NCBI GenBank assembly: GCA_018622495.1 | Contig: CP076021.1 | Location: 124,001 to 188,000 of the forward strand | From: Mycoplasmatota bacterium | Lineage (GTDB): Bacteria; Bacillota_I; Bacilli_A; Acholeplasmatales; Acholeplasmataceae | DNA: 64,000 nucleotides | Reading direction: 5' to 3' | Part shown: piece by piece, positions 1-64,000 of the stretch | How the letters are laid out: every line of letters begins with the position of its first letter | Position numbering within the stretch: position 1 is the stretch's first letter | Program-made: the position numbers and the translations under genes | Notes under the pieces: generated by a model | Seen by the model: the letters and a program-made list of their open reading frames with translations, nothing else | What the model was told of the DNA's origin: nothing | Database searches by the model: none

Positions 1-173
1 AAAACTTCACCTTTTTTAACCATTCCGGCTGGTGCAGCTTTTTTAACTGTAACGACAACTACATCTCCAATATTCGCATAACGACGACGAGTTCCACCCA
101 ATACTTTGATGACAAGTACTTCTTTAGCACCTGTATTATCAGCAATAGCCATACGACTTTCTTGTTGAATCAT
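1..173 (-). CDS. rplN: 50S ribosomal protein L14, N-terminal part (runs off window)
   Basis: L14 is a large-subunit protein at the subunit interface. The reverse strand from 173 reads [20 protein letters not shown] and then a [12 protein letters not shown] segment, which is the classic L14 N-terminus. About 57 codons are present and the rest lies before base 1. An SD-like GGAGGA sits just upstream. It is the most distal gene visible in the S10-type operon, following rpsQ by 14 bases. Confidence 0.95.
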
Positions 174-187
174 ATTTTTCGTCCTCC

Positions 188-448
188 TTATACTAACTCA
201 GCTTTAGCAGTAACTTTTAAGAGACGGAATCTCTTAGTTTTTGATAATGGTCTTGTTTCCATAATGGTTACAGTATCACCAATACCTGCTAAGCCTTGTT
301 CATCATGCACATGAAATTTCTTTGAAACCTTTATACGTTTCCCGTATAAAGGAGATTTTTTATATGTACTTACAATCACGGTAATCGTCTTATCCATTTT
401 GTCAGATACAACTGTTCCCGTATATATTTTTCTTACTTTACGTTCCAT
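188..448 (-). CDS. rpsQ: 30S ribosomal protein S17
   Basis: S17 is a small-subunit protein that binds 16S rRNA early in assembly. The frame is open further upstream, but the ATG at 446-448 is preceded by a perfect AAGGAGGAT and gives an 86-residue protein starting [20 protein letters not shown], a typical S17 start and length. The [16 protein letters not shown] core and the P-L-S-K-T-K-R-F end are typical. It lies between rpmC and rplN in the standard order. Confidence 0.96.
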
Positions 449-458
449 GGTATCCTCC

Positions 459-647
459 TTATTCTGTACGTTCACTAATGATTGTTTTCATTTGTGCAAT
501 TGTTTTTTTAACACTACCAATTCGAGCTGTGTTTTCGAGTTGACCTACTGCAAGTTGAAAGCGTAAGTTGAATAACTCTTTTTTTAGCTCGACAATACGT
601 TTTTCTAAATCAGCTGTTGTAGCTTTTCTGATTTCTTTTGCCTTCAC
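459..647 (-). CDS. rpmC: 50S ribosomal protein L29 (GTG start)
   Basis: L29 is a small helical protein near the peptide exit tunnel. It has 62 residues, with the [20 protein letters not shown] signature around residues 21-40. The start codon is GTG at 645-647, preceded by a GAGGTGA Shine-Dalgarno. The start overlaps the rplP stop as GTGA (644-647), so translation is probably coupled. Confidence 0.95.
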
Positions 648-1060
648 GCTTGCTCACCTCTTTTAACGATTTTACATTTAATAGGTAATTTATGTGATGC
701 AAGACGTAATGCTTCTCTAGCGATTTCATCAGAGACACCATTGATTTCAAACATAATTTTACCTTGTTTAACGACTGCCACCCAGTGATCAGGAGCACCT
801 TTACCGGAACCCATACGCACTTCAAGTGGTTTTTTAGTTTTTGCTAAGTGAGGGAAAATATTAATCCAAACTTTCCCTAATCTTTTCATATGTCTAGTCA
901 TAGCAATTCTGGCAGCTTCTATTTGGCGGTTAGTGATCCATGCACCTTCTTGTGCAACTAAAGCATAATCACCATTTAGTATTTCATTTCTACCTTTTGC
1001 TTTTCCTTCATAACTTACACGATGAGGACGACGATATTTTGTTCTTTTAGGCATCAACAT
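644..1060 (-). CDS. rplP: 50S ribosomal protein L16
   Basis: L16 contacts tRNA near the A site and peptidyl transferase centre. It has 138 residues, a normal length, starting [14 protein letters not shown], with a basic G-W-I[15 protein letters not shown] segment and the [13 protein letters not shown] motif around residues 85-97. The TGA stop overlaps the GTG start of rpmC. The gene follows rpsC by 2 bases. Confidence 0.97.
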
Positions 1061-1062
1061 AA

Positions 1063-1824
1063 TTATCTTCCTCCTTTAGCGTTTGGGTTATTATTGTTTC
1101 TACGATTATTATTTCGTCTTGAACGATTGTTGCGTGAACCTCTTTCGAATTCTTTCTTAAGGTTTTCTTCTCTGGTTTGTCCTGGTAATACTTCACCATT
1201 ATAAATCCAAACTTTAACGCCTAAGATGCCATAAGTTGTGTGTGCTTCTGCAACCGCATAATCGATATCAGCACGAAGTGTATGTAGAGGTACTTGACCT
1301 TCTGAATAACCTTCACTTCTTGCCATTTCAGCTCCACCTAAACGTCCTGATACTAAAGTTCTTGCTCCTTTAGCGCCGCATTTAAGGGCTCTTGAAATTG
1401 CGATTTTTTGAACACGTCTAAATGATGCACGGTTTTCTAATTGTTGTGCAACACTTTGTGCAACTAAAGTTGCAACACGTTCAGGTCTTCTTACTTCAAC
1501 AACATTGAAAATAATTTCTTTTGCTGTCAACTTTTCTAATTTTCCTACTACGATTTTCTTAGTCACCGCATCACGTCCGATAACGACACCTGGTTTAGCT
1601 GTGTGAACAGTTAATTTCACACGGTCTTTACCGCCTTTACCTTTAACGCGTTCGATTTCAATGTGAGAAACAGCAGCATTTTTGTAATATTCGTTTAAGA
1701 ATTGACGAATTAGTGCGTCTTCTTTTACAAGTGCTGGTACTTTGCTCTTATCAGCATACCATCTTGAATCCCAATTACGGATGACGCCAACACGCATTCC
1801 TACTGGATTAACTTTTTGTCCCAT
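1063..1824 (-). CDS. rpsC: 30S ribosomal protein S3 with Asn/Arg-rich tail
   Basis: S3 lines the mRNA entry channel. It has 253 residues. The start [15 protein letters not shown], a KH domain ([24 protein letters not shown], residues about 62-85, given here in pieces) and the GCKGAKG-like [20 protein letters not shown] region (about 155-175) identify it. The last ~25 residues are a low-complexity run of Asn and Arg ending PNAKGGR, which is longer and more Asn-rich than usual; S3 tails do vary between species. The gene precedes rplP by 2 bases. Confidence 0.96.
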
Positions 1825-1836
1825 GTTGTCTCACCT

Positions 1837-2172
1837 CTACTCTTTCTCAGCCACAACAACTGTGATGTGACTAGTTCTCTTTTGAATGATGTCGCCTTGA
1901 CCTTTTGCACGTGGCAATAATCTTTTTAAGCGAGCACCCTCATTTACAAATATTTCTTTAACAAATAAATCATCAACATTTAAGTTAAGATTATTTTCTG
2001 CGTTTGCTATTGCACTGTTTAAAACCTTAGATATAATTGGTGAGGCAGCACGAGGTGTAAACATTAAAATCGCTAAAGCTTCTTTAACATCCTTACCGCG
2101 GACTAGATCAGCAACTAATCTTGCTTTACGTGGTGCAACGCGAACTGTTTTAACTATTGCTTTTGCTTCCAT
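1837..2172 (-). CDS. rplV: 50S ribosomal protein L22
   Basis: L22 lines the narrow part of the exit tunnel. It has 111 residues. The start [20 protein letters not shown] and the tunnel-loop region ending [20 protein letters not shown] near the C-terminus are diagnostic. Spacing to rpsS and rpsC is about 12-14 bases, with SD sequences in the gaps. Confidence 0.97.
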
Positions 2173-2186
2173 GTGATCTCCTCCAA

Positions 2187-2468
2187 TTATTTCTTCTTAG
2201 CTTTTTTATCTTCTTTACCATGTCCATGGTAAGTACGTGTCGGTGCAAATTCACCGAATTTATGTCCAACCATGTCTTCTGTAACATATACAGGTACATG
2301 TGCTTTACCATTATAAACAGCGACAGTATGTCCAACGAAATCTGGGAAAATTGTTGAACGACGTGACCATGTTTGAATCACTCTTTTTTCATTAGCTGCA
2401 TTTTGCTTACGCACTTTTTCTAATAAGTGTAAGTCACAAAATGGGCCTTTTTTAATTGAACGTGCCAT
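2187..2468 (-). CDS. rpsS: 30S ribosomal protein S19
   Basis: S19 sits in the head of the small subunit, paired with S13. It has 93 residues beginning [19 protein letters not shown] and containing [25 protein letters not shown] (residues about 34-58, split here), the core of the family. The C-terminus is Lys-rich. It lies between rplB and rplV as expected. Confidence 0.97.
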
Positions 2469-2478
2469 AAATTTCCTC

Positions 2479-3309
2479 CTACTTCGTGCGACGACGAACG
2501 ATTAAATCGCTTGACGCTTTCTTAGAATCACGTGTTTTAACACCGCGAGCTTTTTTACCCCAAGGTGTCATTGGTGATTTTCTACCAATTGGTGTTCTAC
2601 CTTCACCACCACCATGTGGATGGTCATTAGGATTCATTACTGAACCTCTAACTGTAGGTTTAACACCCATATGTCTTTTTCTACCAGCTTTACCGATATT
2701 GACAAGCTCCCAAGATTCATTACCAACAACACCAATAGTTGCACGGCAAGTTCCTAAGATCTTTCTCACTTCTCCTGATTGAAGACGAACAAGTACATAT
2801 TTTTCTTCACGACCTAAGATTTGAGCAGATGCACCAGCACTACGTGCGATTTGTCCACCTTTACCAGGACTTAATTCAATGTTATGTACAATTGTACCAA
2901 CTGGGATATTCATAATAGGCATTGCGTTACCTACTTTAATATCTGCATGTTGGCTTGAAATGATTTGCATACCAACTTCTAATCCTTTAGGAGCTAGAAT
3001 ATATCTTTTTTCACCATCTAAATAGTGGATAAGAGCAATGTTTGCAGTACGATTTGGATCGTATTCAATTGTTGCTACTTTACCGATGATATCATCTTTA
3101 TTACGCTTAAAATCAATTACACGATATTTTCTTTTTGCACCACCACCGATATGTCTAACGGTGATCTTTCCTTGGGAATTTCTTCCGCCGGTGCGAGAAA
3201 ATGGCTCAAGTAGTGATTTTTCAGGAGTAGATGTTGTTATTTCTTCGAATGTTAATACACTCATGTTACGGCGACCATTGGTCGTCGGTTTGTATTTTTT
3301 AACCGCCAT
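2479..3309 (-). CDS. rplB: 50S ribosomal protein L2
   Basis: L2 is needed for subunit joining and peptidyl transferase assembly. It has 276 residues, a normal length. It shows the [19 protein letters not shown] start, [20 protein letters not shown] near residue 42, and the conserved [19 protein letters not shown] segment near residue 220 that carries the functionally important His. The gene is 28 bases downstream of rplW. Confidence 0.98.
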
Positions 3310-3337
3310 TATGGTTAATCCTCCTCTAATATTTCAC

Positions 3338-3625
3338 TTATACTGTAAAGGCATCGATTTTTTGTCCCTCAGGGAGTAAAACGATGGCTTTCTTGTATGC
3401 TGGTTTGAAACCTTCATATTTACCAACTTTTTTAGCTTTTGGTAAAACGTTGATTGTGTTTACTTTAATCACATCAACTTTGAAGATTTTTTCAATTGCA
3501 TTCTTAATTTCAATCTTGTTTGCTTTTTTATCAACTTTGAAAGTATATTTATTTTCAGCATCGATTAATTTCATAGATTGTTCTGTAATAATAGGTGCTT
3601 TAATAATTTCATAATATTTAGTCAT
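3338..3625 (-). CDS. rplW: 50S ribosomal protein L23
   Basis: L23 is at the tunnel exit and is a docking site for trigger factor and SRP. It has 95 residues, starting with a [13 protein letters not shown] motif. The [20 protein letters not shown] helix-strand region is typical. It overlaps the end of rplD by 8 bases, suggesting translational coupling. Confidence 0.96.
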
Positions 3626-4247
3626 TACTTAATACCTCCTCTAAAGTTGCAATTGCATCTTTAGTCACGACTAAGTTTTTACAATTTAATAAATCATAAA
3701 CACTTACGTGGTTTGCTGAAGCTAATGCTACATTAGGTAAATTTCTAGATGCTAATAATGCGTCATCTTCAAAAGTGTTTGCAACAACTAATGTTTTACC
3801 TTCAACACCTAATCCATTTAAGAATTCAACAAAGAATTTTGTTTTTGGTGCTTCAAGATTAATTGCGTCAACTACTTTTAATTGATTTTCTTTTAATTGG
3901 TATGATAATGCAGATCTAAATGCTAGTTGTCTAACTTTTTTGTTTAATTTCACTGCATAGCTTCTTGGTGTTGGACCGAATACAACACCACCGTGTCTCC
4001 ATTGTGGAGAACGAGTTGAACCTTGACGGGCACGACCTGTACCTTTTTGACGCCATGGTTTTCTACCACCACCTGATACTTCACTACGGTTTTTAACTGA
4101 GTGTGTACCTTGTCTCATTGCTGCTCTTTGTGCATTTACGACATCATAGAGTGCTTGTTGATGTGGTTCAATTCCGAATACGTAATCTGATAAAGTTAAG
4201 TCGGCAACTTTTTTACCAGATTGACTTACTATTTCTACTTTTGGCAT
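3618..4247 (-). CDS. rplD: 50S ribosomal protein L4
   Basis: L4 contributes a loop to the exit tunnel; in Gammaproteobacteria it also autoregulates the S10 operon. It has 209 residues. The extended loop with [19 protein letters not shown] (residues about 60-78) followed by [17 protein letters not shown] is the family signature. It overlaps rplW by 8 bases and follows rplC by 17. Confidence 0.97.
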
Positions 4248-4264
4248 ATTTAAGTTCCTCCTAA

Positions 4265-4906
4265 TTAGTTAACTTTAACAGCAGACTTGACAATCACTAA
4301 ACCTTTGTTAGGTCCTGGAACGCTACCGCTGATTAATAATAATTGGTTTTCAACATCTACTTTGACGATTTCTAAGTTTTGGATAGTGACTTGAACATGT
4401 CCCATTTGACCAGGAAGGTTTTTACCTTTCATGTTACCTTTCACTGCACCCATTGAACCCGGACGTCTGTGATATCTCGAACCGTGTGCCATAGGTCCAC
4501 GAGATTGATTGTGTCTCTTAATACTACCTGCGAAACCTTTACCTTTTGATGTACCAGTGACATCAATTGCTTCGCCATCTTTAAATAATTCTATACTGAC
4601 AGGTGCTCCTACCGCTAATGCTGCAAGTTCATTGTTTCCTAGCTCTTCTCTAAAGCGGATCTCTTTAACGAAGCGCTTAGGTGCTGTGTCAGCTTTTGCA
4701 ACATGTCCCATTTCAGGTTTGTTGCTTAATTTTTCTCTTTTAGTTTCGAAACCAACTTGAGTTGCTACATAACCGTCTGTTTCAACAGTCTTTTGTTGTA
4801 GTACTACATTGTCAGCCACGTCTACAAGAGTTACTGGAACTAACTTTCCATTTTCATCGAAAATTTGAGTCATTCCAACTTTTCTACCTAAGATTCCTTT
4901 GGCCAT
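4265..4906 (-). CDS. rplC: 50S ribosomal protein L3
   Basis: L3 is an early assembly protein whose loop reaches the peptidyl transferase centre. It has 213 residues, starting [20 protein letters not shown]. The [20 protein letters not shown] loop (about residues 117-136) and [12 protein letters not shown] are family hallmarks. It lies directly downstream of rpsJ. Confidence 0.97.
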
Positions 4907-4927
4907 ACCTGTTTACCTCTTTCTTAA

Positions 4928-5236
4928 TTATTTTTTCAATACGATATCGATACCTGATGGTAAATCAATATCCATTAACGCACTAATCGTTTTAGGATTT
5001 GGATCAACGATTTGAATTAAACGCTTATGAGTTCTACGTTCGAATTGTTCACGTGAATCTTTGTTAACGTGTGGTGAACGAAGAATTGTAAAGATTTCTT
5101 TTTGAGTTGGTAGTGGAATAGGACCTTGTACTGTAGCCCCTGTTCTTAAAGCACTATCAACAATCTTTTTAGCAGCTTCATCAATTAATCTATGATCATA
5201 AGCCTTTAAACGTATTTTAATTATATCTTTTGCCAT
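4928..5236 (-). CDS. rpsJ: 30S ribosomal protein S10 (NusE)
   Basis: S10 is a head protein of the small subunit and, as NusE, a partner in transcription antitermination. It has 102 residues. [20 protein letters not shown] at the start and GPIPLPT and [19 protein letters not shown] in the middle are diagnostic. It is the first gene of the operon, preceded by a ~135-base structured leader and a near-consensus promoter. Confidence 0.97.
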
Positions 5237-5372
5237 TTTTATTGCTCCTTCCGCCTATATTCGCTGTTATAGACTTGCTCCTTGGAAAAACCCGACTCCG
5301 TAGACAACGGCTATCCGTGTGCCGGCAACCTTCCATTTCACAGCCTTTTCGTGCTTTCACACGAGCGTATTA
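5237..5372 (-). promoter_or_regulatory. Structured 5' leader of the S10 operon (candidate r-protein leader)
   Basis: Between the promoter and rpsJ lie about 130 transcribed bases with no ORF. Stems visible in the RNA include CGUG-UGAAAG-CACG near the 5' end, CCGU-UGUCU-ACGG in the middle, and GUCUAUA/UAUAGGC (arms at 5268-5274 and 5253-5259) just before the AAGGAG ribosome site. Long leaders of this operon bind ribosomal proteins in several bacteria. Autoregulation here is inferred, not shown. Confidence 0.5.
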
Positions 5373-5401
5373 ATTATATATTAAAAGAGGCATAAATGCA
5401 A
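5373..5401 (-). promoter_or_regulatory. Sigma-A type promoter of the S10 operon
   Basis: Reading the minus strand, TTGCAT (5396-5401) is followed after exactly 17 bases by a perfect TATAAT (5373-5378). Transcription would start near 5366, giving a ~130-base leader before rpsJ. The promoter overlaps the terminator hairpin between this operon and the upstream gene. Confidence 0.75.
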
Positions 5402-5419
5402 CCATTTTCTACCTCTTTT
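5383..5419 (-). terminator. Hairpin terminator overlapping the S10 operon promoter
   Basis: Arms AAAAGAGG (minus strand 5419-5412) and CCTCTTTT (5390-5383) enclose a second small stem AAATG/CATTT. T-rich sequence follows on both sides. It would end transcription from the upstream minus-strand genes. The -35 and spacer of the S10 promoter lie within the hairpin. Confidence 0.55.
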
Positions 5420-5424
5420 TTGTA

Positions 5425-5715
5425 TTATTTTAATTTATTATTTTTTTCTTCTTCTTTACGTTTTTTATCTTCTCTTCTTTTTTGTGCAACACCTATAAAT
5501 CTACCACGTGTTTTCTCATAATTATCTAATATATCTTCTGCAATATACATGAGTGTAATCGGCACAATAAAGTGAGTAAATCCGCCAACAAAGTACTTTT
5601 TAAAGATCTTGTCGTTTCTCATGATATTACCGTAAATCAAATGTTTCATTCTTATACCCGTTCTTCTCATGTGCTGATGTGCAATTTGAATATAATAATA
5701 TAAGTTATCCATCAT
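5425..5715 (-). CDS. Hypothetical protein, 96 residues
   Basis: I do not recognise this family. The reading frame starts MMDNLYYYIQIAHQHMRRTG and has one hydrophobic stretch (GGFTHFIVPITLMYIAEDI, about residues 44-62) that could be a single membrane segment or a buried helix. The C-terminus is strongly charged, with many Lys, Arg and Glu. It is the last gene before the S10 operon terminator, 51 bases downstream of the Enzyme I-like gene, and may be co-transcribed with it. Confidence 0.6.
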   Translation of the reverse strand: MMDNLYYYIQIAHQHMRRTGIRMKHLIYGNIMRNDKIFKKYFVGGFTHFIVPITLMYIAEDILDNYEKTRGRFIGVAQKRREDKKRKEEEKNNKLK

Positions 5716-5766
5716 ATACTCTTTTGGTATTTTATCATATCTACTATAGTCCGTTAATACTTCATC

Positions 5767-7092
5767 CTAAAGTGTATCTAATCCAATAATATTAAAATCT
5801 GTTTTAACAAAATCTTCGATATAATCAACTGAAGTTTCAGTTTCAAGTTGAAACCCAAATAGAGGTTGAATATCCTTAGGTAAATTACTAAAAAGATCTT
5901 TTATTCTTTCTTTCCAAGGTATAACTTCTATTCTATCCCTGATCATCGGAACAACCAAATGAATTTGTTTCTGCCTCTCTTTAATCACTGCATTTAAAGC
6001 ACTGAAAAATACATTAAATACAATACCGTGACCATAAATAAAATTTTTGATATATGCATTAATATTTGGAAGAAAATCAAGAGTCTTCATATCGCCTATA
6101 TCTGGTGTTTGAATATAAATTTCACCATCACTAAACGCATCGAAAATCTCTCTGAAAATATGTATAAATTCTTCTTCTGTCGGTAGCATTCCTTTTGTCA
6201 TAAACAAGTATTCAGGACGATAGGTTGCCATACCTGCATAAAAACTACTATTTTTAATTAATGATAAATATCTTAAATCAACCATCGGTGCGTAATATCG
6301 ATGAAGTTTCATTTTATATTTTGCTTCTTGATTTGGTTTAATTAGCAATTGATCAATCTTTTCATTATATAAACGTTGAATCTTTCGCTTAGGATTGATA
6401 TAAAAATTTTTGTTAATATTATCAATGATTATTTTGTTATGATGCTTGATTATATCTTGTGATTCAATCATTGGTATTTCATAAGCATGCGCAAACTCTA
6501 CGATTTCATCTTTATTATGAGCATCCCTTATAACAAACCCTTTAACTTGTTTAGATATTTGATATAAATATTCGATATGAAAAGTTTCTAAAACTACAAT
6601 TACTGGTGAATTATATTTTTCTAATAATTCATTTAGTAGTTCTCTTTTTATAATACGTATGATTGCAGATTCATTATCTAAGATAATTTCTTTTGCTCTT
6701 TGTATTGCTTCAACACTTTCTATCGTTGAAATAAAACTATTTTCTAATGCTATAAGTAATTGTTCAATAGTTAATTTATAAAGCTTAATAAATGAAACTT
6801 TGTTGTTTTTGCGACATTCATGCATCATCTCAGGAAATCCTGGACGTGTAAAAACATGCTCCATAACTTCTGTAGCACCAAGTTTATAATCTTTTGTTTC
6901 TAACTCGTAGGCATTCATCCCCACCGTCAGATAATAATTATTTACTGCATTATATATCCGTTCAATAATGTTACTAATTCTTTTTTTGCTTGAAAACCTA
7001 TATGTTTTCTCACCATTAAATACAACTGCCCTCCCAAGGCCAACAAATTCAAAAAATATATCTTTTGAATAAGTGAACTCACTTCTAATCAT
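5767..7092 (-). CDS. Degenerate PTS Enzyme I-like (PEP-utilising family) protein lacking the active-site His
   Basis: The 441 residues align along their length with PTS Enzyme I (PtsI, about 570 residues). Matching landmarks are VKGFVIRDAHNKDE--EIPMI (183-208) against the phospho-His segment VHGF-TDAGGRTSH--EIPAI, IIIDNINKNFYINP (221-234) against the linker, and YRPEYLFMTKGMLPTEEEF (291-309) against LRTEFLFM--ALPTEEEQ. The alignment at the active site needs no gap and puts Glu196 where the catalytic His should be. One PEP-binding Arg is kept (R292), the next is Gln328, and the protein ends before the catalytic Cys loop. It should be unable to transfer phosphate, so a sensing or scaffold role is possible; the true substrate is unknown. 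The ROK kinase gene is 21 bases upstream. Confidence 0.7.
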   Translation of the reverse strand: MIRSEFTYSKDIFFEFVGLGRAVVFNGEKTYRFSSKKRISNIIERIYNAVNNYYLTVGMNAYELETKDYKLGATEVMEHVFTRPGFPEMMHECRKNNKVSFIKLYKLTIEQLLIALENSFISTIESVEAIQRAKEIILDNESAIIRIIKRELLNELLEKYNSPVIVVLETFHIEYLYQISKQVKGFVIRDAHNKDEIVEFAHAYEIPMIESQDIIKHHNKIIIDNINKNFYINPKRKIQRLYNEKIDQLLIKPNQEAKYKMKLHRYYAPMVDLRYLSLIKNSSFYAGMATYRPEYLFMTKGMLPTEEEFIHIFREIFDAFSDGEIYIQTPDIGDMKTLDFLPNINAYIKNFIYGHGIVFNVFFSALNAVIKERQKQIHLVVPMIRDRIEVIPWKERIKDLFSNLPKDIQPLFGFQLETETSVDYIEDFVKTDFNIIGLDTL

Positions 7093-7113
7093 TACTACTT
7101 TAGATTGATCAAT

Positions 7114-8049
7114 TTATTTAATGTGTTGATATGCGTGATAATATGAACCAATCATACCTGCATCATTTCCTGTATGAGCTAAAATAAACTTAATGTCGCC
7201 AGTATTAAACCTTGCATGTTTTTTGAAATAATGAACAATAAGGTCTAATAAAAAATCTCCAGCTTTTGAAACCCCTCCACCAATAATAAATACATCAGGT
7301 TCAATTGTAATAGCTAAATTCACTGTCGCAATCGCTAAATACTCAGCAACCCTATGTACTGTATTTAATGCTGCTTTATCATTTTGTTTTGCTGCATCAA
7401 ATACATCTTTTACTGTAAAGCCTTCTTTTAACACTGAACCCATTTTATTTTTTTGTTCTAAAGCGTTATTTAAAATACCTTTTGTGCCACATACTTGTTC
7501 TAAGCAACCATGCGCCCCACAACCACACACTTCATCTGTATCGAAGACTTTAATATGACCAATCTCTCCTCCTAATCCTGTTTTTCCTTCGATTATATTA
7601 GAATTGAGGATAATCCCCCCCCCAACACCAGTACCTAATGTAATTAAAACTGCATTTTCATAAGGTGTTTCTAAACTGTTATTTTCACCCAATGCAGCAA
7701 GTGTTGCATCATTTCCAACTGTAACAACAATATGATTTGGTAATAATGCTTTAAACGATTGAACCAAATCAATATGGCAAAAATCTAAATTTGCACATGT
7801 TGAAACATAGCCATTTTTTGTTGGACAAGGAATAGCAAGTCCAATACCTAAAACGTCATTCATATCAATGCCATGATCTATATTAATAATATTAATTGTT
7901 TTTATAATTTCTTGGAATATACTGATTTCATGATTTTCTTGAGGTGTTTCTACTGCTTTACTATCTAATAATTGATGATTGTTAACTGCAAAAAGACCAA
8001 TTTTAAGAAATGTTCCACCAACATCGACACCATAAATATATTTATCCAT
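7114..8049 (-). CDS. ROK family sugar kinase, probable glucokinase
   Basis: ROK kinases phosphorylate free hexoses with ATP at the entry to glycolysis. The 311 residues show the N-terminal phosphate-1 motif GVDVGGTFLKIGLF (residues 8-21), the LGTGVGGGIIL segment (about 139-149) and the ROK zinc motif C-x-C-x2-x2-C-L-E in CGCGAHGCLEQVCG (about 175-188). Length is normal for glucokinase. The glycoside hydrolases at 50-59 kb would supply glucose and galactose, which fits, but N-acetylmannosamine or fructose kinase activity cannot be ruled out. It has its own promoter (8096-8124) and leads the two genes that follow. Confidence 0.85.
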   Translation of the reverse strand: MDKYIYGVDVGGTFLKIGLFAVNNHQLLDSKAVETPQENHEISIFQEIIKTINIINIDHGIDMNDVLGIGLAIPCPTKNGYVSTCANLDFCHIDLVQSFKALLPNHIVVTVGNDATLAALGENNSLETPYENAVLITLGTGVGGGIILNSNIIEGKTGLGGEIGHIKVFDTDEVCGCGAHGCLEQVCGTKGILNNALEQKNKMGSVLKEGFTVKDVFDAAKQNDKAALNTVHRVAEYLAIATVNLAITIEPDVFIIGGGVSKAGDFLLDLIVHYFKKHARFNTGDIKFILAHTGNDAGMIGSYYHAYQHIK

Positions 8050-8095
8050 ATTATTTCTCTCTTTTCGTTATATAAACGCCTCTGTAACCGAAAAT

Positions 8096-8124
8096 ATTAT
8101 AACATAGTGCGTAAAATTTCACAA
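8096..8124 (-). promoter_or_regulatory. Promoter of the ROK kinase gene
   Basis: On the minus strand TTGTGA (8119-8124), 17 bases, then TATAAT (8096-8101). The start codon of the kinase is at 8049, giving a leader of about 40 bases with a GAGAGAA ribosome site. Confidence 0.6.
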
Positions 8125-8138
8125 TTAAACCTTAAAAA

Positions 8139-8161
8139 AACGAAATAACTAATATTTCGTT
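8139..8161 (-). terminator. Intrinsic terminator after the MarR-type regulator
   Basis: The minus-strand stem AACGAAATA / TATTTCGTT with a 5-base loop is followed by a run of T residues. It begins just past the regulator stop codon (8163-8165) and separates it from the kinase promoter. Confidence 0.75.
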
Positions 8162-8162
8162 T

Positions 8163-8600
8163 TTAATATTTATTTTTAAAGTAATCTGTAATATTTTCCA
8201 ATGATTTTATCAGCACTTTATCTTCATCAAGTTTTAAATCATCCATGATTGAAGATATCATATCTTCATGAAATGAGTCGTGTACTTTTAATGCTTCTTT
8301 TGCTGATGTGTTTAGCTTTAAATACACTTTTCTACGATCATGTTCTTCTCGATATCTTGTCACAAATTCTTTTTTCACTAAAACATTCACAGATGTTGTT
8401 AGTGTCCCAAGTGTTATTCTAAGTCGATGCGCAATATTACCCATAGTAGGAACATCAGTATTTCTAATCGCTTCTAATACATGAATTTCAGTCATAGATA
8501 ATTTAACGCCTTTTTCTTTTAAGACATCTGCTTCTATATTTAAAATTTGATTGAAAACTTCTACTAAAAGTTCATTAATTAATTCTTTAGCGTGTGCCAT
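8163..8600 (-). CDS. MarR family transcriptional regulator, FabT-like
   Basis: A 145-residue winged helix-turn-helix protein. The recognition region ITLGTLTTSVNVLVKKEFVTRYREEHDRRKVYLKL (about residues 62-96, split) strongly resembles streptococcal FabT, which represses fatty acid synthesis genes: it shares TLGT-TTS-N-L--K-----R--EDRR and a following FH pair. It starts 8 bases after the stop of a DegV/FakB-like gene, which in FabT systems is the fatty-acid carrier of exogenous lipid uptake. A TTTGA-N3-TCAAA palindrome in the shared promoter suggests autoregulation. The FabT assignment is inference from similarity and context. Confidence 0.75.
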   Translation of the reverse strand: MAHAKELINELLVEVFNQILNIEADVLKEKGVKLSMTEIHVLEAIRNTDVPTMGNIAHRLRITLGTLTTSVNVLVKKEFVTRYREEHDRRKVYLKLNTSAKEALKVHDSFHEDMISSIMDDLKLDEDKVLIKSLENITDYFKNKY

Positions 8601-8608
8601 AGTGCCTC

Positions 8609-9460
8609 CTATGATAAAGTGATATAGCCTACACCTAATGTTCCAGGTCCAGCATGTGCTCCGACAACAGGTGTCAACGGCACAAGATTAATCTCTAAGT
8701 CTGGATAATTTACTAGAATATGATTTTTAAATGCTTCAGCTTTATCTAAATTATTAGTATATACTATAAACATTATAACACTTTTATCTCTAATTTCATC
8801 GTTTATTATTTCTAATAAACGGCTTTGAGCCTTATTTGTTGTTCTAATTTTCTCAAGTGGAACCAATGCCCCATCACTTTGAATATGAAGAAGTGGCTTA
8901 ATCTTTAACAGCGTTCCAATAAAACCGTTTGCTGCTGATAACCTTCCGTTCTTCACTAAATATTTAAGTGTATCCACTAAAACATAAATCTTAATATGAT
9001 CTCTAATGCGCTCTAAATAATCAATAATATCAACAACTGTTTTATTATCCTTAATCATTTCTACTGCTTTTAATACCATATATGCTTCCCCATAAGAAAC
9101 TGTTCTAGAATCAAAAACATATACATTTAAATTCTCTACCATTTCTTTAGCTAATACTGCACCTTGATATGTACCACTTAATTTTGATGAGATTACAATA
9201 ACAAGAACATCTTTATAACCTTCAGCTTTTAACTCTTCATAAACATGTGCGATTTTACCTGTAGATGTTTGTGATGTTGAAACATCTATATCTGGGTTAT
9301 TTACAATAGTGTCATAGAATTCTTTTGCAGTAATATCAACAAAATCTTCATACTCTTTTCCAGCAAGATTTAAAGTAGATCTAATTACTTTTACCGGATA
9401 ATCTACTTTCATATAATCAATACCTGAATTACCACAAACCACAATGCCAATCTTATTCAT
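8609..9460 (-). CDS. DegV family protein, probable fatty acid-binding (FakB-like)
   Basis: DegV proteins bind one fatty acid; as FakB they present it to the FakA kinase for incorporation into phospholipid. The 283 residues show VVCGNSGIDYMKVDYPV at the start, DISTSQTSTG-like DVSTSQTSTGKI (about 59-70), VIVISSKLSGTYQGAVLAKE (about 88-107) and VKNGRLSAA (about 170-178), all DegV landmarks. The residue motif VGAHAGPGTLGVGY near the end is the fatty acid carboxylate site of the family. It is followed by the FabT-like regulator in the same operon. Confidence 0.88.
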   Translation of the reverse strand: MNKIGIVVCGNSGIDYMKVDYPVKVIRSTLNLAGKEYEDFVDITAKEFYDTIVNNPDIDVSTSQTSTGKIAHVYEELKAEGYKDVLVIVISSKLSGTYQGAVLAKEMVENLNVYVFDSRTVSYGEAYMVLKAVEMIKDNKTVVDIIDYLERIRDHIKIYVLVDTLKYLVKNGRLSAANGFIGTLLKIKPLLHIQSDGALVPLEKIRTTNKAQSRLLEIINDEIRDKSVIMFIVYTNNLDKAEAFKNHILVNYPDLEINLVPLTPVVGAHAGPGTLGVGYITLS

Positions 9461-9481
9461 ATTTTATTTTCTCCTTCAAAT

Positions 9482-9497
9482 ATTTTGAATATCAAAT
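9482..9497 (-). promoter_or_regulatory. Candidate FabT-type operator upstream of the degV-marR pair
   Basis: TTTGA-ATA-TCAAA forms a perfect inverted repeat (9484-9496) 24 bases upstream of the DegV start codon. It resembles the FabT palindrome of streptococci. A second, wider repeat (TTTGA-N7-TCAAA on the minus strand) lies at about 9520-9536. Binding by the MarR-type protein encoded downstream is inferred. Confidence 0.5.
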
Positions 9498-9532
9498 GTT
9501 ATATAAATATACTATCATATTTTGATACATAT

Positions 9533-10210
9533 TCAAAGGAATTTAGCTATTTTCTCCAGTTGAAAAATCGCTTTATGTTCATCTTCCATCATCAAATGAT
9601 GGTGTAAGAAATTTTCAAGCTTTGAGATTTCAAGTTTATTATATTTAATATTATCCTCAAGACGTTTATTATATGTTCTATGATATTCAGGTTTATATAT
9701 CATTACATAATTTATTACTTTAATCTCTTTTGGAATTACATTAGATAATATTTGTCTATAACTGATTGATTCCTGTAGTTTTTTTGTATATCTTTCTGTG
9801 CTTCTTCTTTCATCTTGATTGAACATACCAAATTCTAATACTATAATTAAACGATCATAAACTAAAATATAATCTGTACGCATGTGATTTCCAAAAACAA
9901 CAGGATACTCCATAATAATAGTGATGTTTTCTGTCCTTAACCCTTTCTCATACAACCTTAAAAATAACCTTCTCATTAGTTTAGTAGTATCAAACCATGT
10001 AATAATCTCTTCACTTTTTAAAGGAAATATAGAAATATTGTTTTTATTAAAAGTATTTTTAAAATTAATAAACTGATCCAATTCTTGATACATATTTACC
10101 CTTGTCTTTAATAATTCTTTTTCAATCTCCCAATTAAGAGTTTTAATAAATTCTGAATATTTTAAATATTCACTAAAACTATTGAACTGATTCATACACT
10201 TAATAGCCAT
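9533..10210 (-). CDS. Hypothetical protein, possible PD-(D/E)XK-like fold
   Basis: I do not recognise the family of this 225-residue protein. The start at 10210 has a good AGAGGTGA ribosome site. The central part reads MEYPVVFGNHMRTDYILVYD and then RLIIVLEFGMF (about residues 99-129), which resembles the D-x(n)-(V)-x-E core strand pair of PD-(D/E)XK nucleases, but the catalytic Lys after the Glu is absent (E-F-G). No membrane segments are evident. It stands alone between the degV promoter and the tRNA array and has a low-GC, Asn/Ile/Lys-rich composition. Confidence 0.6.
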   Translation of the reverse strand: MAIKCMNQFNSFSEYLKYSEFIKTLNWEIEKELLKTRVNMYQELDQFINFKNTFNKNNISIFPLKSEEIITWFDTTKLMRRLFLRLYEKGLRTENITIIMEYPVVFGNHMRTDYILVYDRLIIVLEFGMFNQDERRSTERYTKKLQESISYRQILSNVIPKEIKVINYVMIYKPEYHRTYNKRLEDNIKYNKLEISKLENFLHHHLMMEDEHKAIFQLEKIAKFL

Positions 10211-10410
10211 TTTTTCACCTCTATATATAATAGAGTAGGAATAATTATATTACTAATAAAAATTCCCAACATATAAAGACTTAATAATAATTTACTTATA
10301 TTATCTCCTTATATCGGAAATATCAACGTTTTCAATTATAGATAAATATAAAAAAATAACACATAATGGCAAACTAATGACCAATTATATGTCTATGTGT
10401 TTCAACAATT

Positions 10411-10431
10411 AAAATCAACAATCCTGATTTT
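10411..10431 (-). terminator. Possible terminator of the rRNA-tRNA operon
   Basis: The hairpin AAAATCA / TGATTTT with a 7-base loop lies 18 bases after tRNA-Phe on the minus strand. Only a short T-rich stretch follows. The remainder of 10211-10410 shows no gene or clear RNA. Confidence 0.45.
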
Positions 10432-10449
10432 ATATATTTAATTACTAGA

Positions 10450-10525
10450 TGGTGGCTCCGGGCCGAATCGAACTGCCGACACAAGGATTTTCAGTCCTTT
10501 GCTCTACCGACTGAGCTACAGAGCC
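10450..10525 (-). tRNA. tRNA-Phe (GAA)
   Basis: A 76-base cloverleaf with 5' GGCTCTG acceptor strand, TAGCTCAG D-arm, anticodon GAA in CTGAAAA, GTTCGATTC T-loop and encoded CCA. It is the last gene of the tRNA array. Confidence 0.95.
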
Positions 10526-10532
10526 ATAATTA

Positions 10533-10608
10533 TGGCGGTCCGGACGGGAGTTGAACCCGCGATCTCCTGCGTGACAGGCAGGCATGTTAACCACTACACC
10601 ACCGGACC
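10533..10608 (-). tRNA. tRNA-Asp (GTC)
   Basis: A 76-base cloverleaf with GGTCCGG acceptor strand, anticodon GTC in CTGTCAC, G discriminator and encoded CCA. Confidence 0.95.
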
Positions 10609-10615
10609 TAATTTT

Positions 10616-10692
<77 letters not shown>

Positions 10693-10728
10693 ATATAAAA
10701 AATATCTTAAATTAGTATTATACTCAAA

Positions 10729-10819
10729 TGGCGGAGGAAGAGGGATTCGAACCCCCGCGCCTTTGACAGCCTGCTGGTTTTCAAGACCAGTCCCTTCAGC
10801 CAGACTTGGGTATTCCTCC
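10729..10819 (-). tRNA. tRNA-Ser (TGA)
   Basis: A 91-base class II tRNA with a long variable arm. The anticodon is TGA in CTTGAAA, the acceptor strand GGAGGAA, the discriminator G and the CCA is encoded. Confidence 0.95.
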
Positions 10820-10859
10820 ACTATTATAACATATTGTATTAAATTTTTTAATAAAAATA

Positions 10860-10936
10860 TGGTGGACCCGGTAGGACTCGAACCTACGGCCGACCGGTTA
10901 TGAGCCGGTAGCTCTAACCAACTGAGCTACGGGTCC
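10860..10936 (-). tRNA. tRNA-Ile2 (CAT, lysidine-type)
   Basis: A 77-base tRNA with a CAT anticodon but GGACCCG acceptor and CCGGCTCATAACCGG anticodon arm, closer to tRNA-Ile2 than to Met tRNAs. It would read AUA codons after TilS converts C34 to lysidine, and tilS is present at 59.4 kb. Assignment as Ile2 rests on comparison with the other two CAT tRNAs here. Confidence 0.8.
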
Positions 10937-10940
10937 TAGT

Positions 10941-11017
10941 TGGTAGCGGCGGGGGGAATCGAACCCTCGACCTCACGGGTATGAGCCGTGCACTCTAACC
11001 AGCTGAGCTACGCCGCC
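10941..11017 (-). tRNA. Elongator tRNA-Met (CAT)
   Basis: A 77-base tRNA starting GGCGGCG, with anticodon CAT in GCTCATACC and 3' CGCTACCA, closely matching the Bacillus elongator Met tRNA pattern. Confidence 0.85.
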
Positions 11018-11089
11018 ATAAAACCTTTGTTATAAAGATCATGTCTATTGCTCAACTAAAGCTAAATAAACAATATAATTATAAAAATT

Positions 11090-11165
11090 TGGTGGAGCCT
11101 AGGGGAATCGAACCCCTGACCTCCTGCGTGCAAAGCAGGCGCTCTCCCATCTGAGCTAAGGCCCC
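11090..11165 (-). tRNA. tRNA-Ala (TGC), array copy
   Basis: A 76-base tRNA with anticodon TGC and the G3:U70 pair that identifies tRNA-Ala (GGGGCCT paired with AGGCTCC). It is nearly identical to the 16S-23S spacer copy at 14580. Confidence 0.95.
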
Positions 11166-11168
11166 TAG

Positions 11169-11256
11169 TGGTACCTCGAGTCGGACTTGAACCGACACGG
11201 ATTCATCATCCATGGGATTTTAAGTCCCACGTGTCTACCAATTTCACCATCGAGGC
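11169..11256 (-). tRNA. tRNA-Leu (TAA)
   Basis: An 88-base class II tRNA with long variable arm, anticodon TAA in CTTAAAA, acceptor GCCTCGA and encoded CCA. Confidence 0.94.
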
Positions 11257-11262
11257 ATATCA

Positions 11263-11338
11263 TGGTGACCCGTGAAGGATTCGAACCTTCGACACCTTGA
11301 TTAAAAGTCAAGTGCTCTACCACCTGAGCTAACGGGTC
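11263..11338 (-). tRNA. tRNA-Lys (TTT)
   Basis: A 76-base cloverleaf with acceptor GACCCGT, anticodon TTT in CTTTTAA and encoded CCA. Confidence 0.95.
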
Positions 11339-11344
11339 AAATAC

Positions 11345-11420
11345 TGGTGCCGAAAACAGGAATTGAACCCGCAACCCCCTGATTACAAGTCAGGTGCTCT
11401 ACCAATTGAGCTATTTCGGC
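11345..11420 (-). tRNA. tRNA-Thr (TGT)
   Basis: A 76-base cloverleaf with acceptor GCCGAAA, anticodon TGT in CTTGTAA and encoded CCA. Confidence 0.95.
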
Positions 11421-11426
11421 AAAAAA

Positions 11427-11502
11427 TGGTGGGAGTTAACGGGCTCGAACCGCTGACCCTCTGCTTGTAAGGCAGATGCTCTCCCAACTGAGCTAAACTC
11501 CC
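11427..11502 (-). tRNA. tRNA-Val (TAC)
   Basis: A 76-base cloverleaf with acceptor GGGAGTT, anticodon TAC in CTTACAA and encoded CCA. It is the first tRNA after 5S rRNA. Confidence 0.95.
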
Positions 11503-11514
11503 ATTTTTAGAGAT

Positions 11515-11627
11515 ATGCCTGGCAACTTCCTATCTTCGCTCCTTAGAACTATTTTCGGCGTAGAAGTGCTTAACTGCTGTGTTCGGGATGGGAACAGGTG
11601 TGACCACTTCGCTATCGTCACCAGACG
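11515..11627 (-). rRNA. rrf: 5S ribosomal RNA
   Basis: About 113 bases on the minus strand, beginning near TCTGGTGACGATAGCGAAG and containing the conserved CCCATCCCGAACACAG loop. The ends TGCCTGGC and GTCTGGT pair. It lies between 23S and tRNA-Val. End positions are approximate. Confidence 0.93.
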
Positions 11628-11679
11628 TCTCTCAAAACTAGATAAAAGTTATGTCAAAAGTTATGAATCAAAATTGTAT

Positions 11680-14543
<2,864 letters not shown>

Positions 14544-14579
14544 CTTTTGACAGCTTTTATCTACTTTTCAAAGATCTCT

Positions 14580-14655
14580 TGGTGGAGCTTAGGGGAATCG
14601 AACCCCTGACCTCCTGCGTGCAAAGCAGGCGCTCTCCCATCTGAGCTAAAGCCCC
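14580..14655 (-). tRNA. tRNA-Ala (TGC), spacer copy
   Basis: A 76-base tRNA with anticodon TGC and the G3:U70 pair (GGGGCTT / AAGCTCC). It lies in the 16S-23S spacer after tRNA-Ile and differs from the array copy at the bottom of the acceptor stem. Confidence 0.95.
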
Positions 14656-14680
14656 ATATAAATACGGTATTAAAATAAAA

Positions 14681-14757
<77 letters not shown>

Positions 14758-14852
14758 ACGAGATTTGTAAACAAGTCCCTGAAAACTGAATATGATGAGT
14801 GATTTGTGAGAATAATATATATACTGTTTATAAGTATATGCCTTTCTCCTTA

Positions 14853-16376
<1,524 letters not shown>

Positions 16377-16492
16377 ATTTTATCGTTTGTTTGTTAATAG
16401 CTCTTTTTTAAATCTTTTTAATTCTTTTATACACTCATCATCATTCAGTTTTCAAAGACTTTTTACTCGCACACGTTTTCGCGTGCTTTATA

Positions 16493-16521
16493 ATTCTATC
16501 ATTATAAAATAACCTTGTCAA
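16493..16521 (-). promoter_or_regulatory. rRNA operon promoter
   Basis: Perfect TTGACA (minus strand, 16516-16521), 17 bases, then TAGAAT (16493-16498). Upstream is A/T-rich, including the perfect hairpin TTTCATAT-TAT-ATATGAAA at 16535-16553, which may act as an UP element or as a weak terminator for tRNA-Tyr. Downstream, GCACGCG-AAAA-CGTGTGC (16469-16486) forms a hairpin near the transcript start. Confidence 0.85.
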
Positions 16522-16572
16522 TAACTATTTTTAATTTCATATATAATATGAAAACAAGGTACTTATAATAGA

Positions 16573-16656
16573 TGGTGGAGGGGGGCCGATTCGAACTGCC
16601 GAACCGTTAGGAACAGATTTACAGTCTGCCGCGTTTAGCCACTTCGCTACCCCTCC
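16573..16656 (-). tRNA. tRNA-Tyr (GTA)
   Basis: An 84-base class II tRNA with anticodon GTA in CTGTAAA, acceptor GGAGGGG, long variable arm and encoded CCA. It sits upstream of the rRNA promoter and has its own promoter. Confidence 0.95.
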
Positions 16657-16676
16657 GTTTTTAGGCTTGCCTATAT

Positions 16677-16705
16677 ATTCTAACTTATCACGTTTTAAAA
16701 TGCAA
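16677..16705 (-). promoter_or_regulatory. Promoter of tRNA-Tyr
   Basis: TTGCAT (minus strand 16700-16705), 17 bases, then TAGAAT (16677-16682), ending 20 bases before the tRNA. The spacer contains one arm of a long inverted repeat (see next entry). Confidence 0.7.
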
Positions 16706-16749
16706 GAGTTTTATGCTTCTTTTTTTTACATTTTTTTAAAACGTGTTAA
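16685..16749. repeat. Inverted repeat TTATCACGTTTTAAAA ... TTTTAAAACGTGTTAA
   Basis: Arms at 16685-16700 and 16734-16749 match over 15 of 16 pairs around a ~33-base centre. One arm lies in the spacer of the tRNA-Tyr promoter. It is not a normal terminator because the loop is long and there is no T-run after the minus-strand arm. It could be a paired operator or an extended hairpin closing the parAB-DUF951 transcript. Confidence 0.5.
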
Positions 16750-16786
16750 ATAGATATGTTTTTATTGTATATATAGTATATATATA

Positions 16787-16993
16787 TCATTTAATATGAG
16801 CACTATTTTCTACCTTTTTTATTTTTAAAGCTAATTCTGGTTTGAATATCATTAATTCTCTACCACAATTCACACATTTAATTCTTACCTCAGCACCAAT
16901 GCGAAGAACTTCCCATTGATGTGATCCACAAGCATGCGGTTTTTTTAATACTAATACATCGCCTACATTATATTTCATTTTTTTATTATCCAT
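16787..16993 (-). CDS. DUF951 family protein
   Basis: A small protein of unknown function, often beside parB in Firmicutes (YyzM-type). The 68 residues contain KKPHACGSHQWEVLRIGAEV and RIKCVNCGRELMI, with Cys spaced as in a zinc-binding knuckle (CVNC plus an upstream C and H). The ATG at 16993 overlaps parB by 19 bases; the in-frame ATG at 16978 gives a 63-residue product with an ATGA overlap with the parB stop and may be the true start. Neither has a strong SD. Confidence 0.85.
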   Translation of the reverse strand: MDNKKMKYNVGDVLVLKKPHACGSHQWEVLRIGAEVRIKCVNCGRELMIFKPELALKIKKVENSAHIK

Positions 16994-17808
16994 TTGATTA
17001 ATTCATCAATACTTTCTTCTTCTTGTAAATAGATTGTTATTTTTTTATCATTAATTGACACTTTATGTTCATTAAAATATTTTTTCAATTGTTTTTCTTC
17101 TTTGCTATATTTATTTTGTGCTTTTCTGATAATCTTATTGGTTTTTTGTTCTTTTTTAGTGAGTTCTTCTACTTGTCTTACACTCAAACCCTGACGCATA
17201 ATTTTATTAGCAATACGTACAATTAAATCTTGATCTTTTAATTTACTTAGCGCTCTTGCATGCCCCATATTAATTTTATTATTTAATATATATGATTGTA
17301 CTTCTTCAGGTAAGTTCAATAATCCCAAAATATTTGTTACATGTGATCTACTTTTACCAATTCTTTCAGCAAGCTGCGCTTGTGTTAAATTAAGATTTCT
17401 CATCATCACACGATAAGCTTCCGCTTCTTCAATCGGCGATAAATCTTCTCTTTGAAGATTTTCAGCAAGTGCGATTTCAGCAATTTTTATTTCTTCATAT
17501 TGTCTTACAATCGCAGGAATAGATGCTAGTCCCACTTGTTTTGTTGCTCTATATCTTCTTTCACCAGATACAATAAGATACCCATCCATTGTTTTTTTTA
17601 CAATAATAGGTTGAAAAACACCATGTTCACGAATAGACTGAGCAAGTTCATCAATTTTATCCTGGTCAAAATTCCTTCTCGGTTGAAAAGGATTTGGTTT
17701 AATCTCAGATAAACTTATTTCATCGATGACTTCACCTTCTAAAACATCATCCACATGATGTTCTTTTAGCAAGTCAACAAATGTTCTTGCTTTATTTTCT
17801 TCCTTCAT
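16975..17808 (-). CDS. parB: Chromosome partitioning protein ParB (Spo0J type)
   Basis: ParB is a CTP-dependent clamp that loads at parS sites and, with ParA, segregates the chromosome origin. The 277 residues show IKPNPFQPRRNFDQ (36-49), the CTP-binding GERRYRA (about 77-83), ENLQREDLSPIEEA (about 114-127), and a helix-turn-helix LTQAQLAERIGKSRSHVTN (about 137-155). It overlaps parA by 17 bases. No perfect parS palindrome was seen in the window. Confidence 0.95.
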   Translation of the reverse strand: MKEENKARTFVDLLKEHHVDDVLEGEVIDEISLSEIKPNPFQPRRNFDQDKIDELAQSIREHGVFQPIIVKKTMDGYLIVSGERRYRATKQVGLASIPAIVRQYEEIKIAEIALAENLQREDLSPIEEAEAYRVMMRNLNLTQAQLAERIGKSRSHVTNILGLLNLPEEVQSYILNNKINMGHARALSKLKDQDLIVRIANKIMRQGLSVRQVEELTKKEQKTNKIIRKAQNKYSKEEKQLKKYFNEHKVSINDKKITIYLQEEESIDELIKWIIKK

Positions 17809-18571
17809 TTTGCTTCAAAATCTCCTTTGCTAAAGACTTGTAAAGTTTTGATGCTGGTGACTTAGGTGCATATGTAATCACTGGTAATCCGAAAGTTGGT
17901 GCAACCTGAGCTGCAACATTACTTGTTATGATGGTATCAAAAACACCTTCATTAAAATAATTTTTAATTTCATGAACAATTTCCCAACCATTTTTAGTAC
18001 GACGATCTAACATCGTTAACAAAACACCTTCAATCATTAAATTTTTATTGTTAAGCTTCATATTCTTTTGAACAATTCTTATAGTGTTTAATAATTGTGT
18101 GAGTCCATCAATAGCCAAGAATTGACATTGCACCGGTATAAGCACTGAATTTGATGCATATAATGCACTCAATGTTAATAATCCTAAAGAAGGCGGGCAA
18201 TCGATTAATATATAATCATATAAATCTGATATTTCTTTTATTCTATAACCTAAAATTTGTTCTCTATCAACATCATTCATTTTAACTTCTATATGTGCAA
18301 GTTCAATAGTTGCTGGTAAAACATCAATATTTAATTCTTTTAAGTGAATAAGTGCATTACCAATATACTTTTCTCCTAATAAAACATCAGTCACTGTTGA
18401 ATAAAGCATTGAGCGATTAATACCAAGACTTGTTGTTGTACTCGCTTGAGGGTCTAAATCTATTAATAGTACCTTTTTGCCTAATAAACCAAGAGCTGCT
18501 GAAAGATTCACACTAGTTGTTGTTTTACCAACTCCACCTTTTTGATTTGAAATTGCTATAACTTTTCCCAT
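17792..18571 (-). CDS. parA: Chromosome partitioning ATPase ParA (Soj type)
   Basis: ParA is a Walker-type ATPase that binds DNA non-specifically and is moved by ParB. The 259 residues begin MGKVIAISNQKGGVGKTTTS with the deviant Walker A KGGVGKTT at 10-17, and contain DYILIDCPPSLGLLTLSAL (about 116-134). The short N-terminus is typical of the chromosomal class. It lies between rsmG and parB. Confidence 0.96.
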   Translation of the reverse strand: MGKVIAISNQKGGVGKTTTSVNLSAALGLLGKKVLLIDLDPQASTTTSLGINRSMLYSTVTDVLLGEKYIGNALIHLKELNIDVLPATIELAHIEVKMNDVDREQILGYRIKEISDLYDYILIDCPPSLGLLTLSALYASNSVLIPVQCQFLAIDGLTQLLNTIRIVQKNMKLNNKNLMIEGVLLTMLDRRTKNGWEIVHEIKNYFNEGVFDTIITSNVAAQVAPTFGLPVITYAPKSPASKLYKSLAKEILKQNEGRK

Positions 18572-18582
18572 TGTATTCCCTT

Positions 18583-19287
18583 CTATAATGGTTTTTTCTT
18601 CATGATTGCGTATAATCTTGGATATCCATTAATATGTTTTTCTTTTTCAATGACTAATAACGCTCTAAACCCCATGTCATTAGGCAAATCAATTTTAACT
18701 GTTTTTTGTATTTTTGCATTTAATATATGTAACGCATTTTTAGCATCGTTAATCTCGTGATCATAATTCGATCCTTTATACGCTATAAAATACTTCCCTT
18801 CTTTTACCATTGGGATCCCTAACTCTAAAATCAACTGTAACGATCCTAAAGCTCTTGCAGTAACTATATCATATTGATTTTGATGTTTAATCGCGTAAGT
18901 TTCAATTCTATCGTATATTAATTCTACATCATTTATGTGTAATGCTTCAAGTAATTTTTCTAAAAAGGTAATCCTTTTGCCCAAAGAATCAACAATAGTC
19001 ACTTTTAGGTGAGGAAATATGATTTTTAAAGGAATGGATGGAAATCCAGCACCTGCACCCATGTCGCATATTGTTTTTTGCGATAAAAGATCAATAGCTT
19101 TCGCCATTGTTAAAGAATCATAAAAGTGTTTAAAATATACTTCCATTTCATCTGTGATACGCGTTAAATTAACTTTTTTATTATATTCAATAAGTATTTG
19201 ATAATAAGTTTTAAATTGTTCTTTTTGTTTATCTGAAACTTTGATTTGATAGTCTTGATTTAATTGTTGTATAAATTTATCAAACAT
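18583..19287 (-). CDS. rsmG: 16S rRNA (guanine527-N7)-methyltransferase RsmG
   Basis: RsmG (GidB) makes m7G527 in 16S rRNA using S-adenosylmethionine. The 234 residues contain the SAM motif [17 protein letters not shown] (about 68-84), the FLEKL helix, and the [19 protein letters not shown] segment. It overlaps mnmG by 8 bases, in the classical gidA-gidB-parA-parB order. Confidence 0.95.
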
Positions 19288-21142
19288 TTTTATAGTTTCC
19301 TGATTCTATATATATAAGTAGAATTGAAATATCAGCAGGATTAACACCAGAAATCCTAGACGCTTGACCTAGTGTTAAAGGTCGTATCTTATTTAACTTT
19401 TCTCTACTTTCAGATGAAATGTTTTTAATAAGGTCATAATTGATTATTTCTGGTATTTCTTTTTGTTCTAAACGTTGCATTTTTTTTGCTTCACGCATAG
19501 CCTTTTGGATATAACCTTGATATTTAACTGTAATTTCCACTTGTTCTAATACATCTTGATGATATTCGGTTTTAATGAAATGTTTAATATCTTCTTTATT
19601 AATTTCTGGACGTTTTAATAAATTAGCTAAAGTATAAGCTTCAAAAATACGTGCAGAGTTTCTAGATGCTAAATATGCATTATTTTCTTCATTAGGCATC
19701 ACACGATATGTTTCAAGTTCTTTTAATAACTTATTAATTTGTCTTTCTTTTTCTAAAAACTTTTGATATTTGGATTCATCAATCATTTGATGTTCATATC
19801 CATAACGCATTAATCTTAAATCCGCATTATCATTTCTTAATAGTAAACGATGCTCTGCACGAGACGTTAATAAGCGATAAGGATCTAATACACCCTTCGT
19901 TACCAAATCATCAATTAAAACACCAATATATGCTTCATGTCGCTCTAAAATAAAAGGTTTTTTATGATCAAGTTTTAGGCTTGCATTTACACCTGCCATT
20001 AATCCTTGACATGCGGCTTCTTCATAACCGCTAGTTCCATTAATTTGCCCAGCACAAAATAAATTTTTAACACGTTTAGTTTCAAGTGTTAATTTTAACT
20101 GTATTGGATTAATTGCATCATATTCGATTGCATATGCATATCTTATGATTTTTGCATTTTCAAGTCCTGGAATAGTTTTTATCATTTCTTCTTGCACATA
20201 TTGTGGTAACGAGGTAGAAAATCCTTGGACATAAAGTTCATCAATAGATAACGATTCTGGTTCAATAAAAATTTGATGTCTTGGTTTATCATTAAAACGA
20301 ACAACTTTATCTTCTATAGATGGGCAATATCTTGGTCCAACACCTTCAACAACACCACCATACATCGCTGATTCATCTAAATGTTGATTAATGATTTCAT
20401 GTGTTTCGCTACCTGTGTGTGTTAGATAACAAAATTCTTGAGGATTCTCATGGTAGTACACATTGTCATAACTAAATGTATATGCCATACCATCACCTGG
20501 TTGTATTGCCATTTTAAGTGGATTAATACTATCTTTAGCAATACGAGGTGGTGTTCCTGTTTTTAATCTGATAACTTCAAACCCTAAATCTTTTAATTGC
20601 TCACTTAACCCGAATGTTGTAGGTTCACCACTTGGTCCATTTGAAGTTTTATTTTTCCCAATAAGTATATTACTACTTAAATAAGTTCCTGTAGTTAAAA
20701 TAACAGTCTTACCTAAAATTTCACGTCCATCATTTAAAACAACACCTTTGACCTCATTGTTTTCAATGATCATATGATCAACTAAACCTTCAAGTACTGT
20801 TAAAAGCTCGGTATTTTGTAATACTTCAAGCATTTCTTTAGGATATGCAGCTTTATCAATTTGTGCACGAAGTGCTCTTACAGCTGGCCCTTTAGAAGCG
20901 TTTAACATCTTCATTTGAATTTGTGTCTTATCTGCACTTCTTGCCATTTGACCACCAAGTGCATCTATTTCTCTAACAACGATACCTTTTGCAGGACCAC
21001 CAATTGATGGATTACAAGGTAAAGAAGCAACCTTATTCAGGTTGCCTGTTATCACAATCGTATTTTTATTCATGCGTGCCATCGCAAGTGCGGCTTCTAC
21101 GCCTGCATGTCCTGCGCCAACAACGATACCATCATAAATCAT
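19280..21142 (-). CDS. mnmG: tRNA uridine-5-carboxymethylaminomethyl synthesis protein MnmG
   Basis: MnmG (GidA) works with the GTPase MnmE to modify U34 of several tRNAs, using FAD and methylene-THF. The 620 residues begin with the FAD-binding GxGxxG form [18 protein letters not shown] (7-24), followed by [20 protein letters not shown] (about 42-61) and TGTYL. The [19 protein letters not shown] region (about 361-379) and C-terminal helical domain are complete. Length is normal. Confidence 0.97.
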
Positions 21143-21168
21143 ATTATCACTTCTTTATTATTTGTTAT

Positions 21169-23124
21169 TTACGCTTTGAGTACCTTTTCTATATATACTT
21201 CTAGCGCTTCTTTTGTAAAACCTAGCGCTTCTAATGCTTGATTAATCGGTGCACTAACACCAAATCTATCAATACCAAAAACATTTTTGCTATATTTATA
21301 CCATGGCATTGAACTACCCATTTCTATAGCTATCTTTTTAGCACGACCTGGTAATACTGATTTTTGATATTTTTTAGAAGATTGATCAAACATAAACATA
21401 GAAGGCATGCTTACAACTCTTAAATCATAACCTTTAGTTTTTAATGATTTTTGCGCTTCTAATGCTAGTCCAACCTCAGATCCTGCAGCTATGAGTATAC
21501 CATGAAGTTCATTTTCTTCATATTGACATACATAAGCACCATTTTCTAGTCCTTCAAATGATGTATTTTCTTGATTTTTAACACCTTGTCTTGTTAAAAC
21601 AATTACTGTTGGAGTTGTTTTTGATTCTATAGCAACTTTCCAAGCAGCTATAGTTTCACGTGCATCTGCTGGTCTAATAACATTTAAATTAGGTATCGCA
21701 CGTAATCCTGCTAATTGTTCTATAGGTTGATGAGTTGGTCCGTCTTCACCAACACCAACTGAATCATGTGTAAATACAAAAATTGATGGGATGTTCATAA
21801 TAGCAGCTAATCGTATAGATGGTTTCATGTAATCACTAAATACAAAGAATCCTCCAGAGAATGCTTTTAAACCACCATGCAATACGATACCATTTGTAAT
21901 TGCAGCCATCGCATGCTCTCTAACACCAAAATTAATATTTCTACCAATTCTATGTTCAGCTGAAAAATCTCCATCTGCACCTTTAGCTTTCGTAGATGAT
22001 GTTAAATCTGCTGAACCACCAATTATATTTGGATAAGTTTTAGATAATATATTTAATGTTTTACCACTGACACTACGTGTTGCTTCTTTATCAGCAAGTA
22101 CTAAATCGCTAAATAATGATAAATCCACATGAATATCTTGATCATAATATTGAGATAATAAATCAAAATCATTAGGATATTGTTCTTTATAAGCTGCAAG
22201 TAAATTATTCCATTTTCTTCTAACTCTCTGTCCTCGTAAGAAGACACGTTTACGATAATAACTATAAGCTTCTTGAGGTACTTCAAATGGTGCATAATCC
22301 CAATTCAATCTATCTTTTAATATATCACGTTGCGCTTCACCAATAGGAGCGCCATGTGCTTTAGATGTACCTTCAAGTTCAGTACCAAATCCAATTTGTG
22401 TTTTAACTTCAATAATTGTTGGTCTATTTATATCTTTTTTAGCTTTATTTAAAGCTTTTTGAACACTAGCAATATCATTTCCATCAGCAACTTTTAAATA
22501 TTGCCAATGCATTGATCCAAATTTAGATTTAATGTCGTCACTATTTGCTAAAGATACTTTTCCATCTAATTGAATATCGTTAGAATCAAATAATACAATA
22601 AGTTTACCAAGTCCTAAATGTCCTGCTAAACTTGCAGACTCCATAGCAACGCCTTCTTGAAGGTCGCCATCACCACAAATAACATATGTGTGGTGGTTAA
22701 TAATTGGAAATCCTTCTTTATTAAACACTGCTGCTAAATGAGATTCAGCTAATGCCATACCAACTGCATTTGAAATACCTTGTCCAAGTGGACCAGAAGT
22801 TGTTTCAACACCTGCAGTATGTCCATATTCAGGATGTCCTGGTGTAATACCAATTTGTCTAAAGTTTTTTAAATCCTCTAAAGATATTGGATATCCAGAT
22901 AAATGATTTAATGCATATAAAAGCATAGAACCATGACCTGCAGATAATATAAATCTATCGCGGTTGATCCAATCTTCTTTTTTAATGTCTATATTAAGAT
23001 TTTCAGTAAATAGTTGAAATGCCATTGGTGCAGCCCCTAAAACAATACCAGGATGCCCGCTGTTAGCCCTATTAATCGCATCAACACCTAAAAATCTGAC
23101 TGCATTAATTGCTAAATTTTTCAT
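21169..23124 (-). CDS. tkt: Transketolase
   Basis: Transketolase moves two-carbon units between sugar phosphates in the pentose phosphate pathway, using thiamine pyrophosphate. The 651 residues show NSGHPGIVLGAAPMAF (20-35), the TPP motif GDGDLQEGVAMESASLAGHL ending in an N residue, and the pyrimidine domain DSVGVGEDGPTHQPIEQL (about 455-472). Length is normal. It follows a membrane protein gene by 2 bases and precedes mnmG by 26. Confidence 0.96.
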   Translation of the reverse strand: MKNLAINAVRFLGVDAINRANSGHPGIVLGAAPMAFQLFTENLNIDIKKEDWINRDRFILSAGHGSMLLYALNHLSGYPISLEDLKNFRQIGITPGHPEYGHTAGVETTSGPLGQGISNAVGMALAESHLAAVFNKEGFPIINHHTYVICGDGDLQEGVAMESASLAGHLGLGKLIVLFDSNDIQLDGKVSLANSDDIKSKFGSMHWQYLKVADGNDIASVQKALNKAKKDINRPTIIEVKTQIGFGTELEGTSKAHGAPIGEAQRDILKDRLNWDYAPFEVPQEAYSYYRKRVFLRGQRVRRKWNNLLAAYKEQYPNDFDLLSQYYDQDIHVDLSLFSDLVLADKEATRSVSGKTLNILSKTYPNIIGGSADLTSSTKAKGADGDFSAEHRIGRNINFGVREHAMAAITNGIVLHGGLKAFSGGFFVFSDYMKPSIRLAAIMNIPSIFVFTHDSVGVGEDGPTHQPIEQLAGLRAIPNLNVIRPADARETIAAWKVAIESKTTPTVIVLTRQGVKNQENTSFEGLENGAYVCQYEENELHGILIAAGSEVGLALEAQKSLKTKGYDLRVVSMPSMFMFDQSSKKYQKSVLPGRAKKIAIEMGSSMPWYKYSKNVFGIDRFGVSAPINQALEALGFTKEALEVYIEKVLKA

Positions 23125-23126
23125 AT

Positions 23127-23762
23127 CTATTTATCCTCTTTTTTGTTTTCAATTTCTTTTGCTTCTAACTCAATTGTTTCTTCATCAGATGCTTCTTCTT
23201 GTTCTTCAAATTTAAAATAAGTTTTATAGTGTTCTTCTTGAGCTTGAATAAGCGCATCAAATTCTGCAGCACCAAGAGATTCTCTTATTTGTTCTTGTGC
23301 TTTAAAGTTCGCTTCTTTAATTTTTTTAGATGTTAATCTAGTTTGTACAATATTACTTGCAAATACTACAACAATAAGTCCTAATAAAACTTGTAATACT
23401 ATATCTGGTAAAAAGATAGTCGCTAGCAGTGCTACAATCACATATAAAGATAGGGTAGGTACAAGGAACCAAAAATTAATTTTTCTTGAAATGCCACTTG
23501 CACTAGTTAAAAAATCTAACCAAATTTTATTAACATTATATTCATAAAAAGGTTGGAGTGCTTCATAATATGATTTTTCAATAAGCACCTTATAGTCATC
23601 TCCACCATTTGTTGTCCAAATAGCAAATTTCCCACGACCTGCATATTGTGTTAAGTAAGAAGTTTCATTCATATCATAAAAAGATACTTTTTGTCCTTCA
23701 ATATCTTGTTCTAAAAATGGTTCGCCAGTTAAGTTTTTATAAATTTTTTGATTTAATTTCAT
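23127..23762 (-). CDS. Membrane protein of unknown function
   Basis: I do not recognise the family of this 211-residue protein. Two adjacent membrane segments are visible at about residues 97-115 (FWFLVPTLSLYVIVALLAT) and 119-138 (PDIVLQVLLGLIVVVFASNI). The N-terminal half is soluble and aromatic-rich. The last ~50 residues are very acidic (many Glu), ending in charged repeats. It lies 2 bases before tkt, so it is probably co-transcribed, with the SRP RNA upstream. Confidence 0.75.
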   Translation of the reverse strand: MKLNQKIYKNLTGEPFLEQDIEGQKVSFYDMNETSYLTQYAGRGKFAIWTTNGGDDYKVLIEKSYYEALQPFYEYNVNKIWLDFLTSASGISRKINFWFLVPTLSLYVIVALLATIFLPDIVLQVLLGLIVVVFASNIVQTRLTSKKIKEANFKAQEQIRESLGAAEFDALIQAQEEHYKTYFKFEEQEEASDEETIELEAKEIENKKEDK

Positions 23763-23845
23763 TATATAATACCTCCGTTATTTTTATTATATCATTATAT
23801 ATTTCTAACTAATTAGATTATGTTAATTTCTATACATTATAAAAA

Positions 23846-23953
23846 TCCCCATCAAGCATCACCACCCACATAATAGACTACGCTTATGGCTGCTTCAATC
23901 AAGACCTGACCAGGTTCACAAGCTACTATTGAGTGATGATGCTTGATGGGGAC
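23846..23953 (-). ncRNA. ffs: Signal recognition particle RNA (small bacterial type)
   Basis: About 108 bases on the minus strand. The tip carries the universal SRP signature GTGAACC-GGTCAGG and GAAGCAGCC. The two ends, CCCCATCAAGCATCATCAC and GTGATGCTTGATGGGG, pair to form the long stem. It lacks the Alu domain, as in the small 4.5S-type RNA. A T-run follows. It pairs with Ffh to target membrane proteins. Confidence 0.95.
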
Positions 23954-24418
23954 TTATTTATTTCTAAGTTTTTTAAAGAAACTTTTTAGTAAAAGTTCAC
24001 TTTCGCTGCTTAATACGTTACCTTCAGATAAAACTTGATGGTTAAATTTAACATCGAAAAGATTAGTTAAACTGTCAGTAACACCTGATTTTGGATCTTT
24101 TGCACCATAATATACTTTTCGAATCCTTGATTGTATCATTGCACCAGCACACATTGGACACGGTTCTAGTGTAACATAAACATCACAATCTTCCAATCTC
24201 CATGTTCCCATTTTTTTAGCAGCTTTCATCATTGCCAAAAATTCTGCGTGACTATGGAAATGCTGATTCGTTTCTCTTAAATTATGAGCCCTCGCAATAA
24301 TCTTATCTTCATATACGACAACCGCTCCAACAGGCACTTCGTTTTTATCAAATGCTTTTTGCGCTTCTTTTAAAGCGGCTTTCATATATTTATATTTTTT
24401 TGGGTTTTCCAGGGACTT
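23954..24418 (-). CDS. tadA: tRNA-specific adenosine deaminase
   Basis: TadA converts A34 of tRNA-Arg to inosine. The catalytic zinc site is complete: H-A-E in [11 protein letters not shown] and P-C-P-M-C-A-G-A-M in [16 protein letters not shown]. Family landmarks [21 protein letters not shown] and AKDPKSGV are present. The frame is open further back, but a start at 24418 ([20 protein letters not shown]) gives a normal 154-residue protein that overlaps tdk by 29 bases. No strong SD is visible, so the exact start is uncertain. Confidence 0.93.
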
Positions 24419-24980
24419 CATGAAAATGTCTCGATCTTGGCTCATATGATTCATTTGCGCCAACTAGAATGGTAGGATCGCTATAATTGGCTGGTTTGCC
24501 ATTAATTATACGTTGAGTTCTAGTTGCTGGCAATCCACTTTTTACACAAATTGCAGTTAGTTTCGTCACAAATTCAGCTCTTGCAAGTAACTCAGGCATT
24601 GGTCCAAAGGGTTCACCTCTAAAGTCTCTATCAAGTCCTCCAACAATTACACGGACACCTTGATCAGCCAAATTTTCAGCGATTTGAATAATACCATTAT
24701 CAAAAAACTGTACTTCGTCAATAACAACAGCATCAACTTCTTTATTGATATGCGTTAACACTTCTTCGCTTTTTTCAATAATGATAGAAGGTTTTTTACT
24801 GAGGTTATGAGAAACAATTTCCTCTTTTGCATATCTATCATCAATTGCAGGTTTAAAAACCAAAACATTTTGTTTGGCGTACTCTAATCTTTTAATACGT
24901 CTAATAAGTTCTTCAGTTTTGCCAGCAAACATAGGTCCACAAACAACTTCTATGAATCCATTTTTATATGTATGATACAT
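24390..24980 (-). CDS. tdk: Thymidine kinase (type II) lacking zinc ligands
   Basis: Thymidine kinase salvages thymidine to dTMP with ATP. The 196 residues show the P-loop [15 protein letters not shown] (15-29), the DEVQFF Walker B (88-93), and [15 protein letters not shown] (118-132) of the lasso region. The usual zinc site C145, C148, C183, H/C186 is here C145, S148, S183, F186, so three of four ligands are lost. The catalytic Glu89 is retained. The gene overlaps tadA. Confidence 0.93.
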
Positions 24981-25033
24981 TGCAATTCCCCTTTTATTGT
25001 ACTTTTTAATAAAAAACGTGATTAATCATCACG

Positions 25034-25279
25034 TTATTCATTATCTTCGTTTTTTGGTTTATTTTCTTTATTGTTTGCATTAATACCGTAACGTTTATTG
25101 AATCTTTCAACACGTCCAGCTGCTTGAATAAATGATTGTTGTCCTGTATAGAATGGATGGCAATTTGAGCAAGTATCAATTCTGAATTCTTTTGCTGTAG
25201 TTCCCACTTCGTGTTCATGTCCACATGTTGAACATTTAACCTTAATTACTCTATAATCTGGATGAATACCTTTTTTCAT
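25034..25279 (-). CDS. rpmE: 50S ribosomal protein L31 (zinc-binding form)
   Basis: L31 bridges the two ribosomal subunits. The frame extends upstream, but [10 protein letters not shown] at 25279 has an AAGGAG 8 bases before it. The 81 residues carry the CSTCGHEH and [12 protein letters not shown] motifs of the Cys-containing (C+) paralogue, then an extended acidic/Asn tail. A separate promoter lies at 25332-25360. Confidence 0.95.
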
Positions 25280-25331
25280 ACTGATTTCTCCTTCCGCCAT
25301 AGCGCTAGCCATAGTAAGTTTTAGCGAATAC

Positions 25332-25360
25332 ATTATATCATTAAGTTTTTTGAATAACAA
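25332..25360 (-). promoter_or_regulatory. Promoter of rpmE
   Basis: TTGTTA (minus strand 25355-25360), 17 bases, then TATAAT (25332-25337). It would give a leader of about 45 bases before the rpmE start. Confidence 0.7.
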
Positions 25361-25384
25361 GTGTTAACCATAAAAATAACATAT

Positions 25385-25903
25385 TTAATTATGCTCGTTG
25401 TGTGTTGCACGCCAAACACCTAAAAACTTTGTTGAAATCGCTCCTGTTAAAAATCCTGCTGGCACACTAATGAGTAACATGACCGGTAGCCAGTAAACAA
25501 TCGCGCTAGAGCCTAAAACAGGAATACCTATAAGCACTTGGCCAACTGCGTGAAATACAGAACCTAAGACACTGACGCCAATAATACCAAAAAAATTTAG
25601 TTTGCTTAATATTATCATTGCAGTAATCGACATTAAAGCTCCACCTAATCCTAGATAAAAAGTAGGCCCTAAAAATGTACCAATGAGTACTGAAACCAAA
25701 AATATACGTAAAAGCGTCAGAATAAACGCTTCTTTTGGTCCATATAAATAAATCACAATAAGTGTCACAATATTTGCGAACCCTATTTTAGCGCCAGGCA
25801 CTGGTGATATATGGATATATAAAGATTCAATTATATTAAGTACAATACCAATAGCAAGCAAATTAGCTAATAGTACCATCTTTTGCGTCTGTTTTCTTTT
25901 CAT
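25385..25903 (-). CDS. Gx transporter family membrane protein (heptaprenyl diphosphate synthase component I-like)
   Basis: A 172-residue integral membrane protein with about five hydrophobic segments. GAKIGFANIVTLIVIYLYG (about 37-55), FILTLLRIFLVSVLIGT and GSVFHAVGQVLIG match the Gx transporter/Hpre_diP_synt_I family. Family members commonly accompany NusG domain II and ApbE genes beside rnf clusters, as here, but the substrate is not known. It ends the long glyA-rnf operon. Confidence 0.85.
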   Translation of the reverse strand: MKRKQTQKMVLLANLLAIGIVLNIIESLYIHISPVPGAKIGFANIVTLIVIYLYGPKEAFILTLLRIFLVSVLIGTFLGPTFYLGLGGALMSITAMIILSKLNFFGIIGVSVLGSVFHAVGQVLIGIPVLGSSAIVYWLPVMLLISVPAGFLTGAISTKFLGVWRATHNEHN

Positions 25904-25910
25904 ATATAAC

Positions 25911-26399
25911 CTACTGAATAATATCTATATCAGATGTATTCGTATCAAATTCAACACGGACTCTATTAGGTAAACATATTAATGGTACTGCTGTTGACCA
26001 TCCTTGTTTACTACATACGTTAAGTGGGCTTTGTTCTTCAACAACTCTCACTCTATTTTGTTCAAAATCGACTTGGATAATAACAACTTGTCTAATACCA
26101 TCAATATCAAAATCTCCTAATAACGTAATTTCAATATATCCATTATCATCATTTTCAGCAATAACGGGATATGCTATATCAATATCTTCAGGAACCGTTT
26201 GATCAAAATGACGTTCAACTTCATCTTTTGAAAAATCAATAGATACAATAGGGTCATCTAAACCATAATATACATAAGCATATGTAGCATCACCTGCATA
26301 CCAAACATACTGAAACATTAAAAATAGTGCCGCAAAAAAGACAAGTAAAATACCAATCATATAAAGATCTCTTTTTTGCATTGTTTTCTTATCTTTCAT
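25911..26399 (-). CDS. NusG domain II-containing membrane protein
   Basis: The 162 residues have one N-terminal membrane anchor (about 13-31) and an outer domain. The C-terminal signature ESPLNVCSKQGW and PLICLPNRVRVEF, with two conserved Cys, identifies the NusG domain II family found beside apbE and rnf genes; the match here reads EEQSPLNVCSKQGWST. Its function is unknown, perhaps in flavin or redox maturation outside the membrane. The ATG overlaps the apbE stop by one base (TAATG). Confidence 0.85.
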   Translation of the reverse strand: MKDKKTMQKRDLYMIGILLVFFAALFLMFQYVWYAGDATYAYVYYGLDDPIVSIDFSKDEVERHFDQTVPEDIDIAYPVIAENDDNGYIEITLLGDFDIDGIRQVVIIQVDFEQNRVRVVEEQSPLNVCSKQGWSTAVPLICLPNRVRVEFDTNTSDIDIIQ

Positions 26400-27478
26400 T
26401 ATGAAGCCTCTTCAAAAACCAAACTTCCTTTTAAGGATTGGCTTATTGTATCATCTGTATTATATCTTACATAACTTATATTATATATATCTTGATACTC
26501 AGTCATCCACGCATCAAATGTTTGTTCATCCATAGAGAAAAGTGCTGTTGAAAGTGCATCTAGTAAACCAGCATCATCTGCAGCAAGTGTCACAGTATGA
26601 TAATAATGTGAAGGCATTTTCGTAATAGGTGAAATAATATGGTGATATCTTTGATCATTATATAACACATATTTTTCATAATCTCCTGATGTTGTTACAG
26701 ATAAATTTTGAGCATTTTTCAAAGTACCATAAGATGCACTAACACTGCAAACAGGACAGGTTAAACCAATATTAAAATAGTCTCTTTCAGTGTTTGAATT
26801 ATTTGCTAAATATAGTGAACTAGATCCAGCACTAATATAATAATATATTACACCTTGTTCTTCTAAATAATCAGAAACTTTTTGTGTCGCATAGCCTTTA
26901 GAGAATGCACCTAAATCTAATTTAAGATCTTCACCTTGCGTTTCTATATAATACTTACCATCATTTTGACTTAAATTAATCATTTGATTCGTAAAATCTA
27001 ATGCATTAATCATTTCGATGGCACTTTGATAATTTGTTTCTGGTATTGTATTGTTTTCGTAATCGGCTTCAATAAGCGATTTCCATACATCAATAGCTTT
27101 ACCTGTTGAAATATCAAAATAACCATCAGTTAAAGTTTTTATTTCTTCAGCGTCAACTAACAATTCATACAAAGGTTCATCTATTTCTAAAGTCTGCCCA
27201 ATTTTTTGATTAATTGTATAAATATTTTCTAAATATGTTTGATCTGAAGATAAAGCTTTATAGTTATTTGTTAATTCATGATACATACTAAAAATATCTT
27301 CTATATCATCTTTATATGTCTCATAAGTTTCATCATCATAAGCCATTAAATTGATTGTAATAAAAGTATCCATATATTCATAATAACTAAATGTATAAGA
27401 TTCTAAACTATCTTTGCAAGCTATAAGACTTAAAGATAAACTTAAAGCAGTTATTATCATGATTATTTTTTTAAACAT
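26399..27478 (-). CDS. apbE: FAD:protein FMN transferase, lipoprotein
   Basis: ApbE attaches FMN covalently to Thr or Ser in [S/T]GA[S/T]-type motifs of RnfG, RnfD and related proteins on the outer face. The start at 27478 follows AAAGGTG and gives 359 residues with a signal peptide and lipobox LSLIAC. DTFITINLMAYDD (about 35-47), DLGAFSKGYATQKVSDYLEE (about 190-210) and the SAGSS segment are family motifs. Its place next to rnfB fits a role in maturing the Rnf flavoproteins encoded upstream. Confidence 0.93.
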   Translation of the reverse strand: MFKKIIMIITALSLSLSLIACKDSLESYTFSYYEYMDTFITINLMAYDDETYETYKDDIEDIFSMYHELTNNYKALSSDQTYLENIYTINQKIGQTLEIDEPLYELLVDAEEIKTLTDGYFDISTGKAIDVWKSLIEADYENNTIPETNYQSAIEMINALDFTNQMINLSQNDGKYYIETQGEDLKLDLGAFSKGYATQKVSDYLEEQGVIYYYISAGSSSLYLANNSNTERDYFNIGLTCPVCSVSASYGTLKNAQNLSVTTSGDYEKYVLYNDQRYHHIISPITKMPSHYYHTVTLAADDAGLLDALSTALFSMDEQTFDAWMTEYQDIYNISYVRYNTDDTISQSLKGSLVFEEAS

Positions 27479-27520
27479 AAAATCACCTTTTCTAAGTAAA
27501 GAAAAGGACATAAATATGCC

Positions 27521-27853
27521 CTAAATCTTAACATCTACAATTGAACCATCGTTATTCGGATGATCTTTTAAATATTCTAAAATAGGATTGTAATTTTTGT
27601 CGGGTTTACCTGGTTTACATCTTGATAGTTTTTTAACTTCTCCGTTAACAATACCTTCAGCAAACGCATGACAACCCGGTGTGCCACAAGCGCCACAATT
27701 ATAATTTGGTAATAATTTTTCAACATCATTAATTCTTGGGTCTTCTATCACAATTAAATATTTATTAGCTAATGATAAAATCACTCCTAATACAATACCA
27801 ATCGCTCCTAAAATCGCAGCAACGATTAAAATTTGAAATAATATATCCATCAT
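27521..27853 (-). CDS. rnfB: RnfB electron transport complex subunit, short form without ferredoxin domain
   Basis: RnfB relays electrons from ferredoxin into the Rnf complex. The 110 residues contain an N-terminal membrane helix (about 5-30), then NYNCGACGTPGCHAFAEGIV and LSRCKPG, the four-Cys cluster motif of the family. The two-cluster ferredoxin domain that usually follows is absent: the frame ends at NDGSIVDVKI, 42 bases before apbE, and no lost frame was evident. The start overlaps the upstream small gene as ATGA. Confidence 0.88.
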   Translation of the reverse strand: MMDILFQILIVAAILGAIGIVLGVILSLANKYLIVIEDPRINDVEKLLPNYNCGACGTPGCHAFAEGIVNGEVKKLSRCKPGKPDKNYNPILEYLKDHPNNDGSIVDVKI

Positions 27854-28074
27854 ACTTTAACCTCCTTCATAAACTCTATAGCTTCTTTAAACATGTCATC
27901 GCTGTTTGCTGGACATGCATCACTTCCAGCAATATTACATGATTCGCATTCTTGTGCTTCTAAATATGCTTGTTCACAGCCTTCAGGAACACCAGCATTA
28001 TCATTTAATATCATTGTGCCTACATATAAGAACACAATAATAATGACTGAAATAACAGCTAATAGAATTGGCAT
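27850..28074 (-). CDS. Small Cys-rich membrane protein in the rnf operon (NqrM-like candidate)
   Basis: A 74-residue protein with one N-terminal membrane helix (residues about 3-23) and a tail carrying four Cys in the pattern C-x9-C-x2-C-x6-C (starting GCEQAYLEAQECESCN). It is locked between rnfA (TAATG overlap) and rnfB (ATGA overlap), so it is co-translated. NqrM of the related Na+-NQR complex is also a small one-helix protein with four Cys and helps build the membrane [2Fe-2S] centre. The analogy is inference; sequence identity to NqrM is not apparent. Confidence 0.75.
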   Translation of the reverse strand: MPILLAVISVIIIVFLYVGTMILNDNAGVPEGCEQAYLEAQECESCNIAGSDACPANSDDMFKEAIEFMKEVKV

Positions 28075-28646
28075 TAAATAATACCCGCCAATCCCATAAA
28101 TGCTAATGCCATAAGACTTGCTGTGATAAGTGCTATTGGCATACCTTTTAATGCTTTTGGAGTATTTGCTGCATTAAGTTTAATACGAATACCAGCAAAT
28201 GCAATAATTACTAAAGAGTAACCTAAAGCTGAACCAAGTGCATAAACTAATGCTTCTGGATAAGTTGTTTCAGTTGCAACATTTGTTAATGCTACACCTA
28301 AAACAGCACAGTTAGTTGCAATTAATGGTAAATATACACCAAGTGCTTTATATAAACTTTTACTTACTTTTTTAATCACTAATTCTGTTAATTGAACCAA
28401 TGCTGCGATAATTAAAATAAATGCAATTGTATTAATGTATTCAATACCGTTCGGTTCTAATATACTGTGATAGATTGGATAAGTAATCGCAGCCGATAAG
28501 AATATAACAACGATAACTGCTAAACTCATACCAATCACCGATTTCATCTTTGTTGAAACACCAAAGAATGAACATAGCCCTAAGAATTGCATTAACACGA
28601 TATTATTAATAAGAAGTGATGAAACTAAAATAGCTAATAAATCCAT
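28074..28646 (-). CDS. rnfA: RnfA electron transport complex subunit
   Basis: RnfA and RnfE are inverted membrane homologues that share an intramembrane [2Fe-2S] cluster. The 190 residues have six membrane segments and the two conserved Cys in MQFLGLCSFFGVS (about residue 25) and IATNCAVLGVAL (about 112). It follows rnfE; with the rnfE frame corrected, the junction is TAATG. Confidence 0.95.
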   Translation of the reverse strand: MDLLAILVSSLLINNIVLMQFLGLCSFFGVSTKMKSVIGMSLAVIVVIFLSAAITYPIYHSILEPNGIEYINTIAFILIIAALVQLTELVIKKVSKSLYKALGVYLPLIATNCAVLGVALTNVATETTYPEALVYALGSALGYSLVIIAFAGIRIKLNAANTPKALKGMPIALITASLMALAFMGLAGII

Positions 28647-29460
28647 TATGCTTCAACTCCTTTCGCTGCTTGTGCTTGTTTTGCAGCTGCTGCTTTAGCT
28701 TTTGCTTCTGCAGCTTTTTTAATCTTGCTTCTTTTGCCTTAATAGCATCTTTGATTTTTTTATTATTTTTATGTGCAGTAATAATTGCAAGCATAATACC
28801 AATCACTAAGAACCCGCCAGGAGGCGCAGTAAGAATACTAAGCCCATAAGTTGATAATCCTAAGTTTGCAAATAATTCTGTTTCAAATCCTAAAGGTAAT
28901 ATAAAACCTAATTTAATTATACCTGTTCCAAAGAACTCACGTACTAAACCAATCATTACTAATGATAGTGTGAAACCAAGTGCTACACCCATACCATCTA
29001 AAATTGAAGGTAATACTTTGTTTTTAGATGCAAATGCTTCAGCACGACCTAAGATAATACAGTTAACAACAATTAATGCTAGATAGACACCTAATGTTGC
29101 ACTTAAATCAGGTGCAACTGCATCAACGATCATTTGTAATGCTGTAACTTCTGTCGCAATCACAATAACATAAGAAGGAATACGTACTGTTGAAGGTACA
29201 AAATTTCTAATAAGTGAAACAATTAAATTACTAATTGTAAGAATAATGAACACTAAGATACCCATACCTAATCCAGCTTCAAAGGTACTTGTCACAGCTA
29301 ACGCAGGACACATACCTAAAACCATCATAAATATACTATTTTCTTTCCAAATACCTTTTGTGAATGTATCCATTAATGATAATTCATCATCGCCTTTTTT
29401 CTTTGCGGGTGCTTTTTTAGCTACCTTTTTAACAGGTGCCTTTTTTGTTTGTTCATTCAT
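28647..29460 (-). CDS. rnfE: RnfE electron transport complex subunit (one-base frameshift near the 3' end)
   Basis: The membrane core is intact, with Cys in MVLGMCPALAVTST and IVVNCIILGRAEAFAS that pair with RnfA. The start at 29460 is chosen because it lies just after rnfG. It has an unusual Lys/Ala/Pro-rich N-terminal tail (APVKKVAKKAPAKKK). At the 3' end, about 28719, the run of six A (minus strand) appears one short: as given, the frame continues 39 residues into rnfA, but adding one A gives an Ala/Lys tail (KKAAEAKAKAAAAKQAQAAK) and a TAA that overlaps the rnfA ATG. A homopolymer error is likely. Confidence 0.88.
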
Positions 29461-29461
29461 A

Positions 29462-30457
29462 TTATGCCACCTCACTTACTATGAAGCCTAACAATTCATC
29501 AAGAAGTGTTTTTGAATAAGTCGCTCCAGTTTTTAAATCGTCATTTCCGTTGATTGTTGTTGTTAAGTCATCTATAGATACACCTGTGTATGTTGCTAAA
29601 TAATCAACATTATTATTTGTATGGAAACTATAAGTATGTCCATAACTTTCTTCTCGTACATAAATACTTACAATTTCATCATCACTATTAAAGATAACTA
29701 AGATAGTAATCGAACCAGTTTCAACACCATCATAACCTACATAATCACCTTCACCGGTGACTGTATAAATATAACCATTTGGTACTTCAGTTGATGAAAC
29801 TAGATTTTGTTTAGCAGTTACATGTGCTGTTGCAGTAAATGAATCATCTACTTCTAACACATAATCTTCACCAAGATATTCAGCTAAAGGATCCGCAACT
29901 TCTAATCCATAATGCATTTGAATAGCTTTCCAAACTAATGAACGAATACTTGTTGTTGAAGTACTTGCTGTAGAACCAGCTGCTGTATCTTCTTCTGTCG
30001 CTGCATTATAATCAGGAATATTTTCTACTGATAAATAAGGAACACCATCATAAAATTCATAAATATATTTTTGAATACCATTAATATAACTACTACTTTG
30101 TTCAAGTGAAACTATTTCAAGTGACACAAGTCCATCTTTTAATCCAACTAACAATTCAATGTAACCATATCCTCTATCAGATGTACTTAAGTTAAATGAA
30201 TTTCTAATTTTAATATTATAAACAGTACCAACTTCTTTTCCTGAGTTATCAACTGCTGTAGCTCTGTAATCCACAATTGCATAACTTGTGCCACTTGCAT
30301 TTTCAATACTTGTTTGATTATTTAAATCAACCATTTGATTAAATAATTTATCTTCAGGATCTTGAGGTACAAAACTCTTGATACTAATCATTACGATAAC
30401 ACCTATAAGTACCATAATGACTGCGTTAATTATTAAATAAAGCGTTTGTTTTTTCAT
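29462..30457 (-). CDS. rnfG: RnfG-type flavoprotein 1 (two FMN-binding domains)
   Basis: RnfG is an outer-face flavoprotein of the Rnf complex. The 331 residues have an N-terminal anchor (about 5-26) and what look like two FMN_bind domains; a usual RnfG has one and about 200 residues. The second domain ends DLKTGATYSKTLLDELL, with TGAT as the site for covalent FMN on Thr. The first domain has a poor equivalent (TAAGSTASTST). It shares near-identical sequence with its neighbour rnfG2, including SSTEVPNGYIYTVTGEGDY. Confidence 0.88.
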   Translation of the reverse strand: MKKQTLYLIINAVIMVLIGVIVMISIKSFVPQDPEDKLFNQMVDLNNQTSIENASGTSYAIVDYRATAVDNSGKEVGTVYNIKIRNSFNLSTSDRGYGYIELLVGLKDGLVSLEIVSLEQSSSYINGIQKYIYEFYDGVPYLSVENIPDYNAATEEDTAAGSTASTSTTSIRSLVWKAIQMHYGLEVADPLAEYLGEDYVLEVDDSFTATAHVTAKQNLVSSTEVPNGYIYTVTGEGDYVGYDGVETGSITILVIFNSDDEIVSIYVREESYGHTYSFHTNNNVDYLATYTGVSIDDLTTTINGNDDLKTGATYSKTLLDELLGFIVSEVA

Positions 30458-31437
30458 GAAACAGTCACCTCACTTACTAAAGCTTCTAACAGTTCATCAA
30501 TAAGCGCTCTAGAACCTGATGCTCCAGTTTCTAAATCTGTATTATCATTTACTACAGATGATATTTCTAATAATGTCTTACCTATAAAGGCATCTAAATA
30601 ATCAAAATTATTATCCATAAAATTAATTGTGTGTCCATAAACATCTTCAGGCATATATATAGCATCAATTTGATTATTTTCATCCATGATAACTTTTAAT
30701 GTAATTGAACCAGTTGCAGTACCATCATAACTTTCATAATCACCTTCACCAGTGACTGTATAGATATAACCATTTGGTACTTCAGTTGAAGAAGTAATGT
30801 TTTCTAATGAAGAAACATGCTCTTTTGCAACAAAATTATCATTAGTTTCTAAAACATAACCTTCACCTAAATATGCAACTAATGGATCTGAATTAACAGG
30901 TTCTGCAGTATTCTCAAATGAAGTTGCAATTTCTGTTAATATTTCAATCATTGTTGTTCTACTAAATGATGCACCACCTTGTAAATCTCCATCAGGTGCT
31001 AACGCTGTTATGTTTGTACCAATGTATAATGCTAAATTCGATCTTGTACGATCTAAATATAGTGTTTGATTTAATGTTAAGAACTCTGCTCCTAAGATTT
31101 CTCCATCAGGTGCAATCGCTATAACAATGGTCATATCACCATATCCGTTTGTTTTACTTGCTTTATAAATATATCCGATTAAGTTGCCACTAGCATCAAA
31201 ACCTTCAACTTTTTCAGAGATTGTATCACCATCATTATCAATTGATAATGCTGTATAATCAGATAATCCATTAAGTACTGCTTGATAAGACTCAACAGTA
31301 GCTAATCTTTCATTTTCTTCAATAATAGGTTCTGTCCACGCATTTATTGAACCAATAAAAATACCACATGCAATCGCAATTAATGTTAATACGTAAGTAT
31401 AATGAAGCATTGGATATTTACTAAATAGATTTTTCAT
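30454..31437 (-). CDS. RnfG-type flavoprotein 2 (paralogue, TGAS flavin site)
   Basis: The 327 residues start at the ATG overlapping the rnfD stop (ATGA, 31434-31437); the longer frame into rnfD is spurious. There is an N-terminal anchor (about 13-33). Two FMN_bind-like domains are visible, each ending in a candidate flavin motif: GDLQGGASFSR (about residue 155) and DLETGASGSR near the C-terminus. Both have Ser rather than Thr as the acceptor. It is clearly a tandem paralogue of the following gene and shares an ATGA overlap with it. Confidence 0.87.
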   Translation of the reverse strand: MKNLFSKYPMLHYTYVLTLIAIACGIFIGSINAWTEPIIEENERLATVESYQAVLNGLSDYTALSIDNDGDTISEKVEGFDASGNLIGYIYKASKTNGYGDMTIVIAIAPDGEILGAEFLTLNQTLYLDRTRSNLALYIGTNITALAPDGDLQGGASFSRTTMIEILTEIATSFENTAEPVNSDPLVAYLGEGYVLETNDNFVAKEHVSSLENITSSTEVPNGYIYTVTGEGDYESYDGTATGSITLKVIMDENNQIDAIYMPEDVYGHTINFMDNNFDYLDAFIGKTLLEISSVVNDNTDLETGASGSRALIDELLEALVSEVTVS

Positions 31438-32513
31438 GCGAATACACCTCCTGCAGCTAATGACACAAAGACTGCAATAAGAACGAAGACGCCTGCGAAG
31501 ATTCCAGCAAATTTCCATGTGTATTTATTTTTTGCCCAACTTGGATAATCAATAAGTGGTACAAATATATTTGCAAATAATAATGATGATGCAACACCTT
31601 CAGCATATGAGCCCCAAGTTCTTATTAATACAACAAATGTCCCAATGATTAAACCATATATCAAACGACCAGGTCTTGTTACTGGTGCAGTTACTGGATC
31701 AGTAGCCATAAATGTTACACCAAATAATAATCCACCTGAGAATAAGTTGTATAAAACAAAGTTAAACCAATTATCATCATATTTAAATATACCAACTAAT
31801 GATATTAACACTAAGAATGTTAATGCAGTTGATAAGACAATACGATAATCAGCAGTTTTTCTAATCAATAGATACGCTAACCCAATTAAAATAGGTATAG
31901 CACTAACTTCACCCATTGTCCCTGGTATAAATCCAAAGAATAAATCACTAATTGGATAACTATTTAATACATCAGGGAAACCTGCACCGCTTTTCAATGC
32001 TGATAATGCAGTTGCTCCAGCAACCATATCAACATCAGCATATGCAGATGCAAACATACCAGCTAATGCAATTGAAATAAAACGACGTCCAGCAGCAGCA
32101 ATATTAAATATATTACTTCCTAAACCACCAAACAACATCTTAACAACAACAATAGCAAACACCGCACCAACAACAACAGCATATATCGGTAACTTAGATG
32201 GTATAACCATCGTATAGATAACCGCACTAACTGCAGGTGCTGTTACATTATTAATTGTGTAAGTTTGAAATCTTGATTTTAATTTTTCTTTACGTGTATT
32301 ACCCTTAGCTTTATGCATCATGCCAAAAGCAACCGCTTCTAGTCCAATCATAATCACTAAGTTTAATGCAAGACGAATGACTGCATCCCAACCGAATCTA
32401 TAAAATGCAAATATCACAACAGGTGATAATGCAATTAAGACGTCAATCATCATGCGTTTTGTATTTGAGTCTTCCTTACGTATGTAAGGGCTCGTTTGTT
32501 TAACGAATTCCAT
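31434..32513 (-). CDS. rnfD: RnfD electron transport complex subunit
   Basis: RnfD is the membrane subunit that carries covalent FMN and probably forms part of the ion path. The 359 residues have about nine membrane segments. It begins SPYIRKEDSNTKRMMIDVLIAL, typical of the family, and contains GGLLFGVTFMATDPVTAPVT (about 267-286), the flavin-site region. The stop overlaps the rnfG2 start. Confidence 0.94.
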   Translation of the reverse strand: MEFVKQTSPYIRKEDSNTKRMMIDVLIALSPVVIFAFYRFGWDAVIRLALNLVIMIGLEAVAFGMMHKAKGNTRKEKLKSRFQTYTINNVTAPAVSAVIYTMVIPSKLPIYAVVVGAVFAIVVVKMLFGGLGSNIFNIAAAGRRFISIALAGMFASAYADVDMVAGATALSALKSGAGFPDVLNSYPISDLFFGFIPGTMGEVSAIPILIGLAYLLIRKTADYRIVLSTALTFLVLISLVGIFKYDDNWFNFVLYNLFSGGLLFGVTFMATDPVTAPVTRPGRLIYGLIIGTFVVLIRTWGSYAEGVASSLLFANIFVPLIDYPSWAKNKYTWKFAGIFAGVFVLIAVFVSLAAGGVFA

Positions 32514-32521
32514 ATTACCTC

Positions 32522-33820
32522 CTATTTACTCGCAAAGCGTTTTGCGAGGCGCATATAATCTGTTAAATGAATCTTAGAAGGACATACGTAAGAGCATAAT
32601 CCACATTCGATACATTTATTGACTTCTAATGTGTTTATCATATCTTTATCTCTTGACTTGTAAGCATTCATGATTTGAGTCGGTTGAATATCTACAGGAC
32701 AAGAATATACACAAGATGCACAGTGAATACATGGTTCTTACGTATATACATCAGCGTTATTAGCAATTAAACTTGTTGTTGTATGTGTCATTACAATATC
32801 ATCTTGAGTTACATTAACACCCATCATAGGGCCACCTAAAATAAGTACTTTGTTTTGATCAAGATCTTTGTAACCACCAGCTATTTTTATTAAATCAGAT
32901 ACAAGTGTACCAATACGCGCTCTAAAGTTTTTATTATGAATACCATTACCACTAATTGTAAATAATCTTTCAAAGACTGGTAAACCGTTTTTAACAGCTT
33001 CGTAAACACTTGCTAGTGTTGAAACGTTAAAATTTAATACACCATAATTTGCAAGAATTTCACCTTGAGGGATTTTAATGCCAGCAGCATTTTCAATCAT
33101 TTCAAGTTCCCATCCTTGTGGATAGTGATTACCAACTTCAACAACTTCGATATCATAATTTGAAAATTGTCTTAAGCAAAAATTAAGTCTTTCTTTGATT
33201 TCTTTATACTTTTCTTTAATTGCGATAATACCTTTAGGTGCACCGCTTGCTTTCATTGTATAAATTAAACCTTGAATAATTTTTGAAGGTTCGTGAAGCA
33301 TTAATCCATAGTCAGCAATTAAATAAGGTTCACATTCAACACCATTTGCAAAAACAATGTCAATTTTCTTATCCGTTTGTAATTTAATGTATGTTGGAAA
33401 AGCACTTCCTCCTAATCCAACTAACCCTGCTTCTTTAACTATCTCAACAAATTCAGATTTAGTTAATGCATCAATTTCTTCATCAGTTCTTTCTTTAATT
33501 GATTCATGCAATTCATACTTTTTATCATTTTTAACAATTAAACAATCGACTAATTTCCCACTTTGATCGATATGTTTTTCATAACCTACAACTTCCCCAC
33601 TTACTGTTGAGTGAATTGGTTGCTCAAAAAATGCACCTTTTCTTGTTCCAATTTCTTCACCGACTTTTATAAATTGTCCACCAATAACACAAGTCTCGCC
33701 TTCTGGGCATCTTGCACTTGTTACAGGATAATATAAGTATTCTGCATCTAAATAGTGTTCAATTGGTAAAGCTTTTAATTCTTTTTTGCCATCAGGAATA
33801 TATTTTGTTTTAGCAATCAT
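32522..33820 (-). pseudogene. rnfC: RnfC electron transport complex subunit interrupted by an in-frame TAA
   Basis: RnfC holds the NADH/FMN site and two 4Fe-4S clusters. The frame runs 360 residues (GLGGSAFPTYIKL and FANGVECEPYLIADYGLML are family motifs, about 146-184), then hits TAA at 32738-32740. The same frame continues without any shift: EPCIHCASCVYSCP and CIECGLCSYVCP, ending RLAKRFASK and TAG. The stop therefore separates the flavin domains from both iron-sulfur clusters. A single base (for example GAA or AAA to TAA) explains it. The start overlaps the glyA stop as ATGA. Error, decay or readthrough cannot be told apart here. Confidence 0.88.
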
Positions 33821-35070
33821 TCAACTGCTCCTTTCTCATATAGCGGATAGTTTTCAGTAAGTTTAATCACTTCATCTTTAATCGCCATTAATTTTTTATT
33901 GTCATTTCTATATTTTAAAGCATCATCAATAAGATGAGCGACTTTAATCATATCTTGTTCATTTAATCCTCTTGTTGTTACAGCAGGAGTTCCAAGTCTT
34001 ATACCACTTCCATATGCAGGTTTTTCTTTGTCATATGGAATCGTATTTTTATTACATGTTATATTAACACTTCCTAAAACATCTTCAGCGATATTTCCGG
34101 TTATGTTATATTTATCTTTTACATTGACTAAAACAATATGGTTGTCAGTACCATCAGATATAATCTTATATCCTAAACTTTTAAGTGTTTCTGCTAATCT
34201 TTTCGCGTTTTTTACCACTTGTTGTTGATAATCAATAAATGCAGGCTCTAAAGCTTCTTTAAAAGCAACACCTTTCGCAGCAATCACATGAACTAATGGT
34301 CCACCTTGAATGCCTGGGAAGATTGCTTTATCTATTTTTTTAGAAATTTTTTCATCATTTGTTAAAATGATTCCACCTCTAGGGCCTCTTAATGTCTTAT
34401 GTGTTGTTGAAGTAACAACATGTGCATAAGGCAATGGTGATGGATGACATTTAGCAGCAACTAATCCTGCGATATGCGCCATATCAACTAATAAGTAAGC
34501 ACCAACTTCATCAGCAATTTCTCTAAACTTCTTAAAATCAATAATTCTTGCATATGCACTTGCACCTGCAATAATTAATTGTGGTTTAACTTCTAAAGCG
34601 ATTTTTCTAACTTGCTCATAATCTATACATTCAGTTTCTCGATCAACACCGTAAAAATGTGAATGATAAATTTTACCTGAGAAATTCAAGCTAAATCCAT
34701 GCGTTAAATGACCGCCCTCACTTAAAGACATACCTAATATAGTATCTCCTGGTTTAATTAACGCTTGATATGCAGCCATATTTGCTTGTGAACCAGAATG
34801 TGGCTGTACATTAACAAACTTTGCATCAAATAGTTTTTTTAATCTGCTTCTTGTTAATTCTTCAATTTCATCAACAAATTCACATCCACCATAATAGCGA
34901 TGTTTAGGATATCCTTCAGCATATTTATTTGTCAATATTGAGCCTTGTGCTTCCAAAACAGCTTCTGAAGCAAAATTTTCAGAAGCAATGAGTTCTAAGT
35001 GCGATTCTTGTCTATGTTTTTCTCTCATAATGTATTGATTTATGTCTACATCATATTTATTTAGTTTCAT
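33817..35070 (-). CDS. glyA: Serine hydroxymethyltransferase
   Basis: GlyA is the PLP enzyme that interconverts serine and glycine, exchanging a one-carbon unit with tetrahydrofolate. The 417 residues show [16 protein letters not shown] (about 23-38), the PLP-Lys motif [16 protein letters not shown] (about 221-236) and [13 protein letters not shown] (about 347-359). Length is normal. Its stop overlaps the rnfC start as ATGA, so it is the first gene of the rnf operon; upstream is the yebC terminator. Confidence 0.97.
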
Positions 35071-35123
35071 AGCGTGACTCCTCGATTATCTCTGGTTTAT
35101 TATAACATAATAGATTTCAAAAT

Positions 35124-35159
35124 AAAAGATAAGTCATAATCTTTTATGACCTATCTTTT
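35124..35159 (-). terminator. Strong terminator between yebC and glyA
   Basis: Arms AAAAGATA-GTCATAA / TTATGAC-TATCTTTT pair over 16 positions with one mismatch and a 4-base loop. It lies 16 bases past the yebC stop and the minus-strand T-run follows. It separates ppa-yebC from the glyA-rnf operon. Confidence 0.85.
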
Positions 35160-35175
35160 CTATTAATTATAAGGG

Positions 35176-35892
35176 TTATAATTTAACATTGTGATAGACA
35201 TCTTGAACATCATCTAAGTTATCTAATAAACTCATTAATCTATCATATTTTTCTTTATCTGCTTCGCTTAATTCCGCATCAATCATCGCCATCCACATGA
35301 TTTCATCTGTATCAAATTCTAATTCAGGATATTGATCTAAAAATGCAGTTTTAATCGCATTATAATTTGATGCTTCACTAAGTACAGTAACACCATCTTC
35401 ATCTGCTTCAATTTCATCAGCATCTAAATCATTTAATACTAAAACTTCTAATACTTCTTCTTCAGACAATCCTGGAATTGTAAATACAGCTTGATGATTA
35501 TATTGATGAACCACAGAGCCAGTTACACCAAGTTTACCACCAGTCTTTGTGAAGCAGTTTCTAACTTCAGCAATTGTTCGATTCACGTTATCCGTTAAGC
35601 ATTCAACTATAAATGTTGAACTTCCAGGTCCAAAGCCTTCATAACGGGCTTCGGTATAGTTATCATCACTTCCGCCTTTCGCTTTATCAATAGCTCTTGA
35701 TATAACATCAGCAGTGACTTGTTCTTTTTTCGCTTTTTGAATGATACGTTTTAAGTTAGCGTTCAATTCAGGATCTGGAACACCTGACTTTGCAGCCATA
35801 TAAATTTCTTTTCCATATTTTGCATATAACTTACTTTTAGCAGCTGCAGTTTTTTCCATTGCAACTTTTCTTACTTCATGTGCTCTACCCAT
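35176..35892 (-). CDS. YebC/PmpR family protein (YeeI-type)
   Basis: YebC proteins were named as transcription regulators; recent work shows some act on stalled ribosomes at proline-rich sequences. The 238 residues begin MGRAHEVRKVAMEKTAAAKS, which is the YeeI/YebC2 subgroup rather than the M-A-G-H-S-K-W-type start. NANLKRIIQKAKKEQ and YEGFGPGSSTFIVECLTDN are family motifs. It follows ppa by 18 bases. Confidence 0.92.
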   Translation of the reverse strand: MGRAHEVRKVAMEKTAAAKSKLYAKYGKEIYMAAKSGVPDPELNANLKRIIQKAKKEQVTADVISRAIDKAKGGSDDNYTEARYEGFGPGSSTFIVECLTDNVNRTIAEVRNCFTKTGGKLGVTGSVVHQYNHQAVFTIPGLSEEEVLEVLVLNDLDADEIEADEDGVTVLSEASNYNAIKTAFLDQYPELEFDTDEIMWMAMIDAELSEADKEKYDRLMSLLDNLDDVQDVYHNVKL

Positions 35893-35910
35893 TTATATTC
35901 ACCTATCTTA

Positions 35911-36441
35911 TTATTTATTAAATTTTTCATTATATGTTTGTATACATTGTGAAATAATTTTTCTTGCAGATTCTGGACCTTCAACATCCAAGATATATGT
36001 TTTCTTACCTTCAAGTGATTTATACACTTCAAAGAAATGTCCCATTTCAGTTAATAAATGACTTGGAAGTTCACTAATATCTTTATATTGTGTAAGTGAT
36101 GGATCACCAAATGGAATCGCAATAATCTTTTCATCAATTTCATCTGAATCAATCATTTTCATTACGCCAATCGGATATACTTCAACAATACTTAATGGTT
36201 CTATGTCTTCTTGACATAAAACTAAAACATCAAGTGGATCATTATCTCCAGCATATGTTCTAGGAATAAATCCATAATTTGCAGGATAATGCGTTGATGT
36301 AAATAATATACGATCTAAAATAATCATTCCTGTTTCTTTGTCTAATTCATATTTTTTCTTTGAACCTTTAGATATCTCAATACACGCAACAAATTTTTCT
36401 GGTGTAATTCTTTTGGGATTAATGTCGTGCCAAATATTCAT
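35911..36441 (-). CDS. ppa: Inorganic pyrophosphatase (family I)
   Basis: Ppa hydrolyses pyrophosphate and pulls biosynthetic reactions forward. A GTG 12 bases upstream is in frame, but the ATG at 36441 has AAGG 9 bases before it. The 176 residues contain EISKGSKKKYELDKETGMI (about 22-40), NYGFIPRTYAGDNDPLDVLV (about 55-74) with the D-x-D-P-L-D metal site, and later catalytic residues. It is directly downstream of a guanine riboswitch and terminator, an unusual arrangement. Confidence 0.96.
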   Translation of the reverse strand: MNIWHDINPKRITPEKFVACIEISKGSKKKYELDKETGMIILDRILFTSTHYPANYGFIPRTYAGDNDPLDVLVLCQEDIEPLSIVEVYPIGVMKMIDSDEIDEKIIAIPFGDPSLTQYKDISELPSHLLTEMGHFFEVYKSLEGKKTYILDVEGPESARKIISQCIQTYNEKFNK

Positions 36442-36492
36442 TATATAATTCACCTTTTTCCTTTACATATCTATTTTAGCAAAATAGCCACG

Positions 36493-36520
36493 AAAAAAAC
36501 ACCCCCAAAAGTGGATGCTT
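36493..36520 (-). terminator. Riboswitch terminator in the ppa leader
   Basis: The stem GCATCC / GGGTGT (minus strand) with an 8-base loop is followed by seven T. It lies between the aptamer and ppa. The 5' arm and loop (CCACTTTT) can instead pair with AAGTGG at 36602-36607 just after the aptamer, which would act as an antiterminator. Confidence 0.7.
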
Positions 36521-36608
36521 TTTTCTATAGCAATCGAAAATGTTACTTACCCCTCTTGCCCTTGTTAGTATTTTAACTATCGTTTGGATACGTTATAAAT
36601 CCCACTTC

Positions 36609-36682
36609 ATAATCGTAGTCATGATGTTACGGCACCATGGTAGATACGTCATCACCCCTATTAGATGACTTATACGACAATT
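36609..36682 (-). ncRNA. Guanine-type purine riboswitch aptamer upstream of ppa
   Basis: The minus strand shows the purine-aptamer consensus: P1 5' strand TGTCGTATAAG, P2 loop around AATAGGGG, junction ATCTACC, P3 ATGGTG-CCGTAA-CATCAT, then GACTACGA closing P1. The specificity base is C (GACTA, not GATTA), so guanine or hypoxanthine is expected. The J2/3 base U is retained, unlike 2'-deoxyguanosine riboswitches. A -10 TATAAT (36695-36700) lies just upstream. The stretch between aptamer and terminator (about 36530-36600) holds an AT-rich hairpin (GTTA/TAAC) but nothing else recognised. Confidence 0.88.
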
Positions 36683-36726
36683 AAATACACTTTTATTATA
36701 ACAATTTTTCAAGTATAAAGTAAAGG

Positions 36727-37590
36727 TCAAAAAGATTTAATTTTACTTTCTTGATGTTCTAAATAAAGTTCAAAGGTATTTTCTAATAATCCATAGATTG
36801 TCATTGGCCCGACACCGCCTGGTACAGGTGTAATCATTGAAGCTATTTTGCTAACTTCATCAAAATCAACATCTCCAATTAATTTACCATCAACACGGTT
36901 AATACCGACATCAACAACAATGACACCAGACTTAACCATTTCTTTTGTTAGTATATGAGGTCGCCCGGTTGCAACGACAATAATATCAGCATTTATTGTA
37001 TGTGATTTTAAATCTTTAGTTTTAGAATGACACACTGTAATCGTTGCTCCTCTGTCCATCAACATTCTTGCAACAGGAAAGCCAACAATATTTGATCGAC
37101 CAATAATAGTTGCATTCATACCTTCAACATTAATTTGATAAAAATCTAATAGTCCAATAATTCCTTTTGGTGTAGCTGGATATATCGTTTTCTTGTGCTG
37201 ATATAAATACCCTTGGTTAACCACATGAAATCCATCAGCATCTTTTTCTCTAGAAATTAAATCAATTAAATAATTTTCATCTAAATGTTTAGGTATTGGT
37301 AATTGTAATATCATAGCATCTATTTGTTCATCTTGATTTAATTCTACAATAAGCGTCTCTAGTTCAAATTGACTAACGTCTTCTTTTAAATGATAGAGCT
37401 TATAATCTATACCAACAAGCTCACACGCTTTCTTCTTACCTTTAATATATGAAAGACTTGCTGGGTTATCCCCTACAAGTATAACCGCTAAACTAGGCGA
37501 TTTACTATATTTTTCGGATGCTTTAACTATTTTATTTTTCAATGTTTCTTTTAATGCTTTAGATGCTTTTCTTCCGCTTAATAACATCAT
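36727..37590 (-). CDS. folD: Methylenetetrahydrofolate dehydrogenase/cyclohydrolase FolD
   Basis: FolD converts methylene-THF to formyl-THF through two activities. The 287 residues show PSLAVILVGDNPASLSYIKGK with the catalytic Y-x3-K (about 33-53), MILQLPIPKHLDE, and the NAD(P)-binding IIGRSNIVGFPVARML (about 162-177). The C-terminal PVPGGVGPMTIYGLLENT is diagnostic. It follows fhs in the same direction and precedes the riboswitch leader. Confidence 0.97.
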   Translation of the reverse strand: MMLLSGRKASKALKETLKNKIVKASEKYSKSPSLAVILVGDNPASLSYIKGKKKACELVGIDYKLYHLKEDVSQFELETLIVELNQDEQIDAMILQLPIPKHLDENYLIDLISREKDADGFHVVNQGYLYQHKKTIYPATPKGIIGLLDFYQINVEGMNATIIGRSNIVGFPVARMLMDRGATITVCHSKTKDLKSHTINADIIVVATGRPHILTKEMVKSGVIVVDVGINRVDGKLIGDVDFDEVSKIASMITPVPGGVGPMTIYGLLENTFELYLEHQESKIKSF

Positions 37591-37604
37591 ATATATATCA
37601 CTCC

Positions 37605-39191
37605 TTAGATTAATTCTCCATTTTGATCAACTTTCATTTTTAAGGCTCTTGGTTCTTTATTTAAACCGGGCATCGTCATAATACCTTTTGTTAATGCAAC
37701 AAAGAACCCTGCACCTAGAGATGGTTTAATTGATGATATTTCTAAAATGAAATTTTTTGGTCTACCAATCATTTTCTTATCACCTGACAATGATAAGTGT
37801 GTCTTTGCCATACATACTGGTAATACCCAACCTTGTTCTTCATATGATTTTAATTGTTCAAATGCGCGTTTTGAAAATGATACTGAAGCAGCACCATAAA
37901 TAGAAGTTGCTACTTTTTCTATTTTCTCTTTTGTGCTAAGTGATTGTTCATATGTAGATTTAAAATTTGATGGTTTCTTAACTTCTTCTTTAACTAAATT
38001 TGCAAGTTCAACCATACCTTTTGCCCCATGAATAAATCCATCTGCAAATGCTAATTGATGTCCATTATCTTTTGCCCATTTTTTCATGTATTTGACTTCA
38101 GCTTGTGAATCTTCACTAAAATGATTTAGTGCGATAACATAATTTAATCCAAAATTTTCTATATTTTCAATATGTTTTTCTAAATGGGGCATACCTCTTT
38201 TTAAAGCTTCTAAATCTTCTTTATGATAATCCATAGATTGCCCATGTGACTTAAGCGCTCTAATGGTTGCAACTAGTACAACTAAGTCTGGTGATTTAGG
38301 TAAATGCGGCACTTTAAGATTTAAAAATTTTTCCATACCAAGATCAGCACCAAATCCGGCTTCTGTAATCGCATAGTCCCCAAGTTTTAAAGCCATCTTA
38401 GTTGCATTAATGGAATTGCATCCATGTGCAATATTTGCAAACGGACCTGCATGAACAAAAGCGGGTACACCATCAATTGTTTGTACTAAATTTGGTTTAA
38501 TTGCTTCTTTTAGTAATAAAACCATTGCATCCGCACAACCAATATCTTTAACAAATAATGCTTTTTTATCTTCATCATATGCAACTAATATATGATTTAT
38601 GCGATATTTTAGATCTTCTAAATCCTTAGCAAGTGCTAATATTGCCATGATTTCACTTGCAGCAGTAATCATAAAACCATCTTTTCGTGTAGTTGTTTCA
38701 ATCTTTCTTAATGCACGATCGTTCATATCTAATGCACGTTTCCACACAACACGTTTAATACGGAGTTCATTACCTTGATATATATGATTGTCAATGACTG
38801 CACTTAATAAATTATGTGCAGCAGTTATTGCATGTAAATCACCTGTAAAATGCAAGTTGATTGCTTCTTCTGGAATAATAATAGATTCCCCCCCACCAGT
38901 TGCTCCACCTTTTAGTCCAAAAACAGGTCCTAAACTAGGTTCACGAAGTGCGAGTATTGGTTTTTCTCCAATTTCATTTAATCCTTGTGCTAAACCAATT
39001 GAAATAGTTGTTTTTCCCTCACCTGCAGGTGTTGGATTTATTGCAGTAACAAGTATAAGATATCCTTCTTTTTCATGTTTTAATCTTTTTAACACATCCA
39101 AAGAAACTTTAGCTTTATCGTTGCCATAAGGTTCAAGTTCGGTATCTAAAATACCAGCTTTTTTAGCCACATCAATAATTTGGTTCATCAA
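37605..39191 (-). CDS. fhs: Formate-tetrahydrofolate ligase
   Basis: Fhs joins formate, ATP and THF to make 10-formyl-THF. The 528 residues show the phosphate loop TPAGEGKTTISIGLAQGL (about 53-70), REPSLGPVFGLKGGATGGG (about 83-101) and NLHFTGDLHAITAAHNLL. Length is slightly below the usual ~555. It stands downstream of the pfl genes, whose formate it would use, and just before folD. The AGGAGGATATTG ribosome site is strong; the second ATG is equally possible as start. Confidence 0.97.
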   Translation of the reverse strand: MMNQIIDVAKKAGILDTELEPYGNDKAKVSLDVLKRLKHEKEGYLILVTAINPTPAGEGKTTISIGLAQGLNEIGEKPILALREPSLGPVFGLKGGATGGGESIIIPEEAINLHFTGDLHAITAAHNLLSAVIDNHIYQGNELRIKRVVWKRALDMNDRALRKIETTTRKDGFMITAASEIMAILALAKDLEDLKYRINHILVAYDEDKKALFVKDIGCADAMVLLLKEAIKPNLVQTIDGVPAFVHAGPFANIAHGCNSINATKMALKLGDYAITEAGFGADLGMEKFLNLKVPHLPKSPDLVVLVATIRALKSHGQSMDYHKEDLEALKRGMPHLEKHIENIENFGLNYVIALNHFSEDSQAEVKYMKKWAKDNGHQLAFADGFIHGAKGMVELANLVKEEVKKPSNFKSTYEQSLSTKEKIEKVATSIYGAASVSFSKRAFEQLKSYEEQGWVLPVCMAKTHLSLSGDKKMIGRPKNFILEISSIKPSLGAGFFVALTKGIMTMPGLNKEPRALKMKVDQNGELI

Positions 39192-39205
39192 TATCCTCCT
39201 AAAAG

Positions 39206-39230
39206 AAAAAGTACCGTATAAGGTACTTTT
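39206..39230 (-). terminator. Terminator/attenuator between pflA and fhs
   Basis: The stem AAAAAGTACC / GGTACTTTTT-like (arms 39206-39215 and 39221-39230) with a 6-base loop closes the pfl transcript. It lies only 15 bases before the fhs start codon, inside the fhs leader. A TATAAT at 39231-39236 (minus strand) could serve fhs. Confidence 0.7.
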
Positions 39231-39241
39231 ATTATATCATA

Positions 39242-39988
39242 TTATTTCTTGTAAAAATTGTAGTTCTCTTTAAGTATTTTTTCTGCAATTGCAATTGATT
39301 CTTCTAAAGGTTCAGGTGTATCTTTTAATGGATATGTAAGTCCCATTTGTTCCCATTTCATGCGGCCTTTTGTATGATAAGGTAAAACCTCTATTTTTTC
39401 AACATAGGTTAATTGATCAATAAATTGACGTAATTTTATTAAATCTCTTGAATCATCAGTTAGCCCTGGTACTAAAACATGTCTTATTACCATTGGTATA
39501 CATAACTCGTCTAATAAAGTAGCGAATTCAATGACATGTTGATTAGAAAACCCTGTAATTGTTTTATGCTTTTTTTCATCAATGTGTTTTATATCAAGTA
39601 GTACGAGATCTGTCACACTTAAAAGTTTTTCTATCTTTTCTCTTTGATTAGGATGATAGCATGAAGCAGCTGTATCAAGACAAGTGTGAATACCTTTTAA
39701 TTTAGCTTCAGTAAAAAGTTCTATCAAAAAATCAGTTTGCAACATAGGATCACCACCACTTGCAGTAATACCACCGTGCTTATAAAATTTTTCATATCTT
39801 TGATAATCATTTAATAGATCTTCAACTGACATTAATTGATTTTTTGTATTTGTCCATGTATCCCTATTATGACAATACTGACATTGAAAAGGACATCCTT
39901 GAAAAAATATGACATATCTTACACCAGGCCCATCAAATGTTCCCAGCGTTTCTATTGAATGAATATTTCCTAAATTAGACTTTATCAT
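39242..39988 (-). CDS. pflA: Pyruvate formate-lyase activating enzyme
   Basis: PflA is a radical SAM enzyme that installs the glycyl radical on PFL. The 248 residues from [16 protein letters not shown] contain the CxxxCxxC cluster motif in [13 protein letters not shown] (about 33-45) and [13 protein letters not shown] (about 73-85). The ATG at 39988 overlaps the end of pflB by 14 bases; the longer frame back to 40024 would overlap further and is less likely. Confidence 0.95.
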
Positions 39989-42232
39989 GGAATGTTCTTG
40001 CAATAACTTCTCGTTTTTGTTCATTTGTTAAATTAGCAAAGTTTACCGCATAGCCTGAAACTCTAATCGTTAGATTAGGATATTTTTCAGGATGATCATA
40101 AGCATCTTGTAAAGTTTTTCTATTCATAATATTAACATTTAAGTGATACCCTTGATTGATAAAATATCCATCTAGTATTGAAACTAAATTTTCAGCTTTA
40201 ATTTCACCTTCATATGTAAATCCATCAGCCGATTCTAAATCTTTTCCTAATGCTTGTGGTACTAGTGTAAATGTATTCGAAATACCATCTTGACAGCTTT
40301 CGCATGGAATTTTAGCAACACTTAATAATGATTTTAATGCACCTGATTTATCACGACCATGCATTGGATTTGCTCCTGGTGCGAAAGGTTCCCCTTTTCT
40401 TCTACCATCTGGAGTGTTTCCAGTTTTTTTACCGTAAACAACATTTGAAGTAATCGTTAAAATACTCATAGTTGGTGTTGATTCTCTATATGTGTATAAT
40501 GCTCTAATTTTATTCATAAAACGATTAACAATATCAACTGCTAACATATCAACGCGATCATCATTATTTCCATAACATGGAAAATCTCCATTAATCTCAA
40601 AATCATAAATTAATCCGCGATCATCATATAAAGGTTTAACCTGTGCATATTTAATTGCTGACAATGAATCTGCAACAACTGATAATCCAGCAATACCTGT
40701 CGCAAAGTTTCTTTTAACTTCTGCATCATGAAATGCCATTTGAATAGCTTCATATGCATATTTATCATGCATGTAATGAATAATATTTAATGCACTTACA
40801 TATGTTTTTGCTAACCAAGTAAGCATATTATCAAATTTTTCCATTACTTCATCAAAATCTAAAATCTTTTCTTTTAAGACTTCGCCTTTTGGACCAACTT
40901 GAGCACCACTAATTTCATCTTGTCCGCCATTCATCGCATACAATAATGCTTTTGCTAAGTTAGCTCTTGCTCCAAAAAATTGCATTTCTTTACCAATTGC
41001 CATAGGTGATACACAACAAGCAATACCATAGTCATCACTGTGCTCCGGTCTCATTTGCTCATCATTCTCATATTGAATACTACTTGTATCAATAGAAACT
41101 TTTGCACAAAATTTCTTAAAGTTTTCTGGTAACCCTTCGCTCCATAATACTGTTAGATTTGGTTCAGCTGAAGTCCCTAAATTATATAACGTTTGTAAAT
41201 ATCTAAAGGTTGTTTTAGTTACCCAAGATCTTCCATCGTTCGTCATACCTGCTAAACTCTCAGTTACCCATGTTGGATCGCCTGTAAATAAATCATTATA
41301 TTCGGGTGTTCTAGCAAAACGTATCATACGTAATTTCATAATAAAATGGTCAATTAATTCTTGTGCTTCTATTTACGTAATAAGACCTTCATTTAAGTCA
41401 CGTTCAATAAATATATCTAAAAATGTTGCCGTTCTTCCTAAACTCATTGCTGCACCATTTTGATCTTTGACAGCAGCTAAATAACCAAAATATGTCCATT
41501 GCACTGCTTCATATGAATTTTGCGCTGGTTTTCTTAAATCAAATCCGTAGATGTCACCCATTTCTATAAATGCATTTAACGCTTTAATTTGATCTTGTAT
41601 CTCTTCACACATGCGAATATTTTTTTCGTTCATTTCAAGTGAAGTGTAATATGCTTTTTGATCTTGCTTATCCTTGATAAGTGCATCAACGCCATATAAT
41701 GCAACACGTCTATAATCACCTATTATTCTTCCTCTACCATAACCATCTGGAAGTCCTGTAATAATTCCAGTACGTCTAGCGCTTCTGATTTCGGTGAATA
41801 TACATCAAAAACACCTTGATTATGTGTTTTTCTATAGGTATTAAAAATATGTAGCATTTCTTCATCAATTTCATAACCATAAGCTTTTGCTGCTTTATAA
41901 GCAACATTAATACCACCATATGGATGAAATGCTCTCTTAAATGGTGCGTCTGTTTGCAGCCCAACTATTTTTTCTAAGTCTTTATCGATATATCCTGCTT
42001 GATGACTTGTCATTGATGAAACAACTTTAGTGTCCATATCAATTGCGCCACCTAATGATTTTTCTTTTTTTAGTAGTGTAGCAAACTTTTCATTAAGTAC
42101 TTCACTGCTTTTTGTAGCACCAACCAAAAATGATGATTCTCCTAAATACTCTTTATAATTTAGAATCATAAAATCTCTAACATCGATTTTTTCATTCCAA
42201 GTCCCAGTTTTAAATCTTCTCCATGCGTTCAT
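39975..42232 (-). pseudogene. pflB: Pyruvate formate-lyase, interrupted by one frameshift and one in-frame stop
   Basis: PFL splits pyruvate into formate and acetyl-CoA by a glycyl radical. All the motifs are present: catalytic Cys-Cys in GIACCVSPM, and the radical site [17 protein letters not shown] near the C-terminus. With the lesions repaired the protein is about 752 residues, a normal length. Lesion 1, near 41796, is a one-base loss (..VYSP then E-I-R-S-A-R-R-T-G-I-I in another frame). Lesion 2, at 41373-41375, is an in-frame TAA (GLIT[14 protein letters not shown]) where Glu is usual. As both flank well-conserved sequence, base errors are the likely cause, but true loss cannot be excluded. 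Confidence 0.9.
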
Positions 42233-42334
42233 GCTAAAAAACCTCCTGTTTTATATTTAATTATGATCGTCTCTTGTTAGATTGATTATATTTCTTTTTA
42301 AAATAAAAAACTAGCAATACTATAATATTTTTTA

Positions 42335-42350
42335 TTGAAAACGTTTTAAT
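42335..42350. promoter_or_regulatory. cre-like catabolite site between pflB and hflX
   Basis: TTGAAAACGTTTTAAT resembles the CcpA cre box WTGNAANCGNWNNCWW with one mismatch, and includes the perfect palindrome AAAACGTTTT. It lies in the divergent pflB/hflX promoter region; pfl genes are CcpA-controlled in several lactic acid bacteria. It also overlaps a possible TTGAAA -35 of hflX. CcpA itself is not in the window. Confidence 0.5.
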
Positions 42351-42379
42351 AAATGTTATCATATATTTATGGTGGTGAT

Positions 42380-43624
42380 ATGATGGATCAAGCAATACTA
42401 GTCGGTATAGACATTGAACAAGGACAAATCAATATTAAAAGCAACTTAGATGAATTAGAACAATTAGCACTTGCAGTAAACATTCAAACCAAAGATAAAG
42501 TTGTTCAAAAAGCAAAAACTATATCGCCACGTTTTTTTATCGGTAGCGGTAAAGTTGAAGAACTCAAACAAATTATAGATGTTTTAGATATTGATGTAGT
42601 TATTTTTGACGATACACTTTCATCATCTCAATTATCTAATTTAGAAAAAGCACTGGATGTGCAGGTTATAGATCGTAGTTTCTTAATTCTTTCTATTTTT
42701 GCAGAACGTGCTCAAACAAAACAAGCTATTTTAGAAGTTTCACTTGCTCAAAAACTTTATATGTTACCAAGACTCTCTGGTATTGGTAAAACGCTATCTA
42801 GACAAGGTGGTGGTTCATATAATGCTAAAGGGCCTGGTGAAACCAAATTAGAACTTGATAGACGAAAAATACTTAGAGAAATTTCTTTAATTAAACAACA
42901 ACTTCTTAAAATAGAAAAAGAACAACTCATCGCAACTAAAAGACGTAGAGATAATGATATCCCTGTTGTTGCACTTGTTGGTTACACTAATGCTGGTAAA
43001 TCTTCTTTAATGAATGGACTTACTTCATATTTAAATCAGATACAAGAACCTGTCTTTGAAAAAGATATGTTATTTGCAACACTTGATACAAAAGCAAGAC
43101 GTATCCAACAAGAAAATAAACCACCTTTTATACTTATTGATACAGTTGGTTTTATTTCTAAACTACCCCATGAACTCATTCGTTCTTTTCAAACAACTTT
43201 AAGTGATGTGTTACATGCAGATTTATTATTGCATGTCGTTGATGCGACGAATCAATATGAACATGAAATGGCTGTAACTAAAAATGTTTTAAAAGAAATT
43301 GGTGCAGATACTATCGAACGTATATTAGTAATGACTAAAAAAGATTTAACTATAAAACCTTTAACTATATTTGAAGATTATTTATATATTTCAAATAAAA
43401 CAAAAGAAAACTATCACGAACTCATTTCAGCAATTTATGGTCACATCTATAAAAATCATCGCATTTCTCATTTGCTTATTCCATTTACTGATGGCCAATT
43501 ATTTAATTACTTAAAGGAACATGCTACAGTTTTAGATACAAAATATTTAGATGAAGGTATCTTAGTTTCTGTGATTCTATCTCCGGAACAAATACAAAAA
43601 TATCAATTATATGCAAAAAAATAG
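42380..43624 (+). CDS. hflX: GTPase HflX
   Basis: HflX is a ribosome-splitting GTPase used under stress. The ATG at 42380 follows GGTGGTGAT; earlier in-frame ATG codons lack an SD. The 414 residues include the N-terminal glycine-rich region (SRQGGGSYNAKGPGETKLELDRR, about 131-153), G1 GYTNAGKSSL (about 196-205) and the DTVGFI G3. The stop TAG falls at the boundary of the following IS element, so the last residue or two may derive from the insertion. Confidence 0.93.
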   Translation: MMDQAILVGIDIEQGQINIKSNLDELEQLALAVNIQTKDKVVQKAKTISPRFFIGSGKVEELKQIIDVLDIDVVIFDDTLSSSQLSNLEKALDVQVIDRSFLILSIFAERAQTKQAILEVSLAQKLYMLPRLSGIGKTLSRQGGGSYNAKGPGETKLELDRRKILREISLIKQQLLKIEKEQLIATKRRRDNDIPVVALVGYTNAGKSSLMNGLTSYLNQIQEPVFEKDMLFATLDTKARRIQQENKPPFILIDTVGFISKLPHELIRSFQTTLSDVLHADLLLHVVDATNQYEHEMAVTKNVLKEIGADTIERILVMTKKDLTIKPLTIFEDYLYISNKTKENYHELISAIYGHIYKNHRISHLLIPFTDGQLFNYLKEHATVLDTKYLDEGILVSVILSPEQIQKYQLYAKK

Positions 43625-43653
43625 GGTCTGTAAATAAATAAAAGCCCATAAAC

Positions 43654-43686
43654 AAAAACTGGATCTCGTTAGAGACCCAGTTTTTT
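43654..43686 (+). terminator. Hairpin inside the left end of the IS1182-like element
   Basis: AAAAACTGG-A-TCTC-GTTA-GAGA-C-CCAGTTTTT forms a strong stem with a T-run. It could end hflX transcription and shield the transposase from read-through. TATAAT at 43689-43694 follows, placing a transcript start at or near the transposase ATG (43701). Confidence 0.6.
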
Positions 43687-43700
43687 GGTATAATTGAAGT

Positions 43701-45202
43701 ATGAAAAGCACTCAATTAACACATAATTATTTTAACGCAAAACAATTAAAATTACCACTATCTTTAGACATTTTAATACCTTTTGATAGTGAAGTGAGAA
43801 CATTTGACGAAGTATTTTCAAAATTGGAGGTAGGGAAATACTTAAAAACCGAAAAAGATCCAAGAGGAAGAATCGGATATCATAAAGTCAACATGTTAAA
43901 ATTGATATTGTTTTGTCGAGATGGAAAAAATTCAAAGTTTAAGAGCGATGGAAAAAGCTGCAAGACATGATATTAGAATCATGTGGCTAACAGATGAACT
44001 TAAACCAAGTCATCAAGCGATTAAAGATTTCATCGACAGACATTTAGTTGAAGGTATCAAAGACATCTTCTATGAACTTTCAAAATATCTCGTTGACAAA
44101 GAAAACATCAATACTGATATCATATATATTGATGGAACAAAAATAGAATCAAGTGCGAACAAATATACATTTGTATGGAAAAAATCAATCCTCAAGTTTA
44201 GAGATAAACTATATAAGAAAATAACAAAAACGCTTAAAACACTTAATGATCGTTATCAATTAGAAGGCATCTACTTTCCAATTGATGAAAGCTATGAGCT
44301 ATCATATTTAGAACGTATCAAGAGATTTTTAGAAAAAGAGATTCATAAACATTCAATTAAATTTGTTTATGGTAAAGGAAGACGAAAAACAGCATTACAA
44401 AGAGATCATGAACACATTGATACGTATATAGAGAAATTAAAACAATACACCAAAGACTTAAAGATTATGGGTAATGATAGAAACTCATATGCAAAAACAG
44501 ATGTAGACGCTACATTTATGCATATGAAAGAAGATCATATGAGAAATAGTCAATTAAAACCAGGCTATAACATTCAAATCGGTGTATCGGATGAATATAT
44601 ATGTCATCTTGATATATTTAGTGAACGCAGTGATTATAAAACACTGATACCCTTTTTAGAAGGATATAAAGATAGATATGGTTATTATCCAACCTATCCA
44701 GTAGCGAGATGCTGGATATGGTGGGCTAATGAATTATCGGTATTTGAAGTTTAATGATATGAAACTTTATCAAAAATATGGGATGTATAGTAAAGATACG
44801 CATGACAAGAAACGTATCAATGATCCATATTTCACGCATAAACTTATAAAAAATGGTGATGATTATGTGGGTACCAATGGTGATAGACTTAAATACCTTT
44901 ATAAAAATAATAGGGGCAACGATGTCTATCTTCTACCAAGCGGTAAACGTAAAGAGATAAACAAAGAAAATATAGGTTATCAAAAAGAAGTGATTAAAAA
45001 TCTATCATCACCATTAGGTATAGAACTTCGCATGCAAAGATCGATACAAGTTGAAGGTGCATTTGGTGTACTTAAAACTGCATTTGGATTTAGAAGATTT
45101 AGAAGACGACATACTCAAAATGTAAGATTAGAGTTATTTTTGGTAGCCATAGGGTATAATCTATCAAAATATCACAATAAAAGGTATAGAATTACACATT
45201 AG
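43701..45202 (+). pseudogene. IS1182-type transposase, two frameshifts
   Basis: Three pieces (43701-43970, 43921-44754, 44729-45202) join into one transposase of about 500 residues. The N-terminal piece has the DUF772-like region LPLSLDILIPFDSEVRTFDE; the C-terminal piece has the IS1182-type RMQRSIQVEGAFGVLKTAFGFRRF. The first shift is at about 43915 and looks like a one-base insertion (TGTCGAGATG for TGTGAGATG or TGCGAGATG). The second, at about 44706, is also one extra base (GTAGCGAGATGCT; GTAGCGGATGCT or GTAGCAGATGCT restores PVADAGYGGLMNYRYLKF). Both lie at CGAGATG. The element may be dead or miscalled. Confidence 0.8.
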
Positions 45203-45350
45203 ATATCCACAAAAAAGCATAAGATTTATAGAAATCTTTTTTGAATATGCCTAAAAACAGGTGTTTTTTTATATTTATCCACATTAGATAAAAGAAAAAG
45301 GACCGATAGGTCCATGAAGTGGTTATAACTTCATTTCTTTACAGTCCCTT

Positions 45351-46319
45351 TTATTTGAAAAATTCATTAATATGTTCAACAAACTCATCTCTTGTTTGTG
45401 TTCTACTTAATTTGTATCTTAATTCTTTCGCATGCGCTATACCTTTCAAATACCAAGGACCATGACCTCGCATCTCTAAACAAGCAATCTTTTCACCTTT
45501 TAATTCAATAAGTGCATCTAAATGAAGTATCATCATTTCTTTAATTTCTTCATTTGATGGTTTATCAACCATTGTGCCATCTTTTAAATATGCATCTATT
45601 TCTCTGAATACCCAAGGATTACCCAACGCACCTCGACCAATCATAACTGCATCACATCCTGTATACTCTAACATGCGTTTAGCTGAAGGTCCATCTGTAA
45701 CATCCCCATTCCCAATAACAGGAATTTTAACCGCTTCTTTAACTGCTTTAATAATTTCTAAATCAGCAAATCCACTATAACCTTGAGATCTTGTTCTTCC
45801 ATGTACTGCAATAGCTTTCGCACCTGCAGCTTCGGCTTTTTGAGCAACTTCAACAGCATTTTTACTATTATCATCCCAACCAGCTCTAATTTTAATTGTC
45901 ACAGGTTTTGTAACATGCTTTACAATTTCACTCACAATATCATATATCTTATCAGGATCTTTTAATAGGCTTGCTCCTGCTTGAGCTTTAATCGCTACTT
46001 TTGGCACAGGACAACCCATATTAATATCGATAATATCACAATTACTATGTTTATCAATATATAGTGCGGCTTCAACCATAGTATCTTTATCAGATCCAAA
46101 GATTTGTTGTGCCATCGGTTTTTCAACATCGGTCATATATAATAATTTCAATGTCTTTTCGTTACTATGAAGTAAACCTTTATCTGATACCATTTCAGCA
46201 TAAACAAGCCCTGCACCATACTTTCTTGCAAGTATTCTAAAAGGACTATTTGATACACCAGCCATTGGGGCTAATATGATTTTATTTTTTACTTCTATAT
46301 TTCCTATATAAAACGACAT
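45351..46319 (-). CDS. dusB: tRNA-dihydrouridine synthase
   Basis: Dus enzymes reduce uridines in tRNA with FMN and NADPH. The 322 residues from MSFYIGNIEVKNKIILAPMAGV contain NMGCPVPKVAIKAQAGASLL with the catalytic Cys (about 99-118) and HGRTRSQGYSGFADLEII (about 171-188). It ends two bases from the right end of the IS element. The ATG at 46319 follows AGGTGA; an upstream GTG is less likely. Exact Dus subtype is inferred from overall similarity. Confidence 0.93.
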   Translation of the reverse strand: MSFYIGNIEVKNKIILAPMAGVSNSPFRILARKYGAGLVYAEMVSDKGLLHSNEKTLKLLYMTDVEKPMAQQIFGSDKDTMVEAALYIDKHSNCDIIDINMGCPVPKVAIKAQAGASLLKDPDKIYDIVSEIVKHVTKPVTIKIRAGWDDNSKNAVEVAQKAEAAGAKAIAVHGRTRSQGYSGFADLEIIKAVKEAVKIPVIGNGDVTDGPSAKRMLEYTGCDAVMIGRGALGNPWVFREIDAYLKDGTMVDKPSNEEIKEMMILHLDALIELKGEKIACLEMRGHGPWYLKGIAHAKELRYKLSRTQTRDEFVEHINEFFK

Positions 46320-46396
46320 TTTTATCACCTGATTTATTGTATCATGTTCCTACTTTACATGCAATTATGCTACAATATGAATTGAGGTAGATAGAT

Positions 46397-47272
46397 ATGA
46401 AAAATTATGCAATCATAAGTTATGCTTATGACAAAACAGTAAGAATATACGCATCTCTTACAACTGAACTTGTTGAAGAAGCAAGAAAAATACATCAAAC
46501 TTGGCCAACAGCATCAGCAGCCTTCGGTCGATTTTTAACCGCATCAGCGATGATAGGTTTAATGTATAAAAAAGGTGAACGTATCACATTAAGAATTAAA
46601 GGTGATGGGCCTATTGGTTCAATGCTTGTTGAATCCAATCCAAATGGAGAAGTTAGAGGAGAAATCCAAAACCCTAATGTCTATTTGAAATATAACAGTG
46701 GTCCTAAAAAAGGAAAACTTAATGTAGGTGCAGCCGTAGGCAAAGGATTTTTATTTATTACTAAAGATCTAAAAATGAAAAATAATTTCACATCATCAAC
46801 ACAACTTCAATCTGGAGAAATTGCTGATGACTTTACTTATTATTTCGCTTCATCTGAACAAGTACCTTCATCCGTTGGTTTAGGTGTATTAGTTAATACA
46901 GATCAAAGCATTTTAGCAAGTGGTGGATATATCCTCCAACTGATGCCCGGTGTCACTGAAGAAACAATTACAAAAATTGAAAAAGTCATTAAAACAATTA
47001 AACCTATGAGTACACTTATACATGAAGGTAAAACACCTGAAGATATTACGGACATATTATCTAATCATCAATATCAAGTATTATCAAAACATGAACTTAA
47101 ATATCATTGTCCATGTTCTAAAGATGGCTTTGCTAGAAGTTTATCCGTTCTAGAGAAAAAAGACTTAGATGAATTAATTGCTGATGGTAAAGCTGAAATC
47201 GAATGTCATTTTTGTCACAAAAAATATCTTTATTCCAAACAAGAATTAGAAGATATTAAAAACAGCAGATAA
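46397..47272 (+). CDS. hslO: Hsp33 redox-regulated chaperone
   Basis: Hsp33 becomes an active holdase when oxidised and unfolded. The 291 residues show the GDGPIGSMLVESNPNGEVRG region (about 74-93) and the C-terminal zinc switch C-x-C plus C-x2-C in YHCPCSKDGF and IECHFCHKKYLY. It is complete, with the stop TAA forming part of the terminator that an IS3-type element has split. Confidence 0.95.
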   Translation: MKNYAIISYAYDKTVRIYASLTTELVEEARKIHQTWPTASAAFGRFLTASAMIGLMYKKGERITLRIKGDGPIGSMLVESNPNGEVRGEIQNPNVYLKYNSGPKKGKLNVGAAVGKGFLFITKDLKMKNNFTSSTQLQSGEIADDFTYYFASSEQVPSSVGLGVLVNTDQSILASGGYILQLMPGVTEETITKIEKVIKTIKPMSTLIHEGKTPEDITDILSNHQYQVLSKHELKYHCPCSKDGFARSLSVLEKKDLDELIADGKAEIECHFCHKKYLYSKQELEDIKNSR

Positions 47273-47303
47273 TTGTAGTAAACCCCAAAAGTTGTAGTTT
47301 TAA

Positions 47304-48170
47304 TTAAATATTTAAATGTAAGGATTGATTTACGTATTGTAGAGGAGTCAATCCTTTTAAATGAGACTTTATGCGTTTTTGATTATAGTAAACCATGTAC
47401 ATATGAATCTCGTTTTGAAGATCATCTAGATTTTTAAATGTTTCTCCATAAAACATCTCAACTTTCATTCTTCCAAAGAAATTCTCCATCACTGAATTAT
47501 CAAGACAGTTACCTTTTCTGCTCATTGATTGAACCATACCTTGGTTTTTTATCATATCTTGAATTTTTTTATGTTGATATGGCCACCCTTGATCAGAGTG
47601 TAAAATAGGGTGTTCATCCTTATCTAATGTTTTAAACGCTTTATCTAACATACTCTTGTTTGATATAGATTAAGCGATGAAGATAGGTCATATGATACGA
47701 TATATCCACCATGTAAATCTAATATAGGAGATAAATAGAGTTTGTCCTCGCCTAATTTAAATTCACTGACATCAGTGACCCATTTTTGATTTGCTTTTGT
47801 TGTATTAAAGTCTCTATTTAAATAATTAGGACATATCTTACCAACAGTGCCCTTATATGATCTATATTTAGATTTTCTTATCCTACCCTTAAGTCCAAGT
47901 TCTCTCATGAGTTTTTGGACTTTTTTATGGTTTATCACGTAGTGATGGTCATTTCTTAGGACCAACAAGACTCTTCTATAACCATATCTTCCTTTATATT
48001 CATCATAGATACTTTGAATAAGTTCATTGATTTTTCTATCTTTATCTTTATGATGATAGTTTACATAGTAGTAATATGTTGATGCAGGGATACCTGCGTA
48101 AGCTAATAAATCTTTTAATCTGTATTTATTCCTTAGTTCATAGACTACTTGTGCGATTTCTTTTCTTTTT
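47304..48170 (-). pseudogene. IS3 family transposase OrfB, frameshifted
   Basis: OrfB is the DDE catalytic part of the transposase. Reading from about 48170 in the -1 frame relative to orfA gives KRKEIAQVVYELRNKYRLKD and then YKGRYGYRRV, the WVTDVSEF first Asp, and after one shift HSDQGWPYQ and SMSRKGNCLDNSVMENFFGRMK with the last Asp and Glu. A one-base loss at about 47650 (..NLYQTR then MLDKAFKTL) separates the two halves. The A-rich stretch at 48155-48172 is where programmed -1 slippage from orfA would occur. Confidence 0.82.
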
Positions 48171-48522
48171 GCTCGCGCTCTATAACTAAGGCTTTCAACT
48201 TTTTTAGAAACTCATTTTCCATTCTTAGTCTTTGATTTTCTGCGATTAAATCTTCTTCACCCTTTTTATTTAGTTTCGGTTTTGAACCTTTGCCTAATCT
48301 TGCGCGTCCTCTGGTTTCAATGAAAAAGCTATCCTTACCTTTTTCAAGATATTGTCTTTGCCATCTTTTAAGTATATTATGCGCTGGATATTGATACCCA
48401 TTGACTAGTTTATATAGGTTATATTTCCTTGCAGTTTCACTATAGCCCAGTTGATTTTTTCTCATATCTTCTACGACTTTAATCTTAAACTCTGGTTCAT
48501 ATCTTTTATTTGTTCTTGGCAT
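48145..48522 (-). CDS. IS3 family OrfA (DNA-binding)
   Basis: OrfA supplies helix-turn-helix DNA binding and is fused to OrfB by -1 frameshifting in this family. The 125 residues begin MPRTNKRYEPEFKIKVVEDM and contain a helix-turn-helix (about 10-50), a second one around ILKRWQRQYLEKG, and a Leu-rich coiled coil at EENQRLRMENEFLKKLK-like residues 95-110. It overlaps orfB. Confidence 0.88.
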   Translation of the reverse strand: MPRTNKRYEPEFKIKVVEDMRKNQLGYSETARKYNLYKLVNGYQYPAHNILKRWQRQYLEKGKDSFFIETRGRARLGKGSKPKLNKKGEEDLIAENQRLRMENEFLKKLKALVIEREQKEKKSHK

Positions 48523-48618
48523 ATAAAAAGCACCCCTTTCTTAAATTATACATAATTATTTTTATGTACAACTTTTGGGGTGCAGTTCAAATTAAATCTG
48601 CTGTTTTTTTTATGTATA

Positions 48619-50088
48619 TTAAGCTTCTTCTGATTTTACTTCACTTCTACTTAATAAATCTGTAGTAATTTGACTATATAACTTATCATCAATTTTATAG
48701 AAGCGATGATAAACGACATACGATAAGACGATGAGCACTAATGGAATACCTAACATAGAAATTCTTAAATCTAATAACATTTCAGGTGTTGTTAGACTTG
48801 ATATTAATGCTCTGACCTGCTCATTTGTCATATCAGGGTTATTCTCTTTTGCTGTTGTTACTGGATTAATGACTACACTATTTAAACCAGAAGTTGCTAG
48901 CGTTATAGAAACAACCAATGTTTGAATTGCTGTTGCCATCTTAGTCACAAAAGGATTTATACTAAATACAATACTTTCATTTCTTGTACCAAGTTTCCAC
49001 TGACCATATTCAATCGTATCAGCTAACATAACAAGCACTAATACTTGAATTAACCCTTGACCAAAGAATAAAACAAATCCAGCAATACCAATCACTAACA
49101 TACTAAGTTCAAACACATAACCAGCACTAAAGAATACTGCATATCCAATCACTACTAAAATGGTTGCTGTTAAAAATATTCTCTTTCTTCCAAATTTTTT
49201 AACAATTGCAGGAAATAATCCTATCGCCATTAATTGACTGAATGCTAAAATAACTGTAAATATTGTAAACTCAGTGCCACCATATCGATTAAAATCATAA
49301 TCAAAGAAATATAATCCAAGCGCAGTTGTAATAAAATATCCTGCATTAAATAATAAAATAGCAACAATAATAACCACAAGTTGATCATTTTTAATAATAA
49401 TACCTAATAAATCTTTAAATTTGGTTTTATCTTGTTTAACATGTGTTATTACATTTCTAGGTTCTTTAACACCGAAAAATACCATGATCTGAGATCCAAT
49501 AAAAATCAAACCAATCACTAATGCCAAAACAGAAAATGCTAATTTAGGCCCTCCTGGAAAGTTTGGATAAATAAGTGGTACACCACCAACAACAATGAAC
49601 ATACCTAGACTTGCAAATATTCTTGCAAGTGATGCAATACCTTCACGTTCTTTTGGATCTGTTGTAAAACTTGGATACATTGACCAATAACTAATATCAT
49701 TCATTGTAAAAGTCATACCTGACAATACATAAAGAATACCAAAGACGATAACAAATGGTGCACCAGATAAACCATAGTCTTGGAATAATGCGAAGAATAC
49801 AATCGCTGAAGTGATTGCACCTATAATAAGCCAAGGTTTAAATTTACCCCATTTAGATTTCGTGTTATCAATAATAAATCCCATAAATGTATCATTAACA
49901 GCATCCCAAACTCTTGCTACTGCCATCACAATACCTACTGCAACTAATTCGGCATCAGTCACGCCTACTGCGTTTGTCAAAAAGATAAGTAAAAAGTTAG
50001 CATAAAAGGCATACATCATGTCTCTACCTATAGCTGCTGTTGTATACATATACTTAGACTTTTTGTCAAACTTTTGAATTGCTTCCAT
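48619..50088 (-). CDS. GPH family (MelB-like) sugar:cation symporter
   Basis: Glycoside-pentoside-hexuronide transporters bring in oligosaccharides with H+ or Na+. The 489 residues have about twelve membrane segments, with the family pattern AAIGRDMMYAFYANFLLIFL (about 18-37), DAVNDTFMGFIIDNTKSKWGKFKPW (about 62-86, split) and an R-x-G motif in loop regions. As the last gene of a run of glycosidases, it should import their substrates; raffinose-, melibiose- or beta-glucoside-type sugars are candidates. Confidence 0.9.
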   Translation of the reverse strand: MEAIQKFDKKSKYMYTTAAIGRDMMYAFYANFLLIFLTNAVGVTDAELVAVGIVMAVARVWDAVNDTFMGFIIDNTKSKWGKFKPWLIIGAITSAIVFFALFQDYGLSGAPFVIVFGILYVLSGMTFTMNDISYWSMYPSFTTDPKEREGIASLARIFASLGMFIVVGGVPLIYPNFPGGPKLAFSVLALVIGLIFIGSQIMVFFGVKEPRNVITHVKQDKTKFKDLLGIIIKNDQLVVIIVAILLFNAGYFITTALGLYFFDYDFNRYGGTEFTIFTVILAFSQLMAIGLFPAIVKKFGRKRIFLTATILVVIGYAVFFSAGYVFELSMLVIGIAGFVLFFGQGLIQVLVLVMLADTIEYGQWKLGTRNESIVFSINPFVTKMATAIQTLVVSITLATSGLNSVVINPVTTAKENNPDMTNEQVRALISSLTTPEMLLDLRISMLGIPLVLIVLSYVVYHRFYKIDDKLYSQITTDLLSRSEVKSEEA

Positions 50089-50097
50089 ATTTTTCCC

Positions 50098-52428
50098 CTA
50101 TTTTTTATTTAATTTTTTTATACCTTTAATGAATCGTAGATTTAAAATATCTATAATACCTTCTGCTTGATACATTGATAACTGATTATTGCTAAATAGT
50201 GATATCATTCTCATCGGTGTTTCTGATAATGTTCTTTTCATCACTTCTTTTAACCAAAGTTCTTCACTATCTTTTAATTCTTTTGTTGCTATTTTCATAA
50301 TCTGTCTTTTAATTATTTTACCAATGATTAAATGATTAACTTCGTTTAATGTGATTGATAAATCAAATGGACGTTTTCGTTTTATATTTCTTGGTGGTAA
50401 TGGGGATTGATATATTTTAGCAAAATCATTTGGATTATATTCATATTGATTATAACTTGTCATCGGATGTTTGACATGCTTACCTTTAATATCTATTTGA
50501 ATTTCTTCAATTGATTCACCAGCATGTTTTCCTAACTCGATAACATATGTGCCTTCTTCAACAATAAACTTTTTAAGATATACATCATAAAAACTAAAGT
50601 CATCTTTTGTTAATAAAAATTGAACATTTTTACTTTCTCCCGGTTTTAATTCAATTTTATCGAAAGCTTTTAATTCTCTTTTTGCCCGATATACAGAACT
50701 TTCAGGATGCCCTATAAAAATCATAACAACTTCTTTAGCTACCATCTGACCGATGTTTCTTACACAAACAGAAACTTTATAACCCTCAGTTACTTCTTCA
50801 ACTTCAAAATTAGTATAAGCAAATTTCGCATAACTTAAGCCATGGCCGAAATGATATCTAACAGGTTTTCTAAATGATTCATAATACCTATAACCAACAA
50901 ATATTGATTCATCATAATACGTTGCATGATTATCATTTGTTATTTTTACATTACAAGAATTCTCGTCATCAATCCATGTTTCTGCAAGTCTTCCTGATGG
51001 ACTTACTTTCCCATATAAAATATCCATCATCGCTTGTGAAGACGCTTGTCCTCCTAAATATGCGATAAGTACACCTTTAGATTTTTTAAATGGTGCTAAA
51101 TTTACAACTGAACCTCCAACAACAACGATCACTATATTTTGATTAATTTCATATATTTTTTCAAATAATGCAATTTGATTTTGAGGTAGATTAAGTGTTT
51201 TTCTATCAAAGCCTTCAGTTTCAAGGACTTCTGGTATACCTACAACATAAACAACCTTTTTAACTTGGTTTGCAATCTCTAATGCTTCATTTTCTAATTT
51301 ATGATCACTTTTAATATATTTATTAATATCGAATCCTTTAGCCACTTTAATATTTTTAGAATAATTAGGTGCTATATCAACAAGTTGACTAACTTCAAAA
51401 GCATTGACATGAGAAGAGCCTCCACCTTGAAATCTCATATCATATGCAAAACCTGAGATGATTGCTACATTTTCTAAAGTTTGCAGTGGTAAAATGTTTT
51501 CATTATTTTTAGCAAGTACCATTGATTCTCTAGCAATCATACGTGCTTGTTCATGTTGTTTATTAAAATCAATAGTTTCTGCTGATTCATCTACTTTATA
51601 TTTTTCTGATAGTTCTATAACGCGTTGTGCTGCTGCTGTAATTGCTCTTGGTAATGCTTTATCATTTGCACTAGCTTCTCTTAGTTTCTTTTCTGAATAA
51701 CCGTATGATGAAGGCATTTCTAAGTCACAACTAGCTTTCACTGATGCAACTCTATCATTGATTGCTCCCCAGTCACTTACGATTAATCCTTTATATTTCC
51801 AAGCTTTACGAAGCACATCTTTTAATATAGGGTGTTCTGTTAAGTAATGCCCATTCATTTTATTATAACTGGCCATAACACTTGCTGGATTTTCATCAAT
51901 AACACGTTTGAAATTTTTATAATAGATTTCATGTAATGCACGTTCACCAACTATACTATCAATTGTAAAACGATTCGTTTCTTGATTATTTGCAATAAAG
52001 TGTTTAACTGAAGTCCCAACACCTTGATCTTCAACAGTTCTTACGAAACTTGCAGCAAGTTCTCCTGATAATAAAGGATCTTCACTAAAATATTCAAAGT
52101 TTCTACCATTTAAAGGATTACGTTTAATATTTAAACCTGGTCCTAATATCATTTGCACACCATAATATTTGCATTCTTTTGCTAGTGCTGTACCTAATTT
52201 TTTTAACACTTGACGATCAAAACTACATGCAGTTAGACTTGCAGTAGGAAAACAGGTTGCTACGACGCTACCTTCTTTACCTGTGTTATCATGGTTACTT
52301 ATTTGCTTTCTTACACCATGTGGTCCATCTGTCATTAAAATACCAGGTGCTTCTTCTATAGACTTTGTATGCCAACCATCTAAACCATCTAATAATTTAA
52401 TTTGTTCATCAAATGCTAGAATCTTCAT
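50098..52428 (-). CDS. Glycoside hydrolase family 3, probable beta-glucosidase
   Basis: GH3 enzymes cleave beta-glucosides or beta-xylosides. The 776 residues show TDGPHGVR (about 33-40), GPGLNIKRNPLNGRNFEYFSEDP (about 93-115, split), KHFIANNQETNR (about 140-151), and the nucleophile Asp in VSDWGA (about 216-221). A second alpha/beta domain and a C-terminal fibronectin-like domain follow. No signal peptide is visible, so it acts in the cytoplasm on imported sugar. It overlaps the GH2 gene by 4 bases (ATGA-type). Confidence 0.94.
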   Translation of the reverse strand: MKILAFDEQIKLLDGLDGWHTKSIEEAPGILMTDGPHGVRKQISNHDNTGKEGSVVATCFPTASLTACSFDRQVLKKLGTALAKECKYYGVQMILGPGLNIKRNPLNGRNFEYFSEDPLLSGELAASFVRTVEDQGVGTSVKHFIANNQETNRFTIDSIVGERALHEIYYKNFKRVIDENPASVMASYNKMNGHYLTEHPILKDVLRKAWKYKGLIVSDWGAINDRVASVKASCDLEMPSSYGYSEKKLREASANDKALPRAITAAAQRVIELSEKYKVDESAETIDFNKQHEQARMIARESMVLAKNNENILPLQTLENVAIISGFAYDMRFQGGGSSHVNAFEVSQLVDIAPNYSKNIKVAKGFDINKYIKSDHKLENEALEIANQVKKVVYVVGIPEVLETEGFDRKTLNLPQNQIALFEKIYEINQNIVIVVVGGSVVNLAPFKKSKGVLIAYLGGQASSQAMMDILYGKVSPSGRLAETWIDDENSCNVKITNDNHATYYDESIFVGYRYYESFRKPVRYHFGHGLSYAKFAYTNFEVEEVTEGYKVSVCVRNIGQMVAKEVVMIFIGHPESSVYRAKRELKAFDKIELKPGESKNVQFLLTKDDFSFYDVYLKKFIVEEGTYVIELGKHAGESIEEIQIDIKGKHVKHPMTSYNQYEYNPNDFAKIYQSPLPPRNIKRKRPFDLSITLNEVNHLIIGKIIKRQIMKIATKELKDSEELWLKEVMKRTLSETPMRMISLFSNNQLSMYQAEGIIDILNLRFIKGIKKLNKK

Positions 52429-54785
52429 TTCACTTCAACCTCTTTAATAATTTCTTGGTCTCTTACTTTTATAATGACTTTAGCTTTGCCTTTTCCTTTG
52501 GATTTAATCCAGAAAGCAAGTTGACCACCTTCAACAACTTGTTGAGCAGGGCCTATAAGTTCAATAGGTCCTTTTGTATTAATCTCTATAATATCTCTAC
52601 TATAGCGATAAATTTGATTAACACCATTAACAATTTTTAATTCAAACCTTATGACATCATATGTATGACCATGTATCATTGTTTGTTTTTTTGATGTTAC
52701 ATCACAAATGAATTCATCATCATGTGTGATTGTTTTTTTCATCATGATCATATCATTTTTATAACCTTCATATCGATAGACTGGCGCTTTTGCACCCCAT
52801 CCACTCATATATTTATAATATAATGCAATACTTTCTATCATCGATAAATGATATTTTTTAGATAAATACACTAATGTTAATTTATGTTTAAATGATATTT
52901 TATTTCCTTTGATGGTGATTGCTTTAAATATTGCTTTTGTTCTTTCAGCATCTTTATGTGTCATTTTCTCTTGATTTTTAAGCGTATCTCCAATAAAGTC
53001 TTTAATGACAATAGGTGCATGTTTTAAATGCGGGTATTGTTTTTTATCTGGTTTAAATGTATTCACATAAACATCATCTTTATATAAACGAATAAAATCC
53101 ATATTTGTAAATACATTAACTTCTTTTAAATACCCTCCTGGATAATCACCAATGTCCATCGTAGATAGAATTTCCATCACAGGTTCTTTGTCTTGTTGTG
53201 AACGATAACTATATGCAGCATATTTAGGCATACGGTACATATCTAGTACACCGTGATAACAAATTACATCCCCACTCCCAAAAGATGGATGTGTATGATA
53301 ATCACTCATCACCCAACCAATAGCTCCTGATATGCCATTATGAGGCTCTCTCATATCATTGATTACTTTTAGATGTCTTTTAGCATGATCTACACGTCGT
53401 CCTTCTTGATCAAATGATTTCGTTGGAAACATATGTCCGTTATATTCTGAAACTAAATATGGATAACTTGATTTAGTAATTTCTTTTTTCTTTGAGACAC
53501 CTGGATTATTTCCAACATGTGAAAAATCATTATATGTATAAACATCTTCTAAAAATTCACTGTTAGCTAAATTTCTAATACCTCCAGTTTGTCTTGTAGG
53601 ATCTAATAAGTGCGCTATTTCATTTGTTTTAGTATAAAAATCATGATCATCTTGTGATTCATTAATACGTACACCCCATAAACATATAGAAGCATGATTT
53701 CTATCTCTTTTTATCATACGCTCAAGTGATTCATATGTTAAATTTTTAAAATTTTCATCACCAATATATTGCCATCCAGGAATTTCTTCTAAGACTAAAA
53801 GTCCTCTTTCATCACAACGATTTAAAAAGTGAGTTGAGCATGGATAGTGTGATGATCTTACCATATCTACGCCTAGAAAATCTTTTAATATATCAACATC
53901 ATCTTCTTGTGCCTGTTTAGGCATTGCATATCCAACATATGGATAACTTTGGTGTCTATTTAGTCCACTTATTTTTCTTAACTTACCATTTAAATAAAAA
54001 CCATCAGATTTAAATGCAATATCTCTAAATCCAAAACGCACTTTATGCTCGTCATAAACAGTTTGATTAACACTATATTTTATTAAAACATCATATAAAA
54101 CAGGGTCTTCTAGACTCCAAAGTTTTTTATCTGTTACTTCAAGTTTGACCAAAGATTCATCGCCATCTTTACTTACAGACTGATTAACAACTAACTCATT
54201 ATTTTTATATATTTCTATATCGATGTTACCACCTTTTGAATTGGTTTTTACTTCAATTGATAATTCATCGTTTTCTAGTGGTTTTTCACTATATAAAAAT
54301 ACATTTTCTATTTCATGTTCATCTACAACTTCAACAAAGACTTCACGATAAATACCTACGTAACCAAGGTAATCAACAATCGCACCAAATGGAGGTACAT
54401 TTTTTCTTTCAATTCCAGAAACTATCACTTTGATTTCTTGTTGTTGTTCTTTTTTTAATTGCTTAGTAATATCAACGCGATAAGGTGTATACCCACTCGC
54501 ATGGTGCCCTACTTTAACTTGGTTAACATATATTTCAGATTCAATAGCAACTCCATCAAATCTTAAATATACTTTTTGATTTTTATTAATTTTAGGTTCA
54601 TCTAAATAATATATATATGTATATTTTTGTTGAATATTTTTTAAATTAAAATTATTAACTTCTAATTCAAAAGGTTGATTTGGTATATCGACTTGTTTAA
54701 AAAGATTTAAATTAGTCTCTTTTAAATCCTTTTCATCATATGCTTTCACATACCAATTAAAATTTATCCCTGTTGTTTTTTTCAT
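52425..54785 (-). CDS. Glycoside hydrolase family 2 enzyme (beta-galactosidase/glucuronidase type)
   Basis: GH2 enzymes remove beta-linked galactose, glucuronate or mannose. The 786 residues start with the sugar-binding domain (VYLRFDGVAIESEIYVN), an immunoglobulin-like domain, then the barrel with DMVRSSHYPCSTHFLNRCDE and the acid/base Glu in WGVRINESQDD (about 370-380) and the probable nucleophile in YLVSEYNGHMFP (about 440-451). No signal peptide is visible. Exact substrate cannot be read from sequence. Confidence 0.92.
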   Translation of the reverse strand: MKKTTGINFNWYVKAYDEKDLKETNLNLFKQVDIPNQPFELEVNNFNLKNIQQKYTYIYYLDEPKINKNQKVYLRFDGVAIESEIYVNQVKVGHHASGYTPYRVDITKQLKKEQQQEIKVIVSGIERKNVPPFGAIVDYLGYVGIYREVFVEVVDEHEIENVFLYSEKPLENDELSIEVKTNSKGGNIDIEIYKNNELVVNQSVSKDGDESLVKLEVTDKKLWSLEDPVLYDVLIKYSVNQTVYDEHKVRFGFRDIAFKSDGFYLNGKLRKISGLNRHQSYPYVGYAMPKQAQEDDVDILKDFLGVDMVRSSHYPCSTHFLNRCDERGLLVLEEIPGWQYIGDENFKNLTYESLERMIKRDRNHASICLWGVRINESQDDHDFYTKTNEIAHLLDPTRQTGGIRNLANSEFLEDVYTYNDFSHVGNNPGVSKKKEITKSSYPYLVSEYNGHMFPTKSFDQEGRRVDHAKRHLKVINDMREPHNGISGAIGWVMSDYHTHPSFGSGDVICYHGVLDMYRMPKYAAYSYRSQQDKEPVMEILSTMDIGDYPGGYLKEVNVFTNMDFIRLYKDDVYVNTFKPDKKQYPHLKHAPIVIKDFIGDTLKNQEKMTHKDAERTKAIFKAITIKGNKISFKHKLTLVYLSKKYHLSMIESIALYYKYMSGWGAKAPVYRYEGYKNDMIMMKKTITHDDEFICDVTSKKQTMIHGHTYDVIRFELKIVNGVNQIYRYSRDIIEINTKGPIELIGPAQQVVEGGQLAFWIKSKGKGKAKVIIKVRDQEIIKEVEVK

Positions 54786-54786
54786 A

Positions 54787-57114
54787 TTATAACCTTCTTA
54801 TTTTATATATTTGTGAACCAAAGTCTCCAAGTAATCTTGTCTGTTCATTATATTCTGTTCCCATAAATTGTTGTTTCATTTTATAGCCTTGTAAAAGCAT
54901 TTCCCCTGATGATTCAAAACACTCATTTGCTTGATCAAGTTGTTTATATTTATTAATCAATCTGAATAAAAATTTATTTGGATTAAGTTTAATCGGTAGA
55001 GCATGTGCAATTAAATGACCAAATCTATCAATCGTTAATTTTTGAGGTCTAGTTTCTACTGCGTAATTTCTATTTTCTTCTAACCCTTTAAATTTTAAAA
55101 GTTCAACATTAGGGCTAGGTTCAGCTAATATATTATAATTACCAACAAATCCAATGTCCTCGTTTAATACTTCAAAATTCATGCGTAGATGTTCTACTTC
55201 ATTATAACGATAAAATGTTCCATATTGTAAAACTTTTCGATGTTTTTTGTAGTATTCTATTTGTTTTTTTACTTCTTTTATTTCAAATGATGTTAACATT
55301 TTAAAATCAAGTTCATAACCTAAAACACCAAACATTGCAACATTAAATCTTGTGTCTAGCAATGTTTTTCTTAGTGTTTGTGGATGTGGTGATAAAGAAA
55401 CATGATTACTCATGGTTGATGGTGGGTATAAATAACTTATACCTTTTTGAATTGATAATCTTGAAATAGGGTCGGTATTATCAGATGTCCATATTTGAGG
55501 ACCAAACGATAACATGCCTAAATCAAAACGGTTTCCACCACTAGAACAGGTTTCTAATAAAACGTGATCATACTTAACAAATATACGGCGAAGCACATCA
55601 TACAATCCTAATATATATTGATGAAAAAATGCACCTTGATGATGAAGTTTTTGGCTATAAAAATCTGACATGTGACGATTCATATCCCATTTAATATAAT
55701 CTAAGTTTGTACGTTCTATGATTTGACTTATTTCATTCACAATATAATCTCTAACTTCGCTTCTGCACAAATCTAGAACTAACTGGTGTCTTCCCATTGA
55801 TGGTTCTCTACCTTCGATTGCAACAACATATTCAGGATGAGCACGATATAGTTTAGAATCTATATTCACCATTTCAGGTTCAAACCATAATCCAAATTTC
55901 ATTCCCATTTGATGCACTTTTTTTGATAATCCAACAAGACCTGATCTTAATTTTTTTCGATTAACATCATAATCTCCTAATCCTTTTGTATCATCGTCTC
56001 TTACAGAAAACCAACCATCATCTAATACAAATAATTCGACACCTAGATCCCTAGCTTTTTTAGCTAATTTTAAAAGTCTACTTTCATTAAAGTCAAAAAA
56101 GAAACCTTCCCATGAATTAATCGCAACCGGTCTTAATTCATGTTCAAATTTCTTTGGTATAATATGATGCTCAATAAAACGATGCATGTTTTGGCTTAAC
56201 TCATTAAATCCATTTTTTGCATATGTCATAACACTCATCGGTGTTTCAAATGATTGGGTTTTTTCTAAATTAAATTCAAACATTTCTGGATTTATGCCTT
56301 GCATTAAACGTAGTATGCCATGATTAGATTGATCAATAGCGGTATAATGATTTCCGCTATACACTAAATTAACGCCGTAACAAGAACCGAAATCTTCATG
56401 TGTACCCTTTTGATATAAAATAACGCCTGGATTATGCTTGTTAGAACTACTTCCTGTATTTGATGCATTAATATATGTGCCTTTTGATATTTCAACACGA
56501 TTAGCTTTACCTTCTTTAATCCATCCACCATCAAGCGTTAGTAATTCATAATCCGTACCATATATATCTAACATCATACTCATAAGTTTTCTTATTTGAA
56601 TTTGACTATCAGTTTCATTTCTTAATATCGTTCTTCTTGATATAACATTTGTATCATAAAAAACGCTATAGACTAAATCTATATATAAATCATACTTCAT
56701 ATCTTTTAAAGTCACAATCAATGTTTGTGCTTCATCATTATTAACATGTCCTACAGGTAAATCTTTGCTTGCTAAAATACCATTAATAATTTTATGTGAG
56801 TCATATACAAAATCAGAGACATACGAGTGATTAGGCATATTTAATATCAGTGGTGTTAATTTAAAATCACCCTTCCCATAACTAGAATACTCTAAAGGCA
56901 TAAGATCGAGCGGTATATCTTTTCCTTTTTCTTCCAAGTAATCTACCATCGATCCTGCTTTTGCTGTTAATTTAATATGTGCTGACATAAGATCTTGATC
57001 TGGAATTTTTGATCCGAAATATATATGTTCTAAATGTTTAGTTTTTAATATATAAAAAGCATAAGTTAACGATTTTGTTTCTAAAACAAAATGTTCGTCT
57101 ACAAATCTTATCAT
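54787..57114 (-). CDS. Alpha-galactosidase, glycoside hydrolase family 36
   Basis: GH36 releases alpha-galactose from melibiose and raffinose. The 775 residues carry the barrel motifs FVLDDGWFSVRDDD (about 358-371), WFEPEMVNIDS, the nucleophile Asp in YIKWDMNRHMSD (about 475-486) and the acid/base Asp in QIWTSDNTDPISR (about 542-554). CSSGGNRFDLG is also conserved. It is intracellular, as no signal peptide is visible. Its place between GH13 and GH2 suggests a mixed alpha/beta-galactoside diet. Confidence 0.95.
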   Translation of the reverse strand: MIRFVDEHFVLETKSLTYAFYILKTKHLEHIYFGSKIPDQDLMSAHIKLTAKAGSMVDYLEEKGKDIPLDLMPLEYSSYGKGDFKLTPLILNMPNHSYVSDFVYDSHKIINGILASKDLPVGHVNNDEAQTLIVTLKDMKYDLYIDLVYSVFYDTNVISRRTILRNETDSQIQIRKLMSMMLDIYGTDYELLTLDGGWIKEGKANRVEISKGTYINASNTGSSSNKHNPGVILYQKGTHEDFGSCYGVNLVYSGNHYTAIDQSNHGILRLMQGINPEMFEFNLEKTQSFETPMSVMTYAKNGFNELSQNMHRFIEHHIIPKKFEHELRPVAINSWEGFFFDFNESRLLKLAKKARDLGVELFVLDDGWFSVRDDDTKGLGDYDVNRKKLRSGLVGLSKKVHQMGMKFGLWFEPEMVNIDSKLYRAHPEYVVAIEGREPSMGRHQLVLDLCRSEVRDYIVNEISQIIERTNLDYIKWDMNRHMSDFYSQKLHHQGAFFHQYILGLYDVLRRIFVKYDHVLLETCSSGGNRFDLGMLSFGPQIWTSDNTDPISRLSIQKGISYLYPPSTMSNHVSLSPHPQTLRKTLLDTRFNVAMFGVLGYELDFKMLTSFEIKEVKKQIEYYKKHRKVLQYGTFYRYNEVEHLRMNFEVLNEDIGFVGNYNILAEPSPNVELLKFKGLEENRNYAVETRPQKLTIDRFGHLIAHALPIKLNPNKFLFRLINKYKQLDQANECFESSGEMLLQGYKMKQQFMGTEYNEQTRLLGDFGSQIYKIRRL

Positions 57115-57117
57115 TTA

Positions 57118-58710
57118 TTAAATCTCCTTTAAATATATGCGAGCTTCATATGGTTTTAATTTTAAATTACTCATTTCTTGATAATTAGTCATTAGTAATT
57201 TCCCATGATGCTGATTTAAAAATTTTCTATCTGTATCATTCATATTGCATACAATCACTAATGTTTTTTTCGCATAAGTTCTTTCAAAAACTAACACATT
57301 TTTTTTCATACTGATGAATTGATAGTCACCATGCACTAAAGTTTCTTCATGATTTCTAAGTTCTATCATCTTTTTATAATAATTTAAAATAGAATTTTGA
57401 TCAGCTTCTTGTGCTTCAACATTAATAGTTTTTGTATTACTATTTTGTTTTAACCAAGGCGTACCTTGAGTAAATCCACCATCTTTAGTCCATTGCATTG
57501 GTGTTCTATTATTATCTCTTGAACTTTTTAACATCATTTTAAAACGTCGTTTTTTAGAAAAACCTAATTTTTTTGCAAGTGCATAAATATTATGTGTTTC
57601 AACATCCATAAATTCACTCATCTCTTTAAAGTCACCATTTGTCATACCAATTTCTTGTCCTTGATAGATATATGGTGTTCCCTTTAATCCAATAAGTAAG
57701 GTTGCAAACATTTTAGCACTATACTTTCTAAATGCTTCATTTGCAAATCTAGAAACAATACGTTGTTGATCATGATTTTCAAAATAATTTGCATTCCAAT
57801 ATACTTCGTTTTGCCATTTAGTTATAACTTTCATAAATTTCTTAGGTTTAAATTTCGTTCTAAACCATTTATTATTAAATTGATCAGTTTCCATATGCTC
57901 AAAACTAAAAATCATATCAAGTTCCGTTTTTTCTGGATAGATAAGATCATTAGCTTGTTTAGGTGTGACCATGACAGTTTCACCAACTGTAAATGTCTCA
58001 TACTTATTCAACACTTCTTGTCTTAATGTTTTTAATATTTGATGCATACCTTCTTGTTGATGATAGTGTTCTCTACCTGTTAATATAATTCTTTTTCTAC
58101 CATTGTCTAAAGAAGATTTAAATATAATATTAATCACATCACATCTAAAACCAAAAATGCCTTTATCAAGCCAATATTTCATAATTTTTTGAACTTCATC
58201 CATCACCTTAGGATGATGCCAGTTTAAATCTACTTGTTCTTTAGCAAATAAATGAAGGTAGTATTGATCTCCATATTTATCCCAAGCTTTTCCACCAAAA
58301 AAACTTGTCCAGTTGTTTGGTTTATCTTTCCAAATATAATAATCTCTATATACTGGATCATTCTCGCAACTTTTTTTAAACCATTCATGTTCACTCGATG
58401 TATGGTTAATCACTAGATCCATAATTATTTTTAAGTCTCTCTTTTCAGCTTCTTTTAAAAGTAAATCCATATCTTCCATCGTGCCATAGTCCGGGTTAAT
58501 GGCTTCATAATCGCTAATATCGTAACCATTATCATAATTAGGTGATTGATAGACAGGTGATAACCAGATGATATCTACACCTAGACTTTTTACATAGTCT
58601 AACTTTGAAATAATTCCATGGATATCCCCAATACCATCACCATTTGAATCCATAAAACTTCTTGGATATATTTGATATACAATATAGTCTTTCCATGACT
58701 TATTATTCAT
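57118..58710 (-). CDS. Alpha-glucosidase / oligo-1,6-glucosidase, GH13
   Basis: This enzyme cleaves alpha-glucosidic bonds of maltose-, isomaltose- or sucrose-type sugars. The 530 residues show QIYPRSFMDSNGDGIGD (about 13-29), DLVINHTSSEHEWF (about 97-110), the nucleophile Asp in GFRCDVINII (about 195-204), the acid/base Glu in FTVGETV, and ENHDQQR (about 320-326). IGMTN and MQWT motifs are also present. First of the four hydrolase genes, 24 bases after maf. Confidence 0.94.
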   Translation of the reverse strand: MNNKSWKDYIVYQIYPRSFMDSNGDGIGDIHGIISKLDYVKSLGVDIIWLSPVYQSPNYDNGYDISDYEAINPDYGTMEDMDLLLKEAEKRDLKIIMDLVINHTSSEHEWFKKSCENDPVYRDYYIWKDKPNNWTSFFGGKAWDKYGDQYYLHLFAKEQVDLNWHHPKVMDEVQKIMKYWLDKGIFGFRCDVINIIFKSSLDNGRKRIILTGREHYHQQEGMHQILKTLRQEVLNKYETFTVGETVMVTPKQANDLIYPEKTELDMIFSFEHMETDQFNNKWFRTKFKPKKFMKVITKWQNEVYWNANYFENHDQQRIVSRFANEAFRKYSAKMFATLLIGLKGTPYIYQGQEIGMTNGDFKEMSEFMDVETHNIYALAKKLGFSKKRRFKMMLKSSRDNNRTPMQWTKDGGFTQGTPWLKQNSNTKTINVEAQEADQNSILNYYKKMIELRNHEETLVHGDYQFISMKKNVLVFERTYAKKTLVIVCNMNDTDRKFLNQHHGKLLMTNYQEMSNLKLKPYEARIYLKEI

Positions 58711-58734
58711 AAGTTTCTCCCAAATAAACTTTTT

Positions 58735-59292
58735 TTAATTAAATGTATTTAAGTTTGCAATAACATCTTTTAAAGGTAATCCTACTATCGTAAAGAAATC
58801 TCCTTGATATCTTTCAACAAGTTTTGATCCTAAACCTTGAATACCATAAGCACCTGCTTTATCTAAAGGTTCTTTAGTTTGTATATACTCTTTAATTTCT
58901 AAATCTGATAATTGTTTCATAAGAACATCTGCTCTCGTATAAAAACTATTTATTTTTTCACCTTTTTGAATAGCCACACCTGTGTAAACTTGGTGTTGCT
59001 CTGAAGAAAGCATCTTTAACATTTCATATGCATGAGCTTCATCTTTTGGTTTTCCTAAAATCTCGCGATTAAAAACAACAATTGTATCTGCTGCAATCAC
59101 TATATCGTCTGGGTGTTTCAATGAAACTGCTTGTGCTTTTTGTTTTGCTAAATCGATGACAATGTCTTTAGGTTCTAAATGTTCGTCTATAACTTCTTCA
59201 ATATCACTAGGCTCTACAACAAACTCAATACCCGCATCTTTTAACAGCTTTGCGCGTCTTGGTGAACTACTTGCTAAAATAATCATTTTCAA
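58735..59292 (-). CDS. maf: Maf family nucleotide pyrophosphatase
   Basis: Maf proteins hydrolyse abnormal or canonical NTPs (dTTP/UTP type in many bacteria) and are linked to cell-division control. The 185 residues show the N-terminal SSSPRRAKLLKDAGIEF (about 8-24), DTIVVFNREILGKPKDE-like region (about 69-85) and KAGAYGIQG (about 141-149). It begins an operon that may include the hydrolase cluster and is divergent from tilS. Confidence 0.93.
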   Translation of the reverse strand: MKMIILASSSPRRAKLLKDAGIEFVVEPSDIEEVIDEHLEPKDIVIDLAKQKAQAVSLKHPDDIVIAADTIVVFNREILGKPKDEAHAYEMLKMLSSEQHQVYTGVAIQKGEKINSFYTRADVLMKQLSDLEIKEYIQTKEPLDKAGAYGIQGLGSKLVERYQGDFFTIVGLPLKDVIANLNTFN

Positions 59293-59391
59293 CTCCCCTT
59301 TGCTGTTCTTAATTATAACACGTTATCATTGAAAAATATGGCATTTTTTATAATTACACATGATATAATATGATTGTAAGGAGTGAGACCT

Positions 59392-60672
59392 ATGAAACAA
59401 ATTATTGATTTATTAAATCAATCTATCAATAACATTAAAAATCAAAAACTTATCGTATCAGTCAGCGGTGGCATAGATTCAATGGCATTGCTCCATTTAT
59501 TGCATGCTCAAAAATATCAGCTTATTGTTGTTCATTTTAATCATTTAAAAAGAGAACAATCCGTTCATGAAGCTGAAATGGTACAAACATATTGCGCATC
59601 AAATAAGATACCTTTTCACTATTTCACAATTGATGTTGAAGAAAATGGTAACTTTCATCATCAAGCCCATGTACTAAGACATCATTATTTGCTTGATGTT
59701 GCTAAGGAAACTAAATCAACATATATTTTAACTGCTCATCATTTAGACGACTTATTAGAATCAATTCTCATTAAATTAACACGAGGATCTAATCTTTTAG
59801 GTTATGCAGGTATGCAATACATTTATGAAAAGAATCACATTCATTATGTTAAACCTTTTTTATACACTTCAAAAGAAACCTTAATTGACTATGTTAAACA
59901 AGAAAAAATACCTTTTATGCAAGATGAATCAAACGAAGAAAATGCTTATCTGAGAAATAGATATCGCCATGCAGTTGTTCCTATTATGAAACAAGAAAAT
60001 TCGCAATTGCTTGAAAGTATAAAGCAATATCATGAACAAGTATCAGATGCATTTCATTTCATAAGAAAAACCTCTATTACCTATATTAAAGATGGCTTTA
60101 TTCATCTTGATGTTTATAAGACTTTAGACAAATCAATTCAACAAGATATAGTTGCATATTTATTAGAAAAAAACATGATTGACACAACCTATGAAAAAAT
60201 TATTGATATTACACAAATGCTTCAATCAAATGCACCAAATCAATCATATCGCTTAAATGATAAATATGTCTTTATAAAGGCATATGACAAAGCTAATATT
60301 GAAGTTTTCAAATCTATTGAACCTGAATTTTTTCAACTCTCAATTGGTAAGAATAAACTTAAAAATGTGGAGTTTTTCACATTTTTAGATGATTCTTCCA
60401 TCATTACTGAAGAATTTACAAAATTATGTTATAATGAATTAGCGTTTCCATTGTGGATTAGACATCGTTTAAATGGCGATATTCTGACCTATGATTACGG
60501 TCATAAAAAGTTAAAAAAATTGCTTATTGACAAAAAGATTCCTATGAAAAAAAGAAATGAATTATGGGTACTTACAGACAATAACAATCAAATACTTTGG
60601 GTTCAAGATCTATATTTAAACAAAACGCTTGGTACCACAAAAACACTATACTTTAAGTCAAAAGGAGACTAA
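59392..60672 (+). CDS. tilS: tRNA(Ile)-lysidine synthetase
   Basis: TilS turns C34 of tRNA-Ile2 (CAT) into lysidine so it reads AUA as Ile. The ATG at 59392 follows AAGGAG; an earlier GTG is less likely. The 426 residues have the PP-loop SVSGGIDSMALLHLL (about 23-37), HFNHLKREQS and TAHHLDDLLESILIKLTRGS (about 115-134). The matching tRNA-Ile2 is at 10860 in this window. Order tilS-hpt-ftsH is as in Bacillus. Confidence 0.95.
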   Translation: MKQIIDLLNQSINNIKNQKLIVSVSGGIDSMALLHLLHAQKYQLIVVHFNHLKREQSVHEAEMVQTYCASNKIPFHYFTIDVEENGNFHHQAHVLRHHYLLDVAKETKSTYILTAHHLDDLLESILIKLTRGSNLLGYAGMQYIYEKNHIHYVKPFLYTSKETLIDYVKQEKIPFMQDESNEENAYLRNRYRHAVVPIMKQENSQLLESIKQYHEQVSDAFHFIRKTSITYIKDGFIHLDVYKTLDKSIQQDIVAYLLEKNMIDTTYEKIIDITQMLQSNAPNQSYRLNDKYVFIKAYDKANIEVFKSIEPEFFQLSIGKNKLKNVEFFTFLDDSSIITEEFTKLCYNELAFPLWIRHRLNGDILTYDYGHKKLKKLLIDKKIPMKKRNELWVLTDNNNQILWVQDLYLNKTLGTTKTLYFKSKGD

Positions 60673-60674
60673 CC

Positions 60675-61214
60675 ATGCATAAAGACATTTCAGAAATCTT
60701 AGTGTCACAACAAGAAATTGATGATATTTGTACAACCTTAGGAAAACAACTCACAAAAGACTATGAAGGTAAAAACCCATTACTTGTTGGTTTATTAAAA
60801 GGATGCGTTCCTTTTATGTCAGATCTATCTAAAAAAATAGATTTAAAACTAGAACAAGCATACATGTCAGTTAGTAGCTATCATGGTGGTATTAGTTCAT
60901 CAGGAAATGTGAACATAAAAATGGACTTAGATATATCTATCCAAGATCGAGATGTAATTATTGTTGAAGACATCGTAGACACAGCAAATACGATTGTCAC
61001 CATCATAAATTTATTCAAACATCGTGGTGCAAAATCAGTTAAAGTGGCAACATTGCTTGACAAGCCTGCTGGTAGAACACAAACATATGAACCAGAATAT
61101 GTCGGAAAAACTATTCCAAAAGCTTTCGTTGTCGGCTATGGGCTAGACTTTGACGAGTATTATAGAAATCTACCTTATGTAGGTATTCTTAAACCAGAAG
61201 TCTACAAAAAATAA
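60675..61214 (+). CDS. hpt: Hypoxanthine-guanine phosphoribosyltransferase
   Basis: Hpt salvages hypoxanthine and guanine with PRPP to IMP and GMP, releasing pyrophosphate. The 179 residues show LLVGLLKGCVPFMSDL (about 36-51) and the PRPP-binding VIIVEDIVDTANTI (about 94-107). It follows tilS by 2 bases. Its substrates are the ligands of the guanine riboswitch at 36.6 kb, and its product PPi is the Ppa substrate. Confidence 0.96.
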   Translation: MHKDISEILVSQQEIDDICTTLGKQLTKDYEGKNPLLVGLLKGCVPFMSDLSKKIDLKLEQAYMSVSSYHGGISSSGNVNIKMDLDISIQDRDVIIVEDIVDTANTIVTIINLFKHRGAKSVKVATLLDKPAGRTQTYEPEYVGKTIPKAFVVGYGLDFDEYYRNLPYVGILKPEVYKK

Positions 61215-61231
61215 TTAGAGGTGAAAAATAA

Positions 61232-63153
61232 ATGAATCAAAAACCAAAAACTCCAAATAAAAAAATAAATTTTAAAAGAAAACCAGATTATTTAATCATG
61301 ATTTTCACCATCATTGTGGTGGTTGCAGTTTTCATTTTTATGAGAAATGCATTTAGTGGTCAAACAATTGAATTATCTACAACAGAATTAACTACTGCTG
61401 CTCAAGCAGGTGACATATCATCATTTTATTATGAAGCTGTTGGTGGAGATAATCTTGATATTGTAGAAATCACCGGTACATTCTTTGAAGATGCTATTTC
61501 AAATTATGGCGATATTCAAAATTTCACAGGTACTATGCGTATTGATCAAGCAAATACTATTATGGGTATTGTTGAATCGCAAAGCACACTTGCTGAAACA
61601 GGTATACTCATTCAATCAGGATTCAGTATATTAACCATATTAATTTATGTAGTTCCTATTTTATTAATGGTTGTCTTTTTATTCATTATCTTTAAAAATG
61701 CGAATAACCAAAATAGTAAAGCATTTGATTTTGCTAAAAATAGAGCTAAACTTAACCGTGAAAAGACAATTACTTTTAAAGATGTTGCTGGCTTAGATGA
61801 AGAAAAAGAGGAAATGGAAGAATTAATTGATTTCCTTAAAACTCCTAAAAAATATGTTGATATGGGTGCTAGAATTCCAAAAGGTGTACTTCTTGTTGGA
61901 CAACCTGGTACTGGTAAAACATTAATTGCTAAAGCAGTTGCAGGTGAAGCAAGCGTACCATTCTTCTCAATTTCAGGTCTGACTTTGTAGAAATGTTTGT
62001 TGGTGTTGGTGCTTCTCGTGTTCGTGACTTATTTAAAGTAGCTAAAGAAAACTCTCCATGTATCATCTTTATTGATGAAATCGATGCTGTTGGTCGTCAA
62101 CGTGGTGCTGGTGTTGGTGGTGGTCACGATGAACGTGAACAAACACTTAACCAATTACTTGTTGAAATGGATGGATTTAGCGGCAATATGGGTATTATCA
62201 TTATGGCTGCAACCAATCGTCCTGATGTATTAGACCCTGCATTACTTCGTCCAGGTAGATTTGATCGTCAAATCACAATCAGTTTACCAGATGTTAGTGC
62301 ACGTGAAGCTATTTTAAAAGTACATGCTAGAAACAAAAAAATTGATCCAAATGTTAAATTAGAAGATTTCGCTAAACGTATCCCTGGATTTAGTGGTGCT
62401 GATATCGAAAACTTATTAAATGAATCTGCACTTCTTGCAGCAAGAGACAATAGAACAATGGTTACAGCTCCTGATTTAGATGAAGCAATTGACCGTGTCA
62501 TGATGGGACCTGCTAAGAAGAGTAAAAAATATTCACCAGAAGAAAAGAAAACTGTTGCGTATCATGAAGCTGGACATGCTGTTATAGGTATTAAAGTAAA
62601 AGACGCAAATGTTGTCCAAAAAGTCACGATTATTCCTCGTGGTCAAGCAGGTGGTTATAATTTAATGACACCTGAAAAAGAAACGATGCTAGATACTGAA
62701 AAACAGCTAAGAGCTAAAATAACAAGTTTCTTAGGTGGTCGTGTTGCTGAAGAATTAGTCTTTGATTCAATTACAACTGGTGCTTATAATGATTTCCAAA
62801 ATGCTACTGCTATCGCAAGAGCAATGGTTACTGAATATGGTATGAGTGATTTAGGTCCTATTCAATATGAATCTAGAAGTGGTAATGTCTTCTTAGGTCG
62901 TGATTATCTTAAAGAGAAAAATTTCTCAGATCAAGTAGCACATGAAATTGATAGTGCTGTAAGACATATTATTACATCTTGTTATGAAGAAGCAAAAACA
63001 ATTATTAGTTCAAACCGTAAATTACTTGATGATATAGCTCACTACTTACAAACTGTTGAAACCCTTAATAAACAAGATATTAAGGAAATTACAGAGACTG
63101 GTAAGCTTGCTTGGTGGGATGAAAAAACAAATCTGAACCATCAGTACAATTAG
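61232..63153 (+). pseudogene. ftsH: ATP-dependent zinc metalloprotease FtsH, one-base frameshift
   Basis: FtsH is a membrane AAA+ protease that degrades damaged or regulatory proteins. Two pieces, 61232-61990 and 61993-63153, join into about 640 residues: an N-terminal anchor (about 20-38), a second membrane segment, Walker [16 protein letters not shown], Walker [12 protein letters not shown], the SRH region and the zinc site HEAGHAV. The lost base is at about 61979: FFSISG is followed by TCTGACTTTGTAGAAATG, where [16 protein letters not shown] is expected (GGTTCTGAC). Since FtsH is usually important and everything else is intact, a base-call error is likely. Confidence 0.93.
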
Positions 63154-63159
63154 AACCAA

Positions 63160-63405
63160 ATGCGTCTTGATAAATATTTAAAGGTGTCTCGTATCATTAA
63201 AAGACGAACACTTGCAAAAGATGCAGCTACGCATAACAAAGTAGAGGTTAACGGTAAGATAGCAAAACCTTCTACTGACGTATCTATTGGTGATAAATTA
63301 ACACTTCGCTTAGGTAAAAAAACAATCGAAGTTGAAGTCACTAGCCTAACTTTACTCAAAGATGTATTAATGTATAAATTACTAAATGAAGAAAAAAGGC
63401 CATAA
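63160..63405 (+). CDS. rqcP: S4 domain RNA-binding protein RqcP
   Basis: RqcP (YabO) helps RqcH add C-terminal Ala tails on stalled large subunits. The 81 residues are one S4 domain: [19 protein letters not shown], then [22 protein letters not shown]. In Bacillus it lies elsewhere in the same neighbourhood (between mfd-linked genes and tilS); here it follows ftsH by 6 bases and a terminator overlaps its end. Confidence 0.92.
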
Positions 63406-63424
63406 CTATTATTATGGCTTTTTC
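63397..63424 (+). terminator. Intrinsic terminator after rqcP
   Basis: GCCATAA-CTATTA-TTATGGC followed by five T. The 5' arm overlaps the rqcP stop. It closes the tilS-hpt-ftsH-rqcP operon before lysS. Confidence 0.85.
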
Positions 63425-63460
63425 TATGATATAATAATCAACGATTAGGAGGTTCTTAAC

Positions 63461-64000
63461 ATGAATCTAGAAAACTTAACTGAACAAGAAATAGTAAGAC
63501 GCGAAAAAGCAAAAACCTTAAAGGAAATGGGTGTTGATCCTTTTGGTCATAAATTTATTAGATCACATAAATCTATTGAAATTAAAAATGCTTATGAAGC
63601 GTTTGATCACGATACTTTAGAAGAAAAACATATAGAAGTATCTATAGCTGGTCGTATTGTTTTAAAAAGAAGACAAGGTAAAGCTGGCTTTATGCAAATT
63701 CAAGATCGTGATGGACGTATACAAGTCTATGTTAGAAAAGATCGTATCGGTGATGATCCATATGAAATTTTTAAACTTTCTGATTTAGGCGATATTGTTG
63801 GTATTAAAGGTTATGTATTTAAAACAAAAACTGGTGAATTAACGATAAAAGCTGATGTTTATACACATCTATCAAAAGCGCTTAGACCTCTACCTGATAA
63901 ATTTCATGGTCTCCAAGATAAAGAGGAAGCTAGACGTCGTCGTTATTTAGATTTAATAGTCAATGATGATGCAAAACGTGTCGCAATGACAAGACCAAAA
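63461..64000 (+). CDS. lysS: Lysyl-tRNA synthetase class II, N-terminal part (runs off window)
   Basis: LysS charges tRNA-Lys. The frame from the ATG at 63461, after AGGAGG, reads MNLENLTEQEIVRREKAKTL, with the anticodon-binding OB fold (VSIAGRIVLKRRQGKAGFMQ, DRDGRIQVYVRKD) and RRRRYLDLIVNDD, all LysS landmarks. About 180 codons are present. A TATAAT-like -10 lies at 63428-63434. Confidence 0.95.
   Translation, partial: MNLENLTEQEIVRREKAKTLKEMGVDPFGHKFIRSHKSIEIKNAYEAFDHDTLEEKHIEVSIAGRIVLKRRQGKAGFMQIQDRDGRIQVYVRKDRIGDDPYEIFKLSDLGDIVGIKGYVFKTKTGELTIKADVYTHLSKALRPLPDKFHGLQDKEEARRRRYLDLIVNDDAKRVAMTRPK

Follow-up and report, generated by a model that had tools for sequence, protein, structure and literature searches.

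The guanine-I riboswitch of the xpt-pbuX type combines a three-way junction carrying U22, U47, U51 and C74 with a transcription terminator as expression platform, and its affinity for guanine is in the nanomolar range. Positions U22, U51 and C74 are contact positions of guanine riboswitches (PMC9295807), and riboswitches of this class are typically OFF switches (PMC5912903). In the tandem guanine-PRPP riboswitch the guanine aptamer is followed by a second conserved element, and both share one terminator (PMC5912903). The adenine riboswitch of the pbuE type is an ON switch in which the ligand-bound aptamer prevents termination. Outside the riboswitches, the G-rich regions of RosA titrate the C-rich small RNA (sRNA) RoxS in B. 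subtilis (PMC8216469). The leader of the inorganic pyrophosphatase gene ppa described here has features in common with each of these systems.

The window, that is the whole stretch of DNA analyzed (64 kb), contains a purine riboswitch aptamer of the guanine type at positions 36596-36697 of the minus strand, on which all further features of the window are also located. The original prediction had proposed such an aptamer from the letters alone and had suggested an Infernal search on the minus strand. The Rfam model RF00167 recognized it with a covariance score of 64.5 bits, compared to a gathering cut-off of 37 bits (E 5.7e-9 for the whole window), and the predicted coordinates were accurate. 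According to the model alignment the ligand-contact bases U22 (36672), U47 (36646), U51 (36642) and C74 (36618) are kept; U47 is also a contact position of the guanine-I class. The specificity position, for which a C had been claimed, is indeed a C and lies within the motif GACUA. Since the contact bases are intact and the junction carries no insertion, variants for xanthine and 2'-deoxyguanosine are not indicated. The altered J2-3 or J3-1 of xanthine-II, guanine-II and 2'-dG variants (e.g. U51G or insertions) is absent here, since U51 is kept and nothing is inserted. By its sequence the window aptamer is an ordinary guanine-I member, and we infer that it binds guanine.

The promoter scan revealed the elements CTTTAC and TATAAT with an extended -10 TG at positions 36695-36725, between the folD stop and the aptamer. 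The spacing is TTTACT-18-TATAAT, located 3' of the folD stop at 36727. Across 26 aligned ppa leaders both CTTTAC and TATAAT are nearly invariant. An intrinsic terminator (AAAAAAGCATCCAC-TTTT-GGGGGTGTTTTTTT) was found at positions 36524-36493, directly before ppa-yebC as originally proposed. It precedes the ppa ribosome-binding site, gave no match in a simple terminator scan, was recovered by folding and is kept in relatives. The whole leader folds more stably than shuffled sequences (z -3.2). The gene ppa (35911-36441, Shine-Dalgarno sequence AAAAAGGTGA) encodes a family I inorganic pyrophosphatase of 176 amino acids (PF00719, E 1.2e-59). It is followed by a gene of the yebC/TACO1 family (35176-35892, PF01709) as second gene of the unit, and a terminator-like hairpin and a promoter lie between yebC and glyA. 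The Pfam identities of ppa, yebC, folD, fhs and glyA were upheld. No open reading frame of at least 60 amino acids was found between aptamer and ppa, which speaks against an overlooked small gene at this site, a case the original prediction had itself raised.

In its own genome (1.6 Mb) two purine riboswitches are present, one before ppa and one before an NCS2 purine permease gene. At least one purine aptamer was found in 55 of 88 Acholeplasmataceae genomes. NCS2 permease genes lie downstream of about half of the aptamers of the family, and guaB, guaA or purE-like genes downstream of a few (the last two by sequence inspection). The order fhs-folD-aptamer-ppa-yebC(-glyA) is kept in 26 of the 88 genomes, which represent five genera, with 143-183 nt between aptamer end and ppa. 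Thus, the link between aptamer and ppa is not accidental. Covariance model and conserved gene order together uphold the proposed guanine-type aptamer, and a guanine riboswitch very probably controls ppa. The named relatives belong to the Acholeplasmataceae. Among the 80 closest ppa genes, 22 have an aptamer near upstream, starting about 190-270 nt before ppa, and five others have one further upstream, before an NCS2-type permease gene adjoining ppa. Hence, the link between ppa and purines recurs in another form.

Several further arrangements were observed among the relatives. In L150, L153, L160, L162 and L174 a purine riboswitch precedes an NCS2-type permease gene whose immediate downstream neighbour is ppa, with a terminator and a separate promoter in between. 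Strongly diverged purine aptamers with altered J2-3 and P1 lie upstream of ppa in L138 (about 2220-2500) and L118 (about 2230-2470). The latter scores 31.8 bits, the former was not found by the model, and D3-like hairpins (see below) are still there in both leaders. These aptamers are possibly specificity variants or products of decay. By inspection only, purine riboswitches were also seen directly before genes of PhnD-like ABC substrate-binding lipoproteins in three genera (L069, L080 and L085; g2, g7 and g8) and before an old-yellow-enzyme-like oxidoreductase gene (L089-L091), both unusual gene associations.

The stretch between aptamer and terminator is about 70-100 nt longer in ppa leaders than in permease leaders. 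With RNAalifold on a MAFFT alignment only aptamer and terminator emerged, since the alignment of the alternative helices is poor; these helices were therefore tested pairwise by permutation. One alternative structure is common to the minimum free energy folds of almost all of 25 ppa leaders. In this fold the switching strand S (36674-36690), which comprises the 5' strand of P1 and its 5' flank, leaves P1 and pairs with the strand S' (ACGATAGTTAAAATAC, 36568-36583), the rival of the P1 3' strand. P2, P3 and the terminator stay intact. The P1 3' strand and J3-1 are trapped in the hairpin A-A' (36589-36617), which also holds strand B (AAGTGGGAT, 36599-36607), a putative antiterminator that could pair with AUCCACUU of the terminator once P1 has formed. 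When partners were swapped between species, 0 of 10,000 permutations paired as well as the native S-S' and 1 of 10,000 as well as the native A-A', relatedness not being corrected for in either case. For the antiterminator helix B-B' no covariation is seen (1007 of 10,000 permutations as good), as strand B hardly varies. In most relatives the A-A' loop exposes AGGGGUUGUUU as strand B, a mimic of the terminator 3' half which, once A-A' has opened, can pair with the 5' half. The window strand B is altered to AAGUGGGAU against AUCCACUU. In the model its pairing with the terminator is weak and that of the relatives better, and the best P1-forced fold is about 2 kcal/mol more stable than the state with P1 and antiterminator.

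The direction of control was tested with transcripts that end immediately upstream of the terminator 3' arm, in which P1 was forced in order to represent the guanine-bound state. In 15 of 24 ppa leaders forcing P1 gave a gain of more than one pair between B and the terminator, and no leader showed a loss; nine of the 24 showed no ON response. The same test on permease leaders gave the usual OFF pattern in 39 of 44. Computed loss of the antiterminator upon P1 formation, which is typical for OFF switches, was observed in 0/24 ppa leaders versus 39/44 permease leaders. Therefore, we favour an ON switch before ppa and an OFF switch before the permease. In every model of the full-length leader it is the terminator that prevails; consequently, the switch must be kinetic. 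According to this modelling guanine probably turns ppa on, a direction to which the window copy alone points weakly. The original prediction had assumed early termination with guanine; both the alternative structures and the comparison with permease leaders argue for the opposite sign.

The favoured mechanism is as follows. Without guanine, S would pair with S', the P1 3' strand would be trapped in A-A' and B hidden, so that the terminator forms and ppa is off. With guanine, P1 would be held and neither A-A' nor S-S' could form. Free B would then pair with the terminator 5' half, and ppa-yebC would be transcribed. Pyrophosphatase would thus be raised when guanine salvage yields pyrophosphate, as in the Hpt reaction (guanine + PRPP to GMP + PPi), and the same guanine signal would shut the purine permease via an ordinary OFF switch. 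The rationale of pyrophosphate from salvage, which had already been put forward for this locus, is plausible.

Between S' and the terminator lies a further hairpin, D3 (36530-36561), which was absent from the original prediction. Its core at positions 36553-36537 (GGGGTAAGTAACATTTT) is kept in relatives with the consensus AUAGGGGAUARGUARCAUC. The outer stem covaries (0 of 10,000 permutations as good), and the 3' arm is not alignable across leaders. Compared to shuffled sequences the mean z of D3 was -2.0, with -1.0 for the window and +0.6 for the sister genome. Across 160 genomes of the order we counted 25 exact matches to the core 16-mer, versus one for a reversed-pattern control. All matches of the 16-mer lie within the Acholeplasmataceae, either in ppa leaders or at one other, antisense locus. 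A search of D3 from 20 relatives against Rfam gave only chance-level matches at E<=10. Known second aptamers (PRPP, ppGpp and others) were rejected, as no Rfam match was found in the window or in 20 relatives.

The D3 core is complementary over 16-21 nt to an RNA encoded outside the window between topA and tpx, in the own genome at G000:C1:669790-669861 (L216, L222). The locus comprises a promoter (CTTTAC-N17/18-TATAAT-like), followed by a hairpin (GCAUCC/GGAUGC), the single-stranded stretch YUACUUAUCCCCUAUU, a second hairpin (GUGUAC/GUACAC), AAAUCCCCUUAAU and a strong terminator. Both hairpins covary, and the RNA has two C-rich single-stranded regions. It was found once per genome in 40 genomes of the family and also in G148, which belongs to another family of the order. 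Its position is almost always 3' of topA and usually before tpx-ftsY. A search against Rfam at E<=1 gave no match to RsaE/RoxS and, apart from one chance-level match to another family, no match at all. Judged from these features the locus looks like a small-RNA gene, and we infer that it is transcribed.

In all 21 genomes having both partners the computed duplex of D3 and sRNA has an energy between -20 and -36 kcal/mol. Native pairs average -29.3 kcal/mol and swapped genomes -25.8 kcal/mol, with 0 of 20,000 permutations as good (relatedness not corrected for). In three genomes (G027, G040 and G046) the own pairing was no better than that with foreign sRNAs. Among the 31,986 positions scored in the window, D3 is the best match of its own sRNA (-24.0 kcal/mol; next -20.3 kcal/mol), and in 20 of 21 genomes no other site of the sampled sequence scores better than D3. 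The exception is the sister genome G001, in which a permease coding stretch scores above D3. The clearest evidence for the pairing is four lineage-specific compensatory changes. In G023 the sRNA has ACAUAC and D3 GUAAUGU; in G032 the sRNA has GGUGCGAU...CCCCUUU and D3 AAAGGGG...UUGCACC; in G036 and G047 the sRNA has CCCCAAGG and D3 CCUUaGGGG; and in G037 the sRNA has GCUGCUU and D3 AAGCAGC. Four genomes with a ppa riboswitch (G022, G028, G038 and G041) gave only unconvincing hits with the sRNA model (best E 0.17-0.87), and their D3 has diverged, too. The computed complementarity concerns a C-rich region of the sRNA and is kept by compensatory change, as expected for a sponge or target leader. 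From these sequence comparisons the pairing appears highly likely to be real. For the second C-rich region, a pairing with the B loop is no more than suggestive (661 of 10,000 permutations as good).

Blocking D3 had no effect on the computed termination decision. As D3 is located upstream of the terminator, terminated and full-length RNAs both carry it. D3 would present its 16-21 nt site to the C-rich sRNA independently of the guanine switch, and the ppa leader, terminated or full length, would act as target or sponge of the sRNA. As a hypothesis, action on a target (stability, RNase III) or a sponge function suits these results better than direct attenuation does. A further possible pairing of the sRNA (-25.3 kcal/mol) was noted in the sister species, with the early part of the NCS2 permease coding sequence (L003, about 1761-1800); either a codon coincidence or a second sRNA target may underlie it.

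Alternatively, the ppa leader may be an ordinary guanine OFF switch, in which P1 is stabilised, the terminator forms and ppa is an unusual regulon member lowered at plentiful purines. The typical sign of the class and the OFF behaviour of permease leaders from the same genomes in the same model are in line with this explanation, which is nevertheless rather unlikely: an antiterminator dependent on the loss of P1 was found in none of the ppa leaders, the conserved ligand-free fold retains the terminator, and S-S' and A-A' covary. Clearly less probable still is a decaying window copy which has lost switching. Its strand B has diverged and its D3 is weak, but ligand-contact bases, promoter and terminator are all intact, strand B and terminator have changed and are yet complementary, and the D3 indel leaves a pairing of -24 kcal/mol, the best in the window.

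With regard to D3, its conserved purine-rich core in a covarying stem between aptamer and terminator would also suit a second small-molecule aptamer or a protein site, and this layout matches the known guanine-PRPP tandems (PMC5912903). A ligand pocket, however, would not explain why the core matches one conserved RNA gene in antisense and why the two covary in trans, and Rfam returned only chance-level matches (E<=10) in 20 relatives; we regard such a tandem riboswitch as very improbable. Similarly small is the likelihood that the topA-tpx RNA is an attenuated tpx leader instead of a trans-acting sRNA, the complementarity to D3 then reflecting an action of the ppa leader on tpx. The terminator of the RNA indeed lies just upstream of tpx in most genomes; yet a separate promoter-like sequence is found between this terminator and tpx, and the RNA is still present in genomes in which it has another neighbour than tpx (G013-G015, g2 Acholeplasma).

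The best explanation of the whole is a guanine-ON switch of ppa combined with a D3 site for the sRNA, to which we assign a probability of roughly 60%. The wider picture is more tentative and somewhat less probable than its opposite: a guanine-activated leader which is also a conserved partner, as target or sponge, of an undescribed family-wide C-rich sRNA, and through which purine sensing, the removal of pyrophosphate and an sRNA network are connected in the Acholeplasmataceae. If guanine turns ppa on, a class that is described as typically OFF would have a natural ON version, and cells would tune pyrophosphate removal to purine salvage. A single genome may harbour both signs (OFF before the permease, ON before ppa), so that the influence of the expression platform on the sign of a riboswitch could be compared cleanly. 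The site covarying in trans suggests that riboswitch leaders can be small-RNA hubs in small-genome bacteria, and the covariation supplies exact compensatory exchanges. In the literature searched, in which subscription journals were thinly covered, we found no report of a purine riboswitch linked to ppa, of the predicted ON direction, of the sRNA-complementary hairpin or its combination with the switch, or of an Acholeplasma sRNA of this kind. With the purine riboswitch before ppa a known class gains a new gene association, and the leader with riboswitch and sRNA site looks new.

Compared to the known systems, the ppa leader shares junction, contact bases and terminator platform with the guanine-I riboswitch of the xpt-pbuX type. 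It differs in controlling an inorganic pyrophosphatase, in its long platform with a second strand exchange, in its predicted ON instead of OFF direction and in the sRNA-complementary hairpin. Like in the adenine ON switch of the pbuE type, the ligand-bound aptamer is predicted to prevent termination; in contrast to that switch, the ppa leader has C74 for guanine, its terminator does not overlap P1, and a separate antiterminator strand is freed from a hairpin. With the guanine-PRPP tandem it has in common a guanine aptamer followed by a second conserved element before one shared terminator. Here, however, the second element is complementary to a small RNA and has no Rfam-detectable ykkC/PRPP similarity; no match to the ykkC family was found downstream of the guanine aptamer in the window or in 20 relatives. 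The topA-tpx sRNA resembles the C-rich sRNAs RoxS/RsaE in its two C-rich single-stranded regions and its terminal terminator. This likeness is confined to the C-rich layout, as the gene neighbourhood is different and RsaE of Rfam gave no match. By analogy, RosA is the nearest described parallel to the pairing of D3 with the sRNA: in both cases G-rich regions match a C-rich sRNA, but RosA is a stand-alone RNA, whereas the partner here is a riboswitch leader.
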